Below, piece by piece: positions 1-46,970 of a stretch of 46,970 nucleotides of DNA. A program made the position numbers and the translations under genes. The notes below the pieces were generated by a model, which was not told where the DNA came from, did not search any database, and saw only the letters and a program-made list of their open reading frames with translations. Location of the stretch: contig CAJXMG010000021.1 of assembly GCA_913056395.1 (NCBI GenBank), positions 1-46,970 on the forward strand. The letters are read 5' to 3'. The stretch is from an uncultured bacterium. Its GTDB lineage: Bacteria > Planctomycetota > UBA8108 > UBA1146. Each line of letters opens with the position of its first letter. The stretch's first letter is position 1.

Positions 1-298
1 CATTGATGTTGGGCCCCGCCGAATGGGAGATGCCCCACCAGGCCATCGCAAACTCGGGGTCGAGAAGGGTCGCCTGATAAAAGGACCGGATGGCGCCATT
101 GAAGTTGAAGGAGAGCATCAGGTTGTATCCCTGATCAAACCAGCGGCGTGCCTCTTCGGAATCGGTCACCACATCCCTGCGGAACTCTCCCAGAGATTCG
201 AGGATCATCGGCGGTGCGGGAAGATCTTTGGGCAGTTCGGCTTCCTCTGCGATCGTCGGCGGGCTCAAAAGAGTCAAAACGAGTACGGGCCAAATCAT
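1..298 (-). CDS. TPR-type exported protein, 5' part only (runs off left edge)
   Basis: An open frame reads from an ATG at 298 down to base 1 with no stop, so only about the first 99 residues are present. The N-terminus MIWPVLVLTLLSPPTIAEEA looks like a short signal peptide. It is followed by a region with RWFDQGYNLMLSFN, AIRSFYQATLLDPEFAMAWW and GISHSAGPNIN, the pattern of the first tetratricopeptide units of exported TPR proteins that place a DPxxAMAWWG turn between helices. Function beyond protein-protein scaffolding cannot be inferred. Upstream there is only a weak GGGA as ribosome site. The gene is divergent from the desaturase at 615. Confidence 0.75.
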   Translation of the reverse strand, partial: MIWPVLVLTLLSPPTIAEEAELPKDLPAPPMILESLGEFRRDVVTDSEEARRWFDQGYNLMLSFNFNGAIRSFYQATLLDPEFAMAWWGISHSAGPNIN

Positions 299-614
299 GA
301 GTGGTCCCTTTCGGTGGGATCTGCGGAACTATTTCACCTGAGGAGGACAAGTGAGGGAGAAGTGAGGAAGAGTAGAAACCCCCTGCCCAAAAATGTCGAG
401 AGGCAGATTCTGGACGACAAAAACCTGTTCTTTTGCGATTCCTTCAAAATCGGCTTCCTCCGAGATATCGCCAGAGGACCCTCTGTGGCCGAACTGCGTC
501 ATCCGGCCATCTTTCTTCCGTAATCGGTTTGACCCAGCCCCCCTTGATTCGGTGTAATCACCTCAGGAAAAAGATCCCACGGTCGACACCTACCCGAAGA
601 TTGGATGGTCGAAG
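299..614. other. Divergent intergenic region, no firm gene
   Basis: 316 bases between two divergently read genes, so it should hold promoters in both directions. I could not place a convincing -35/-10 pair. A 57-codon minus-strand frame (502 to 329, starting MTQFGHRGSS, ending CPPQVK) lies 30 nt upstream of the TPR gene. It has no recognisable motif and only a weak purine-rich stretch before its ATG, so it is left uncalled. Confidence 0.4.
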
Positions 615-1784
615 ATGCCCGATTCGACGAGCACCACAGAACCGACCCTCGTTCCCGATTCGAATGAGCCGGCCACCCGAGGCCCCATCATCTGGTCGAA
701 CGCCCTCTTCCTGAGCCTCAGCCCGATTCTCACGGCACTGTCGATTCCTGCTTACATCTATTTTAGCGGTCATCACTGGGCGCTGACGGCTACCGCCATC
801 ACGTTGTGGATCTTTGCGGGGATGGGGATCACCGTCGGTTACCACCGTCTCTTCGCCCACCGTTCCTACGATGCCCACCCGGTATGGAGATTCATCGCTC
901 TTGTCTCCGGTGCGGCCGCCCTGCAGAACAGTGCTCTGGTCTGGTCCGCTTCCCACCGCCGACACCACAAGCACACCGACCATCATGAAGACCCCTACGA
1001 TGCCACCAAGGGATTCTGGTGGTCACACATGCGCTGGATCTTTCACGAGAATGACAAGGTCCACGATTACAGCAACGCCCCCGATCTGGCGGCGGACAAG
1101 TTGGTGATGTGGCAGCACCGCAACTACTGGAGCATCGTCTTCACCTGCAATGTCCTGATCCCTCTGGCATTGGGATTCATGATCGATCGCCCTCTGGGCA
1201 TGCTGCTCTTTGCCGGACTTGCCCGGGTCGTCTTTACCCATCAGGCCACCTTCTGCATCAACAGCCTGTGTCACATGATCGGTAATCAGCCCTGGTCCAA
1301 AAAAGACACCTCCAAAGACTCTTGGATCTGTGCCCTGATCACCTTTGGTGAGGGCTACCACAACTTCCACCACACCTTCCCAGCGGATTACCGCAACGGC
1401 CTGAAGTGGTACCACTTCGACCCTTCCAAGTGGCTGATCTGGACTGGCAACCTTCTCGGTCTGACCAGCAATCTGAAGCGAACGGAAGCACCGGTGCGGT
1501 GGAGAAAGCGTCACGACCGACAGCTGGAGGTCTACCTCGACCGTCTTGCGGAGACGCTTCCGGAAGTCCATGGCGAATGGAAAGTCCGCGTCGAAAGTGC
1601 CAGCCAGAGGGTCGAGGAAACCCTGACCCAATGGGCAGAACAGCTGAGAGAATATCGACGCGCCGTGAAGAACGGGGAAGTCACCGAATCCCTGCGTCAG
1701 GCGGTCAGCGAAGCGCAGAAAGCATGGCATCACTCATGGAAAGAGTTCATGGCCCTGCGCAACACGATGCCCCTGCCCGCATGA
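615..1784 (+). CDS. Membrane fatty acid desaturase (delta-9 / acyl-CoA desaturase family)
   Basis: 389 aa. Introduces a double bond into a fatty acyl chain with a diiron centre at the inner membrane. The three His boxes of the family are all present: HRLFAH (H77, H82), SHRRHH (H114, H117, H118) and GYHNFHH (H249, H252, H253). Hydrophobic segments around residues 27-72 and 172-206 fit the usual paired membrane hairpins. Residues about 290-389 form an unusual charged, helix-prone tail rich in Glu, Arg and Gln that ordinary bacterial desaturases lack. The stop overlaps the start of the following DUF1080 lipoprotein (ATGA), so the two are probably translated from one message. An electron donor is not encoded nearby. 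Confidence 0.88.
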   Translation: MPDSTSTTEPTLVPDSNEPATRGPIIWSNALFLSLSPILTALSIPAYIYFSGHHWALTATAITLWIFAGMGITVGYHRLFAHRSYDAHPVWRFIALVSGAAALQNSALVWSASHRRHHKHTDHHEDPYDATKGFWWSHMRWIFHENDKVHDYSNAPDLAADKLVMWQHRNYWSIVFTCNVLIPLALGFMIDRPLGMLLFAGLARVVFTHQATFCINSLCHMIGNQPWSKKDTSKDSWICALITFGEGYHNFHHTFPADYRNGLKWYHFDPSKWLIWTGNLLGLTSNLKRTEAPVRWRKRHDRQLEVYLDRLAETLPEVHGEWKVRVESASQRVEETLTQWAEQLREYRRAVKNGEVTESLRQAVSEAQKAWHHSWKEFMALRNTMPLPA

Positions 1785-2482
1785 TCGGCCTGAAACAGGT
1801 TTGCACAGGGGCCCTGGCCCTCGTGGTGCTCATGAGTGGCTGTTCCGCTCTCGGCCTCCGAAATCAGGGAACCATTCCTCTCTTCAATGGTCAGGATCTC
1901 AGCGGCTGGCACACCGATATCCCCGCCGCCGATTCGGGAGATCCGGTCCCGGCTTCCTTCTCCGTTCAGGATGGTCTGCTCATCAGCCATGGCTCCCCCG
2001 GGGGACATCTGATCACTGATGCGGAGTACTCCAACTACACCCTGACCGTCGAATACCGCTGGGCGGGAGACCCTGGAAACTGCGGCATCCTCGTCCACGC
2101 CTCCACCCCAAGACGTCTCTACGGAATGTTCCCCCAATCCATCGAGTGCCAGATGTATCACGGCAACGCCGGTGACTTCTGGTGTATCGGTGAAGACATC
2201 ACCGTCGACAACATGGAGCAACGCCGAGGTCCCAAAGAACGCTGGGGAGTCGATGAAGGCAAGAGTCGCCGGGTTCTGAACATGACCGACGACTCAGAAA
2301 ACCCGGTCGGCGAATGGAACACGGTGGTCATCCGCTGCGAAGGCGACCGCATCACCGTCGACGTCAACGGTGATCGGGTCAATGAAGGTTACGACTGCAC
2401 TGCTGACGGTGGCAGAATCGCAGTGCAAGCAGAGGGCGCAAGGGTCGAGTTTCGACGCTTGGAACTGTCTCCTCTCGACTGA
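1781..2482 (+). CDS. DUF1080 (3-keto-disaccharide hydrolase-like) lipoprotein
   Basis: 233 aa from the ATG at 1781, which overlaps the desaturase stop. The same frame is open further upstream, but that part is antisense-like shadow inside the desaturase. A lipoprotein signal (LALVVLMSGC, lipobox LMSGC) is followed by the DUF1080 concanavalin-like fold signature: IPLFNGQDLSGWH near the N-terminus, a GNCGILVHAS core strand, GEWNTVVIRCEGDRITVDVNG, and a closing EFRRLELSPLD. Members of this family are outer-surface or periplasmic proteins, some cleaving 3-keto-glycosides. The substrate here is unknown. The overlap with a desaturase is not a pairing I recognise. Confidence 0.85.
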   Translation: MIGLKQVCTGALALVVLMSGCSALGLRNQGTIPLFNGQDLSGWHTDIPAADSGDPVPASFSVQDGLLISHGSPGGHLITDAEYSNYTLTVEYRWAGDPGNCGILVHASTPRRLYGMFPQSIECQMYHGNAGDFWCIGEDITVDNMEQRRGPKERWGVDEGKSRRVLNMTDDSENPVGEWNTVVIRCEGDRITVDVNGDRVNEGYDCTADGGRIAVQAEGARVEFRRLELSPLD

Positions 2483-2541
2483 GGAAGCAGGCTTCTGAAT
2501 AGCCGCCTATATCAATGCATTGTTTATCTTCAAATGCCTGA

Positions 2542-2571
2542 TTGACTCCTCATAAAGCTATGCAATACAAT
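2542..2571 (+). promoter_or_regulatory. Candidate sigma-70-type promoter for the P-domain lipoprotein
   Basis: TTGACT at 2542-2547 and TACAAT at 2566-2571, separated by 18 bases, in an AT-rich stretch ending 44 bases before the ATG at 2616. A 10-base palindrome CAATGCATTG lies just upstream at 2513-2522. Pattern match only; no transcript evidence. Confidence 0.45.
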
Positions 2572-2615
2572 GCAATTAGTAGGAAATCCCTCCTTTCGAT
2601 TGAAGGATAAAAATC

Positions 2616-3062
2616 ATGCCCGCAAAACTCCTTATTTTGTTTTTCCTGGTTATCTCCTTAGGTTGTGGAGACTCTGGTGGAGGCGGTGGTGGCCAAAACT
2701 CGAATATTCCAGGTTTGTTTTGCAATGGACAAAATATTCAAATAAATGACCTCGAGTGCAACTCGAATTCAATAACCGTTTCAGGAATGGAACCAATCAG
2801 TTCATTTACGATTGAAGTTAATGGTTCGCACACTTGGGTCGAAGATCTAGAAATTTATCTTATGAATAACCTCGGCGAGGAGGAGATTGTCTTCGACGGG
2901 GCCTTTGAGCCTGGTATCGACTTCAATGGCTTCATCGCCACTTTTACATTGGTTCAACCCATTGATCCAAATGGAACATGGACCTTAGACGTTTGTGATA
3001 TTTTTTTGGAAGATGAAGGGTTTGTCGACGACTGGTGCCTGTTCTTTGACCTCGCCCCATGA
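2616..3062 (+). CDS. Small P-domain-like lipoprotein
   Basis: 148 aa. A signal ending LVISLGC with Cys17 and a Ser/Gly linker (GDSGGGGGG) marks it as a lipoprotein. The rest resembles the beta-sandwich of proprotein-convertase P-domains: WVEDLEIYLMNNLG, then PIDPNGTWTLDVCD, then GFVDDWCLFF, matching the usual GTWTLxVxD ... G.L..W.L.F end of that fold. No catalytic domain is attached. AAGGA lies about 9 bases before the ATG. The gene is clearly richer in A and T than its neighbours and is followed by a broken copy of its own 3' end, both hinting at later arrival or local duplication. Confidence 0.72.
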   Translation: MPAKLLILFFLVISLGCGDSGGGGGGQNSNIPGLFCNGQNIQINDLECNSNSITVSGMEPISSFTIEVNGSHTWVEDLEIYLMNNLGEEEIVFDGAFEPGIDFNGFIATFTLVQPIDPNGTWTLDVCDIFLEDEGFVDDWCLFFDLAP

Positions 3063-3155
3063 GTTCAGCACACATTCGTATTTTCTACCATTGCACAGCA
3101 TGATAAAGAGGAAAAACGCTGTTCAGGCCAGCTGACGCAACAAGAATCGTGGACA

Positions 3156-3281
3156 GGCTTCACTGTCACACTTGAGGCGCTCTAACCTGTTGATCCTAAT
3201 GGTACATGGACCTTAGAGGTCTGTGATAATTTTGATTTCGATGAAGGAGTCGTCGACACCTGATGCCTGTCCTTTAATTAG
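3156..3281 (+). pseudogene. Decayed duplicate of the P-domain lipoprotein C-terminus
   Basis: Read in frame from 3156 this stretch gives GFTVTLEAL-stop-PVDPNGTWTLEVCDNF, then DFDEGVVDT-stop-CLSFN-stop. It aligns along its length with residues of the intact gene upstream (GFIATFTLVQPIDPNGTWTL, DVCDIFLEDEGFVDDWCLFF). The in-frame TAA at 3183-3185 stands where the intact copy has CAA (Gln). The TGA at 3261-3263 stands where it has TGG (Trp). Both are single transitions. No 5' half of the gene remains in the 90 bases between the intact stop and this remnant. Confidence 0.8.
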
Positions 3282-3291
3282 TCTTATATAT

Positions 3292-3328
3292 CACTCCACC
3301 GCAATCCTGCGGTGGAGTGTTTTTTATT
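3292..3328 (+). terminator. Strong intrinsic terminator
   Basis: A perfect 12-bp stem (CACTCCACCGCA 3292-3303, TGCGGTGGAGTG 3308-3319) with a 4-base loop, followed by TTTTTTATT. It closes the P-domain gene and its remnant. The 132 bases from here to the next gene hold nothing I recognise. Confidence 0.92.
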
Positions 3329-3460
3329 CACACCATCTCAGCGAAATCCCATCAAAATCCACGCTCACTGAAGAGTGATGCGAATGGAGAATACTAGATA
3401 GATCTCCTATATTGGCTCAGCGATTCGGAGGTCTCTCTGATTTGGAGATCTCTCTCGGAT

Positions 3461-4486
3461 TTAGCTTCCGTGGTGGGGAACCAGGCGCTCGACGGGCAGA
3501 CCCGCCACTTCCCTGAGGACGGCGTCGACGTACTTCTCGATCATCTTGCCGCGCCACTGGGGGGCGAAGTCGGTGTTGCCGAGGGGGTTTGCGCCATCTC
3601 CCTTGCGGGCGAGGGCTGCGGCTTCGGCGATGGTTTCTGCGGTCAGCGGTTTGCCGATGAGATGATCGATGCTTTCGCTGCAGCGCACCGGAGTGCTGCC
3701 CACAGAACCGAGCCAGATCTCGATTCGATCGGTGGTCTCACCACTGCACCAGCCGGCCACGGCCACACTCAACACCCCGTAATCGATGGAACCGCGACGA
3801 CGCAGTTTCCACCAGCCGGTGCGTTCACCGGAAGGTGCCGGAATCCTCACCCGGGTGAGGATCTCGTCGGGACGCTTGGTCAGGTAATGCATGCCATCAT
3901 CGTTGAAGAGCTCGGCCAGAGGCACGATGCGCTCGCCCTCGGTGGAGTGCAGGGTGATCTCGGCTCCGAGAGCACACAGCATCGGCACCGAATCACCACT
4001 GGAAACCGCCCAGCAACGGGGGCTGCTCGGAGCGACCCAGCACACTTCTCCCTCTGCCTTCATGCAGTAGGAGATGCTGCGACGCCACTCTTCATTCTGG
4101 TTGTAGTAAGTGCAGCGGGTATCGAGGCACAGGTTGCCGCCGATGGTCCCGGTGTTGCGCAACACCGGACTGGAGATACTGGCGATGGCTTTCACCAGCG
4201 TCGGGTACTTCTCCTGCACCGTTTCATTGCGGGTGATCTGATCGAGGGTCGTCGTCGCACCGATGATCACGCCGCCTTCGTCGTCGACACAAATGCCACT
4301 CATCTCCGGGATGGACCGCAGGGAGACGATGGTCTTTGCTCCCTGGTGACGACGCTTCATGTTGGGCCACAGATCGGTGCCCCCAGCGACAACGCGGGTG
4401 TTGGCCGGATCCTCGGCAAGGATTCTTGCGGCATCAGCGGCGGTTTCAGGAGCATGGAACTGGAATGCGGGAAGCCTCAGCATCAC
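3461..4486 (-). CDS. hcrB: 4-hydroxybenzoyl-CoA reductase-like, FAD / [4Fe-4S] subunit
   Basis: 341 aa. FAD subunit of a xanthine-oxidase-family enzyme: VVAGGTDLWPN near residue 33 and TGTIGGNLC near 112 are the two FAD-binding loops. Right after the second loop is the insertion found in 4-hydroxybenzoyl-CoA reductase, carrying an extra low-potential [4Fe-4S] cluster. Cys125, Cys141, Cys149 and Cys158 are spaced 16, 8 and 9, as I recall for the Thauera aromatica enzyme, and the surrounding DTRCTYYNQ also matches. This loop is what separates HcrB from ordinary CoxM/XdhB subunits. The start overlaps the stop of the Mo subunit by 4 bases, so it is the last gene of the reductase operon. In the family, electrons enter through this subunit and drive reductive removal of the para-hydroxyl group. 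Confidence 0.85.
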   Translation of the reverse strand: MMLRLPAFQFHAPETAADAARILAEDPANTRVVAGGTDLWPNMKRRHQGAKTIVSLRSIPEMSGICVDDEGGVIIGATTTLDQITRNETVQEKYPTLVKAIASISSPVLRNTGTIGGNLCLDTRCTYYNQNEEWRRSISYCMKAEGEVCWVAPSSPRCWAVSSGDSVPMLCALGAEITLHSTEGERIVPLAELFNDDGMHYLTKRPDEILTRVRIPAPSGERTGWWKLRRRGSIDYGVLSVAVAGWCSGETTDRIEIWLGSVGSTPVRCSESIDHLIGKPLTAETIAEAAALARKGDGANPLGNTDFAPQWRGKMIEKYVDAVLREVAGLPVERLVPHHGS

Positions 4487-7017
4487 TCCCCTCCCTTCAC
4501 GGCGTCCTTGCGTTCGGTCATGGTGCCGGTGCCCTCGCGGACTCCAGCCTCCTCGATGTTGATCGCCTTGCCGTCACCGCCCTCTTCGGGGGTCGGCACA
4601 CGGAGGGGCGTTCCAAAGTCGACTTCAGGAAACTTCTTCGGACCGAAGCGGGCTTCCTTGCCCTTGTCGCGGGCCTCGATGGCCTGGCGGATCATGTGCG
4701 GTGCAATCGGCACCTGATCCACACGCACGCCGACCGCATCGAAGATGGAGTTGGCCACCGCCGGCATCATCGGCAACAGCGGTCCCTGCCCCACTTCCTT
4801 GGCCCCGAAGGGTCCATTGGGATCGGGGTCTTCAATGATGTAGGAGGTCACCCCCGGCATATCGGCGAAGGTCGGGCTCTTGTATTCGAGCATCGACGGG
4901 TGCTTGTGCACGAGAGCATTGGAGCGCTTCTTCGGCAGACGACGGTAGACCTGTTCTTCCATCATCGCCTCACCGAGGCCCATGTAGACACTGCCCTCGA
5001 TCTGGCCCATCACCATCGCCGGGTTGATGCACTGGCCCACATCGTGCGCCATCCACACATGCTCGACGCGGTAGACACCGGTTTCAGGGTCGACCCGTGT
5101 CTCGACGACGGCGGCACTGTAACTGTAGGCCGGCGAGGGACCGACACCGGCTCCGCGGTAGCGGCCCGGAGAGCGCGGCGGAATGTAACTGCCGGTGGTT
5201 CCGAGGGTGCCAAAACGGGACTCCGCCTCGATCACCGCTTCCTGCCAGGTCATGCCCACTTCCGGGTTTTCCCCGTGGAAGACACGCCCTTCCGCAAAGA
5301 CCAGTTCGTTGGCGGGAACCTCCAGTTTTTTGGCCGCACCCTTGGCGACCAGATCCCGCGCCCGCTCCGCGGCCTGCAGGGCGGCATTGCCCGCCATCAG
5401 CGTCACCCGGGATGAGTAACTGCCGAGGTCGACGGGAGTCAGATCCGTATCTGCGACGCAGAGTCGAATATCCTTGAGATCGATGCCGAGGACCTCTGCG
5501 GTGATCGCTGCGACCACCGAATCGGAACCCTGGCCGATCTCGGTTTCTCCACAGAAGAGAGCGACTCCGCCGGACCGATCCAGCTGCAGCTGCACCCCCG
5601 ACTGGGGCATGTGATTCCAATAGATGGGCAAGCCGGCACCACTGAGGTAGGAACCGCAGGCGAGACCCAGTCCGTGTCCTTCCGGCAGTTTTCCGTGGCG
5701 CTCTTTCCAGCCACTGCCCTCGACCACCGCTTCGATGCATTTGCCGAGTCCCATCGAACCGACCTTGAGCCAGTTCGAGGTCACACTGTCGGCGGGCACC
5801 AGCTGTTGCATGCGCATCTCCGCCGGATCGAGTCCCAGGCTGTGGGCGATCTTGTCGAGGTGCACTTCAAAGGCGAAGCGCGGCTGCGGAGTACCGTGTC
5901 CACGCTTGGGACCACAGGGCGCCTTGTTGGTGAAGGCACGGATACTGTCGAAGCGATACTTGGGAAGGTTGTAGGTCACCGTCTGCAGGGCACCCGTGTA
6001 GTAGGTGCTCGCCACTCCGTAACTGCCGTAGGCTCCACCGTCGAGGGCGGTCTGCAGGTGCTGGGATGTCAGGGTGCCATCCTTCTTGACCCCGGTGCGG
6101 ATCTTCATGAGCACCGGATGGCGTCCGCGGTGGCAGTAGAAGACCTCTTCGCGGGAGAGGCTGATCTTGACGGGGCGTCCCAGTTTCAGCGCCATCTTGG
6201 CGGCGCAGACTTCATGGTTGAACGGGTCACTCTTGCCGCCGAAACCACCGCCATTGGGACAGGCGATGACACGAATCCGCGAAGCGGGCAACTCAAGAAC
6301 CTTGGTCAGTGAGCGATGCAGGTAGTGCGGCGTCTGAGTGGAAGAGTAGACCGTGACCCGATCCACCTCTTCGGTCAGAGCCACCGTCGCATGCTGCTCC
6401 ATCGGCAGGTGCGTGTTGCCTTCGAAGTACATGACGTCCTCGAAGATTTCATCCGCTTCCTCAAAGCCGGCGTCGGTATCGCCGAACTGCATCGACAGTT
6501 TCTTGTGCAGGTTGCCTTCGTCGCCGTAGTCGTGAATCCGCGGTTCCGGAGTGGCGACCGCTTCCTCGACGGTGGCGATCGTCTCAAGAGATTCGTACTC
6601 GACTTTGACGGCGAGGGAAGCCTCGTAAGCCTGCTCTTCCGTGAGAGCGGCAACCGCCACTACCGGGTCACCGACGAAGCGCACCTTGTCGACACAGAGG
6701 GCGTGTTCGTCTTGACTCACCGGCAGGATTCCAAAGGGATTCGGCATCGATTCACCGGTGAGGAATCCGAGGACTCCGGGCATCTTCTCCGCTTCGGAGA
6801 GATCGATGTCGACGATGCGTGCGTGAGGAACCGTCGAACGCACCAGTTTCATGTGAACCATACGCGGGAAACTGAGGTCGTCGGCAAAGCGTGTCTGGCC
6901 CGTGACCTTGGCGCGGCCGTCGACGCGCCTGAACGGCTTGCCGACCAGGTTGAAATCACGTCCTGTCGGGGATTTGCGCTGATCCTGCTTTTTGGAGGGA
7001 TCCAGGGGCTCATGCAT
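4483..7017 (-). CDS. hcrA: 4-hydroxybenzoyl-CoA reductase-like, molybdopterin catalytic subunit
   Basis: 844 aa from the ATG at 7017, which overlaps the end of the 2Fe-2S subunit. The open frame reaches 7305, but that part is shadow of the upstream gene. Xanthine-oxidase-family large subunit: FRRVDGRAKVTGQTRFADD at the N-terminus, NGGGFGGKSD (256-262 glycine loop), EIGQGSDSVV in the middle, and WMAHDVGQCINPAMVMGQIE near the C-terminus. The active-site loop reads GAKEVGQGP: residue 744 is Gln (codon at 4786-4788) where the family normally has the catalytic Glu of the VGE motif. It is somewhat longer than typical HcrA. Assignment to 4-hydroxybenzoyl-CoA rests mostly on its partner HcrB. A related CoA-thioester or aromatic substrate is possible. 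Confidence 0.8.
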   Translation of the reverse strand: MHEPLDPSKKQDQRKSPTGRDFNLVGKPFRRVDGRAKVTGQTRFADDLSFPRMVHMKLVRSTVPHARIVDIDLSEAEKMPGVLGFLTGESMPNPFGILPVSQDEHALCVDKVRFVGDPVVAVAALTEEQAYEASLAVKVEYESLETIATVEEAVATPEPRIHDYGDEGNLHKKLSMQFGDTDAGFEEADEIFEDVMYFEGNTHLPMEQHATVALTEEVDRVTVYSSTQTPHYLHRSLTKVLELPASRIRVIACPNGGGFGGKSDPFNHEVCAAKMALKLGRPVKISLSREEVFYCHRGRHPVLMKIRTGVKKDGTLTSQHLQTALDGGAYGSYGVASTYYTGALQTVTYNLPKYRFDSIRAFTNKAPCGPKRGHGTPQPRFAFEVHLDKIAHSLGLDPAEMRMQQLVPADSVTSNWLKVGSMGLGKCIEAVVEGSGWKERHGKLPEGHGLGLACGSYLSGAGLPIYWNHMPQSGVQLQLDRSGGVALFCGETEIGQGSDSVVAAITAEVLGIDLKDIRLCVADTDLTPVDLGSYSSRVTLMAGNAALQAAERARDLVAKGAAKKLEVPANELVFAEGRVFHGENPEVGMTWQEAVIEAESRFGTLGTTGSYIPPRSPGRYRGAGVGPSPAYSYSAAVVETRVDPETGVYRVEHVWMAHDVGQCINPAMVMGQIEGSVYMGLGEAMMEEQVYRRLPKKRSNALVHKHPSMLEYKSPTFADMPGVTSYIIEDPDPNGPFGAKEVGQGPLLPMMPAVANSIFDAVGVRVDQVPIAPHMIRQAIEARDKGKEARFGPKKFPEVDFGTPLRVPTPEEGGDGKAINIEEAGVREGTGTMTERKDAVKGGE

Positions 7018-7585
7018 GGGAGTCCCCCTCTCCCGGCAAGGGGTCGCCGTAAATCGCCTCCTTGGGAGGAGTGTAATCGTTGTCCCCGCGCATTTTGGCG
7101 GCGGCCCACTCGATTCCCTCAAGGATCTTGTGGTAGCCGGTGCATCGACACAGGTTTCCTGCCAATGCCGAGACGATTTCATCGCGGGTCGGCTCCGGGT
7201 TCTCTTCCAGCAGAGCCTTGGCAGTGACGAGGATACCCGGGGTACAGTAACCACACTGGGCAGCCCCCAGATCTGCGAAAGCCTCTTGAAGAGGATGCAG
7301 GTCATTGCCGTCCATCATGCCTTCGACGGTGGTAATCTCCCGGCCTTCACACTCCGCAGCCAGTTCCAGACAACTGAGCACCGGCTGACCGTCGATGAGG
7401 ACCGTGCAGGTTCCGCACTCCCCCAATTCGCAGCCATGCTTGGTTCCGGTGAGATTCAGTTGTTCACGCAACACTTCCAGCAGGGAGTGATGGACAGAGA
7501 ATCCTGTCTGGTGAGGTTCGCCATTGACGTTGAGAAGACGGAACACCTGCTGGTGCTCACCCGCCTTTTGGTCCTGTGAATCCAC
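7010..7585 (-). CDS. hcrC: 4-hydroxybenzoyl-CoA reductase-like, [2Fe-2S] subunit
   Basis: 191 aa starting at a GTG (7583-7585) with GGAGG AGGGG just upstream. The alternative ATG at 7657 would overlap panD and adds unconserved residues. Two [2Fe-2S] clusters are visible: the plant-ferredoxin type with Cys52, Cys57, Cys60 and Cys72 (GCELGECGTC), and the helical type with Cys111, Cys114, Cys146 and Cys148 (CGYCTPG and CRCTGY). This is the standard small subunit of molybdenum hydroxylases, passing electrons between flavin and the Mo centre. It lies 49 nt after panD and overlaps the Mo-subunit start. Confidence 0.88.
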   Translation of the reverse strand: MDSQDQKAGEHQQVFRLLNVNGEPHQTGFSVHHSLLEVLREQLNLTGTKHGCELGECGTCTVLIDGQPVLSCLELAAECEGREITTVEGMMDGNDLHPLQEAFADLGAAQCGYCTPGILVTAKALLEENPEPTRDEIVSALAGNLCRCTGYHKILEGIEWAAAKMRGDNDYTPPKEAIYGDPLPGEGDSHA

Positions 7586-7634
7586 TTGCCCCCTCCTCCG
7601 GTTTTGGGCGGAGACCCTGTCGGGATCGGTTCGA

Positions 7635-8045
7635 TCAGCTCTGGAGATCTGCCTCACGCTGATACGGTTTGGATGGTCCTGGAATTTCTGCCTCTGAACC
7701 GGTGATCCGGTTCTCGGAATCGACCCTCACCACTCGGGATTTGTACTCCCGGGCTTCGGCGTCTTCCAATTCCACCCAACTGGCGATGATGACCAGATCC
7801 CCCGGCTCGTTTTGGTGAGCTGCGGCCCCATTGATACAAATGGTTCCGGAGCCCGCTTCACCGGGCAGGGCGTAGGTCACGATCCGGGTTCCCCGGGTGA
7901 TGTTCCATATGTGCACCTGCTGGCCGGGCAGAATGTCTGCAGCCTCCAGCAGATCGGTATCGATGGAGACACTGCCCTCGTAATCGAGGTCTGCCCCAGT
8001 CACCGTTGCACGGTGTATTTTTGAATGCAGAAGGGTTCGCCGCAT
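7635..8045 (-). CDS. panD: Aspartate 1-decarboxylase
   Basis: 136 aa. Pyruvoyl enzyme making beta-alanine from aspartate for pantothenate and Co[23 protein letters not shown] (Gly-Ser self-cleavage pair that yields the pyruvoyl group), [30 protein letters not shown] and GDLVIIASW follow the family almost residue by residue. Slightly longer than the usual 120-130 aa because of a polar C-terminal tail. It is the first gene of the minus-strand group that continues into the reductase subunits. A link to CoA-thioester catabolism is suggestive but unproven. It faces boxC across a 318-base gap. Confidence 0.95.
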
Positions 8046-8363
8046 GGCGCGAATCCATCCTTTCCCGGCCAGAAAAACCTCCGGCCGACAGTCCTAAATC
8101 ATATCCCAAGGCTACCCATCGCCTCCAGCAAATCGTATCACCAGAACATGTCCAAGAATCCCGCCTCCGAGGCGACCGTAAAGGTTGCCACCCATGTCCC
8201 ATTCATGCAGGATGGGGGGTCTACGACCGGAAATCCGGATTCCGCCCAAACGGGAGGCGCCGGACAACAGACCACGCCCGATTCGTCCCTCCAAACTGGG
8301 GCGACCCCGGCGATGTCTCCGGGCAATGACCAAATGGACATGGACCAGGAAAGGGACCACGCC
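8046..8363. promoter_or_regulatory. Divergent panD / boxC control region
   Basis: 318 bases between the two diverging operons of the aromatic island, so it must carry promoters for both. GGAAAGGATGG just outside the panD ATG is its likely ribosome site, and AGGAAAGGGA sits about 7 bases before the boxC ATG. The boxC frame stays open across the whole gap, back to 8025 inside panD, but the encoded stretch is Gln/Thr/Gly-rich and unlike BoxC. I could not define a clear promoter or operator. Confidence 0.45.
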
Positions 8364-9998
8364 ATGGACAACATTTCCCTGCAGACCCACCCGTCTCAGT
8401 ATCGTCATTGGCAGATCGAGAAAAACGGGCAGGAGATGCGGGTCAACATGAATGTGAACCCGAATCACCCCCTCAGAGAAGGCTACGAACTGAAGTTGAA
8501 CTCCTACGATCTGGGAGTCGACATCGAGTTGGCAGACATCGTCCGCAGACTGCGCTTCGAGCACCCGGAGATCACCTCCCTGGTGGTCAGCAGTGCCCAT
8601 GAACAGGTCTTCTGTGCGGGCGCCAACATCCACATGCTCGGAGTTTCCACTCACGGCTGGAAAGTCAACTTCTGCAAGTTCACCAACGAGACCCGTTGCG
8701 AACTGGAAGACTGGGCAGAACAGGCGGATGTTGCGACCGTTTGCGCCATCACCGGCCCCTGTGCCGGAGGTGGATACGAACTGGCTCTCGCCTGTGAGGA
8801 GATCTGGCTCGTCGACGACGGAAACAGTGCGGTCAGTCTCCCGGAGACTCCCCTTCTGGGAGTGCTTCCAGGTACCGGAGGCCTGACCCGTCTCGTCGAC
8901 AAACGCAAGGTCCGTCGCGACCGCGCCGACGTCTTCTGCACCCTCGCCGAAGGGTTCAAGGGCAAGAAAGCCCTCAACTGGGGACTGGTCGATGCCATCG
9001 CCCCCAAATCCAAGTTCAACGACAAACTTGCAGAACACCTCGTATCCCACAGGGAGCAGCGTCCCGGTCGTGCTGACCGGAAAGGAATCTCTCTGGGTGA
9101 GATCCCCTTCGTCGATGAGGACAATGTCCGCAAGTACTCCACCTTGAGCGTCGCCTACGAAAATGATCGTCGCACCGCCAAGCTGGAGATTCAGGTTCCT
9201 TCCGCAGAAGGTGCCCCTTCCACCGTTGAAGAGATTCATGCCGCTGGAGACCAGTTCTGGCCGCTGAAGTTTGCCCGGGAGCTGGAAGACGCCATCCTCG
9301 ATTTGAGGGTAAACCGTCACGATACCGGCCTGGTGTTGCTGAGCACCCAGGGCAGTCTGGACGACATCAAGGCGTGGGATCAGATCCTCATCGACCATCA
9401 GGGAGACTGGCTCGTCGACCAGATCACCTACCTGATGAGCCACGTGATCCAGCGTGTTGAAAGAACCTCCTGCAGTTTCTTTGCGTTGATCGAGAACGGA
9501 TCCTGCTTCGGCGGATCTCTCCTCGAGCTGGCACTCGCCTGCGATCGCCTCTACATGCTGGACGAAGACGGGATCGAGATTCAGCGCTCTCCGATGAATG
9601 AGGGCCTGCTGCCGATGACGACCGGCATCACCCGTCACGCTTGCCGACTCCTCGGCGAAGAAGAACTCTGCGCAAGCAGCCAGGGCAATTTCGATCGCCT
9701 GGACGCCACGGACGCCGAGGAAATGGGCCTGATTACCGAGGCCCTTGACGAATTTGATTTTGAAGACATGGTTCCCGTGGCCATCGATGAGCGAGTCAGC
9801 CTTTCGCCCGACTCCCTCACCGGCATGGAAGCCAATCTGAGATTCGCTGGACCGGAGAACATGGAAAGCAAAGTCTTCGGTCGTTTGAGCGCATGGCAAA
9901 ACTGGATTTTCATCAGACCCAATGCAACTGGACCGAATGGAGCCTTGACCCTGTACGGACGCCCGGAGAGACCGGAGTTCGCATGGGACAGGGTTTGA
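8364..9998 (+). CDS. boxC: 2,3-epoxybenzoyl-CoA dihydrolase (BoxC)
   Basis: 544 aa from the ATG at 8364, chosen because it has a good ribosome site and because the BoxC-typical THPSQYRHWQIE begins a few codons later. In-frame ATGs at 8148, 8313, 8334 and 8340 would only add an unconserved leader. The protein has two crotonase-like halves: GYELKLNSYDLGVDIELAD, then VFCAGANIHML and GPCAGGGYELALACEE, then a second set with FALIENGSCFGGSLLELALA. BoxC hydrolyses 2,3-epoxybenzoyl-CoA, opening the ring to a semialdehyde CoA ester plus formate. It is followed 13 nt later by boxB. Length fits the family. Confidence 0.93.
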   Translation: MDNISLQTHPSQYRHWQIEKNGQEMRVNMNVNPNHPLREGYELKLNSYDLGVDIELADIVRRLRFEHPEITSLVVSSAHEQVFCAGANIHMLGVSTHGWKVNFCKFTNETRCELEDWAEQADVATVCAITGPCAGGGYELALACEEIWLVDDGNSAVSLPETPLLGVLPGTGGLTRLVDKRKVRRDRADVFCTLAEGFKGKKALNWGLVDAIAPKSKFNDKLAEHLVSHREQRPGRADRKGISLGEIPFVDEDNVRKYSTLSVAYENDRRTAKLEIQVPSAEGAPSTVEEIHAAGDQFWPLKFARELEDAILDLRVNRHDTGLVLLSTQGSLDDIKAWDQILIDHQGDWLVDQITYLMSHVIQRVERTSCSFFALIENGSCFGGSLLELALACDRLYMLDEDGIEIQRSPMNEGLLPMTTGITRHACRLLGEEELCASSQGNFDRLDATDAEEMGLITEALDEFDFEDMVPVAIDERVSLSPDSLTGMEANLRFAGPENMESKVFGRLSAWQNWIFIRPNATGPNGALTLYGRPERPEFAWDRV

Positions 9999-10011
9999 AC
10001 GGGGGACTTAC

Positions 10012-11427
10012 ATGAGCAAGGTAGATCAGAACGGCAAAATTCCGAACAACGTCGATCTCTCGAGCGACAAGCGTTTGCAGCGCGCTCTGGAGCATTGGCT
10101 GCCCCTTTACATGGAGTGGTGGAATGACATGGGGCCTGTCGGTTTCCAGTCGAAAGACATCTACCTGCGGACTGCCGTCTCCGTGGAAGCGGGTGGCTGG
10201 GCCAACTTTGACTACGTCAAAATGCCAGACTACCGCTGGGGTATTTTCCTCGCCCCCGATGGTGACAGCCAGCGCACCATCGGCTTTGGTGACCACTTCG
10301 GCAAGCCGACCTGGAAAGAGATTCCCGGTGAATACCGAGGAAACCTCCGTCGTATCATCGTGACCCAGGCGGATACCGAGCCCGCGTCCGTGGAACAGCA
10401 GAGATACCTGGGAAGCATTGCCCCGTCTCTCTACGACATGCGCAACCTGTTCCAGGTCAACGTGGAAGAGGGTCGTCACCTGTGGGCGATGGTCTACCTG
10501 CTCTTCCGCTTCTTTGGCAAAGACGGTCGCGATGAGGCGGAAGAGTTGCTCAGCCGCCGCAGTGGTGACGAGGACAAGCCGAGGATCCTCAATGCTTTCA
10601 ACGAGCCTTGCGACCACTGGCTCTCCTTCTTCAGCTTCACCCACTTCACCGACCGCGACGGCAAGTTCCAGTTGGCTTCGCTGGCAGAAAGTGGATTCGA
10701 GCCTTTGGCGAGAACCTGTGAGTTCATGCTGACCGAGGAAGCCCACCACCTCTTCGTCGGTGAGACTGGAATCGATCGCATCATCAAACGCAGCGCCGAG
10801 TTGACCAAGGAAACAGACGGTCAGGCTGAAACTGCCGGAGGAATTCCGCTGGACATGATCCAGAGGTCTATCAACTACTGGTTCAGCTACAGTCTCGACC
10901 TCTTTGGTGGCGAGATCTCCTCCAACGCAGCCAACTTCTTTGGAGAAGGCCTCAAGGGTCGCTTCAAGGAGCCGGGCCGCTACGAAGACCACATCATGAA
11001 GGATGGCATCAAGGTGATCCCCATCGTCAAGAACGGTGTGATCGTCGATGAAGAGATGCCCTACCGGAATACACTCAACGAAGTCCTCCGCGAGGAATAC
11101 ATCGCCGACTGCGAGAGAGCTCTTCGCAAATGGAACCGCACCCTCGAGAAAAGCGGTCTCGATACCCGCTTCAAGTTGCCGAACCGCCGCTTCCACCGTG
11201 CACAGGGAATCTATTCCGATCACCACTTCGATCCGGAAGGAAACCTGATCACCGAAGAAGAGTTCCGCGCCAACATGCACACCTGGATGCTGAACACCGA
11301 GGACAATGACTACCTGAAGTCGATCATGCACCCCGTCACCGAACCGGGAAAAATGGCCAACTGGATCGCCCCGCCTTCTAGGGGTATCAATGGTCAGGCT
11401 GTCGATTTCGAATACGTTCGCCTGTAG
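10012..11427 (+). CDS. boxB: Benzoyl-CoA 2,3-epoxidase, oxygenase component (BoxB)
   Basis: 471 aa. Diiron oxygenase that epoxidises benzoyl-CoA with O2. Diiron ligands can be picked out: Glu123 (QADTEPAS), the E-x-x-H of VEEGRHLW (Glu153, His156), Asp201 in EPCDHWL and the E-x-x-H of TEEAHHLF around 242-246. RLQRALEHWLPLYMEWW and KDIYLRTAVSVEAGGWANF are typical of the BoxB N-terminus. GGGGGA precedes the ATG. The reductase partner BoxA and a benzoate-CoA ligase are not seen in the window, so electrons must come from a protein encoded elsewhere. Confidence 0.95.
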   Translation: MSKVDQNGKIPNNVDLSSDKRLQRALEHWLPLYMEWWNDMGPVGFQSKDIYLRTAVSVEAGGWANFDYVKMPDYRWGIFLAPDGDSQRTIGFGDHFGKPTWKEIPGEYRGNLRRIIVTQADTEPASVEQQRYLGSIAPSLYDMRNLFQVNVEEGRHLWAMVYLLFRFFGKDGRDEAEELLSRRSGDEDKPRILNAFNEPCDHWLSFFSFTHFTDRDGKFQLASLAESGFEPLARTCEFMLTEEAHHLFVGETGIDRIIKRSAELTKETDGQAETAGGIPLDMIQRSINYWFSYSLDLFGGEISSNAANFFGEGLKGRFKEPGRYEDHIMKDGIKVIPIVKNGVIVDEEMPYRNTLNEVLREEYIADCERALRKWNRTLEKSGLDTRFKLPNRRFHRAQGIYSDHHFDPEGNLITEEEFRANMHTWMLNTEDNDYLKSIMHPVTEPGKMANWIAPPSRGINGQAVDFEYVRL

Positions 11428-11449
11428 ACGATCTCTTCAGGAAAACACA

Positions 11450-11488
11450 AGAGCCCGCAGATTGTTTCGATCTGCGGGCTCTTTTTTT
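11450..11488. terminator. Intrinsic terminator between convergent boxB and nagZ-like genes
   Basis: A perfect 13-bp stem (AGAGCCCGCAGAT 11450-11462, ATCTGCGGGCTCT 11470-11482), a 7-base loop and a T tract to 11488. The left side is A-rich (AAAACACAA), so it may also stop the minus-strand transcript ending at 11500. Confidence 0.92.
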
Positions 11489-11499
11489 AATCAAACAAA

Positions 11500-13032
11500 T
11501 CAGTTTCCGATGGGCTGACCCGAACCTGGGGGAATCTCCCCCCTCAACACTTCTGCGAGGGTTTCCAGATGCAGGGGCCTGCCCCCGTGGGCACAGAGAA
11601 CAGATAGATTATCCGACTCTGGCATGGCGACCAAATCTCTGGGGTCGTCGAGGAGAAGGACCACCAGAGAATCCAAACTCTCAGCGAAATCTTTGAAGAC
11701 CTCCCGGTATTGGGGATCCAGTCGTGCCCCCTGAATTGCGAGAAGTACCTTTCCTCCAGCGGTCAGTTCACCCTCGGTAGCCACCTGGCTTGCCAACTTT
11801 TCCGCAGAATCGAAGCGGAGTATTCTCGAAATCATCGGCAGTTCCCGTGCCAGCAGATCCAGCTCGGCAGAGGATCTGGAATCCTCCACAGGACTGTGGC
11901 TGAACTCCGCTGGCAGCACCAGACTCCAGTCTCCAGAGAGGGGCGTTTCCGGCAAACTCCCCTGGAGCAGACTGACTCCTCCACGACAGATCAATCGGGC
12001 GACTTCCTCACCGGTCATCACCGGGATTGACTCACCGCTATTCGAAGCGCCTTCGGAGATCTCAGCCAGAGCAGAGATTCTTTGAAGGCTCTGTATATGG
12101 CTGGATGATTCCATCTCGATTTCTTTTTCGATCTGACGAAGGATTCCACGCTGCAAATCGGCAGTGTGACTGACCAGGAGAATATCGTGTCCGGCCGCCA
12201 TCGCTCCCTTGGCCACTTCTTCAGGTGAAAGCCCGGAAACTCCACCCATCTCCAAACAATCTGTCATCACCACACCAGAAAACTTCAACTCCGACCTCAG
12301 GGTATTGACCGCCTTCGACGAGATGGTCACGGGCGCATCGGCATCGAGTGCTCGAGCGATCACGTGACTCGTCATCACGATGGAAGCCCCGGCCGCCTCT
12401 GCACCACCAAATGGAATCAGGTCTGAAGCACTCTCTTCAGGATCCGTGGCGGGCAAACCGAAATGGGGATCGACGGTCACCCGTCCAAGCCCCGGGAAGT
12501 GTTTCCAGCAATCCCTCACCCCTGCAGATCGCATCCCCCGCCCGACCGCGCTGGCCAAAGCCAAGGCACGATGGGGATCCGCTCCAAAAGAGCGCGAGCC
12601 AATCCCCCTCGAAGACGGGGAACCCACCAAATCCACGCAGGGCGCCAGATTGATATCGATCCCCAGTTCGAGCAATTCCTTGCCGGTGTGCCAACCCTGG
12701 GCGAATGCCAGTTCCACAGCACGTTCGAGGTCACTGCAGGCCAGAGATCCAAGAGCCATGTTTCCAGGAAAAAACGTGATCCCGTCGGGAAAGCGGACGA
12801 CTCTCCCACCCTCCTGATCGATACAGATGTGAAGGGATTCCCCGGCACATTTGCGCAGATCCCGAGTCAGATTCCTGACCTGATCGGCGGATTCTATGTT
12901 TCTGCGGAAAAGGATGATTCCGCCCGGCTTCAACTCCTGCAGAAGCTCGATGGTTGCGGAATCCAGTTCCGTGGAGGGGACACCGATCCAGAGTCGGCCT
13001 CCTGCGCGTTGGGGGTCCTGAAGATTGGTCAT
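11500..13032 (-). CDS. GH3 family beta-N-acetylhexosaminidase-like protein (NagZ-like)
   Basis: 510 aa. Cleaves terminal beta-GlcNAc, classically in cell-wall recycling. The TIM-barrel part has GGIILFRRNI, IDQEGGRVVRF, DINLAPCVDL, KHFPGLGRVTVDPHFGLP (177-194) and VVMTDCLEMGG. Asp258 in the last motif is the expected nucleophile, and the D-x-H at 188-190 is the Asp/His general acid-base pair. The usual KHFPGHG is KHFPGLG here, so one conserved His is lost. Residues after about 370 form a C-terminal GH3-type domain that short NagZ proteins lack. No signal peptide is evident, which suggests a cytoplasmic enzyme. Only a weak ribosome site precedes the ATG, so the start could be slightly off. Confidence 0.82.
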   Translation of the reverse strand: MTNLQDPQRAGGRLWIGVPSTELDSATIELLQELKPGGIILFRRNIESADQVRNLTRDLRKCAGESLHICIDQEGGRVVRFPDGITFFPGNMALGSLACSDLERAVELAFAQGWHTGKELLELGIDINLAPCVDLVGSPSSRGIGSRSFGADPHRALALASAVGRGMRSAGVRDCWKHFPGLGRVTVDPHFGLPATDPEESASDLIPFGGAEAAGASIVMTSHVIARALDADAPVTISSKAVNTLRSELKFSGVVMTDCLEMGGVSGLSPEEVAKGAMAAGHDILLVSHTADLQRGILRQIEKEIEMESSSHIQSLQRISALAEISEGASNSGESIPVMTGEEVARLICRGGVSLLQGSLPETPLSGDWSLVLPAEFSHSPVEDSRSSAELDLLARELPMISRILRFDSAEKLASQVATEGELTAGGKVLLAIQGARLDPQYREVFKDFAESLDSLVVLLLDDPRDLVAMPESDNLSVLCAHGGRPLHLETLAEVLRGEIPPGSGQPIGN

Positions 13033-13140
13033 GGGTGAAGAATATCCGCTCCTGAAAATGGAACCAGCAACGACCCACGTAAATTAGCCGAGAAGCAGGT
13101 GTGACTGGCCATCCCCCCCCTGAAGAGGGACAATCGGGCT

Positions 13141-13926
13141 ATGAATGAATCACTGCCATCTTCACTGGATCCACGACTGGCCAACCTTTTCCGGGGGGAC
13201 CTGGACGAGGTAACAGAAGCCTGCATCCAGTTGATCAATACCGTCTTTGATGATCCTGAACTCGAACAGTCGATGATCGAGCGAATTCAGCAACTGATCG
13301 ATGACGAGGAAGGATTCCTCCCCGGAGAATTGTGCATGGCACTGATTCTCGGGGAACTGCGCAGCGCTCCAGCCACCCCCATCTTTCTGCAGGCTTTGAG
13401 GGATGAGGATGAAATGCTGCAACGGATCTCCATTCGATCTCTTCAGCGAATCGGTGATCCTGCTTTTGAAGCGATTCTGGAGATGCTGGAAGACCCCCAA
13501 CTCGAAGGGGAAACCGCATCTCTGGCGATTGAGGCCCTCGAAGGGATATCACTTCACGAACTTCCCCAGCAAAGAACCGCCATCGAAGAGCGGCTGCGCA
13601 AGGATCTTCTCTCCCAACGACTCCCTTTGCCCAGACGGGAAGCGGCGGCGACGGCGCTGTCTCATTTGGGAATGGCGGATGCGATTGATTTGCTCGAAGA
13701 GGTTTTGCAAAGGGATTTCCCCCACGGCAATGTGCTGATCGGGGAATCGCTGGAAGCTTTGAAGGAAAATCCTTCAGGTCAGGGTGGCGTTGCGGAGGAC
13801 CCCATCGAGAACGTACTCGGTTGGCTGGAGTTGGATCTGGTTCCGGGGGCGGAGTTTGAAATCGAACCGCTCCTTCCCGAGGGTAAACCCCCCCGGGAAG
13901 AAACAGATCTCAATTTTGAGGATTAA
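13141..13926 (+). CDS. HEAT-repeat-like protein of unknown role
   Basis: 261 aa, acidic, helical throughout. Repeated helix pairs such as LCMALILGELRSAPATPIFL, ISIRSLQRIGDPAFEAILEM, LAIEALEGIS and EAAATALSHLGMADAIDLLE have the spacing of HEAT/PBS-lyase repeats, which act as binding scaffolds. The last 40 residues are acidic and Pro-rich. No signal peptide or membrane segment. AGAGGGA precedes the ATG. The stop overlaps that of the convergent dehydrogenase gene in the shared TTAA at 13923-13926. Confidence 0.65.
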   Translation: MNESLPSSLDPRLANLFRGDLDEVTEACIQLINTVFDDPELEQSMIERIQQLIDDEEGFLPGELCMALILGELRSAPATPIFLQALRDEDEMLQRISIRSLQRIGDPAFEAILEMLEDPQLEGETASLAIEALEGISLHELPQQRTAIEERLRKDLLSQRLPLPRREAAATALSHLGMADAIDLLEEVLQRDFPHGNVLIGESLEALKENPSGQGGVAEDPIENVLGWLELDLVPGAEFEIEPLLPEGKPPREETDLNFED

Positions 13927-14993
13927 ACCTCTTCAAAGAACCAGGGCTTCAGAACCTGAAGTCTGGACTCGTAGTCTTCCGGATCGAGCAACCAGTTGGT
14001 ACTTGCCACCGAGGAAAGCAGGCTGTTGCCGTCCTGCGGGGTGAAGCAGAAACCGGTGATCCAGCGTCCGTCGACCACTGAAAGAGTCTCGTGCGGAATG
14101 ACGGTCTGATTGAGAATTCGGCCGAAGAAACCGTGATCCCTGCCAAAACTGAAGACCTGATTGGCTGACTTCTTGTAAGTCACCGCGAGGCGATCATTCT
14201 CACGAATCAACTCCATCAACTGCTCCACAGAGGTGTCCTTTTCCACACGAATGCGGAACCTCAAGGTATGCATGTACTGGGAGTTGAGCTTGACGGCACT
14301 GGAGTAGAGATTCTGGTAACTGAGATTCATCGTTTTGAAAAGGTGGTGGGCGTCTCGGGCATGGTGGGTTCCAAAGGACTCATCCTTGTGCTTGCCCACC
14401 TGCGGTGAAGGTGCGAAGCCGGCATCCTGACTGACGTCATTGGCCCTGCGCATGCAGACGAAGTCTGCGGATACGAGGTTTTGCGGTTCACGACCATTTT
14501 CCATCGCAAGGGTCTTGAGAATCGCTGCCAAGTTGTGAGTGTTGCACGAGACCACGTGGAGGAAGCGGTCTTCGCCGGGAACGAGAGCCTCGTCATTGAT
14601 TCCTCGGGCATACATCTTACCGAAGCCAAACTCTGATCCCTGGGCAATGAATCCCTTGACCGAAGATGCGGATTCATAGAATTCAGATTTGTTGGCCAGG
14701 CCTGCACCCGAAGGCGTGCAATCGATCACCACTGCGGATCGCTCGATGGCTTCGCGGGTCTCAAACTCTGCCTTGAGACCGAGTTTTTCAAATCCAGACA
14801 TCGCTTCCTGGGAAGTGGAAAGCTTCGCACCACGATCCAAGAGTGTTTTGACTTTGGAGCGGTCGGTGAAGAGCGGAGATCTCTTGTTGAAAGTGACCTC
14901 GTCGATGCCGAGTTTTTCTTTGAAATGGCACAAAAGGCCGATGAGTGGCTCCCCGATGGTTCCGGTGCCAACGACATGAACAATTCTGGACAT
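13923..14993 (-). CDS. Type II (archaeal-like) glyceraldehyde-3-phosphate dehydrogenase-like protein
   Basis: 356 aa. N-terminal Rossmann loop GTGTIG (9-14), then VVIDCTPSGAGLANKSEFYE (88-107) and HVVSCNTHNLAAIL (146-159) with the presumed catalytic Cys150. GTHHARDAHHLF (208-219) carries the His-His-x-x-Asp seen in archaeal phosphorylating GAPDH. This combination (CTPxGxGAxNK, SCNTxx, HHGxD) is the type II enzyme pattern and is unlike normal bacterial GapA (SCTTN). It is longer than archaeal forms, with divergent stretches, so another NAD(P)-dependent aldehyde or semialdehyde substrate is possible. CAGGGGGA lies before the ATG. Transcribed alone, converging on the HEAT gene. Confidence 0.68.
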   Translation of the reverse strand: MSRIVHVVGTGTIGEPLIGLLCHFKEKLGIDEVTFNKRSPLFTDRSKVKTLLDRGAKLSTSQEAMSGFEKLGLKAEFETREAIERSAVVIDCTPSGAGLANKSEFYESASSVKGFIAQGSEFGFGKMYARGINDEALVPGEDRFLHVVSCNTHNLAAILKTLAMENGREPQNLVSADFVCMRRANDVSQDAGFAPSPQVGKHKDESFGTHHARDAHHLFKTMNLSYQNLYSSAVKLNSQYMHTLRFRIRVEKDTSVEQLMELIRENDRLAVTYKKSANQVFSFGRDHGFFGRILNQTVIPHETLSVVDGRWITGFCFTPQDGNSLLSSVASTNWLLDPEDYESRLQVLKPWFFEEV

Positions 14994-15163
14994 TGTTCCC
15001 CCTGAAAATCAGACGGTTCAACCACTGGGCCAACGTGACACCGGGGAAGAGCCGATTAGCCTCATTCTATAAGTCGTTTGTGAGAGGTGCGACCACTGTC
15101 GAAAGCAATGCCGAAAATAAGGACCAGAAACCGGTAAATGCCGTTTCCTTTGCCATTCTGGGC

Positions 15164-15201
15164 AAAAAAAGGGCCCCGGTGATCGATCACCGGGGCCCTT
15201 T
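15164..15201 (-). terminator. Intrinsic terminator for the Gly-rich lipoprotein gene
   Basis: A perfect 28-base palindrome at 15171-15198 (GGGCCCCGGTGATC and its complement). On the minus strand it is followed by seven T (A run at 15164-15170). It lies 22 bases past the stop at 15223. Confidence 0.92.
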
Positions 15202-15222
15202 ATTACTGCTCAATTCTCCCGA

Positions 15223-18200
15223 TTATTCCGCAGAAAATGGCACGTCGATCAGATCGATCACCGGAGCCACATCTCCAAGGAAGAAGTCGGAGTAGAGAAG
15301 AATGATCATTCGAACACTCTCCACTTCGCTGTTGAGGAGGGCCGGGTCACTGACCACACCCAAGGATGGACCAGTCAATCCGGCACTCTCACTACTCGCA
15401 CCGAAGCCCTCGTAAAGGACGCGGTGGTTGTTGAAGTTTCCGAGGTCACCCGCCTGTTGAACCACGATCGCATCGTCAACCAGATTGATGCCTGAAATCG
15501 ATCCCTCGTCATTGACCAGGTTGTAGGGCGTCGAGAAAGCCGAACTGATCTCTTTACCAAAGCTGAAGAAAGGACCCTCCACCGGAGCGGGGCTAACATT
15601 AATGTCGTCCGCAAATCCGAGCGGAGTCTCGATTCGAATCCAGCCCGCAGATCCATTTCCTCCAGAATTGGTGGAGTTGTTTGTCAAGTAGGGCAAACCT
15701 GGTGCACCAGGAAGATCGTTGGCATTTCCACCGCGAGCATCCAGAGTTGCCAGAGGATCAATCACCACACGACTCTTTCCGCGAATGCGGATCACACCAC
15801 CGGCACCCGCTCCACCTGCACCGCAACCTTCCGGTGCAAGATAGGAATCTCCACCACGGGCATTGATCAGTGCGGTTGCACCAATGGTCAGGGGACCTGC
15901 AGCAGAAATCTCCAGATAGCCACCGCCGCCACCTCCACCGGTGGAAGCCAGAGCGGTAGTCGTACCAGTATCAAAGACTGCACCACCACCAGCTCCTCCA
16001 AGGCCTCCCACTTCCAGTGCAATGCTGGAACCAGGATTGTCCGGATCGGGGACAAGGAAGGAACTGGTTCCGTAGGCAGATCCACCACTTCCCGCATTCG
16101 GGAAGTTCCCACCACACTCACCCGCTCCGCTGCCATTTAGTCCGACCTCGGCGTAACCACCACCGCCACCACCACCGACAGTACATGCTGCGGCGATGTC
16201 ACCTGCGGAAGATTCTCCACCGGAAGCGGCCTCAATCTGGTCAGGGGGAACGGGAGTTCCCGGATCTCCTCCTGGGGGAATCGTGAAGATCAGAGAAGCA
16301 GGAACTCCGGCAGGAATTCCGCCCGCTTCTCCGTTGGTGAGGGTGCTCGCATCCAGCGTCGATCCCCCTTCACCTCCTGCACCACCTCCGGGGCCAGGAA
16401 TTCCTCCGGCTCCCGGAATCGGGTTGGCTGGATCCGAGATGTCAGGGAAACCACCATCCTGTCCGCTGACATTGAGGGTTCCTTCGATGTTTACAAAACC
16501 ACTCGCTCTGAGGTAAAGGGAATTGGTTCCTGTAGCATTGATGATGGCGCCATCCAACACCGTCAGATTGGCGATTTCAAAGACCCCGTCTGTTCCCAGG
16601 ACTCCCAAATCAACACCACCGGAAGTGGTGATCGTCCCGGAATCGGTATCGATGAGATAAGGCGAATCGACGCTTGTAAACGCAAGGTCAGTGACCCCGG
16701 AACCGGTCTCGATTGGCCCGGATGAGATTCCGTAGGAAGATCCCGGACTCTCGGCAGGGGTCGGGTTCAGTGAGGCATCGTCCACTGATCCGGGTGCAAC
16801 CAGGCTACCATTGGTCTCAAACAGAATCAGACCGTCACCGCCGTCACCCGCTTGCATCAGGTTACCGTTGGTCGTCTGGTCACCACCGAGTCCACCAATG
16901 GCAGAAATCTCGGCTGTGGAACCCACTTCCACATTTCCGCTGGCGCGGACGACGAGGCTTCCGCCCCCTCCTCCACCACCTGCACCAGAGTTCGCGCCCG
17001 CCACACCAATGTTTCCGTTTCCACCATCAAGGTTGATGTTTCCGGTCAGGCGAACAGCACCATTGGCGACCACCATCATGGCACCGCCACCGCCGCCGCC
17101 GCCACCGCCATTGTTGACGATGGGAGGAGCCGTCGTCGGCTGTCGGCGAACACCGGCACCACCGCCGCCACCGCCGCCACCGCCGGTCAGGTTGAATCCC
17201 AATTCGTCGGCAACAGCTCTACCGCCAACACCGTTCAATCCCCGGTTGACTGCAGTGAAATCGTTTTCATTCAGTGCGGTTTCGCCGGGGACGCCACCTC
17301 CGCCACCGCCACCGCTACCGGGGCGGGCCACAAAGATCGCTGCAGGGATGACGACATCGATGTCCCCTCCCGCTCCTCCACCAAACTCACCGGGAGAAGC
17401 TGGAATCACGGTTTCCACGAGTTGGTTCTGGCCATTGACCTCAATGAATCCGCCGTCTCCTCCGGTTCCGCCACCGGGACCGGCAAAGCCACCCACACCG
17501 GATTCGATATTGGTTCCCTGGGTGCCATCGCCACCAGAGAAATCCAGGTTCGCCGCGATGGAGAAAACCAGATCGTCGATGTTTCCAGTGCCGGAGCAGC
17601 GGAAGATTAAAGGTGTCGGCTGTGGATTCGGGAAGGTCAGAATCGCTCCCTCCTCGATGATCATCGTGCGAGCATGGAACTCACCGGGAACCGGTCCGAT
17701 CGGCAACACTTCAAAAACATTGGCAGGATCGGTCACATTGAAAATCGATCCATTGCCCTGATTCAATTCATAGGTTTCGTCCGCCTGCAGAATCACATCC
17801 ACGGTGCCCTGCCCGACGTCACCAATAAAGTTGAACTCATTGCTGGCTGGATTGGTGGCGAGAACATCCCCTCCCCAGAGCGCAGTCCCCCCGGCACCGA
17901 AGTCAAAGTTGGCAGGAGTGACGAACTCTTCAGAGATCATGCCTGAAGGGATCACGGTACTGTCGTTGTCGACCAGCATGATCCCGGATTCCCACTCACC
18001 CGGTGCATCTGAAAGTGCGGTCACCGGAATCGGGTTACTGGCCTGAACACGGATGCGAACAGCCCGCGGACCATCGGTGTCGGGCAGGTCGATATTGCTG
18101 TCCCACAAGAAAACCATGTCTGCCCCGCCATTGACCGCGTAGTCCGCCTGGCCAGTCAGCAGCAGACTACCTGGAACGAAGCCCTCACCCCGGAAATCGG

Positions 18201-19179
18201 AGTTGGGATCATCGTAGGCTGTACAGGGGTTCCAGTTTCCGGATCCTGCGGGATCCTCATACTCGGGAATGAAGTGAAATCTTCCCAAGGCGGGTTGATT
18301 GGCAATCACAAATTTCAGCGGAACAACTCCAGTACGAACTCCACCTGGCATCAAACCGGCAGTGACGTAAGGGGGCATATTTGAAGTTTCGCCAGGTGCA
18401 ATCAAGGTTGCCAACGGAAGATCGATGCTGGCACTGCTGAGGGGGAGCCCACCCGTGGCAGCAGTCAGGCTGAACTTCAGAGGGGTCGTATCCCCTGACG
18501 GAATAATTCCGGTCGGCAACTCGACGCGAACCGCCTGCATCTCGCTAGGAATGGTGTAGGCAGCGGCAGGGTCCAAACCTGAGGTGACACTGGCTGCAGC
18601 AAGAACACTGGTTCCGTCATCCACATTGGCTCCAGTTACCCCATTCAGGTTGTAACCATAAAGCACCACCTCTGTAGGAATGACCTGACCGCCTGCGTTT
18701 GCAAGAAGCTGGTTACCGTTGTCACCGATTGCATAGCCAACAATCTCTGGGGCGGCGGTGAATATACCCGCACCCGCATTGATGCCGTCAACAAACAAAG
18801 TCACCGGCCCGCTGCGAACACCACCAGGAACCATGGCTGTCAGGGTGGAGACTGCCCCGCAAGCGTTCGGATCCGTCGGATCCTCCGGAACGACATTGAC
18901 ACTCAAAATCAAGGCTTCAATTTGAGCCTGTCCACTGAAGCTGGACATGACGACTCTGTTGTTGCCTGAATCGGAGAAGTTAATCCCGGTAAAGGTCAAA
19001 ATCGTGCCGGGCCCTCCTTGTATCGGAGACACATCATTCAGTTGAGGTTGGTCACAGACCGGTGGTGGCGGTGGTACTGGAGGCTCAAATTCTTGATCAA
19101 GAAATCCTCCAAAACGATTACCAGTGTTGCAACCGCCGAGGACGATCAACACCAACAACAAAGTGAACAACCGGCTCAT
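15223..19179 (-). CDS. Very large Gly-rich surface lipoprotein with IPT/TIG domain
   Basis: 1318 aa from the ATG at 19179, chosen because it begins a classic lipoprotein signal (MSRLFTLLLVLIVLGGC, Cys17). An upstream ATG at 19299 would put 40 unrelated residues ahead of the signal. After a Pro-rich linker comes an IPT/TIG-like domain (LNDVSPIQGGPGTILTFTG). Long beta-rich stretches are then interrupted by many runs of 5-9 Gly, as in GSGGGGGGGVPGE, NGGGGGGGGGAMMV and GAGGGGGGGSLVVRASG. Several blocks repeat a strand motif such as VVRASGNVEV, YLRASGFVNI and YLEISAAGPLTI, suggesting a beta-helix or similar repeat fold with Gly loops. No enzyme motif found. Probably anchored in the outer membrane or cell surface. 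It ends at a dedicated terminator and is not in an operon. Confidence 0.78.
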   Translation of the reverse strand: MSRLFTLLLVLIVLGGCNTGNRFGGFLDQEFEPPVPPPPPVCDQPQLNDVSPIQGGPGTILTFTGINFSDSGNNRVVMSSFSGQAQIEALILSVNVVPEDPTDPNACGAVSTLTAMVPGGVRSGPVTLFVDGINAGAGIFTAAPEIVGYAIGDNGNQLLANAGGQVIPTEVVLYGYNLNGVTGANVDDGTSVLAAASVTSGLDPAAAYTIPSEMQAVRVELPTGIIPSGDTTPLKFSLTAATGGLPLSSASIDLPLATLIAPGETSNMPPYVTAGLMPGGVRTGVVPLKFVIANQPALGRFHFIPEYEDPAGSGNWNPCTAYDDPNSDFRGEGFVPGSLLLTGQADYAVNGGADMVFLWDSNIDLPDTDGPRAVRIRVQASNPIPVTALSDAPGEWESGIMLVDNDSTVIPSGMISEEFVTPANFDFGAGGTALWGGDVLATNPASNEFNFIGDVGQGTVDVILQADETYELNQGNGSIFNVTDPANVFEVLPIGPVPGEFHARTMIIEEGAILTFPNPQPTPLIFRCSGTGNIDDLVFSIAANLDFSGGDGTQGTNIESGVGGFAGPGGGTGGDGGFIEVNGQNQLVETVIPASPGEFGGGAGGDIDVVIPAAIFVARPGSGGGGGGGVPGETALNENDFTAVNRGLNGVGGRAVADELGFNLTGGGGGGGGGAGVRRQPTTAPPIVNNGGGGGGGGGAMMVVANGAVRLTGNINLDGGNGNIGVAGANSGAGGGGGGGSLVVRASGNVEVGSTAEISAIGGLGGDQTTNGNLMQAGDGGDGLILFETNGSLVAPGSVDDASLNPTPAESPGSSYGISSGPIETGSGVTDLAFTSVDSPYLIDTDSGTITTSGGVDLGVLGTDGVFEIANLTVLDGAIINATGTNSLYLRASGFVNIEGTLNVSGQDGGFPDISDPANPIPGAGGIPGPGGGAGGEGGSTLDASTLTNGEAGGIPAGVPASLIFTIPPGGDPGTPVPPDQIEAASGGESSAGDIAAACTVGGGGGGGYAEVGLNGSGAGECGGNFPNAGSGGSAYGTSSFLVPDPDNPGSSIALEVGGLGGAGGGAVFDTGTTTALASTGGGGGGGYLEISAAGPLTIGATALINARGGDSYLAPEGCGAGGAGAGGVIRIRGKSRVVIDPLATLDARGGNANDLPGAPGLPYLTNNSTNSGGNGSAGWIRIETPLGFADDINVSPAPVEGPFFSFGKEISSAFSTPYNLVNDEGSISGINLVDDAIVVQQAGDLGNFNNHRVLYEGFGASSESAGLTGPSLGVVSDPALLNSEVESVRMIILLYSDFFLGDVAPVIDLIDVPFSAE

Positions 19180-20008
19180 TCCGGTGAACCTGTGAGTGTC
19201 GAGCACAGGGGCTCTCCTTTCCCTCGGGTGATGAGATCCGACTGACGGATCTGGCGACCTTTGGATTGGGACATCCAAAGCCGAGGCTGTCTGCTTCATT
19301 TCTTACCTGTTCAAGTTCTCAGTCGCAGAGATCAAAATCGATAAGCCAGCCGAAACTGAACTTCGAAAAAGAAACTGTGCTTCGAAAAAGCAGGGCTCCA
19401 CTCGGGAGGGGCTGCTGAACTGTCTGAGTTCCTGATTTTGAGTTCTCATTTTCTTGCCAGGCCCATCACGGCTAGCAACATCACGGCCAGCAACACAGAA
19501 TCCGGCTTCAACCCACGCAGAACTGACGGACCCGGGAAAATGCTCACCCCTTTGTGGAGCAAACATTAGGCCATAATCCCATAACACCGGAGAAGAGCCC
19601 TTTAAGGCTACCCAGTGGACTTTGGGAACATTGCATTCGTCTTTTACAGATCAATTAGGGATTAACGCCGAGGGCTTCATTGTGCCAATGTTGACACGCG
19701 ACCTCGACTCGACACACCCTGTGATCCTGGCTCTTCAGGATCCCTCGCCCGGCCACGACTCTTCCGCCGTACCGCGTCTGGAATCCCCTCGCAGGTTCGC
19801 CATCAATTTCGCTTGCTGGGGCCCGCGATCTCTCGCTGTCCCACCGCAAATGTTGGTCTGGCAAACAGCAGAATATCGTATCCCGGAGGCGATGGGAGTC
19901 AAGATCGGGAGACTGGCGTTCTGACATTCCAGAGGGCAAGATGCCCCTCCAGATTCGCCCCTTTGGCGGGGTTTCAAAATCGATCTGCCTGCAGAAAGGG
20001 CCGACCTC
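19180..20008. other. Long non-coding stretch, divergent upstream region
   Basis: 829 bases between the divergent lipoprotein and toroid-protein genes. Open frames here show no family signal. Visible structure: a 7-bp hairpin AGATCCG-ACTGA-CGGATCT at 19234-19252 in the lipoprotein leader, a doubled CTTCGAAAAAG near 19360-19395, and a doubled ATCACGGCTAGCAAC / ATCACGGCCAGCAAC near 19465-19495. No recognised riboswitch or promoter pair. Confidence 0.5.
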
Positions 20009-21874
20009 TTGAAGCGACCTTTGGGAGAGCTCTTTTCCCGTGAAATTGCCCTTTTGAGGCGATTATTGGGGGTTTTCCGCAGAAAAAGGGGCTCCGTAAA
20101 CCCAGAGGTGCCTTCAAAAGCCACGGGTCAACGGTCTGCGGGGCAACCTGGACGCCCTTCCGCCAGATTGCAGAGAGCCTCCTCTCCGACAAAATCCAGC
20201 TCTCGAAGTCAGACTTCCCGATCGGTAACGGGAAAAATAACTCCGGCGCCGACTCAGGAATCGGTGCCAAACAGGACGAAAACAGAGCCAAACCGCCGTA
20301 AAGAGTCCAAAAGAAAGCAACCCACTGCGAGCTCACCCCCCCGGCGTCGGAAAAGAACCACCACTGCAAAAGGCCCTCGCAGGATCGCCCCCGTGCGCCC
20401 CGAACTTCTGGATCGTGAGATCGCCCATTCACCGGCGGATCCCTTTGCCTCGACCGTTGGCTCGGTGGTGTTTCATCTGGTGCTGCTCCTCATCATCATT
20501 CCCCTGTGGGCTCCGGACCCTTCTCCCGACCCTCCCCCCTCGAGAGTGATCATTCGATATTTGCCCAGGGAAAATCCACAGCCTGAAGGAGAGAAGGAGC
20601 AAGAGGTCACGCCCGAAACTCCAACGGTCGAGACTGAGCAAAAAGAACCTGAGCCGGTGGAAACACCCTTGACCGATGAAGTGAACCCGGAGATTCGCGA
20701 TGCTTTGGAGAATTCTCCTGTCGACGACTCCCAGTTCACGGTCGATGCGGAAGGTGGTGACTTCTCCACGGGCAGAACAGGAGGTGGACGCACCCGCGCC
20801 CTTTCACTTCATGGCGGCAGTGCAGAAACCGAATCGGCGATTCAGGCGGGGATCGAGTGGCTGATCCGTCACCAGGACCGGGATGGAAGCTGGTCACCCG
20901 ACCGTTTTCATCTTCATTGCAAGGAGAGTGCTGATGAGTGTGAAGGGGCCGGTTACCCGGAACACCGTGCGGGCATCACCGGTTTGTGCCTGCTCGCTCT
21001 CCTTGGAAATGGTCATCCTCCCGGGGCAGATGGCAGCCCGCGGGAAGTGGCCGCATGGAAAGCGCTCCGCTGGCTGATCGACCATCAGGATCCAACCGGT
21101 TGTGTTCGCAGCGGAAAAGGTGAGTTCCCACGAAATCTCTACGACCATGGCATCGCCACCTTTGCCCTCTGCGAAGCGGCGGAACTCGTGACTCTTCCCG
21201 CGGTCAAAAAAGCTGCAGGCAAAGGTCTCGAGTTCATCGCCAGCAGTCAACAACCCGGTGGAGGTTGGGACTACGTGCCATCACCCACCCTGCGAAATGA
21301 CCTCTCCATTACCGGCTGGCAGGTATTGGCATTACATGCCGGGCGCAAAATTGGCCTGCTACCCCCTCCATCGGTGATCGACAAGTTGGAGAAGTATCTA
21401 CAACGCTGCATCAATCCTGCGGGGGGCGCGACTTACTCGGACAGGGGCAGAGGACGGGGCCGCGGAGGATACGGGATCGATGCCGTCGGCTTGTTGACCC
21501 GATTGACACTTGGCCACTCCCCCTTCTCGCGGGAGAGCGTCCAATGCTCGAAAGTCCTTTTACAAAACCTGCCCGACCCGGATTCACGGTCCGATTGGGA
21601 TCGGGATCCCCAATCGATGTACTACTGGTACACGGCAACTTTGGCCCTCTTCCACATGGGCGGGCCAGCTTGGGAAAAATGGAACTCGGCGATTCAGCAG
21701 AACGTCCTCCCGCTGCAACACACTGAGGGTGAATTGAAAGGGTCCTGGGATCCTGATCCGAACTGGATAGGTAAGGCAGGAGGCCGAGTAACCCAGACCG
21801 CGCTCGGAATCCTGACCTTTGAAACCTACTTCCGGTACACGCCTCTGCACCGTCAATTGGGATTCCGGCGCTGA
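20009..21874 (+). CDS. Membrane-anchored prenyltransferase/squalene-cyclase-like toroid protein
   Basis: 621 aa from a TTG start (AAAGGG upstream). Residues 1-145 are strongly basic and low-complexity, predicted cytoplasmic. Residues 149-167 (VGSVVFHLVLLLIIIPLWA) form one membrane helix. A Pro/Glu-rich linker about 168-230 resembles the TonB periplasmic arm. From about residue 270 an alpha/alpha-toroid domain begins, with IEWLIRHQDRDGSW, GITGLCLLALLGNG, GIATFALCEAAEL, QQPGGGWDY and TQTALGILTFETYFRY, the QxxDGSW/QxPxGGW repeats of squalene-cyclase-like and A-macroglobulin-type folds. I see no DXDD cyclase acid, so binding or scaffolding is more likely than cyclisation. The exact start is uncertain within the basic region. 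Confidence 0.75.
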   Translation: MKRPLGELFSREIALLRRLLGVFRRKRGSVNPEVPSKATGQRSAGQPGRPSARLQRASSPTKSSSRSQTSRSVTGKITPAPTQESVPNRTKTEPNRRKESKRKQPTASSPPRRRKRTTTAKGPRRIAPVRPELLDREIAHSPADPFASTVGSVVFHLVLLLIIIPLWAPDPSPDPPPSRVIIRYLPRENPQPEGEKEQEVTPETPTVETEQKEPEPVETPLTDEVNPEIRDALENSPVDDSQFTVDAEGGDFSTGRTGGGRTRALSLHGGSAETESAIQAGIEWLIRHQDRDGSWSPDRFHLHCKESADECEGAGYPEHRAGITGLCLLALLGNGHPPGADGSPREVAAWKALRWLIDHQDPTGCVRSGKGEFPRNLYDHGIATFALCEAAELVTLPAVKKAAGKGLEFIASSQQPGGGWDYVPSPTLRNDLSITGWQVLALHAGRKIGLLPPPSVIDKLEKYLQRCINPAGGATYSDRGRGRGRGGYGIDAVGLLTRLTLGHSPFSRESVQCSKVLLQNLPDPDSRSDWDRDPQSMYYWYTATLALFHMGGPAWEKWNSAIQQNVLPLQHTEGELKGSWDPDPNWIGKAGGRVTQTALGILTFETYFRYTPLHRQLGFRR

Positions 21875-22002
21875 AATCAGGCCCAATAGAGGGGCGGCAA
21901 GCCCCGTACAATCCGTGGAAAACATGAATATTTTTCCCCTTTGAAGTAGAATGGAATGCTGAACCACAAAGCGTGGAGTTTCACAGCAAGCAGGAGTTTG
22001 GC

Positions 22003-22578
22003 ATGAGTATTTTCGACAAAATTCTATGGGGTGTTCTCATTCTTCTTGTCACTCTGGCTATCGTTTGGGGAATCGTGATTGGCTTGCCCAGTTCAATTCC
22101 AGACGTGGCCATGAAGTCGGAACGCATCTCCATCGAAGCCCTGCGCAAGGATTTGACTTCTGAACAGAATGCCCTACTGACAGAAAACCTCACCCCTGCA
22201 GCGGAGGAAGGACAGGCCCGATCCCGCCGTGCGCCCCAGTCGGAAGTCTTCCGAATCAACCGCCCCCTGTTGACCAAACTGGCCAATCGAACCGAATGCC
22301 AACAAGAATTGATGAATGCCTCCAGTGAACCGCAGGAAGATGGCTCATTGAGAATTTTTGATATCAAGGCGGGTTGTCTTCTCGACAAGGTAGGGCTTCA
22401 AAATGAGGACCGCCTGAAGATGGTCGACGGCCAACCCATCGATTTCACTTCGATGGGCGCGGTTTTTTCCAGCCACTCAAGCAGCCTGGCAAAACTGCAG
22501 TCTGGACAACCGGTGGTAATACAAATTGAGCGGAGAGGCCGAATGGTCGCACTGGTCATTGACCCGACCGGCATCTAG
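22003..22578 (+). CDS. Single-pass membrane protein with PDZ/GspC-like C-terminal domain
   Basis: 191 aa from the ATG at 22003 (CAGGAG seven bases upstream), preferred over an in-frame ATG at 21973 because of that site. One membrane helix near residues 6-28 (ILWGVLILLVTLAIVWGIVI) leads into a polar periplasmic linker. The C-terminal 80 residues have SLRIFDIKAGCLLDKVGLQN, then EDRLKMVDGQPID and VVIQIERRGRMVAL, the pattern of PDZ domains and of the GspC C-terminus of type II secretion. No other secretion gene is near, so a general PDZ role is as likely. It follows the toroid gene after 128 bases. Confidence 0.6.
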   Translation: MSIFDKILWGVLILLVTLAIVWGIVIGLPSSIPDVAMKSERISIEALRKDLTSEQNALLTENLTPAAEEGQARSRRAPQSEVFRINRPLLTKLANRTECQQELMNASSEPQEDGSLRIFDIKAGCLLDKVGLQNEDRLKMVDGQPIDFTSMGAVFSSHSSSLAKLQSGQPVVIQIERRGRMVALVIDPTGI

Positions 22579-22587
22579 CCTCTCCGC
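22530..22587. repeat. 10-bp inverted repeat spanning the end of the PDZ-like gene
   Basis: GCGGAGAGGC at 22530-22539 pairs perfectly with GCCTCTCCGC at 22578-22587 across 38 bases. It lies between the convergent PDZ-like and sigma-54 activator genes and overlaps the last codons. No good T run follows, so it may be a weak terminator or a chance repeat. Confidence 0.35.
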
Positions 22588-22620
22588 CCATTATTTCAAT
22601 CTTGAAGACTGAGTGAAAGA

Positions 22621-23679
22621 TCACTCTGTCCCGGAATTGTTCTCTTTTGCTCGGGCTACAGTCCTGTTGTAAATCGTTTTTACGTTAACCCCTAGATCTC
22701 TTGCAGCGCGAGTTTTGTTACCGCCATGGTGATCGAGCACCTTCTGAATGTGTGCATCCGTCACTTCTGTGAGAGACATCGTTACCGGATACCCCTCAAA
22801 CCCCGGGCTGGAAACGGTGTTACTTTCGATCATCGGTTGCGGTGAGTTGACGATCTGCTCACGGATCGCCTCGCCATCGATGGCTTCACCACCACTCAAG
22901 AGAACCGCACGCTCAATCACGTTCTCAAGTTCACGAATGTTTCCAGGCCAGTTGTGCTTAACCAGAATTTCTACGGCGCTGGTTCTGAGCTCAGGAACAT
23001 TGATTCCCTTGTTGCGGAGATTATCGAGAATCGATTCAACCAGATGTGGGAACTCCATCTCGCGATCACGCAACGGGATCAACTCAACATGTACAACATG
23101 AATTCTGTAGAAAAGATCAAGACGGAATCGCCCGGCATTGACTTCTTCACGAAGGTCCCTGTTGGTCGCAGCGATCACGCGAACGTTGACCGCCTTGTCT
23201 TCATTGGAACCCACGGCACGGATACGTCCAGACTGCAGGACACGGAGAAGCTTGACCTGCGCTTCCATGGGAAGCTCACCAATTTCGTCAAGGAACAGGG
23301 TTCCCCCATCGGCCTTCTCAATCAAGCCGGTCTTGTCCTTGTCGATACCGGTATAGGACCCCTTGAGAGCACCGAACAGTTCACTCTCGACCAGAGACTG
23401 GGGAATCGCCCCACAGTTCAGGGTTACCCACGGACCGGAGGCACGTTTACTGGTCTGGTGAACCAGACGTGCGACCAAATCTTTTCCGGTGCCGCTTTCG
23501 CCATCGATAAGGATGGTGGAATCGGTCGGAGCGACGGCGGAAAGAGTCCTCAGAACACGCAAGGTTCTGGGATCGTTTCCTGCCACAAAAATGTCGTTAC
23601 CACCGGACTCATTGAAGACCGGAAGACGAAGAATCGAGGGCTTGTGAGCCGCTCCGGATTCGGTAAGTGGATGACTCAT
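22621..23679 (-). CDS. Sigma-54-dependent transcriptional activator (AAA+ plus Fis HTH, no receiver)
   Basis: 352 aa. Walker A GESGTGKD (60-67), Walker B TLFLDEIGE (127-135), sensor/Arg-finger segment GRFRLDLFYRI, NWPGNIRELENVIERAV, and a C-terminal Fis-type helix-turn-helix (NKTRAARDLGVNVKTIYNR). The sigma-54 contact loop is GSYTGI (107-112) instead of GAFTGA: the key aromatic and Thr are kept but both alanines changed. There is no N-terminal receiver or GAF domain. The start overlaps the stop of the receiver-HD-GYP gene (ATGA), so phosphorylation input may come from that partner. Third of three coupled signalling genes. Confidence 0.9.
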   Translation of the reverse strand: MSHPLTESGAAHKPSILRLPVFNESGGNDIFVAGNDPRTLRVLRTLSAVAPTDSTILIDGESGTGKDLVARLVHQTSKRASGPWVTLNCGAIPQSLVESELFGALKGSYTGIDKDKTGLIEKADGGTLFLDEIGELPMEAQVKLLRVLQSGRIRAVGSNEDKAVNVRVIAATNRDLREEVNAGRFRLDLFYRIHVVHVELIPLRDREMEFPHLVESILDNLRNKGINVPELRTSAVEILVKHNWPGNIRELENVIERAVLLSGGEAIDGEAIREQIVNSPQPMIESNTVSSPGFEGYPVTMSLTEVTDAHIQKVLDHHGGNKTRAARDLGVNVKTIYNRTVARAKENNSGTE

Positions 23680-24650
23680 GGGGTCAACTCCTCCCTGACG
23701 AGGATCTCGTCCTTGTGTTTTTCAAAAAGGTCGGCAATGCGTGGATCGAACTGAATCCCCTTGCCTGATTGGATCGCCTGCATTGCCACGCTATGTGGTA
23801 GTGCAGAGCGGTAAGATCTGTCACTGGTCATGGCGTCAAAGGCATCGACCACTGCAATAATGCGGGCCATGAGAGGGATCTGCTCACCAGACAATCCATG
23901 CGGATAACCCTGGCCATCCCACCTCTCGTGATGATGAAGAACTGCTTTAACGCTGGGATTCAGAAATGGAACAGGAGAGATGATTTCCGCTGAAATTTCT
24001 GGATGCTTCTGAATCTCTTTGTATTCGTCTTCCGTCAACTTGTCATTTTTGTTCAGAATGTCCTCATGAATGCCGATTTTTCCGACGTCATGAAGCAGAG
24101 CTGCATAACCGAGAGCTCTCAATTGACCCCTGTCGAGACCTGCGTACTCTCCCAATTTCAAGGCCATATCCCTGACCCTGACCGAATGGCCATTCAGATA
24201 TCGGTCCTTGCTTTCAAGGGCAACGAGTAGCGCTTCAACCGTGTCACGCATTCCACGTACTTCGTGGACATTCATCGCACGAAAACGAGCACGCTGCATC
24301 GAGGTAATAAAGTCATCGACATCGTAGGGCTTGGTGATGAAATCGGTCGCCCCCGACTGCATCAAATCAACGGCGTTTTGAACAGTTCCGTCACCCGTGG
24401 TGACGATGATACTCAGGTCCGGGTCCTCTTCGATGGCATTGCGGACCAGGTCGTCACCTCGCATGCGTGGCATGTCGAGATCTGTGACGAGGATGTCCCA
24501 ATGGCGTTCGCGAATCGCTTCCAGGGCTTTTTCACCGTCCTCTACGAGAACAGGATCAGGCCAACCGTCCGCTGCGAGAATCGCAGAGACTAATTCTCTT
24601 GCACCGGAATCGTCGTCGGCGACGAGAATCTTCAGATCTTCGATTTTCAT
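23676..24650 (-). CDS. Response regulator with HD-GYP domain (c-di-GMP phosphodiesterase type)
   Basis: 324 aa. Receiver domain 1-125 with acidic pocket DDD (12-14), phosphoacceptor Asp57 (VTDLDMP) and Lys107 (ITKPYD). The HD-GYP domain from about 135 has GHSVRVRDMALKLG, LLHDVGKIGI (HD at 187-188) and the diagnostic HHHERWDGQGYP (239-250), with IIAVVDAFDAMTSDRSYR. HD-GYP proteins with this signature degrade c-di-GMP or related dinucleotides. It overlaps both neighbours by 4 nt: the degenerate NtrC-like gene upstream and the sigma-54 activator downstream. No cognate histidine kinase in the window. Confidence 0.93.
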   Translation of the reverse strand: MKIEDLKILVADDDSGARELVSAILAADGWPDPVLVEDGEKALEAIRERHWDILVTDLDMPRMRGDDLVRNAIEEDPDLSIIVTTGDGTVQNAVDLMQSGATDFITKPYDVDDFITSMQRARFRAMNVHEVRGMRDTVEALLVALESKDRYLNGHSVRVRDMALKLGEYAGLDRGQLRALGYAALLHDVGKIGIHEDILNKNDKLTEDEYKEIQKHPEISAEIISPVPFLNPSVKAVLHHHERWDGQGYPHGLSGEQIPLMARIIAVVDAFDAMTSDRSYRSALPHSVAMQAIQSGKGIQFDPRIADLFEKHKDEILVREELTP

Positions 24651-25627
24651 CGGATTCCCCAGGTCTCACCGGGGAGTTCACCCGCAGCCATGGAATCTTC
24701 ATGATCCCAACGGTCGATCAGTTTCTCGTGCATTCTCTCAAACTGTTCCTTGAGCCAATGCGCTGAAACAGAGGTGTTGATCTCGCCAACAAGCCTGCTC
24801 CCATCGACACTCGCAGCAGATTCGCAATACTCTTTAACTGCCTGAAGAAGCTCTTCCACATTTCCACACCAGTCTCGGGTGAGATAATCGGGAAGAATCT
24901 CTGCTTCAAATTTTTCCCAACGCTCCTGGAAATCCTCTTTCAGGGACTGGCTCCAGATCTGATAGCGAGAGATCGGTGAGATGTCCTCACGACGCTGATT
25001 CAAAGGAGTCAAGGTGAAGGAACCTGCCAGTACCATCTCAGAAAGGATGACATTCACTGCTTCAGTCGGCTCATTACGAAACCCGAATACGAGTCTTGGA
25101 ACTTGTCCCTGGGCTTTATTGACGAAGTGCGAGATCTCTCTCCATGTAGTCAATGAGATCTTGTCGGCATTTCCGATGTAGATACTTCCAGATCTACTGA
25201 GCAAGGAATGAGACAAGCCGTCTTCCCGAAGCTGCTCAATTCTGAGAGCTGCGCCATCCACGAAGCGAAGGCTCGAACCGGCAATGCAACCGGTCGCATG
25301 GATTTTCCTGGCCACCAGTTTTTTTCCGACCCCGTCTTCTCCTATCAAGAGAATGGGTAAACGGGAGTCGCTGACCTCCAGAACGAAGGACCAAAGACTC
25401 TGAATCAGCTCGCTGTTTCCCACGATCGGGTCGAATCTATCCGAGGTGGACAATCGACACTCCTGTTCGGCAGAGACTTCCCGACGAACCCCACAACTTG
25501 CCGTTGCCCCTTCCGAAAAGGGGAATCCTTTCCGGAAAGTCGGTAAAAGTTCGTCGTCAGGGAAGACTAGCCCGCTGTCAGGAAAATCGTCAAACCGGGC
25601 ACAGGGACGTACCGGTGGAAACGCCAC
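24647..25627 (-). CDS. Degenerate NtrC-like AAA+ protein
   Basis: 326 aa from a GTG at 25627, with no clear ribosome site, so the start is uncertain. FDPIVGNSELIQSLWSFV and LPILLIGEDGVGKKLVARKI (Walker A 96-103) are those of sigma-54 activators, and GNVEELLQAVKEYCE corresponds to the usual GNIRELENVI. The Walker B position reads SIYIGNADKI, with the DE pair lost. No GAFTGA loop can be found and the C-terminus has no Fis HTH. It is therefore unlikely to remodel sigma-54 holoenzyme; a regulatory partner or ATP-binding adaptor is a reasonable inference. It begins the three-gene overlapping signalling set, 42 bases after smc. Confidence 0.72.
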   Translation of the reverse strand: MAFPPVRPCARFDDFPDSGLVFPDDELLPTFRKGFPFSEGATASCGVRREVSAEQECRLSTSDRFDPIVGNSELIQSLWSFVLEVSDSRLPILLIGEDGVGKKLVARKIHATGCIAGSSLRFVDGAALRIEQLREDGLSHSLLSRSGSIYIGNADKISLTTWREISHFVNKAQGQVPRLVFGFRNEPTEAVNVILSEMVLAGSFTLTPLNQRREDISPISRYQIWSQSLKEDFQERWEKFEAEILPDYLTRDWCGNVEELLQAVKEYCESAASVDGSRLVGEINTSVSAHWLKEQFERMHEKLIDRWDHEDSMAAGELPGETWGIR

Positions 25628-25669
25628 AGGAGTGTGGCAGAGAGCTCATACTGTCAAACCAGCGAATAC

Positions 25670-28600
25670 TCAGATCTGCGGATCGGCTGCAACCGGAGAT
25701 CCACCCCGATCGAAGATCGATTTGGCGTCCTTTGAGCGTGGACTGGCCTGTGACTGCTGATCCGCATTGTCATTCATCCACGAATCCGCTTCGTCAATCT
25801 TGACGACCACCCGGCGTGAAACTCCCTGCTCTTCCATGGTGACCCCATAGAGTCGCTCCGCTTCCGCCATCGTGACACGGGAGTGGGTGATCACCAGGAA
25901 CTGGGAGTTTTTCGCAAACTCCTGCAGAACCCGGACGAATCGTCGGGTGTTCTGCTCGTCCAAAGGAGCGTCCACCTCGTCAAGAATACAGAACGGGCTT
26001 GGCCTCGTTTTGAAGAGCGAGAAGATGACCGAGATCGCTGTCAGCGCACGCTCTCCACCAGAGAGCAACCGAAGGTTGGAGATACGCTTTCCGGGTGGCT
26101 TTGCAATGACCTCGATGCCTGCTTCGAGGGGGTCGATCTCTTCGTCGTCAAGTTTGAGGTCCGCTGTTCCACCGCCAAACATCAAGGAGAAGATCTCCTG
26201 GAAATGCTTTCGGACTTCCTCAAAGGAATCCTTGAAGAGGGTTCGGCACTCATTGTCGAGCAATTCAATCGCCTGAATGATTTGATCCCGGGCTTCAGTG
26301 AGATCCTCAATCTTGCTGCTGATCTCTGTAAAACGGGATTCTTCCGTTTCCAACTCCTCGACCGCCTGCAAATTGACATTGGTGTTTTTACGAAGGCGAT
26401 CCTGCAACTGCAGATATTCCTTGCGTAAACGCTCAACCCACTCCGACTCGGCTTCCTCTTCTTCGACGAGTTGCTCACGCCACTCTTCGATGGGGGCTTC
26501 AGAGAGATCCATTTCCAGATCTTCACGGATCTTCTCCTGGATACCCTCGATTCGGACTCGGCATTCATTTTCCGCCAAGAGGTCTGCTTCACGTCCCTCA
26601 CGGATTTGCTCACCTCGATGGCGGCACTCCTTGACGCGTTTCTCTATACGCCCTCGCTGTAATCTCTGCTCGTCAAGACGCTGATCGAGAGCAGTGCGGT
26701 CTTCGGTCGCTTTGGAAAGTTCGACGCCGAGACTCTTTTCCTCCCCATCGATGGAGACCAGATCGACAGCCAGTTTTTTGATGAGTTTTTCGTCCTCAAA
26801 GATATCGGTGAGGATGCGTTCCCTTTGGGATTTCCTCTGATCCATTTCGTCGGCAAGGCGTCGCTGTTCGCGCCAATCGGAAGAAATTCGTTCCTGTTCG
26901 CGGGTTGCTTCCAGTGATCGGCTCTGGATTCCACCTTCAAGCTGAGACAACTTCTCAGCGAGGGGTTCGAGTGCTTCTTCGGAAGATTCCAGATCTTTGA
27001 CAACGGATTTCCTGCGGTGATCCACCTCTACCAGCTTCGATTGGGCGGCTGATTTGAGCTGCTCCAGCTCAGAAGTCAATTGCTCAGCTTTTTCGATGTC
27101 GACCTTCAACGAGGCCCTGCGATCAGAGATCCTCTTCAGCGTCTCACGACAGCGGTGCCTTTCTGAGAGAGCATGCTCCGCCTCGAGCTTTGCCCTGCCC
27201 GATTCCTGCTCCAGTCTTTGCAACTCACCCTGACGGGCAAGAATTGATTCTTCAAGAGCATCACCCTGATGCGAGAGTTCCTCAAGGTCGCTGGAGAGAA
27301 CATCGACACGTTCCTGCAACTGGGTCATTTCCACTTGCCTTGAAACCAGTCCAGTACTGTTGACCGCAGGAATCTTCACCGCACCCCATGGTTCGACCAC
27401 ATGGGCGTCGGAGGTCACAACCCGGTAACCGGGATACTGCTCGCGCAATCGCAGGGCTTCGTCCAAATCGGTGGCGACGATGACCTCATCGAGCAGAGCA
27501 TCGACGATCGGACGACACAGTTGCTCACAACGCACCCGGCTGGCCAAAGTGACGACACCGGGTTCGAGCTGCACCTCACCCGATCTCCTGCCCGCTTCCA
27601 AATTGTCTTCCAGTGAAACGAAATTAGCGGCTTCTCCATCAAGAATGCCGGTGATCGCCCTGATCCGCTGTTCGATGGGAGTGCGTCCCTGGAAAACCAC
27701 GGTTTCGAGGATTCTGCCGAGGACAGCGTCCACCATTTTTGCGGTATTCGGATCCGCTTCGATCAATCGGGCCAGCAACCCCCGGATATCACCCGCAGCC
27801 GGTGCGTCACTGCCGAGCAAATCCCGGGTGCCCTTGGAAAGTCCCTCAAGATTCTCCTCGAGGTCCTTCAAAAGCACCAGACGCCCGTGGGAGGACTCCA
27901 ACTCGGATCGCACTTCCGTCAGTTTCTTACGAGCCCCACCGAGGATATCTGTGCGCTGGTTGATCTCCATGCGCAGGGATTCGACCCGGATCAGGAGTTC
28001 GTGTTCCCTGTTGTGGGAGTCCCGGATCTTCTTCTCGAGTCCTCCGATCTGACCTTCGATCTCGGATTGCTGCTTGCGGTAATCGAGGTCCTCCGTAGAC
28101 CTGCGCTCACGAATCGCCTCTTGTCCACGCAAGTCCCCCTCATGGGAAGCGATGGAGTTTTTCAGACGCGATTCCTCAAAAACAAGTCTCAGGTCCTGGT
28201 CTTTCAAATCGTGGATCTTCTTGTCCAGCTCATCCTGCTGGGCCAATTCCACGGAATGATCAATTTTCAGCTGGTCGATCAGCGTACGCAACTTCCGCAG
28301 TTCGACGAGAGATTCACGGATTCGCTGACGCGCGTCGGAGCGGCGCTGACGGTAGTCCTCTTCCACGTGGGAGAGTTCCTCCAGCTGTCGGTCGCGATCT
28401 TCATTTCGGCGACGGCTTTGATCCTGCTGCTCACGCATCTGAATCCGGCGAGCCTCGATCCCCTGCAGAGCGACTCGCTTCTCGGTCTCGATCTGGCGGA
28501 CCTCCTCCAACTCGCGATGGAGACCCTCGATGCCGTTGCGGACACTTTCCACAGAAGCGTCCAACCGTGTTGCCACCTCAGCGATCAACCCCCTCAGGGT

Positions 28601-29356
28601 ATTACGCCAACTGAGCCTGAAGTTGAGCGATTTTTGTTCAAACTCCAGCTGATCCACATCCCATGCGGCGAGAACTGTGCTGACATGCTTGAAGCGATCT
28701 CGATCTTCCACGTACCGACGAGCCTTGCCCGCCTGCATCTTCAGGCTGCGGATTCGACGCTCGATCTCTGACAATTGATCGGTAACCCGAGTGAGTTCCC
28801 GCTCTGACCGATCGAGCCTGTTGGTCGTTTCCGATCTCTGCTTGCGGAAGCTGGAAATTCCCGCAGCTTCCTCAAAAATCTTGCGTCTTTCCTGAGCATT
28901 GGCATTCAGGAATGAATCCACCTGCCCCTGTCCGAGAACCGAATATCCATCTGCGCCGATTCCAGTATTGGAAAAGACGGCGAGGATATCTTTCAGGCGG
29001 CAGGATTTGCGATTGATCTCATAATCACTGTTGCCATCACGGGTCAGGATTCGACTGATCTCCACCTCGGGAGTGTCGATGGGAAGGGTCTTTGACTCGT
29101 TGTCGAAAACCAACCTGACCTCTGCTCTGGAGAGGGCCGGTCGATGGGTCGTGCCCTTGAAGATGACATCGAGCATCTCACTGCCGCGAAGCCCTTTTGC
29201 AGAACGCTCACCCAACACCCAGCGGAAGGCATCCACCACATTTGATTTACCACAACCATTGGGGCCGACCACCGCACTGGTGCCAGGGTCAAAATCAAAC
29301 TGCACCGGATCCGCAAAGGATTTGAAGCCGGAGAGGTGAATGCTCTTCAAGTACAA
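25670..29356 (-). CDS. smc: Chromosome segregation / condensin protein SMC
   Basis: 1228 aa from a TTG at 29356 with GAGGAG seven bases upstream, giving the standard N-terminus (M)YLKSIHLSGFKSFADPV. A longer frame from 29455 would overlap the preceding gene and adds unconserved residues. Head: Walker A GPNGCGKSN (31-39). Then a long coiled coil, a hinge near 500-650 (GDIRGLLARLI, VVTSDAHVVEPWGAV), a second coiled coil and a C-terminal head with LSGGERALTAISVIF and FCILDEVDAPLDE. It bridges and extrudes DNA with ScpA/ScpB, which are not in the window. It sits 17 nt after the 432-aa gene. Confidence 0.95.
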   Translation of the reverse strand: MYLKSIHLSGFKSFADPVQFDFDPGTSAVVGPNGCGKSNVVDAFRWVLGERSAKGLRGSEMLDVIFKGTTHRPALSRAEVRLVFDNESKTLPIDTPEVEISRILTRDGNSDYEINRKSCRLKDILAVFSNTGIGADGYSVLGQGQVDSFLNANAQERRKIFEEAAGISSFRKQRSETTNRLDRSERELTRVTDQLSEIERRIRSLKMQAGKARRYVEDRDRFKHVSTVLAAWDVDQLEFEQKSLNFRLSWRNTLRGLIAEVATRLDASVESVRNGIEGLHRELEEVRQIETEKRVALQGIEARRIQMREQQDQSRRRNEDRDRQLEELSHVEEDYRQRRSDARQRIRESLVELRKLRTLIDQLKIDHSVELAQQDELDKKIHDLKDQDLRLVFEESRLKNSIASHEGDLRGQEAIRERRSTEDLDYRKQQSEIEGQIGGLEKKIRDSHNREHELLIRVESLRMEINQRTDILGGARKKLTEVRSELESSHGRLVLLKDLEENLEGLSKGTRDLLGSDAPAAGDIRGLLARLIEADPNTAKMVDAVLGRILETVVFQGRTPIEQRIRAITGILDGEAANFVSLEDNLEAGRRSGEVQLEPGVVTLASRVRCEQLCRPIVDALLDEVIVATDLDEALRLREQYPGYRVVTSDAHVVEPWGAVKIPAVNSTGLVSRQVEMTQLQERVDVLSSDLEELSHQGDALEESILARQGELQRLEQESGRAKLEAEHALSERHRCRETLKRISDRRASLKVDIEKAEQLTSELEQLKSAAQSKLVEVDHRRKSVVKDLESSEEALEPLAEKLSQLEGGIQSRSLEATREQERISSDWREQRRLADEMDQRKSQRERILTDIFEDEKLIKKLAVDLVSIDGEEKSLGVELSKATEDRTALDQRLDEQRLQRGRIEKRVKECRHRGEQIREGREADLLAENECRVRIEGIQEKIREDLEMDLSEAPIEEWREQLVEEEEAESEWVERLRKEYLQLQDRLRKNTNVNLQAVEELETEESRFTEISSKIEDLTEARDQIIQAIELLDNECRTLFKDSFEEVRKHFQEIFSLMFGGGTADLKLDDEEIDPLEAGIEVIAKPPGKRISNLRLLSGGERALTAISVIFSLFKTRPSPFCILDEVDAPLDEQNTRRFVRVLQEFAKNSQFLVITHSRVTMAEAERLYGVTMEEQGVSRRVVVKIDEADSWMNDNADQQSQASPRSKDAKSIFDRGGSPVAADPQI

Positions 29357-29373
29357 AGTCTGACTCCTCGGAC

Positions 29374-30672
29374 TTACAGAGTCCGGTCTCCTGAGGGTTG
29401 GAGAATTTGCGGAGGGGCGGCCAACAACTGGAGAAGCTCTCCCAGTCGCTCCCAACCTCCACCACGACGACGGGATATCCTGTCGACCAGTCGTCTCAGA
29501 TCCCGTCTTCCACGGTCGACTATCATCGACTCCAGAGCGATCACTGGAAGCGATTCCAATTCATGAAAATTACGTTGGATGTATTCCACAGATAACTTGG
29601 GGAAATCCTGCTCCCGGGCCCACCACACCGGCTCACCTACAGCACGAAGGTCAAGCCAGTCCTGACGCCACGGGGGGGCGGCTCCCAACTCCAGAATCAG
29701 ATCAAAACTTCTCATACGCTGTTCGAGAACGAGCACCACTTCCGGGTCCGCCGGCAACTCCCCCGCCACAATCCGCGGTCGAGGGGCTTCCGTACTGCGA
29801 AGTTCAGGAGGCGAAGCCGCTCTGAGGGCCCTGGCGATGACCGGTCTCAGTGGAACCGGAATCTCTCTGGGCAGGCGAAGGATCAACTCCTGGGCTCCGG
29901 GCTTTCTACTGCAACGGTGGAGAAAATCGGCACACCAATCCTCCTGGGACGGATCTCCGAAGAGATCTCCCGGTCGGGGATCAGCCACCGGCGAAAATTC
30001 CCACCTGACGCGGGGGCCCGGGTTCATCCCATCGAGAAAACCGCGGATACGCTCACTCAGTCTCACCCAGCGGATCCAGGCTTCGTCCTGAGGAATCTCG
30101 AGCGGGCCCTCGAGGACTCCACCGACAGTTAACTCAGAACTGACCCAATCTAACTCTCCCATCACTGCTTCAGCGATGGCATCCACACGATCCCGTTTTT
30201 CAAAGAGACTGCTCAACTCGATGTGACGACGCAAAAACCGAAACGGTTCAGTGGGACGCAAGCCATCGTGAAGAGGCCAATTCTGGGAGAGGAATGATCT
30301 GGAGAAGAAGGACTCCAACAGACGCGGATGTTGGAAATCCGTCAGGTGGCGAGTCATTTCTGCAAGCAACAAACCCGGAACCAACTGATCTCCCGAGTAG
30401 CAGACCAACTCTTCGAATTGATCGGCCCACTCCTGAAGGCCAGTCTCCTTGCACGCCTCTGCAAGGGGCTCGACAAATTCGTGGCTCTGCCAATCGACCG
30501 CTACGATACCGATCTCTTCGATGACATGATCGATCACTCTATCCGCCAGTGAATTCTCGCCGGCAATCGACAGGGAAGACTGCAGAATCTCACCGGGATC
30601 GATGACTGTTGCCAGCATCTTGCGCAGTCTCAACTCCAGTTTCTGGCGTTTGACCGAATCAGCTTTGGACAT
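29374..30672 (-). CDS. Unrecognised 432-aa protein between nrdR and smc
   Basis: I do not recognise a family. The start overlaps the end of nrdR by 14 bases and the stop lies 17 bases before the smc start, so it is certainly in their operon. The N-terminus is basic (MSKADSVKRQKLELRLRKML) and helix-rich. The middle is rich in Pro, Trp and Arg (RVRWEFSPVADPRPGDLFGD, LRLPREIPVPLRPVIARALR) and the end has VDRISRRRGGGWERLGELLQ. No signal peptide, membrane helix, nucleotide loop or Cys-rich metal site. The context suggests a cytoplasmic protein linked to chromosome or DNA metabolism, but that is only inference. Confidence 0.7.
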   Translation of the reverse strand: MSKADSVKRQKLELRLRKMLATVIDPGEILQSSLSIAGENSLADRVIDHVIEEIGIVAVDWQSHEFVEPLAEACKETGLQEWADQFEELVCYSGDQLVPGLLLAEMTRHLTDFQHPRLLESFFSRSFLSQNWPLHDGLRPTEPFRFLRRHIELSSLFEKRDRVDAIAEAVMGELDWVSSELTVGGVLEGPLEIPQDEAWIRWVRLSERIRGFLDGMNPGPRVRWEFSPVADPRPGDLFGDPSQEDWCADFLHRCSRKPGAQELILRLPREIPVPLRPVIARALRAASPPELRSTEAPRPRIVAGELPADPEVVLVLEQRMRSFDLILELGAAPPWRQDWLDLRAVGEPVWWAREQDFPKLSVEYIQRNFHELESLPVIALESMIVDRGRRDLRRLVDRISRRRGGGWERLGELLQLLAAPPQILQPSGDRTL

Positions 30673-31135
30673 CCGGTTTTCTTTCCTTGCCGACCAGCCT
30701 GGTCAATTCATTGAGGAATTCAGTCACGTCTGCAAACTCCTGATAAACCGAGGCAAATCTTACATATGCCACAGAGTCGAGTTTCCGCAGGTGTTCAATG
30801 ACGACCTCGCCGATGAACTCGGAGGGGACCTCTTGATCAAATTCCTCGCGGAGACGCTTTTCGACCTCGTCGACGATGGATTCCATTCTTTCGACGGAGA
30901 TACGTCGTTTCTGGCAGGCGGTCATGATGCCATCCAGCACCTTGGCCCGATTGAAGGGTTCCCTGCGCATGTCTTTCTTGACGACCATGCGTGGGGTCTC
31001 TTCAATTCGCTCGTAACTGGTAAATCGTTTGTTGCAACCCTGACATTCCCTGCGACGGCGAACGGCCAATCCATCTGAGCTGGACCGGGAGTCGACCACC
31101 CTGTCTTTTTCAGATCCGCAACTGGGACAGCGCAT
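30659..31135 (-). CDS. nrdR: Transcriptional repressor NrdR
   Basis: 158 aa, the normal length. The start at 31135 gives MRCPSCGSEKDRVVDSR with AAGGAAAAG upstream; the frame reaches 31246 but the added residues are not part of the family. N-terminal zinc ribbon with CPSC and CQGC pairs, basic stretch RRRRECQGCNKRFTSYER, then an ATP-cone domain (MVVKKDMRREPFNRAKVLDG and later VAYVRFASVYQEF). It represses ribonucleotide reductase genes in response to dATP/ATP. No nrd gene is nearby, so it acts at a distance. First gene of the run into smc. Confidence 0.96.
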   Translation of the reverse strand: MRCPSCGSEKDRVVDSRSSSDGLAVRRRRECQGCNKRFTSYERIEETPRMVVKKDMRREPFNRAKVLDGIMTACQKRRISVERMESIVDEVEKRLREEFDQEVPSEFIGEVVIEHLRKLDSVAYVRFASVYQEFADVTEFLNELTRLVGKERKPDVQS

Positions 31136-31274
31136 CGCTTCTTTTCCTTCATTTTGGGCCGCAGGCAAGAATGGGGGCCGACCCTTTCCCCAAAAAACAG
31201 GTCGGCGAAATATCTCCTCATATTTTACTCCACAGATGGGGGTCACTCAACGTGCCCCCAAAAAGGAGATAACC

Positions 31275-32639
31275 CTACTTGCCGAGACAGAAGCGGGCGA
31301 AGATCCGATCGAGAACGTCCTCCGGAGTAGTTTCGCCACTGATCTCGGAGAGTTGATGCAAGGCATCGCGCAAGTCTGCGACGAGCAATTCGGGGCCAGC
31401 CAACGATTCATGGCAGCGATCGAGAGCCTCGATACAGGCCTCCAGAAGATGTCTTTGGCGACGGGTAAAACGAAGGGCATCACCCCGGACCTGACCGGGC
31501 CTTTCCCTGACCTGAAGGAACAGTTCGCTGGTCAGATCTTCCACCCCAGCGGAGGTGATGGAACTGACCTGCAGGACACCCTCAGGGAGGTCGGAAGTTT
31601 CCCCCGTGCAGTCACCATGGGTCCATACCGGAATTACTCTGGGAAGCCAATCCCGGGGAATTCGCTGCCGTTCCTGTCGCCACTCCCCTGCCCCCCGGCG
31701 TCCGTCGAAAACCCAGAGGATGCGGTCGTCTCCGCTCAACAGTTCCCGAGCCCTCTCGAGGGCCAGTTGCTCCACCGTACCGCCCGCCTCCCGCTCCCCG
31801 GGAAGGTCGAGCAATTCAATCATCTCTCCCCCTGACTTCAGGGCCCCACGGATGACATCGGTGGTGGTTCCCTCCAGATCGGAGGTGATCGCCAACGGCT
31901 TGCCGACGAGAGCGTTCAGGAGAGAGGATTTACCCGCATTCGGTTTTCCCCACAGGAGCAGCCTCGGAAGATCCGGCCCCTGAGCGGGCCAATGGCGACG
32001 CTGGAGAAGTGCTCCCAAGTCTTCCCGAATCGGTCCCAGCCAACGATTCAGCTCTTCTTCACCGGGAGACTCGACCTCCTGCTCCGAAAAATCGAGTCCC
32101 GCTTCCAATTCGGCAATCACGTCGACCAGTCGATCGGAAAGCAGGCGGATCTGACGAGCCAGATCCCCTTCCAAGACTCGTCTGGCGGCACTCAGTGCGG
32201 CCTGATCTTCCGCCTCTATTACGGTCAGCACCGATTCAGCACTACTTAGGTCGATCTGGCCATTCATGAAAGCCCGACGCGTGAATTCACCGGGCGTCGC
32301 CAATCGGACACCATCGGATTGCACCAGCTTCATGACACCTTCAAGGATGGGGTCGGATCCCGGGAAGTAGACTTCGACCGATTCATTTCCTGTCCAGGAT
32401 TCCCCCTGTGCCCAGGCGACCGCCACTGCCGGAACAGTGGGGAAGTCCATCTTCCAGGGAAGGTGCACTTCGATGGGCTTGCGAATCGGCAAAGACTCGG
32501 GAGGAGAGTGGATCATTCCCAGATACTTGAGGAAGTGGCGGTGAGCCCCTTCCCCATCAATTCTCAGAATCACCGCCGTCGCAGGGGGCGGAGGACTGGC
32601 CAATGCCAGAATCACATCCTCGGATCCCACCGCAGCCAT
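31275..32639 (-). CDS. mnmE: tRNA modification GTPase MnmE (TrmE), divergent
   Basis: 454 aa. With MnmG it modifies U34 of tRNAs. The order is right: N-terminal folate-binding domain, LATPGEFTRRAFMNGQIDLSSAE (113-135), helical domain with inserted G domain (231 to about 380) and a C-terminal FARFCLGK with the reactive Cys of the family. G1 is GKPNAGKSS (231-239) and G2 is GTTTD. G3 is DLPG instead of DTAG. G4, normally NKxD, reads WTHGD (339-343). The N-terminal ATPPGxGAI becomes ASPPPPATAV. So the base-specificity loop is altered, and GTP selectivity may be changed. It lies 8 bases after yidC, a common neighbour. Confidence 0.88.
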   Translation of the reverse strand: MAAVGSEDVILALASPPPPATAVILRIDGEGAHRHFLKYLGMIHSPPESLPIRKPIEVHLPWKMDFPTVPAVAVAWAQGESWTGNESVEVYFPGSDPILEGVMKLVQSDGVRLATPGEFTRRAFMNGQIDLSSAESVLTVIEAEDQAALSAARRVLEGDLARQIRLLSDRLVDVIAELEAGLDFSEQEVESPGEEELNRWLGPIREDLGALLQRRHWPAQGPDLPRLLLWGKPNAGKSSLLNALVGKPLAITSDLEGTTTDVIRGALKSGGEMIELLDLPGEREAGGTVEQLALERARELLSGDDRILWVFDGRRGAGEWRQERQRIPRDWLPRVIPVWTHGDCTGETSDLPEGVLQVSSITSAGVEDLTSELFLQVRERPGQVRGDALRFTRRQRHLLEACIEALDRCHESLAGPELLVADLRDALHQLSEISGETTPEDVLDRIFARFCLGK

Positions 32640-32647
32640 CGGTGTCT

Positions 32648-34501
32648 TCAGGATTTCTTTTTACCGGGGCGTCCCGGGCCAGTGGGTGGAGCCGGTCCGG
32701 TGGGAACAGCAACCGGTGTGACTCCGGGAGTAATGCCCGCCGCCGCCAACTCCTTGCGGATCAACTTCTGCTCACCGATTCCCACCAATGCTGAAATGAT
32801 GAAATAGATCAGCAGGCCAGAAGCAAACGAGTAAAAGATGAAGCCAAAGGCGATCATCATGAAGGTCATCATCTTTTGCTGCGCCTGTACCTGAGGGTCC
32901 TCTGATTTCGGCATCATTCGCTGGTTGATCAGGGTGACCACCACGTAGATCAAGGGCAGCAGGTTGAACCAATCTCCCAGCAAGGGCAGGGCAAAAGGCA
33001 GCTGGGCAAGCATGTCCGGTTGGGTGAGATCGTCGATCCACAAAAATGCAGTCTGACGTAATTCGATAGCCACCGAGAAGGTGTTGATCAGTGCAATCCA
33101 GATCGGCAACTGCAGGAAAATGAAGAGACAACCGCCGAACATCGCTGCAGGATTGACTCCTTCCTGCTTGAACAACTCTTGTGTCTTGCGATGCATCGTC
33201 GTCGGATCGTTTTTGAACCGTTCACGAATCTCATCCATCTGGGGTTTGATTCGGGCCATCCCCTGCTGCTGAACCTGCATTTGTCTCTGGTTGCGCTTAT
33301 TCACCGGGTGGAGAACCGCGCGAATGACAAAGGTCAATGCGATGATAGCCAGTCCCCAGGATCCGAAAATCGAATCGAAAAAGCGTAGCAAGGCGAGGAA
33401 GGGACGACACAGCCAGCCGAAGAAACCGTAGTCGATCAGCTGCATCGCATCCCAGTTGGCATTTTGTGAGAGTACTTCAGGATCTTTGGGCCCCAGAAAA
33501 ACCGCATAACTGTGATCTACAGCGGGGTCGATCAGACGATTGAATCCGACCCTCAAAGGCCAACCCTGCAAACCGTCATCGGCATATTGGTTAAATCGGG
33601 CTTCGTCGACTCCGGGCTCCTTGCCTCGAATCACCAGCGAACCGGTTTCCCTCTCTCCGAGTGGACGAATCACCTGTGCGAAGTAGGTACTTTCCAGTCC
33701 ACCCCATGCGATGTTGCTCTTGCGCAGTTCACCGCCTTCAAGAGCCTCCACCGACTCATGAATCGCTTCCTTGATCGATCCATCCTGATTGCGTTGTGCG
33801 GCCACCCATTGGTTGGGATACGCCGTCGCACGACCGGAGGATTCGAAACGGATCCGCTCCGCTCCAAGGATTTCGTAATAGAGTTCATTCGTTGTCGACC
33901 AATTGCCGAGGAACTCCACTTTGGAAGTCAATTCATAACCCTCAGCAGGAAGGGTGATGGAATGGGCCACCTGACGTTCCGCATCGATGGATGTCTGAAA
34001 GCGAACGCTACCGGCATCCTCAGCAACCACTTCCCAGTTCACCCGGGACAGATCCAACTGCATCGATGGGATTCGCAGGCCCAGTGCACCAGCGGATTTC
34101 AAGGCAGGAGAAAGCAGCGAGAGAGATTCCTGGTCCTCGAGGCTTTCCTTGTATTCCGGCAAACGCACTTCCGTCAGCAATGCCCCCTGGCTACTCAAAA
34201 CCAGATCCAGCATTCCATTGGACAAGGAGACCGTTTTGACCTCTGCTGGAGGTTGAACCGGAGCAGTCAAGGTTGTCGTTGAACCAGTCTCTCCCTGAGC
34301 AGCTCCATCCCCCTGTGGCGGAACATTCCCCACCGTCTCCGACCCCTGAAGATCTCCGGCGACCGGATTCGTGATTCCGGAAGGATTTGCGACTGGCTCA
34401 TTTACACCGGGGCCCTGCTCTGGCGGGGCCATGAACAGTTCCATGTAAAGGATTGAGATGGCAAAACAGACGAGCAACGCCTGAAAGGTTCTTTTATCCA
34501 T
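32648..34501 (-). CDS. yidC: Membrane protein insertase YidC
   Basis: 617 aa. Inserts and folds inner-membrane proteins alone or with SecYEG. N-terminal helix FQALLVCFAISILYMELFMA, a Pro/Gly linker, a large beta-rich periplasmic domain (about 90-330), then the conserved core: WGLAIIALTFVIRAVLHPVN with the groove Arg, the cytoplasmic coiled hairpin KRNQRQMQVQQQGMARIKPQ, FGGCLFIFLQLPIWIALINT, LLPLIYVVVTLINQRMM and MMIAFGFIFYSFASGLLIYF. TGAGGAA precedes the ATG. The Gram-negative-type P1 domain argues against a Gram-positive host. rnpA and rpmH, the usual upstream neighbours, are absent; a metallophosphoesterase takes their place. Confidence 0.96.
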   Translation of the reverse strand: MDKRTFQALLVCFAISILYMELFMAPPEQGPGVNEPVANPSGITNPVAGDLQGSETVGNVPPQGDGAAQGETGSTTTLTAPVQPPAEVKTVSLSNGMLDLVLSSQGALLTEVRLPEYKESLEDQESLSLLSPALKSAGALGLRIPSMQLDLSRVNWEVVAEDAGSVRFQTSIDAERQVAHSITLPAEGYELTSKVEFLGNWSTTNELYYEILGAERIRFESSGRATAYPNQWVAAQRNQDGSIKEAIHESVEALEGGELRKSNIAWGGLESTYFAQVIRPLGERETGSLVIRGKEPGVDEARFNQYADDGLQGWPLRVGFNRLIDPAVDHSYAVFLGPKDPEVLSQNANWDAMQLIDYGFFGWLCRPFLALLRFFDSIFGSWGLAIIALTFVIRAVLHPVNKRNQRQMQVQQQGMARIKPQMDEIRERFKNDPTTMHRKTQELFKQEGVNPAAMFGGCLFIFLQLPIWIALINTFSVAIELRQTAFLWIDDLTQPDMLAQLPFALPLLGDWFNLLPLIYVVVTLINQRMMPKSEDPQVQAQQKMMTFMMIAFGFIFYSFASGLLIYFIISALVGIGEQKLIRKELAAAGITPGVTPVAVPTGPAPPTGPGRPGKKKS

Positions 34502-34514
34502 CGGTGATGATTCC

Positions 34515-35270
34515 TCAGCGGCCTTCGACGAGGCGAAGGGCCAGATTTTCAGGCAAGGGAGTTGCTCGGAAACGCTTTACGGTTTCTTCCACCGGATACT
34601 CGACCCGACGAAACTGCACCTTGTTTTCTTCAATGATGACATAACTGCTACGGGGATCCCCATCCCGGGGTTGCCCTACCGAGCCCACATTGATCACCGA
34701 TTTTCCGGTTCCACAAAGATGGATTCCATCTTCGAGTTGATCGGGGCTGATGAAGCGGGGTCCATCGACAAACACACCGGCAACGTGAGTGTGTCCAACA
34801 AATGCTGTATGCGTGGGAAAGCTGTCAAAGATGGATTCCACCTTGGCAGGATCTTCGGTGCAATCCTGAACAAAGAGGTACTCTCTCGTCGGCTCCCGCG
34901 GAGTGCCATGAGCCAAAAATACATCCCCTAGGGTGTGGCTGACCTTCATCGAATCGAGGATCTGCCACAAAACTCCGTTTTCCTCACGGGTGTATTCGGG
35001 ACTCATCAACTGTTGCTTGGTCCACTCGACAGCGGCGCGTGCTCTCGGATTGAATCCGATCGGATCAAAGAGAACAGCCTCCTCATGGTTACCCATCAGG
35101 TTGATGCTAAAGTCCTTGCACAAGAGCAAACATTCGCGCGGATCCGGACCGTAACCGATGATGTCACCCAACCCGACGATCCGCTCCACCCCCTGGGCAG
35201 AACAATCTTCGAGCACCGCTTTCATTGCGGCTAGATTGGCGTGGACATCACTGATGATTGCCGTCTTCAG
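34515..35270 (-). CDS. Calcineurin-like metallophosphoesterase (CTG start)
   Basis: 251 aa. All metal motifs of the family are present only if translation begins at the CTG at 35268-35270: LKTAIISDVHANLAA (Asp8, His10), then GLGDIIGYGPDP, LMGNHEEAV, FLAHGTPRE and FVGHTHVAGV. The first ATG, at 35225, would remove the D-x-H metal site. A perfect AGGAGG (35277-35282) is placed six bases before the CTG, and no ATG, GTG or TTG is in frame between it and an upstream stop. The protein resembles YfcE/ApaH-like bacterial phosphodiesterases; the substrate is unknown. The stop is 13 bases before yidC, so it heads the yidC-mnmE operon. Confidence 0.85.
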   Translation of the reverse strand: MKTAIISDVHANLAAMKAVLEDCSAQGVERIVGLGDIIGYGPDPRECLLLCKDFSINLMGNHEEAVLFDPIGFNPRARAAVEWTKQQLMSPEYTREENGVLWQILDSMKVSHTLGDVFLAHGTPREPTREYLFVQDCTEDPAKVESIFDSFPTHTAFVGHTHVAGVFVDGPRFISPDQLEDGIHLCGTGKSVINVGSVGQPRDGDPRSSYVIIEENKVQFRRVEYPVEETVKRFRATPLPENLALRLVEGR

Positions 35271-35469
35271 TTGCGGCCTCCTGATCCGGGGTTCACATCG
35301 GGAAAGGTGTCCTCGACCCTCTTCCCCACAGTTTCAGAACACGAGTGTATTTTGAAACGGATGGGAGATGTTAACCGGATCCGGGCTTGATTCCAGCAAA
35401 GGCACGGGATGCCCCCACAACGACAAGACGCCTTGTTCCGCTGTTTATCGGCTGAATTCAGCATTTGAC

Positions 35470-36306
35470 TCACGTCAGCGGGGAAATGCCGTCGTGAAAC
35501 GGTTCCTCTTCGCTGGAACCGCTCCAGGGTCCCAGCGCCGATTCTCTCAGGGAGCACCAATCCCCTCGTCCACAAATCACATGATCGAGAACAGGAATCC
35601 CCAGCCATTGGCCGCATCGGTAAAGCCTGTGGGTGACACGCAAATCCTCCGCGGATGGATCCGGATCTCCGGAAGGGTGATTGTGAGCCAAAATCACTGC
35701 TGCCGCCGAGTGAATCACGGCTGGCCTGAAGACTTCTCTGGGATGAACGATGCTGGCGGTCAGGGAACCGATACTGATCACACAGTCGCGAATCAATCGG
35801 TGACGGATATCCAGCAGCAATAGACAAAAATGCTCGCGGGCATCTCCCAACCAGCGTCGAGCCAAATGATCGTGGACCTGTCTCGATGACCGGAAAGGCT
35901 CCCTGGATTTCCATATCCCCTGCTGACTGCGACGTCCCACTTCATGGGCTGCCAGTATCCGTAACGCCAGAGACGGTCCAACTCCATCGAGGGATTGCAA
36001 GATTGAAGGAGTCTCAAGGCGTGCGGAATCAAAGAGGTCAGACAATGACGGGTCACTGCAGAATGAATCCGCTCTGCAAGAAGAGTCTGTTTCAAAGTCG
36101 GATCCAATTCCGGATTCAGAGTTGGTCATTCCGGACTGCTGAGCCTCGCAGTGGTTCCCGGATGAATTCTTCCCCTCCAGAGCCTGACGAAGACACGCCT
36201 CTGAAAGATTGGACCAATCCCTCACCCCACCTTCTCTCACCCCACCTTCTCTCACACCCCCATCTTTCACTCCCCCATCCCTCACTCCATCGTTCATCGA
36301 CACCAT
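35470..36306 (-). CDS. radC: RadC family (JAB/MPN) protein with repeat N-terminus
   Basis: 278 aa. UPF0758/RadC domain from about residue 85: LDGVGPSLALRILAAHEVGR (helix-hairpin-helix), EHFCLLLLDIRHRLI, ISIGSLTASIVHPREVFRPA, and the JAMM metal motif HNHPSGDPDPSAED (His208, His210, Asp221). RadC is a JAB metalloprotein often linked to DNA uptake and mobile elements; its biochemical role is unsettled. Residues 8-29 are a tandem VRDGG/VREGG repeat and 30-85 are low-complexity, so the functional start could be Met60. GAGGTG before 36306 supports the longer form. It lies 200 bases upstream of the phosphoesterase and may be transcribed separately. Confidence 0.85.
   Translation of the reverse strand: MVSMNDGVRDGGVKDGGVREGGVREGGVRDWSNLSEACLRQALEGKNSSGNHCEAQQSGMTNSESGIGSDFETDSSCRADSFCSDPSLSDLFDSARLETPSILQSLDGVGPSLALRILAAHEVGRRSQQGIWKSREPFRSSRQVHDHLARRWLGDAREHFCLLLLDIRHRLIRDCVISIGSLTASIVHPREVFRPAVIHSAAAVILAHNHPSGDPDPSAEDLRVTHRLYRCGQWLGIPVLDHVICGRGDWCSLRESALGPWSGSSEEEPFHDGISPLT
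36221..36280. repeat. Four 15-bp tandem repeats in the radC 5' end
   Basis: Units at 36221-36235 and 36236-36250 are identical (CTCACCCCACCTTCT on the plus strand); 36251-36265 and 36266-36280 are diverged copies, and a fifth partial unit follows. Each encodes one V-(R/K)-(E/D)-G-G unit in radC. Unit length is a multiple of three, so gain or loss would keep the frame. Confidence 0.85.
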
Positions 36307-36347
36307 GCTTCACCTCGCTCCCCGAACAGTCATCTCCGAGGAAACAT

Positions 36348-36387
36348 AAAAAAATGCCCGTGCCCCCGATAACAGGGGCACGGGCAT
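36348..36387 (-). terminator. Intrinsic terminator for the 1682-aa lipoprotein gene
   Basis: A 13-bp stem (ATGCCCGTGCCCC 36354-36366 and GGGGCACGGGCAT 36375-36387) with an 8-base loop, followed on the minus strand by a run of T (A run 36348-36354). It lies 25 bases after the stop at 36413. Confidence 0.92.
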
Positions 36388-36412
36388 CCTATGGACCGGA
36401 TCTGGATCGGGA

Positions 36413-39400
36413 TTAGAGTCCGTCCGGTGTGGGATCGGTTCCCGGGCTCGGGAAGGGCTCGGCGGGTGGCGCGCCACCATCGAAGAGCCAACTGGCCAAC
36501 TGGACCGCATCTCCGATGTGCACCGCTCCGTTATCATCGATATCCGCACTGTCGAGGATGACCGGTGCAGATCCGGACCCCGCAACGTAGGCCGCAATCA
36601 AGGCCACGTCCGCAATGTTGACGAGGCCGTCGCAGGTCACATCACCACGGAGGAAAACCCCGTCGTTGAAGTAGTTGAATCCACCCGGGAAGACAGCGAT
36701 CTCAGTGCCGGCGGCGTCCAGGAATCGCAGATCGACGATACCGGTGGTCGGCGACGCCGGGATTCTGACGGTAGCCATGGTGCCATCCGGAGAGACCTGA
36801 ACGAGACTCGAAGCCAGATCACCAAAGACAACCTGAAGCCCTTCTGGAATACCGACACCATTTACCAGCATCGTCGTCGGGCTGCAGATCGACCCCTCAT
36901 TCGGGGTGTAGCTGTCGATGTTAGAAACGTAGTAGTTAAAGGCCTGTGCGAGGGTCACCTGTCCGTACTCGGTCAACACCGTCACGTCTACACTACCCTC
37001 TGAGCCTGCTGGAGTATTGACCACCAATGTTCCGGGGTCGATCAAGACCACGTCTGTAGCCGGATTCGGCCCGAAGAAGACATTCGACCCGGAGGTGAAC
37101 CCGGTTCCATTCAGGATGACCTCGGTTCCTCCGACTGCCGGTCCCGAAATCGGTGAAATCGACAACAGGGTTGGCGGCTCCGGTTGGGAAAGCACCTGGA
37201 AATCTGCAGGGAAAAGAACTGGATCTATCGTTGAAGCTACTGAATCGACGAACAGGTTTTCGATCTCAACTCCGTCAGCGTCATAGATACCAAAGTTGAT
37301 GGTCGTACTGTCTCCCACTTGCGCATCCGCTGCGACGAGGAATCGGAAGTAACCCAACTCTGCCTGGGGATTGGCCGGAATGGCATCAAAAGTGGAAATC
37401 ACCGATCCATACGCCTTTCCTGCGAGGGGGTCAATTCCGGAGAAGAACAATCCAAAGGTACCGCTGAGATCTTCACCGACCGTACCCACATTGCTCACTT
37501 CCAAACAGGTCAGAACAGTGGGGTCGTAGTCGAGCACCACAGAGTATCCAGTCAAAGCCTGGCTCCAGACGCCCCTTGCCCAGACGACAATTTCTTCACC
37601 GGGGGTCAAACCGGCACTATCGATGAAGAGGGCATTTCCAGAAACGGTTACTCCCCCATCTTCGAGGGCGGGAGATTGCGTACCAGAAGCAGTTCCCAAC
37701 GACCCGTCTACAAGATGGAAAAGAACCGGCCCAAGGAGACTAAAGTCCGCCTCAAGATTGCCTGTTACTCTGGCGAGAAGAGAATCGGCACCGACAGGAG
37801 CAGTCCCGGAGATCACCTCCACTGTCAGGCGACGAAGCCCGGCAAAGGTGCCCAACGGATTGTCCGTAACCAGGAGATCGGCGGATGCCACTCCCGGAAT
37901 AGTGACCGCAACATTTTCGAGAACATTGCCGTCGTAATCGATCTGGAAACTCCAACTGTTGGCTGCTGTCAGAAGTTGCCCGAGGATATCGATCTCAAAA
38001 TCACGACCCACGACCACATCTGTCGGGTCGTAGTAGATCCTCTCAGTGATGTTGACTTCACATTGACCGGAGGGAGCAGAGTAACTGACACCATCGCGGA
38101 AGAAGTATCCGACGACACGATACGTCCAGGTACCACCGCCGACAGGATCACTGTAGGAGGTCGCTGTTCCAGCCAGATTGATGAAATCGGTTCCCTGAGG
38201 GCCCGTTCGCTCGAGAACCACTTCGTCATAGGAGAAGGTCTCTGGCCCATTGGCCCATGCAAGATCGATGGCTGCTCCCGTGGCCTGGCAACTCAGGTTT
38301 GTGGGAGCGGCAAGAGGAACGTTAACTTCTCCCGCTTCGATCAGGGAGCTCAATCCCCCATCGCCGAGGGCCTGAATGGCGTAGTTGACCGGACCCGGTA
38401 GCAAATCGGAGACTTCGTACTCGATCTCCAGTCCACCCAATGTGGCAACCTGAACACCACCCTCGAAAACGCGGATCTCGTCGTAGTACTCTTCATTGGT
38501 CCAGGTCAACCGCAGGTTGTCATTCCCGATGAGAGTCGCCTGAAGGTCGCTCGGATTTGCAGTTCCTGCTCCACCGGCATCATCCACCAGGCACGTTGCA
38601 CCTGCAGAGGTGACTCCGCCCTGGACCGCCCGAACCTCGTAGAGGTGGGATTGAAGTCCGGCGTTATCAGCGTAGTTGAGCTGAACTGCAGGGAGTTCGA
38701 TCAGGAAGCCCCCATCCCGGTAAACCTGCCAGGCGGAGGTTCCCGGAAGCGAGACCCAATTCAACTGGATGGTGTTCAGATTGGTTTGAACCCGCTCACA
38801 GTTCAGATTCGTCGTTGGAATGATCACTGCGTTACAGGTTGATTCCGCCGAAGGAACTCCTGCGACAAACCCGGTAACGCTGTAGTTCAGTGAACCCTGT
38901 CCTGGACTGGTATCGACATATTGGGTGTTGGTTCCCGACATGGAGGCAAGGAATGCGCCTCCTCGGCGAATCTCGATTCCACCCTGCAGGTCATAGCCCA
39001 CCGGGTTACTCCAGGTCAGTAGGACTTCTGCCTGACCAGAGGAAGAGGAGATCTCGCACTGCAACGATTCCGGAGCTGCGGTGGCAGAGTTGATGAGAAC
39101 AACACCCTGTGCGGAAGAAATATCTGCAGAGAGCAAAGCACCGCTACTGGCCAAGGTTCCCTGGTTGGACCAGGTGGTTCCCTGAATACTCAATCCGTCA
39201 GCCAGAAGGAACGAAGCCTCCCCCAACTCACTGGGGACCGTTTGCATCTGAACACGGGCAATCGGAACCTCAGTTCCAGCCGGTATGAATCCATTGATCT
39301 GTAACGACGCAGCGATCAATCCGTTGGCGGTATCGATACTGGTTACAACATCGACACTTCCAAATGGGAATGTGGCCGAATCGGCGATCATGCCAGTCGC

Positions 39401-41461
39401 GGTCACCAGAGATTCATCGTAGTCGAGAGCAATGTTGAACCCTGAGAGGTCGTCTTCAAAAGTTGCTGTGATCGGGATTTCAAAGGTATTGGTTCCAGCC
39501 GGAAGTGAAAGGCTGGAAGGAACCTGAAACTGAAGAGCACTTTGCTGATCATCGACGACCGCCAAAGATCTCCACACGGCCAGAGAATCAGAACCTCCTC
39601 CGGCCTGACGGACCAAGACGTCCGTTCCCAGGTCTCCGTCGGTATCCACGAGCAACAGATTTGCAGTCGAGGCCTCACCGGCGAAATTCAGGGAGACCAA
39701 TTCTGAGTCAGCCAGATCTGCGGAAAGTCTCCTCAACATCACCAGGGGATCTGCCGCATCCTGGAGAATCAGAATGTCGTCGATCTTGACCGGGTCTCCG
39801 TCCACTTCTCCCACAGCAAGGTCGAGAACCGGGCCTGCGGTCAGCAGGGAAACAGCAGCCCAGTTCAACGGCGGTGCTCCAGCGGGATTGAGGTGAACAG
39901 AGAGTCCCTCGTTTCCGGGGGTCACCGCGTCAAGCCAACCATCCCCATTGACGTCACCAACCACCACTTTTCCAAAGGGCGCCGGCTCAAGGAAAGAGGA
40001 CTCGAGGAAAGTTCCGTTTCCAGCACCCCGGAGAAGCAAACCGACTCCCGCTGAAACCAGCAGGTCGAGTCGTCCATCCCGATCGAAATCGGCGATTTCA
40101 AGAGATTCGGTGGGTGCGGGCATGGGCAAGACACCGGTCACAGCCAAGGCTCGGCTCAACTCAAAGGTCACCGGGTCGATGACGACGGTACTCTGAATGA
40201 CTCGCAAACCATCAGACGCAGCACCAATGATGTCGAGGCTCTGGTCTCCATTTAACTCACCCACACGGAGCAGACTGAAAACGAGTCCGCCCATGTCATG
40301 GGAAATGTCATCCACGATCAGTTCCTGACCGAGGACCTTGATCACCCGCAACAGTCCGTCTTCGCAGGAGACCACCATTTCGGAGCGACCATCTCCGTCG
40401 AGATCCGCCAAAACAGCAGAGACAGGAAGCACCGGCAAGGTGAGTTGAGACTCGAGAGCCCAACTCGCTCCTTCACCGGAGATCCCGGATCGAAGGAGAG
40501 AAACGGTGCCGGATGCTGTCATCGTCAACATTTCAAGTCCACTGTACGGAAGCAACTCGCCCAACTCGGCGAAGATCAACCCCTGACTTCCGGAAGCGAC
40601 CAGCGCTTCACGGGGCCCGAGACCACCGGTGGCGTATCCCAATGCAGCCCTATAACTCGCCACAAAAGGAGAGAGCTTTCGGGGGTCGTCATCACCATTT
40701 TGAAGCTGGGAAAGCAGATTGGCGTCGAAAACCACCTCGACCTTTTCACCGGGGTAAAAGGGTGCTTCAGACCCATCGAGAAGAACCTGCATCAGATCGG
40801 AGACACCGTTGGTCTGTGTCGGGAAGACGAGCTGCGCTGTTCGCAGACCTGTCTTCTCTCCTCGCAAGGAGACTGCACCGGCCGCACTCGTTACCTGAAA
40901 TGGCAAATCGAATGAGGCTGTGATCGACGGTCTGCGAGGAACCCCAGACTCACCCGCCTGCGGGGTGATCTGAACAAGAGAGAACTCTCCACTACCGGGT
41001 TCAAAGTCACCGGCCCCGGCACCCGCACCCACGGTTGTGAACTGAATGGTGATCGGATCGATGGGGATTTGGACTCCGGTTTTGACGCCATCGGTGACCA
41101 CCACTGTGACCGTCTCCCCCTGCTGAAATGGGGTTTCCGGTACCAGGGTCAGGATGCGCAAATCTTCATTGAGCGCACCGGCAGCGGGATGGGGTCCAGA
41201 GAGACTTCCCGAGATGCTCCAGTTTGCCGGGTCAGTCGCAGAGATCGGGTCCATCGCTGTGGTAAATGCGATCTGGATATCCGTGGTCACCTCGACATTT
41301 GAGGCCCCATTCCCCGGGACAGTAAAAGGAACCTCCGGCGGATTGGTGCAACCGGACATGGCGAATACCATGACCAGCACGGCAACCGTGGCGACGAAAC
41401 CGTTGGCCAGTTTCGTCAATCCCTGTGCGACGGCGGGAAGTGTGTTTTCGGCGATCTTCAT
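36413..41461 (-). CDS. 1682-aa modular lipoprotein with cohesin-like, FG-GAP-like, Fn3-like, IPT and dockerin-like modules
   Basis: Start at the ATG at 41461, with GGAGG seven bases upstream; an ATG at 41512 lacks this. Lipoprotein signal ending VMVFAMSGC. Modules in order: Big_5-like domains (VPGNGASNVEVTTDIQIAF; ITPQAGESGVPRRPSITASF), FG-GAP/VCBS-like beta-propeller units (ADLDGDGRSEMVVSCEDG, IADFDRDGRLDLLVSAG, VGDVNGDGWLDAVTPG), a cohesin-like sandwich (FNIALDYDESLVTATG), several Fn3-like repeats each with a conserved Cys, two more cohesin-like units (WSFQIDYDGNVL, YSVVLDYDPTVLTC), an IPT/TIG domain (LLSISPISGPAVGGTEVILN) and a C-terminal dockerin-like pair (RGDVTCDGLVNIADVALIAA; DSADIDDNGAVHIGDAVQLA). 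Likely a surface adhesion or scaffold protein. No catalytic domain seen. Confidence 0.85.
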   Translation of the reverse strand: MKIAENTLPAVAQGLTKLANGFVATVAVLVMVFAMSGCTNPPEVPFTVPGNGASNVEVTTDIQIAFTTAMDPISATDPANWSISGSLSGPHPAAGALNEDLRILTLVPETPFQQGETVTVVVTDGVKTGVQIPIDPITIQFTTVGAGAGAGDFEPGSGEFSLVQITPQAGESGVPRRPSITASFDLPFQVTSAAGAVSLRGEKTGLRTAQLVFPTQTNGVSDLMQVLLDGSEAPFYPGEKVEVVFDANLLSQLQNGDDDPRKLSPFVASYRAALGYATGGLGPREALVASGSQGLIFAELGELLPYSGLEMLTMTASGTVSLLRSGISGEGASWALESQLTLPVLPVSAVLADLDGDGRSEMVVSCEDGLLRVIKVLGQELIVDDISHDMGGLVFSLLRVGELNGDQSLDIIGAASDGLRVIQSTVVIDPVTFELSRALAVTGVLPMPAPTESLEIADFDRDGRLDLLVSAGVGLLLRGAGNGTFLESSFLEPAPFGKVVVGDVNGDGWLDAVTPGNEGLSVHLNPAGAPPLNWAAVSLLTAGPVLDLAVGEVDGDPVKIDDILILQDAADPLVMLRRLSADLADSELVSLNFAGEASTANLLLVDTDGDLGTDVLVRQAGGGSDSLAVWRSLAVVDDQQSALQFQVPSSLSLPAGTNTFEIPITATFEDDLSGFNIALDYDESLVTATGMIADSATFPFGSVDVVTSIDTANGLIAASLQINGFIPAGTEVPIARVQMQTVPSELGEASFLLADGLSIQGTTWSNQGTLASSGALLSADISSAQGVVLINSATAAPESLQCEISSSSGQAEVLLTWSNPVGYDLQGGIEIRRGGAFLASMSGTNTQYVDTSPGQGSLNYSVTGFVAGVPSAESTCNAVIIPTTNLNCERVQTNLNTIQLNWVSLPGTSAWQVYRDGGFLIELPAVQLNYADNAGLQSHLYEVRAVQGGVTSAGATCLVDDAGGAGTANPSDLQATLIGNDNLRLTWTNEEYYDEIRVFEGGVQVATLGGLEIEYEVSDLLPGPVNYAIQALGDGGLSSLIEAGEVNVPLAAPTNLSCQATGAAIDLAWANGPETFSYDEVVLERTGPQGTDFINLAGTATSYSDPVGGGTWTYRVVGYFFRDGVSYSAPSGQCEVNITERIYYDPTDVVVGRDFEIDILGQLLTAANSWSFQIDYDGNVLENVAVTIPGVASADLLVTDNPLGTFAGLRRLTVEVISGTAPVGADSLLARVTGNLEADFSLLGPVLFHLVDGSLGTASGTQSPALEDGGVTVSGNALFIDSAGLTPGEEIVVWARGVWSQALTGYSVVLDYDPTVLTCLEVSNVGTVGEDLSGTFGLFFSGIDPLAGKAYGSVISTFDAIPANPQAELGYFRFLVAADAQVGDSTTINFGIYDADGVEIENLFVDSVASTIDPVLFPADFQVLSQPEPPTLLSISPISGPAVGGTEVILNGTGFTSGSNVFFGPNPATDVVLIDPGTLVVNTPAGSEGSVDVTVLTEYGQVTLAQAFNYYVSNIDSYTPNEGSICSPTTMLVNGVGIPEGLQVVFGDLASSLVQVSPDGTMATVRIPASPTTGIVDLRFLDAAGTEIAVFPGGFNYFNDGVFLRGDVTCDGLVNIADVALIAAYVAGSGSAPVILDSADIDDNGAVHIGDAVQLASWLFDGGAPPAEPFPSPGTDPTPDGL

Positions 41462-41837
41462 GGACGCGCCTCCATCGTCAAATTGTGGAATCTTGGATCG
41501 ATTCCTCACCATTACATTCAGGCTGGACCTGATTCAAATGTGCTTGCAGAGGTGCATGAACCCTAATTCGGACACAGGTTAAGACACCTCGTCTGCACGG
41601 ACGATGAGGGTTCCGGAAGGAAAATGGGCAAGACCCGGTGGTTGCGTGATCCCCGAGGCTTATTCCATGTTATCGACCGTGCCCATGGGGTCAATCCCCC
41701 ACACCTCGACTCCCGATAACGTCTCTTCGATCCGGTAAATGTGCCCGTCACCTGATTCACTCCAAAAAAAACTGCCCGGTGCGACCATGCGTCGCACCGG
41801 GCTTTCCCTAGTGTCCTGTATGTTCCTGATTCAAGAA
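41462..41837. other. Intergenic region upstream of the 1682-aa gene
   Basis: 376 bases. It holds the terminator of the 434-aa gene at 41764-41802 and should hold the promoter of the 1682-aa gene. I could not identify a promoter pair, and the short frames here look spurious. Confidence 0.5.
41764..41802 (-). terminator. Intrinsic terminator for the 434-aa exported protein gene
   Basis: A perfect 12-bp stem (GCCCGGTGCGAC 41774-41785 and GTCGCACCGGGC 41791-41802), 5-base loop, then a T run on the minus strand (A run 41764-41771). It is 35 bases past the stop at 41838. Confidence 0.92.
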
Positions 41838-43142
41838 TCAGGGGCAGTATGAAGTCGCCTCACACTCGGCGCCTTCAATCGTTCCGCAGTCCGGCCACGG
41901 TGCACTCGGAGCGGGACCGCTCAGCAGACGGTAGCTGATCACGAAGATCGCGTCGGCAGCGTCCATGAGTGAATCATCATTGGCGTCACAGGCGACGAGA
42001 CAGGTTCCGGTCGGGCCTCCCTGGAAGAGGTCGTTCAGGATAAAGATACCGTCGGCAATGTCGACTCTGTCGTCGCCATTGCAGTTACCGCGAATGAAGG
42101 GAACGTCAGGCGGAGCGTACTGGGGGAACAGGCTGACACTTCCGTTGGTCAGCTCAGCCTCAATCGATCCACCACCGACGACGACCACGTTGGCCACCGG
42201 AGGACTGCCAAGGCTGTCAGTCCAGGTCAAAGCAGTGTCGGTCGGATCCAGCAACCCTGCGAGCGCAGAAGCGACGGAGCTGTAACCGGCACTGAGAACG
42301 GTTGTCTCAGTATCAAATGCGAGAGTATTCGCACCTACGAAACTGTAAACCACCCCGATAGTCCAGCCATTGGCCAGAAGACCGACACCCGCGAAGTCCG
42401 GATCGAATCCAAGGTCTAAATTCCACTCCACGGAATCGATGGTCAGCAGCGAATCATCGTGCTGAAGGCCCATCGAAAATCCCTGAGTGGCATTGGGGAA
42501 CCCCGGGTTATCCGGATTTTCGGCGATACTCGGGCTGGCGGTGAAAGAAATTTCACCGGTATTGCCGTCATAGTCGAGGTCGTAATCGCCTGCGCTGTAC
42601 GCGAACGGAGGAGGACCGGCGACAAGCTCGACGGCTCCACCTGCAGTGTCAGGTGAAATGGAAGCACCACCGACAACGACGATCGTCTCAACGGTCGGGC
42701 TACCCAAAGTGTTGCAGAAGTCGACGTTGGTCGAGGTGCCAGGAGCACCGATCAGGTCGTAGGAAGCAACGTTGAGCTCCGCTCCGGTGGTTCCGGCGGC
42801 GAGGTTGGCACAACCGGTGAAGCAGATCACAACACCGACGGTGAATCCCTCAGAGGCCTCCACGTTGACCTGATTGAAGTCCGGCGGAGATCCGTTCTTG
42901 ACGACCTCGGTGGTCGATCCGTCGACCACTGCAGTCAGGGACAGCGCAGAACCATCGTGGCAGGCACCATAGGACCAGCCCTGAATGTCGTCGCCGTTGT
43001 TGTCGAGCGACACTTGAAGATCAAGAGAAGCACCGGGAGCGCCCGAGCCACTGGAGATCGACATTTGGTAGCTCTGCCCGAGTGCCGGGACGCTCAGCAG
43101 GAGCGCGCAGGCAAAGGGAAGAAGAAACTTAAAGGATTTCAT
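41838..43142 (-). CDS. Exported protein: two cohesin-like modules plus Cys-rich dockerin-like end
   Basis: 434 aa. Signal peptide MKSFKFLLPFACALLLSVPALG, then two beta-sandwich modules of about 160 residues resembling cohesins. Each has a W/FSxGxxHDxS strand (QGWSYGACHDGSALSL; QGFSMGLQHDDSLLTI), a GFTVGVV or GWTIGVV strand and a closing VVVGGxSI strand. The C-terminus holds two EF-hand-like dockerin repeats (RGNCNGDDRVDIADGIFILN; ACDANDDSLMDAADAIFVIS) with Asp/Asn at calcium positions, additional cysteines, and an end reading CEATSYCP. It is a clear paralogue of the gene at 45657. 59 bases after the 612-residue gene without a terminator between, so co-transcription is likely. Confidence 0.85.
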   Translation of the reverse strand: MKSFKFLLPFACALLLSVPALGQSYQMSISSGSGAPGASLDLQVSLDNNGDDIQGWSYGACHDGSALSLTAVVDGSTTEVVKNGSPPDFNQVNVEASEGFTVGVVICFTGCANLAAGTTGAELNVASYDLIGAPGTSTNVDFCNTLGSPTVETIVVVGGASISPDTAGGAVELVAGPPPFAYSAGDYDLDYDGNTGEISFTASPSIAENPDNPGFPNATQGFSMGLQHDDSLLTIDSVEWNLDLGFDPDFAGVGLLANGWTIGVVYSFVGANTLAFDTETTVLSAGYSSVASALAGLLDPTDTALTWTDSLGSPPVANVVVVGGGSIEAELTNGSVSLFPQYAPPDVPFIRGNCNGDDRVDIADGIFILNDLFQGGPTGTCLVACDANDDSLMDAADAIFVISYRLLSGPAPSAPWPDCGTIEGAECEATSYCP

Positions 43143-43201
43143 TTTTTTACTCTGCTTTCTGAAAAGCTAACTTCGATTTCTGGGTTCTTGAAACAACCTA
43201 T

Positions 43202-45037
43202 TTAGTTACACGCAGCCGGAAGAGCACAATCGAGGGCGTCTTCAGACGGGTCTTCACCCGCACTGTATGGCCCCGGATCCGGCGTCGGGTTTCCGAAACT
43301 GAAAAGGAAGTTCAGCAGGTAAACAGAGTCTGCAAGGTTGATGATTCCATCGTCGTTGGAGTCACAGGCGTCGAGGCAAAGAGCGTCGTAACCCTGGAAC
43401 TCAGTGGCGATAACTGTTGCAGCGTCAGCAAGGTCGACAAGGGTGTCGGTGTTGCAGTCACCACGAAGGAATGCGGGAACCGGAATGATCTCGTAATCTG
43501 CGCCAACCAGAGTGAAGTTCTGAATCGACTGATACTCGATCACAGCCATGTTGTTGATCTCAACCATGCCGTTACCGTCAACTCCATCACAGAAATCGAT
43601 GCTGAAGGTATCACCACAAATGGCTCCACCGTCAACTTCAGCGTCGACACATGCAATCAACAAAGGCTCCGTGGTGGTCGGCAACTGCTGATTCTCGAAG
43701 GGCGGCAGGGCGTCCATGAGAATACCGGCAACCAACTCACGGCCGTCGCCGTCATTGTCGTCATTGTCGATCTGGTAGTGAACAAACTCGGCACCCAGTT
43801 CGTCGGCGATGGATCCCTCGATACTGAAGGTTCCGTCGACAAGCAGAAGATCGTCGTAACAGACGGCCAGCTGCACACCCTGAAGATTGTCATCTTCGTC
43901 ACTGTAGAAGAAGCAGAACTCGATCTCTTGACCAGGGAATCCACTTCCACCATTGGTACCTGTCTCCGGGAAGTCACGCTGCCCGATGTAGAAGGCTGTG
44001 TTGTTAACCGGCGGAGGAGGAGTCGGATTGATGGTCATGGTGCCATCCTCAAGCGAAGGGCTCAGGGAGATACCGGCGACCACGATCACGTTGTCCAGAG
44101 TCGGGCTACCCAGAAGGCCGTCAACGAAGGTCAGGGCAGTCTGCTCTGCAGGAGCCGGCTCTTCGAGATCGATCTGGGAAGCGTACACGTAAGAAGCAAT
44201 GTGGTTGTCATTGCCAGCGGCAATGGTCTGTCCTTCGAACGGGGTCTCGAAATCGAGAACCACACCGAGGGTACCACCGTTGGAGTAAATCTCCTCAACC
44301 ACCAACTCAGCGCCGGCGGACTGGGCAGCACTGCCCAGATTAATGTCGACCAGGCTCAAAAGAGCGGGGTCATGGGTGATGGAAAGAACAAAACCCTGGG
44401 CATCTCCACTGGAGTTGGAGAGAAGCACACGGGCAGGTCCACTTCCATCAGCCTCAATGCTGCTGTCTTCAATCCTCATGCTGTCAGGCGGAGGAGGAAG
44501 CAGGGTCAGGAGACCGTCGTTGAGCTCCAGACCGGTGGAAGCGTCCACACTCTGACCACCCTGAACGATCAGGTTGGAAAGAGGAGGATTGTTCAACACA
44601 CCGTCGGAGAACGCGATGGCGGAATCCGTGGCTGCGCCCACGAGGGCAAGGGGGGTCATGGTGAACTCCGCAATCTCAAGCCCGGCACCGGCAGGAATCT
44701 CCTGGCCGTCGAAGGGAGCAGTGGCATCCACAACCACACCGAGGGTGAATCCACCACTCAGGGTTTCGGGGACGACCAACTCTGCATTCGCGGAAAGAGT
44801 GGCAGATCCGGCATCAACGTCACTGACGGACAGCAAGCTGTCGTCATAGGTGATCGCAAGGACGAATCCCTGAACAGCCGAGTCTGCATCCATGAGGACC
44901 GACAAGGTTTCAGGTGCCAAACCCGCTGTTTCACCACTGGTAATGGTGAGAGCGTTTTGGGCAAACGATTGGGAACCAATTACGGTGAATAACACCGCAA
45001 ACAATGCGCTGTAGAGGCGCGAGAGACTGCGTTTCAT
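43202..45037 (-). CDS. Exported protein: three cohesin-like modules plus dockerin-like end
   Basis: 611 aa from the ATG at 45037 (GAGGAGA upstream; a GTG one codon earlier is also possible). Signal peptide KRSLSRLYSALFAVLFTVIG ending SFAQ. Two closely similar cohesin-like modules (QGFVLAITYDDSLLSVSDVD and QGFVLSITHDPALLSLVDIN, each ending in LSNLIVQGG or LDNVIVVAG) are followed by a Cys-richer third (IEFCFFYSDEDDNLQGVQLA, VCYDDLLL). The dockerin-like pair is RGDCNTDTLVDLADAATVIA and ACDSNDDGIINLADSVYLLN. The same architecture as its neighbours, with a different module sequence. No enzyme motif. Likely secreted or surface-attached. Confidence 0.85.
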   Translation of the reverse strand: MKRSLSRLYSALFAVLFTVIGSQSFAQNALTITSGETAGLAPETLSVLMDADSAVQGFVLAITYDDSLLSVSDVDAGSATLSANAELVVPETLSGGFTLGVVVDATAPFDGQEIPAGAGLEIAEFTMTPLALVGAATDSAIAFSDGVLNNPPLSNLIVQGGQSVDASTGLELNDGLLTLLPPPPDSMRIEDSSIEADGSGPARVLLSNSSGDAQGFVLSITHDPALLSLVDINLGSAAQSAGAELVVEEIYSNGGTLGVVLDFETPFEGQTIAAGNDNHIASYVYASQIDLEEPAPAEQTALTFVDGLLGSPTLDNVIVVAGISLSPSLEDGTMTINPTPPPPVNNTAFYIGQRDFPETGTNGGSGFPGQEIEFCFFYSDEDDNLQGVQLAVCYDDLLLVDGTFSIEGSIADELGAEFVHYQIDNDDNDGDGRELVAGILMDALPPFENQQLPTTTEPLLIACVDAEVDGGAICGDTFSIDFCDGVDGNGMVEINNMAVIEYQSIQNFTLVGADYEIIPVPAFLRGDCNTDTLVDLADAATVIATEFQGYDALCLDACDSNDDGIINLADSVYLLNFLFSFGNPTPDPGPYSAGEDPSEDALDCALPAACN

Positions 45038-45040
45038 CAC

Positions 45041-45570
45041 TACTCTCCTCGTCTCGAAGGGACACTTCGGAGGTTCTTTGAGGATCTAGGAGCTATCCGA
45101 CTCTTCGACCCGCGCGGAATGACTCCGAACAGGGGGGGAAATTACAAAGTTGAAACAATCCGGAAACAGGCAGGCCTGGAACTCGGGGGAGACCAGGTCA
45201 CATGATCCCGGGGGACGATTGACTGAATGTCGTGCGAGAAGAGGAATGTGCAGGAAGGGATGCTCCTGCGGTTTGGAATCCGAAGACTCCTGTGCTGGTG
45301 CTTCAAAGTTACAGATCGTTACCGAAACTGTCTACGGCGATTCTGTGACTGCACCTGAAAGTGGAATCAACACTTCCACTCCATGGCATGCAAAGGTCGC
45401 AATCTATCCCCCACTCTCGGCAGCGATTGCCGAATCCCGGAATCGGTTGCCGATTTCAACTGGCGATAAAAACCTCAACGGGGAATCGTCACCCCAAAAG
45501 AGAACCTGGGCCCACTTTGAAGTACGAATTTTCACCGGGATATTTTTCCGGAATGGAATTGTTCAAAACA
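45041..45570. other. Long non-coding upstream region
   Basis: 530 bases upstream of the 611-aa gene. A plus-strand 168-codon frame crosses it but has no family resemblance and runs through the terminator downstream, so I do not call it. No recognised RNA element; the promoter of the 611-aa gene must lie here. Confidence 0.5.
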
Positions 45571-45611
45571 AAAAAACAGGCCCGGAACCCTGGGGATTCC
45601 GAGCCTGTTTT
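45571..45611 (-). terminator. Intrinsic terminator for the truncated right-edge gene
   Basis: Arms AACAGGCCCGGAA and TTCCGAGCCTGTT pair with one mismatch around a CCCTGGGGA loop, flanked by A-rich left and T-rich right sides, so it could work in both directions. It lies 46 bases past the stop at 45657. Confidence 0.85.
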
Positions 45612-45656
45612 GATCATATGGTTCGATTCGGCCACTCAAGAGGCCTCACCGCGTGA

Positions 45657-46970
45657 TCAGGGGCAGTAAGAGGTTGCTTCACAATCAGCTCCTCCAACCG
45701 CTCCACAATCCGGGAACGGAGCAGAGGGCATCGGTCCGTCAAGAAGGCGGTAGCTGATGATGAAGACAGCATCTCCTGCATCGTACTTGGCATCTTCATT
45801 GGCATCACAAGCAGCAACACATGTACCGGAAGGCCCTTGAAGGAAGAGCTCGTTCAGAATCCAGATACCGTCTGCGATGTTGACCTTGTTGTCACCATTA
45901 CAGTTACCGCGAATGAACGGAATGTCGAACACGGGCTGCAAGGTGATGGTTCCGTCGATGAGAGCCGGCTCAATGGAGGAACCGTTGACGACGACAACGT
46001 TGTCGACGGGAGGGCTTCCCAGAGTGCTGGTCCATGCAAGGGAAGTATCGATGGAATCGGTTCCGGTGAGCGCTCCGGCAACGGTGGAGTAATCCACGGA
46101 AACCACGTCCAGCTCGGAATCGAAGGCGAGGGTGTTTCCACCGGTGAAGCTGTATACGACACCAATCGTCCAGCCGTCGGCAAAAATTCCACCCTCGGCA
46201 AAATCGGCGTCGAAAGGCAGCGTTGCGGTCACTGTGGTCGGCTCCAAGACGGCACTGTCGTTAGCGACTCCCATGGAGAAACCCTGACTGGGGTTGGGGA
46301 AAGCCGCACCAAGTGCACTGTTGTCCACCTCAGCGATGCTGAAGGTGGAAGTGAAAGAAGCGGATCCGGTGTTGCCATCGTAGTTCACAGACTGACTCGG
46401 AGCATTGAAGTTGAACTCGGGGCCAGGAATCGAGAAGGGCTCTAGAGTAATGGTGCCATCCTCAAGTGTCGGAGCGATGGAGCCTCCACCCACCACGATC
46501 ACATTTTCCACCGGCGGCGTTCCAAGGTCATTGCTCCATGTAAGGTTGGTCAACACGTTGTCGGTCGACCCGATCAAGCCTCCGGCAACAGTGTCGTAAT
46601 CGACACTGACAACGTCGACCGGAGCGTCAAATGCCAGAGTATTGGCACCGGTAAAGCTGTAGACGACCCCAAGGGTCCAGCCATTTGCAAGAAGATTCGA
46701 CTCTGCGAAATCAGCAGAGAAGGGCAGTGATACATTGACCGCCAATGCCGTCAGAAGGGAGTCATCATTTGAAAGACCCATGGAGAAGCCCTGAGTTGGA
46801 TTCGGGAACGGAGCCCCCTGAGCAGAGTTATCGACCTCGGAAACGGAGATGGCTGCGGTAAAGGAGCCAATTCCAGTGTTTCCGTCAAAGGTCACAGAAT
46901 CACTTGGGGCAGAGTAAACGTACTCCGGACCGGGAACTCCCACCACTTCGATGGCTCCGGAGTTCTGGGT
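45657..46970 (-). CDS. Exported cohesin/dockerin-like protein, 3' part only (runs off right edge)
   Basis: The frame is open to the window end, so the N-terminus is missing; at least 437 residues are visible. It contains two tandem cohesin-like modules of about 150 residues, nearly alike (QGFSMGLSNDDSLLTALAVN and QGFSMGVANDSAVLEPTTVT; GWTLGVVYSFTGANTLAFD and GWTIGVVYSFTGGNTLAFD), and part of another to the left. The dockerin-like end (RGNCNGDNKVNIADGIWILN; ACDANEDAKYDAGDAVFIIS; ending CEATSYCP) is almost the same as in the 434-aa protein at 41838, showing duplication around the 611-aa gene. Confidence 0.82.
   Translation of the reverse strand, partial: TQNSGAIEVVGVPGPEYVYSAPSDSVTFDGNTGIGSFTAAISVSEVDNSAQGAPFPNPTQGFSMGLSNDDSLLTALAVNVSLPFSADFAESNLLANGWTLGVVYSFTGANTLAFDAPVDVVSVDYDTVAGGLIGSTDNVLTNLTWSNDLGTPPVENVIVVGGGSIAPTLEDGTITLEPFSIPGPEFNFNAPSQSVNYDGNTGSASFTSTFSIAEVDNSALGAAFPNPSQGFSMGVANDSAVLEPTTVTATLPFDADFAEGGIFADGWTIGVVYSFTGGNTLAFDSELDVVSVDYSTVAGALTGTDSIDTSLAWTSTLGSPPVDNVVVVNGSSIEPALIDGTITLQPVFDIPFIRGNCNGDNKVNIADGIWILNELFLQGPSGTCVAACDANEDAKYDAGDAVFIISYRLLDGPMPSAPFPDCGAVGGADCEATSYCP

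What the first reader, a model, noticed from the sequence alone, without database searches (positions are those of the whole stretch)
3461..11427. 4-hydroxybenzoyl-CoA reductase-like operon placed divergently beside aerobic boxCB
The sequence shows an HcrB-type FAD subunit with the extra four-Cys loop, plus HcrA and HcrC, next to BoxC and BoxB. 4-Hydroxybenzoyl-CoA reductase is known as a reductive, oxygen-sensitive enzyme of anaerobic aromatic degradation, while Box is an O2-dependent epoxidation route from benzoyl-CoA. Linked together they would form an unusual path: 4-hydroxybenzoyl-CoA reduced to benzoyl-CoA, then epoxidised and opened. That would suit an organism living at low or changing oxygen. 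BoxA and a CoA ligase are not here.
Basis: partly seen in the sequence, partly recalled or inferred. Interest (0 to 1): 0.8.

Follow-up and report, generated by a model that had tools for sequence, protein, structure and literature searches.

The report
Molybdenum reductase paired with aromatic ring-opening genes
An uncultured planctomycete and most of its close relatives keep genes for a reductive enzyme, of a type known from life without oxygen, beside genes that open aromatic rings with oxygen; the reductive enzyme belongs to a widespread sister group of the known one, with a key active-site residue changed and no tested member that I could find.

Summary
In detail: hcrC-hcrA-hcrB (minus strand) lies divergent from boxC-boxB (plus strand). 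All five genera of the family carry both gene sets. They lie on one contig in 10 of 16 genomes (three genera) and in a sister family; in G003 hcr stands without panD or boxC. Separate hcr-box clusters occur in betaproteobacterial MAGs, with an aryl-CoA ligase, flavodoxin and boxR, and in one gammaproteobacterial MAG.

Two qualifications. (1) HcrABC is not Thauera-type. HcrA forms a supported sister clade that keeps the four-Cys loop of HcrB and an HCR-specific Tyr, but has Gln for the catalytic Glu in 82 of 83 rows (one truncated). All three subunits score below the HCR equivalog cut-offs. (2) BoxA is over cut-off in 0 of 16 family genomes, and no ligase of this genome reaches the benzoate-CoA ligase cut-off.

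Most likely reading: a low-potential carrier drives reductive dehydroxylation of a hydroxybenzoyl-CoA to benzoyl-CoA, which BoxB and BoxC then open. Coupling is inferred from gene linkage; substrate and activity are untested. Co-occurrence beyond linkage is only modestly above the phylum background.

The parts
7635..8045 (-). panD, aspartate 1-decarboxylase, first gene on the hcr side; the only panD found in the genome
   Evidence: TIGR00223 143.8 bits, cut-off 106; single match in own genome; in this place in the 10 family stretches that hold it; not beside hcrC in G003 nor in the sister family (L237)
7010..7585 (-). hcrC-like, subunit with ligands for two [2Fe-2S] clusters
   Evidence: Fer2/Fer2_2; 8 cysteines invariant in 71 of 71 rows; TIGR03193 175.2 bits, below cut-off 257.8
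4483..7017 (-). hcrA-like, molybdopterin catalytic subunit; Tyr340 = Thauera Tyr326; Gln744 (codon 4786-4788) at the position of Thauera Glu726
   Evidence: 1rm6_A best in sequence and fold; tree; residue survey; codon position
3461..4486 (-). hcrB-like, FAD subunit with the extra four-Cys loop
   Evidence: 1rm6_B best; four Cys invariant in 92 of 92 rows; TIGR03195 264.8 bits, below cut-off 404.55
8148..9998 (+). boxC, 2,3-epoxybenzoyl-CoA dihydrolase; start uncertain (8148, or 8364 near where homology with other genera begins)
   Evidence: TIGR03222 698.1 bits, just below cut-off 712.3; 2w3p; start comparison
10012..11427 (+). boxB, di-iron benzoyl-CoA 2,3-epoxidase subunit, of the BoxB clade mostly seen here without boxA beside it
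   Evidence: TIGR03225 709.4 bits, cut-off 499.1; active-site positions the same in 50 of 50 rows (numbering recalled); tree
8046..8147 (.). divergent intergenic region between panD and boxC (reaches 8363 if boxC starts at 8364)
   Evidence: aligned over 10 loci, one short nearly conserved block; promoter function not tested

Best explanation
panD-hcrCAB and boxCB form one divergent locus for CoA-bound aromatic acids. A molybdenum enzyme (HcrABC, sister clade of 4-hydroxybenzoyl-CoA reductase) takes electrons from a low-potential ferredoxin or flavodoxin through the [4Fe-4S] cluster of HcrB, FAD and the two [2Fe-2S] clusters of HcrC to the molybdenum site of HcrA, and removes the ring hydroxyl of a hydroxybenzoyl-CoA (most likely 4-hydroxybenzoyl-CoA) to give benzoyl-CoA. 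BoxB, with O2 and an unidentified reductant in place of BoxA, makes 2,3-epoxybenzoyl-CoA, and BoxC opens the ring. Shown: genes, order, conservation, cluster ligands, BoxB active-site residues, phylogeny, the Glu-to-Gln change, absence of BoxA over cut-off. Inferred: substrate, direction, electron donor, and that both operons act in one pathway. Panthothenate-side role of panD is a guess.
For: Both gene sets in all 5 genera; hcr beside box on one contig in 10 of 16 genomes, from 3 genera (G000, G010, G011, G013, G014; G004, G006, G007, G008; G009) and in sister family G449. Other hcr-box clusters: L065 and L093 (boxB, boxC, boxR, flavodoxin, aryl-CoA ligase, hcrCAB), L101 (part of boxC, boxR, flavodoxin, ligase, hcrCAB) and L087, whose contig in G051 also holds boxB and boxC about 9 kb away; in L065 the ligase scores 784.7 bits (TIGR02262, cut-off 375.25) and a boxD 686.8 (PRK11903, cut-off 444). 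In L051 a BoxB 3' end (287.7 bits to TIGR03225, partial) lies about 25 bp upstream of the hcrC ORF on the same strand, and Had and Dch follow hcrB. Ligase homologues lie next to hcr in L109, L111 and L113 and about 6 kb away in L079. Tree: window clade and Thauera clade are joined at 99/95, apart from xanthine-dehydrogenase-like rows. 21 HcrA positions are shared by both HCR clades and absent from 9 xanthine-dehydrogenase-like rows, Tyr326 among them. Fold: 1rm6 ahead of XDH (5e-82 against 1e-59). dN/dS 0.02-0.19 where it could be computed for hcr and box genes.
Against: The catalytic Glu is Gln in the sampled clade. All three Hcr subunits miss their equivalog cut-offs. BoxA over cut-off in 0 of 16 family genomes; no ligase over cut-off in own genome. 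In G003 hcrC has an unrelated gene upstream, no panD or boxC within 2.2 kb. BoxB is in 101 of 343 phylum genomes at 200 bits or more; 5 of the 8 searched hcr-bearing planctomycetes outside the family have it, against 85 of 326 (Fisher p 0.036, no correction for relatedness; at least four of the eight are also inside the 326, which were not searched for hcr). hcr is near boxB in 0 of 19 planctomycete regions fetched outside the order, and 70 of 74 clade loci outside the family show no box in the stretch fetched.
Confidence: 0.48

Rival explanations
1. The sister clade removes a hydroxyl from a different aryl-CoA (3-hydroxybenzoyl-CoA, protocatechuoyl-CoA or another), still feeding benzoyl-CoA into Box.
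For: Distinct clade with 24 near-fixed differences from the Thauera clade, Glu-to-Gln among them; below equivalog cut-offs; no ligase over the benzoate-CoA ligase cut-off in the genome; PaaK-like ligases beside hcr in L085 and L054, below PaaK cut-offs.
Against: An HCR-specific Tyr and 20 other HCR-specific positions are kept; ligases beside hcr in other loci resemble or belong to the benzoate-CoA ligase family.
Confidence: 0.25
2. The two operons do different jobs and stayed neighbours by descent; HcrABC acts on an unrelated substrate or pathway.
For: 70 of 74 clade loci outside the family show no box in the stretch fetched; the window's linkage may be one event inherited within one order, and is absent in G003; the locus also holds panD, a gene of another pathway.
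Against: Separate linkage in betaproteobacterial MAGs and in L051; with 29 BoxB-bearing genomes of 50 and an assumed 0.5% chance each, two or more chance linkages have p about 0.01 and four or more 2e-5, uncorrected for relatedness.
Confidence: 0.19
3. HcrABC runs as a hydroxylase (benzoyl-CoA plus water to hydroxybenzoyl-CoA), a branch away from Box.
For: Many solved relatives in the xanthine-oxidase family are hydroxylases (PMC10420851 passages).
Against: The Glu said to activate the molybdenum-bound oxygen for hydroxylation (PMC10420851, passages) is Gln here; the extra [4Fe-4S] ligands, which in Thauera go with an 'inverted electron flow' (title of Unciuleac 2004, seen in reference lists), are invariant.
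Confidence: 0.06

Closest known systems
4-hydroxybenzoyl-CoA reductase HcrABC of Thauera aromatica (PDB 1RM6/1SB3)
   Same: Three subunits, four-Cys loop in HcrB, Tyr326, fold (1rm6 best); HcrA 39% identical over 758 columns
   Different: Separate sister clade; Glu726 is Gln; below the three equivalog cut-offs; locus context is box
Box pathway: BoxB 3PER and canonical boxC-boxB-boxA clusters such as that of Mycetohabitans rhizoxinica
   Same: BoxB over cut-off with the same active-site residues; BoxC just below cut-off; boxC-boxB order
   Different: No boxA in the locus and none over cut-off in the genome; BoxB in another clade, with His-to-Trp and Tyr-to-Phe in 42 of 42 rows of it; hcr alongside
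SAR324 genome bins with a ligase-BoxB-BoxC cluster and a 4-hydroxybenzoyl-CoA reductase (PMC4782131, passages read)
   Same: Both gene sets reported from SAR324 bins; boxA is not named in the cluster described
   Different: In the passages read they are reported apart and not joined into a pathway; the authors link the reductase and a thioesterase to 4-hydroxybenzoate and tyrosine metabolism

Membership tests
4-hydroxybenzoyl-CoA reductase (HcrABC) | FAD subunit with extra four-Cys [4Fe-4S] loop | tested here: met
   (92 of 92 rows); presence of the cluster itself not testable
4-hydroxybenzoyl-CoA reductase (HcrABC) | Phylogenetic position with HCR rather than xanthine-dehydrogenase-like enzymes | tested here: met
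   sister clade, 99/95; some long branches flagged; HbaBCD and PcmRST not included
4-hydroxybenzoyl-CoA reductase (HcrABC) | Curated equivalog cut-offs TIGR03193/03194/03195 | tested here: not met
   175.2/257.8, 793.4/994.55, 264.8/404.55 bits; HCR is the best model for HcrA and HcrB but third for HcrC
4-hydroxybenzoyl-CoA reductase (HcrABC) | Catalytic Glu726 (position of the xanthine oxidase catalytic Glu) | tested here: not met
   Gln in window and sampled clade; Glu in Thauera and the 13 other Thauera-type rows that reach the site (L193 ends before it)
4-hydroxybenzoyl-CoA reductase (HcrABC) | Reduces 4-hydroxybenzoyl-CoA to benzoyl-CoA | not testable with these tools
   needs enzyme assay
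Aerobic benzoyl-CoA (Box) pathway | BoxB over cut-off with di-iron ligands | tested here: met
   (ligand numbering recalled)
Aerobic benzoyl-CoA (Box) pathway | BoxC over cut-off | tested here: inconclusive
   698.1 against 712.3 bits; 2w3p is the top structure
Aerobic benzoyl-CoA (Box) pathway | BoxA reductase | tested here: not met
   0 of 16 family genomes over cut-off, 8 with matches of 28.3 bits or less; control BoxA scores 683.3
Aerobic benzoyl-CoA (Box) pathway | Benzoate-CoA ligase in genome | tested here: not met
   3 matches at E 1e-20 or better, none over cut-off; one is acetate-CoA ligase over cut-off, one is nearest to it, the third read by eye only
Aerobic benzoyl-CoA (Box) pathway | BoxD semialdehyde dehydrogenase in genome | not tested
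Aspartate 1-decarboxylase PanD | Curated equivalog cut-off | tested here: met

The most novel reading that the evidence does not exclude
A second, uncharacterised class of reductive aryl-CoA dehydroxylase, found in MAGs labelled as about eight phyla, in which the catalytic Glu of the xanthine-oxidase family is fixed as Gln, so that hydroxylation is disabled and the enzyme works one way. In several lineages it is wired to a form of benzoyl-CoA epoxidase that does without BoxA, both drawing on one free low-potential carrier (ferredoxin or the neighbouring flavodoxin): a hybrid route that first reduces and then oxygenates the ring.
Probability: 0.33. Interest if true: 0.75.

Novelty: new variant of a known kind. 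Interest (0 to 1): 0.57.

Why it matters
If true, reductive dehydroxylation of hydroxybenzoyl-CoA, known from anaerobic metabolism, is also a step in O2-using bacteria, and genome surveys that read 'hcr' as an anaerobic marker would be wrong for this clade. The invariant Gln gives a natural test of what the conserved Glu does in molybdenum hydroxylases and in HCR. The missing BoxA raises a clear, testable question about what reduces this form of BoxB.

Tried and rejected
Rejected: xanthine-dehydrogenase or other hydroxylase identity. Rejected as special: lack of boxA beside boxCB is common in the phylum (20 of 20 regions fetched, some cut by contig ends), so it is no oddity of this locus. Weakened: genome-wide co-occurrence of hcr and boxB as evidence, because the phylum background is high. 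Weakened: 'boxA-less = second BoxB clade' is not strict; L169 and L176 have no boxA beside boxB yet group with canonical BoxB, L172 and L174 carry a BoxB of the second clade next to boxA, and four genomes with clade hcr (those of L172-L175) do have boxA.

Led nowhere: Thauera-type hcr on plasmids (best identity 36%; one search likewise); Had in the family (over cut-off only in G003); terminal inverted repeats at the G010 hcrB break; a shared operator in the intergenic region (one short block only); a paper naming Glu726 of HCR (none); the HcrB structure model (low confidence in the Cys loop; no fold search run on it). Not placed on the tree: Rhodopseudomonas HbaBCD and Geobacter PcmRST (names recalled; no sequence at hand). 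Not searched in the own genome: boxD, ferredoxins, 2-oxoacid:ferredoxin oxidoreductase, PaaK.

The 83 rows are the window, 13 family stretches, 63 loci outside the family and 6 records seen twice; without the six it is 76 of 77. HcrA rows under about 250 aligned residues were dropped and under 300, HcrB/HcrC rows under 60% length, L193 and L204 from the tree, L203 from the residue comparison. Organism labels are those of MAG records; at least two look wrong (L044, L096). The BoxB tree is a quick search.
Full report
What is there. On the minus strand panD (7635-8045), hcrC (7010-7585), hcrA (4483-7017) and hcrB (3461-4486) follow each other, with a 49-base gap after panD and then overlapping ends; on the plus strand boxC (8148 or 8364 to 9998) and boxB (10012-11427) run the other way. 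The upstream part of the 4483-7305 ORF lies in another frame over hcrC and is not HcrA. Sequence, family models and solved structures agree on each identity.

How conserved it is. hcrB matches in 14 of 16 genomes of the family (not G005, G012) and boxB in 15 of 16 (not G005); both sets occur in all five genera. hcr and box lie side by side on one contig in 10 of 16: G000, G010, G011, G013, G014, G004, G006, G007, G008 and G009, from three genera; in several of these hcrB is cut by a contig end. In G001, G002 and G015 contigs end before the question is settled. In G003 the linkage is broken: 2.2 kb upstream of hcrC holds an unrelated gene and no panD or boxC. Between genera HcrA is 84-88% and BoxB 81-85% identical, while NagZ, the next gene, drops to 47-49%. 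dN/dS is 0.02-0.19 where it could be computed for the hcr and box genes, several comparisons being saturated. In the sister family (G449, L237) hcr and box stand divergent without panD.

Which enzyme it is. HcrA is 39% identical to Thauera HcrA and its predicted fold matches 1rm6 better than any xanthine dehydrogenase. In a tree of 58 HcrA-like proteins the window clade (33 rows) and the Thauera-type clade (13 rows) are joined at 99/95, apart from xanthine-dehydrogenase-like rows (long branches are flagged). HcrB keeps the four extra cysteines in 92 of 92 rows and HcrC its eight in 71 of 71. But the residue at the place of Thauera Glu726 is Gln in 82 of 83 rows (the other is truncated; 76 of 77 without duplicate records), against Glu in Thauera, in the 13 other Thauera-type rows that reach the site (one is Thauera's own sequence) and in all ten xanthine-dehydrogenase-like rows. 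Two paralogues (L205, L206) also have Gln but lack the HCR Tyr. That the corresponding Glu activates the molybdenum-bound oxygen in xanthine oxidase, and may serve as proton donor in nitrite reduction, is stated in PMC10420851 (passages read); the numbers Glu726 and Tyr326 for HCR are recalled and fit the aligned positions. Three residues upstream both HCR clades carry another Glu where xanthine-dehydrogenase-like rows have Gly or Ser (position 740), which might take over. All three subunits fall below the HCR equivalog cut-offs. I therefore call it HCR-like, sister clade, and not a proven 4-hydroxybenzoyl-CoA reductase.

Links to Box elsewhere. Among 74 clade loci outside the window family, BoxB or BoxC lies within the fetched stretch in four: L051, L065, L093, L101 (a 25-29% hit in L079 is not counted). 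The betaproteobacterial clusters hold boxB-boxC-boxR-flavodoxin-ligase-hcrCAB (in L101 only part of boxC is on the contig), with boxD in L065: nearly a full route from the free acid to the opened ring. In L051 a partial BoxB (287.7 bits) sits just upstream of hcrC, and hcrB is followed by 6-hydroxycyclohex-1-ene-1-carbonyl-CoA dehydrogenase and cyclohexadienecarbonyl-CoA hydratase genes, both over cut-off, with a 2-oxoacid:acceptor oxidoreductase on the other strand. Of 50 clade genomes searched (of 74), 35 have a BoxB match and 29 one of 200 bits or more; at an assumed 0.5% chance each, two or more chance linkages have p about 0.01, uncorrected for relatedness.

What speaks against a simple story. 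boxB is common in Planctomycetota: 119 of 343 genomes at E 1e-40 or better, 101 with at least 200 bits. Five of eight searched hcr-bearing planctomycetes outside the family have it, against 85 of 326, p 0.036; at least four of the eight are among the 326, and the 326 were not searched for hcr. Of 20 planctomycete boxB regions fetched, hcr is near only in the sister family. BoxA is over cut-off in 0 of 16 family genomes and 0 of 10 other clade genomes searched, nine of which have a BoxB match; the model itself works, as Mycetohabitans BoxA scores 683.3. But four other clade genomes do have boxA beside boxB (L172-L175). No ligase of the own genome reaches the benzoate-CoA ligase cut-off.

BoxB without BoxA. 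A tree of 50 BoxB proteins separates 3PER, Mycetohabitans and other boxA-linked copies, with L169 and L176, from a group of 42 that holds the window, the planctomycete rows and the hcr-linked betaproteobacterial ones (SH-aLRT 99, quick search). All seven active-site positions checked are the same in 50 of 50; His291 and Tyr311 of 3PER are Trp and Phe in 42 of 42 of the second group. L172 and L174 hold boxC-boxB-boxA-boxB, one BoxB of each group. What reduces the window's BoxB is open; a free ferredoxin with an FNR, or the flavodoxin of the betaproteobacterial clusters, are candidates by inference only.

Prior work. The open-access library holds 45 papers naming the reductase (40 listed). Searches joining it to the box pathway, boxB, epoxidase, benzoyl-CoA oxygenase or planctomycetes, and hcrABC to aerobic benzoyl-CoA work (long lists seen only in part), gave one close precedent: SAR324 bins with a ligase-BoxB-BoxC cluster and, separately, a 4-hydroxybenzoyl-CoA reductase (PMC4782131, passages). 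PMC10803450 (passages) reports clusters lacking BoxA. PMC5852087 (passages) reports hcrA transcripts in a benzene-degrading consortium and discusses box genes expressed without oxygen. PMC12771579, PMC12879404 and PMC6307125 (passages) did not bear on the Gln clade. No paper in these searches was seen to describe it; subscription journals are not held, so this is no proof of novelty.

Verdict. The pathway reading is the best available but inferred, and the enzyme is a sister of HCR whose substrate I found no test of.

Noticed in passing
window 7635-8045: panD, the only aspartate decarboxylase gene found in the genome, heads the hcr side in 10 family stretches; perhaps tied to CoA demand, perhaps chance. 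Missing there in G003 and in the sister family.
   Followed up: partly
L029 1-120 and L037 1-200 (G010); also G003, G004, G007, G008, G013, G015: Contigs of 7 family MAGs end inside hcrB, and G009 has a run of N there; in G010 both halves run into unrelated sequence at the same codon, as if something were inserted. Assembly breakage not excluded.
   Followed up: partly
L205, L206: A second HCR-like paralogue group in two betaproteobacterial-type genomes, also with Gln at the catalytic Glu position but Leu instead of the HCR Tyr; substrate unknown.
   Followed up: partly
L172 6797-12506, L174 6502-12327: boxC-boxB-boxA-boxB clusters with one BoxB from each of two BoxB clades.
   Followed up: partly
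L051 1-10343: BoxB, hcrCAB and two genes of the anaerobic benzoyl-CoA route (Had, Dch) in one run, with a 2-oxoacid:acceptor oxidoreductase opposite.
   Followed up: partly
L085 4689-6986, L088 6044-6991; window 615-1784: A fatty-acid desaturase homologue lies upstream of hcr on the same strand in two acidobacterial loci (with a PaaK-like gene between in L085) and also near hcr in the window family.
   Followed up: no
G010 (C5 and C118): One family genome holds two boxB copies, 98-99% identical to the window's.
   Followed up: no
window 13923-14993: A protein resembling type II GAPDH (below cut-off) is about as conserved between genera as the box and hcr genes.
   Followed up: no
window 8098-8104: A short block (ATCATAT) is nearly conserved in the intergenic alignment of 10 loci, including the sister family that lacks panD.
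   Followed up: no
L096: A MAG record labelled Klebsiella pneumoniae carries clade hcr genes; the label looks wrong.
   Followed up: no
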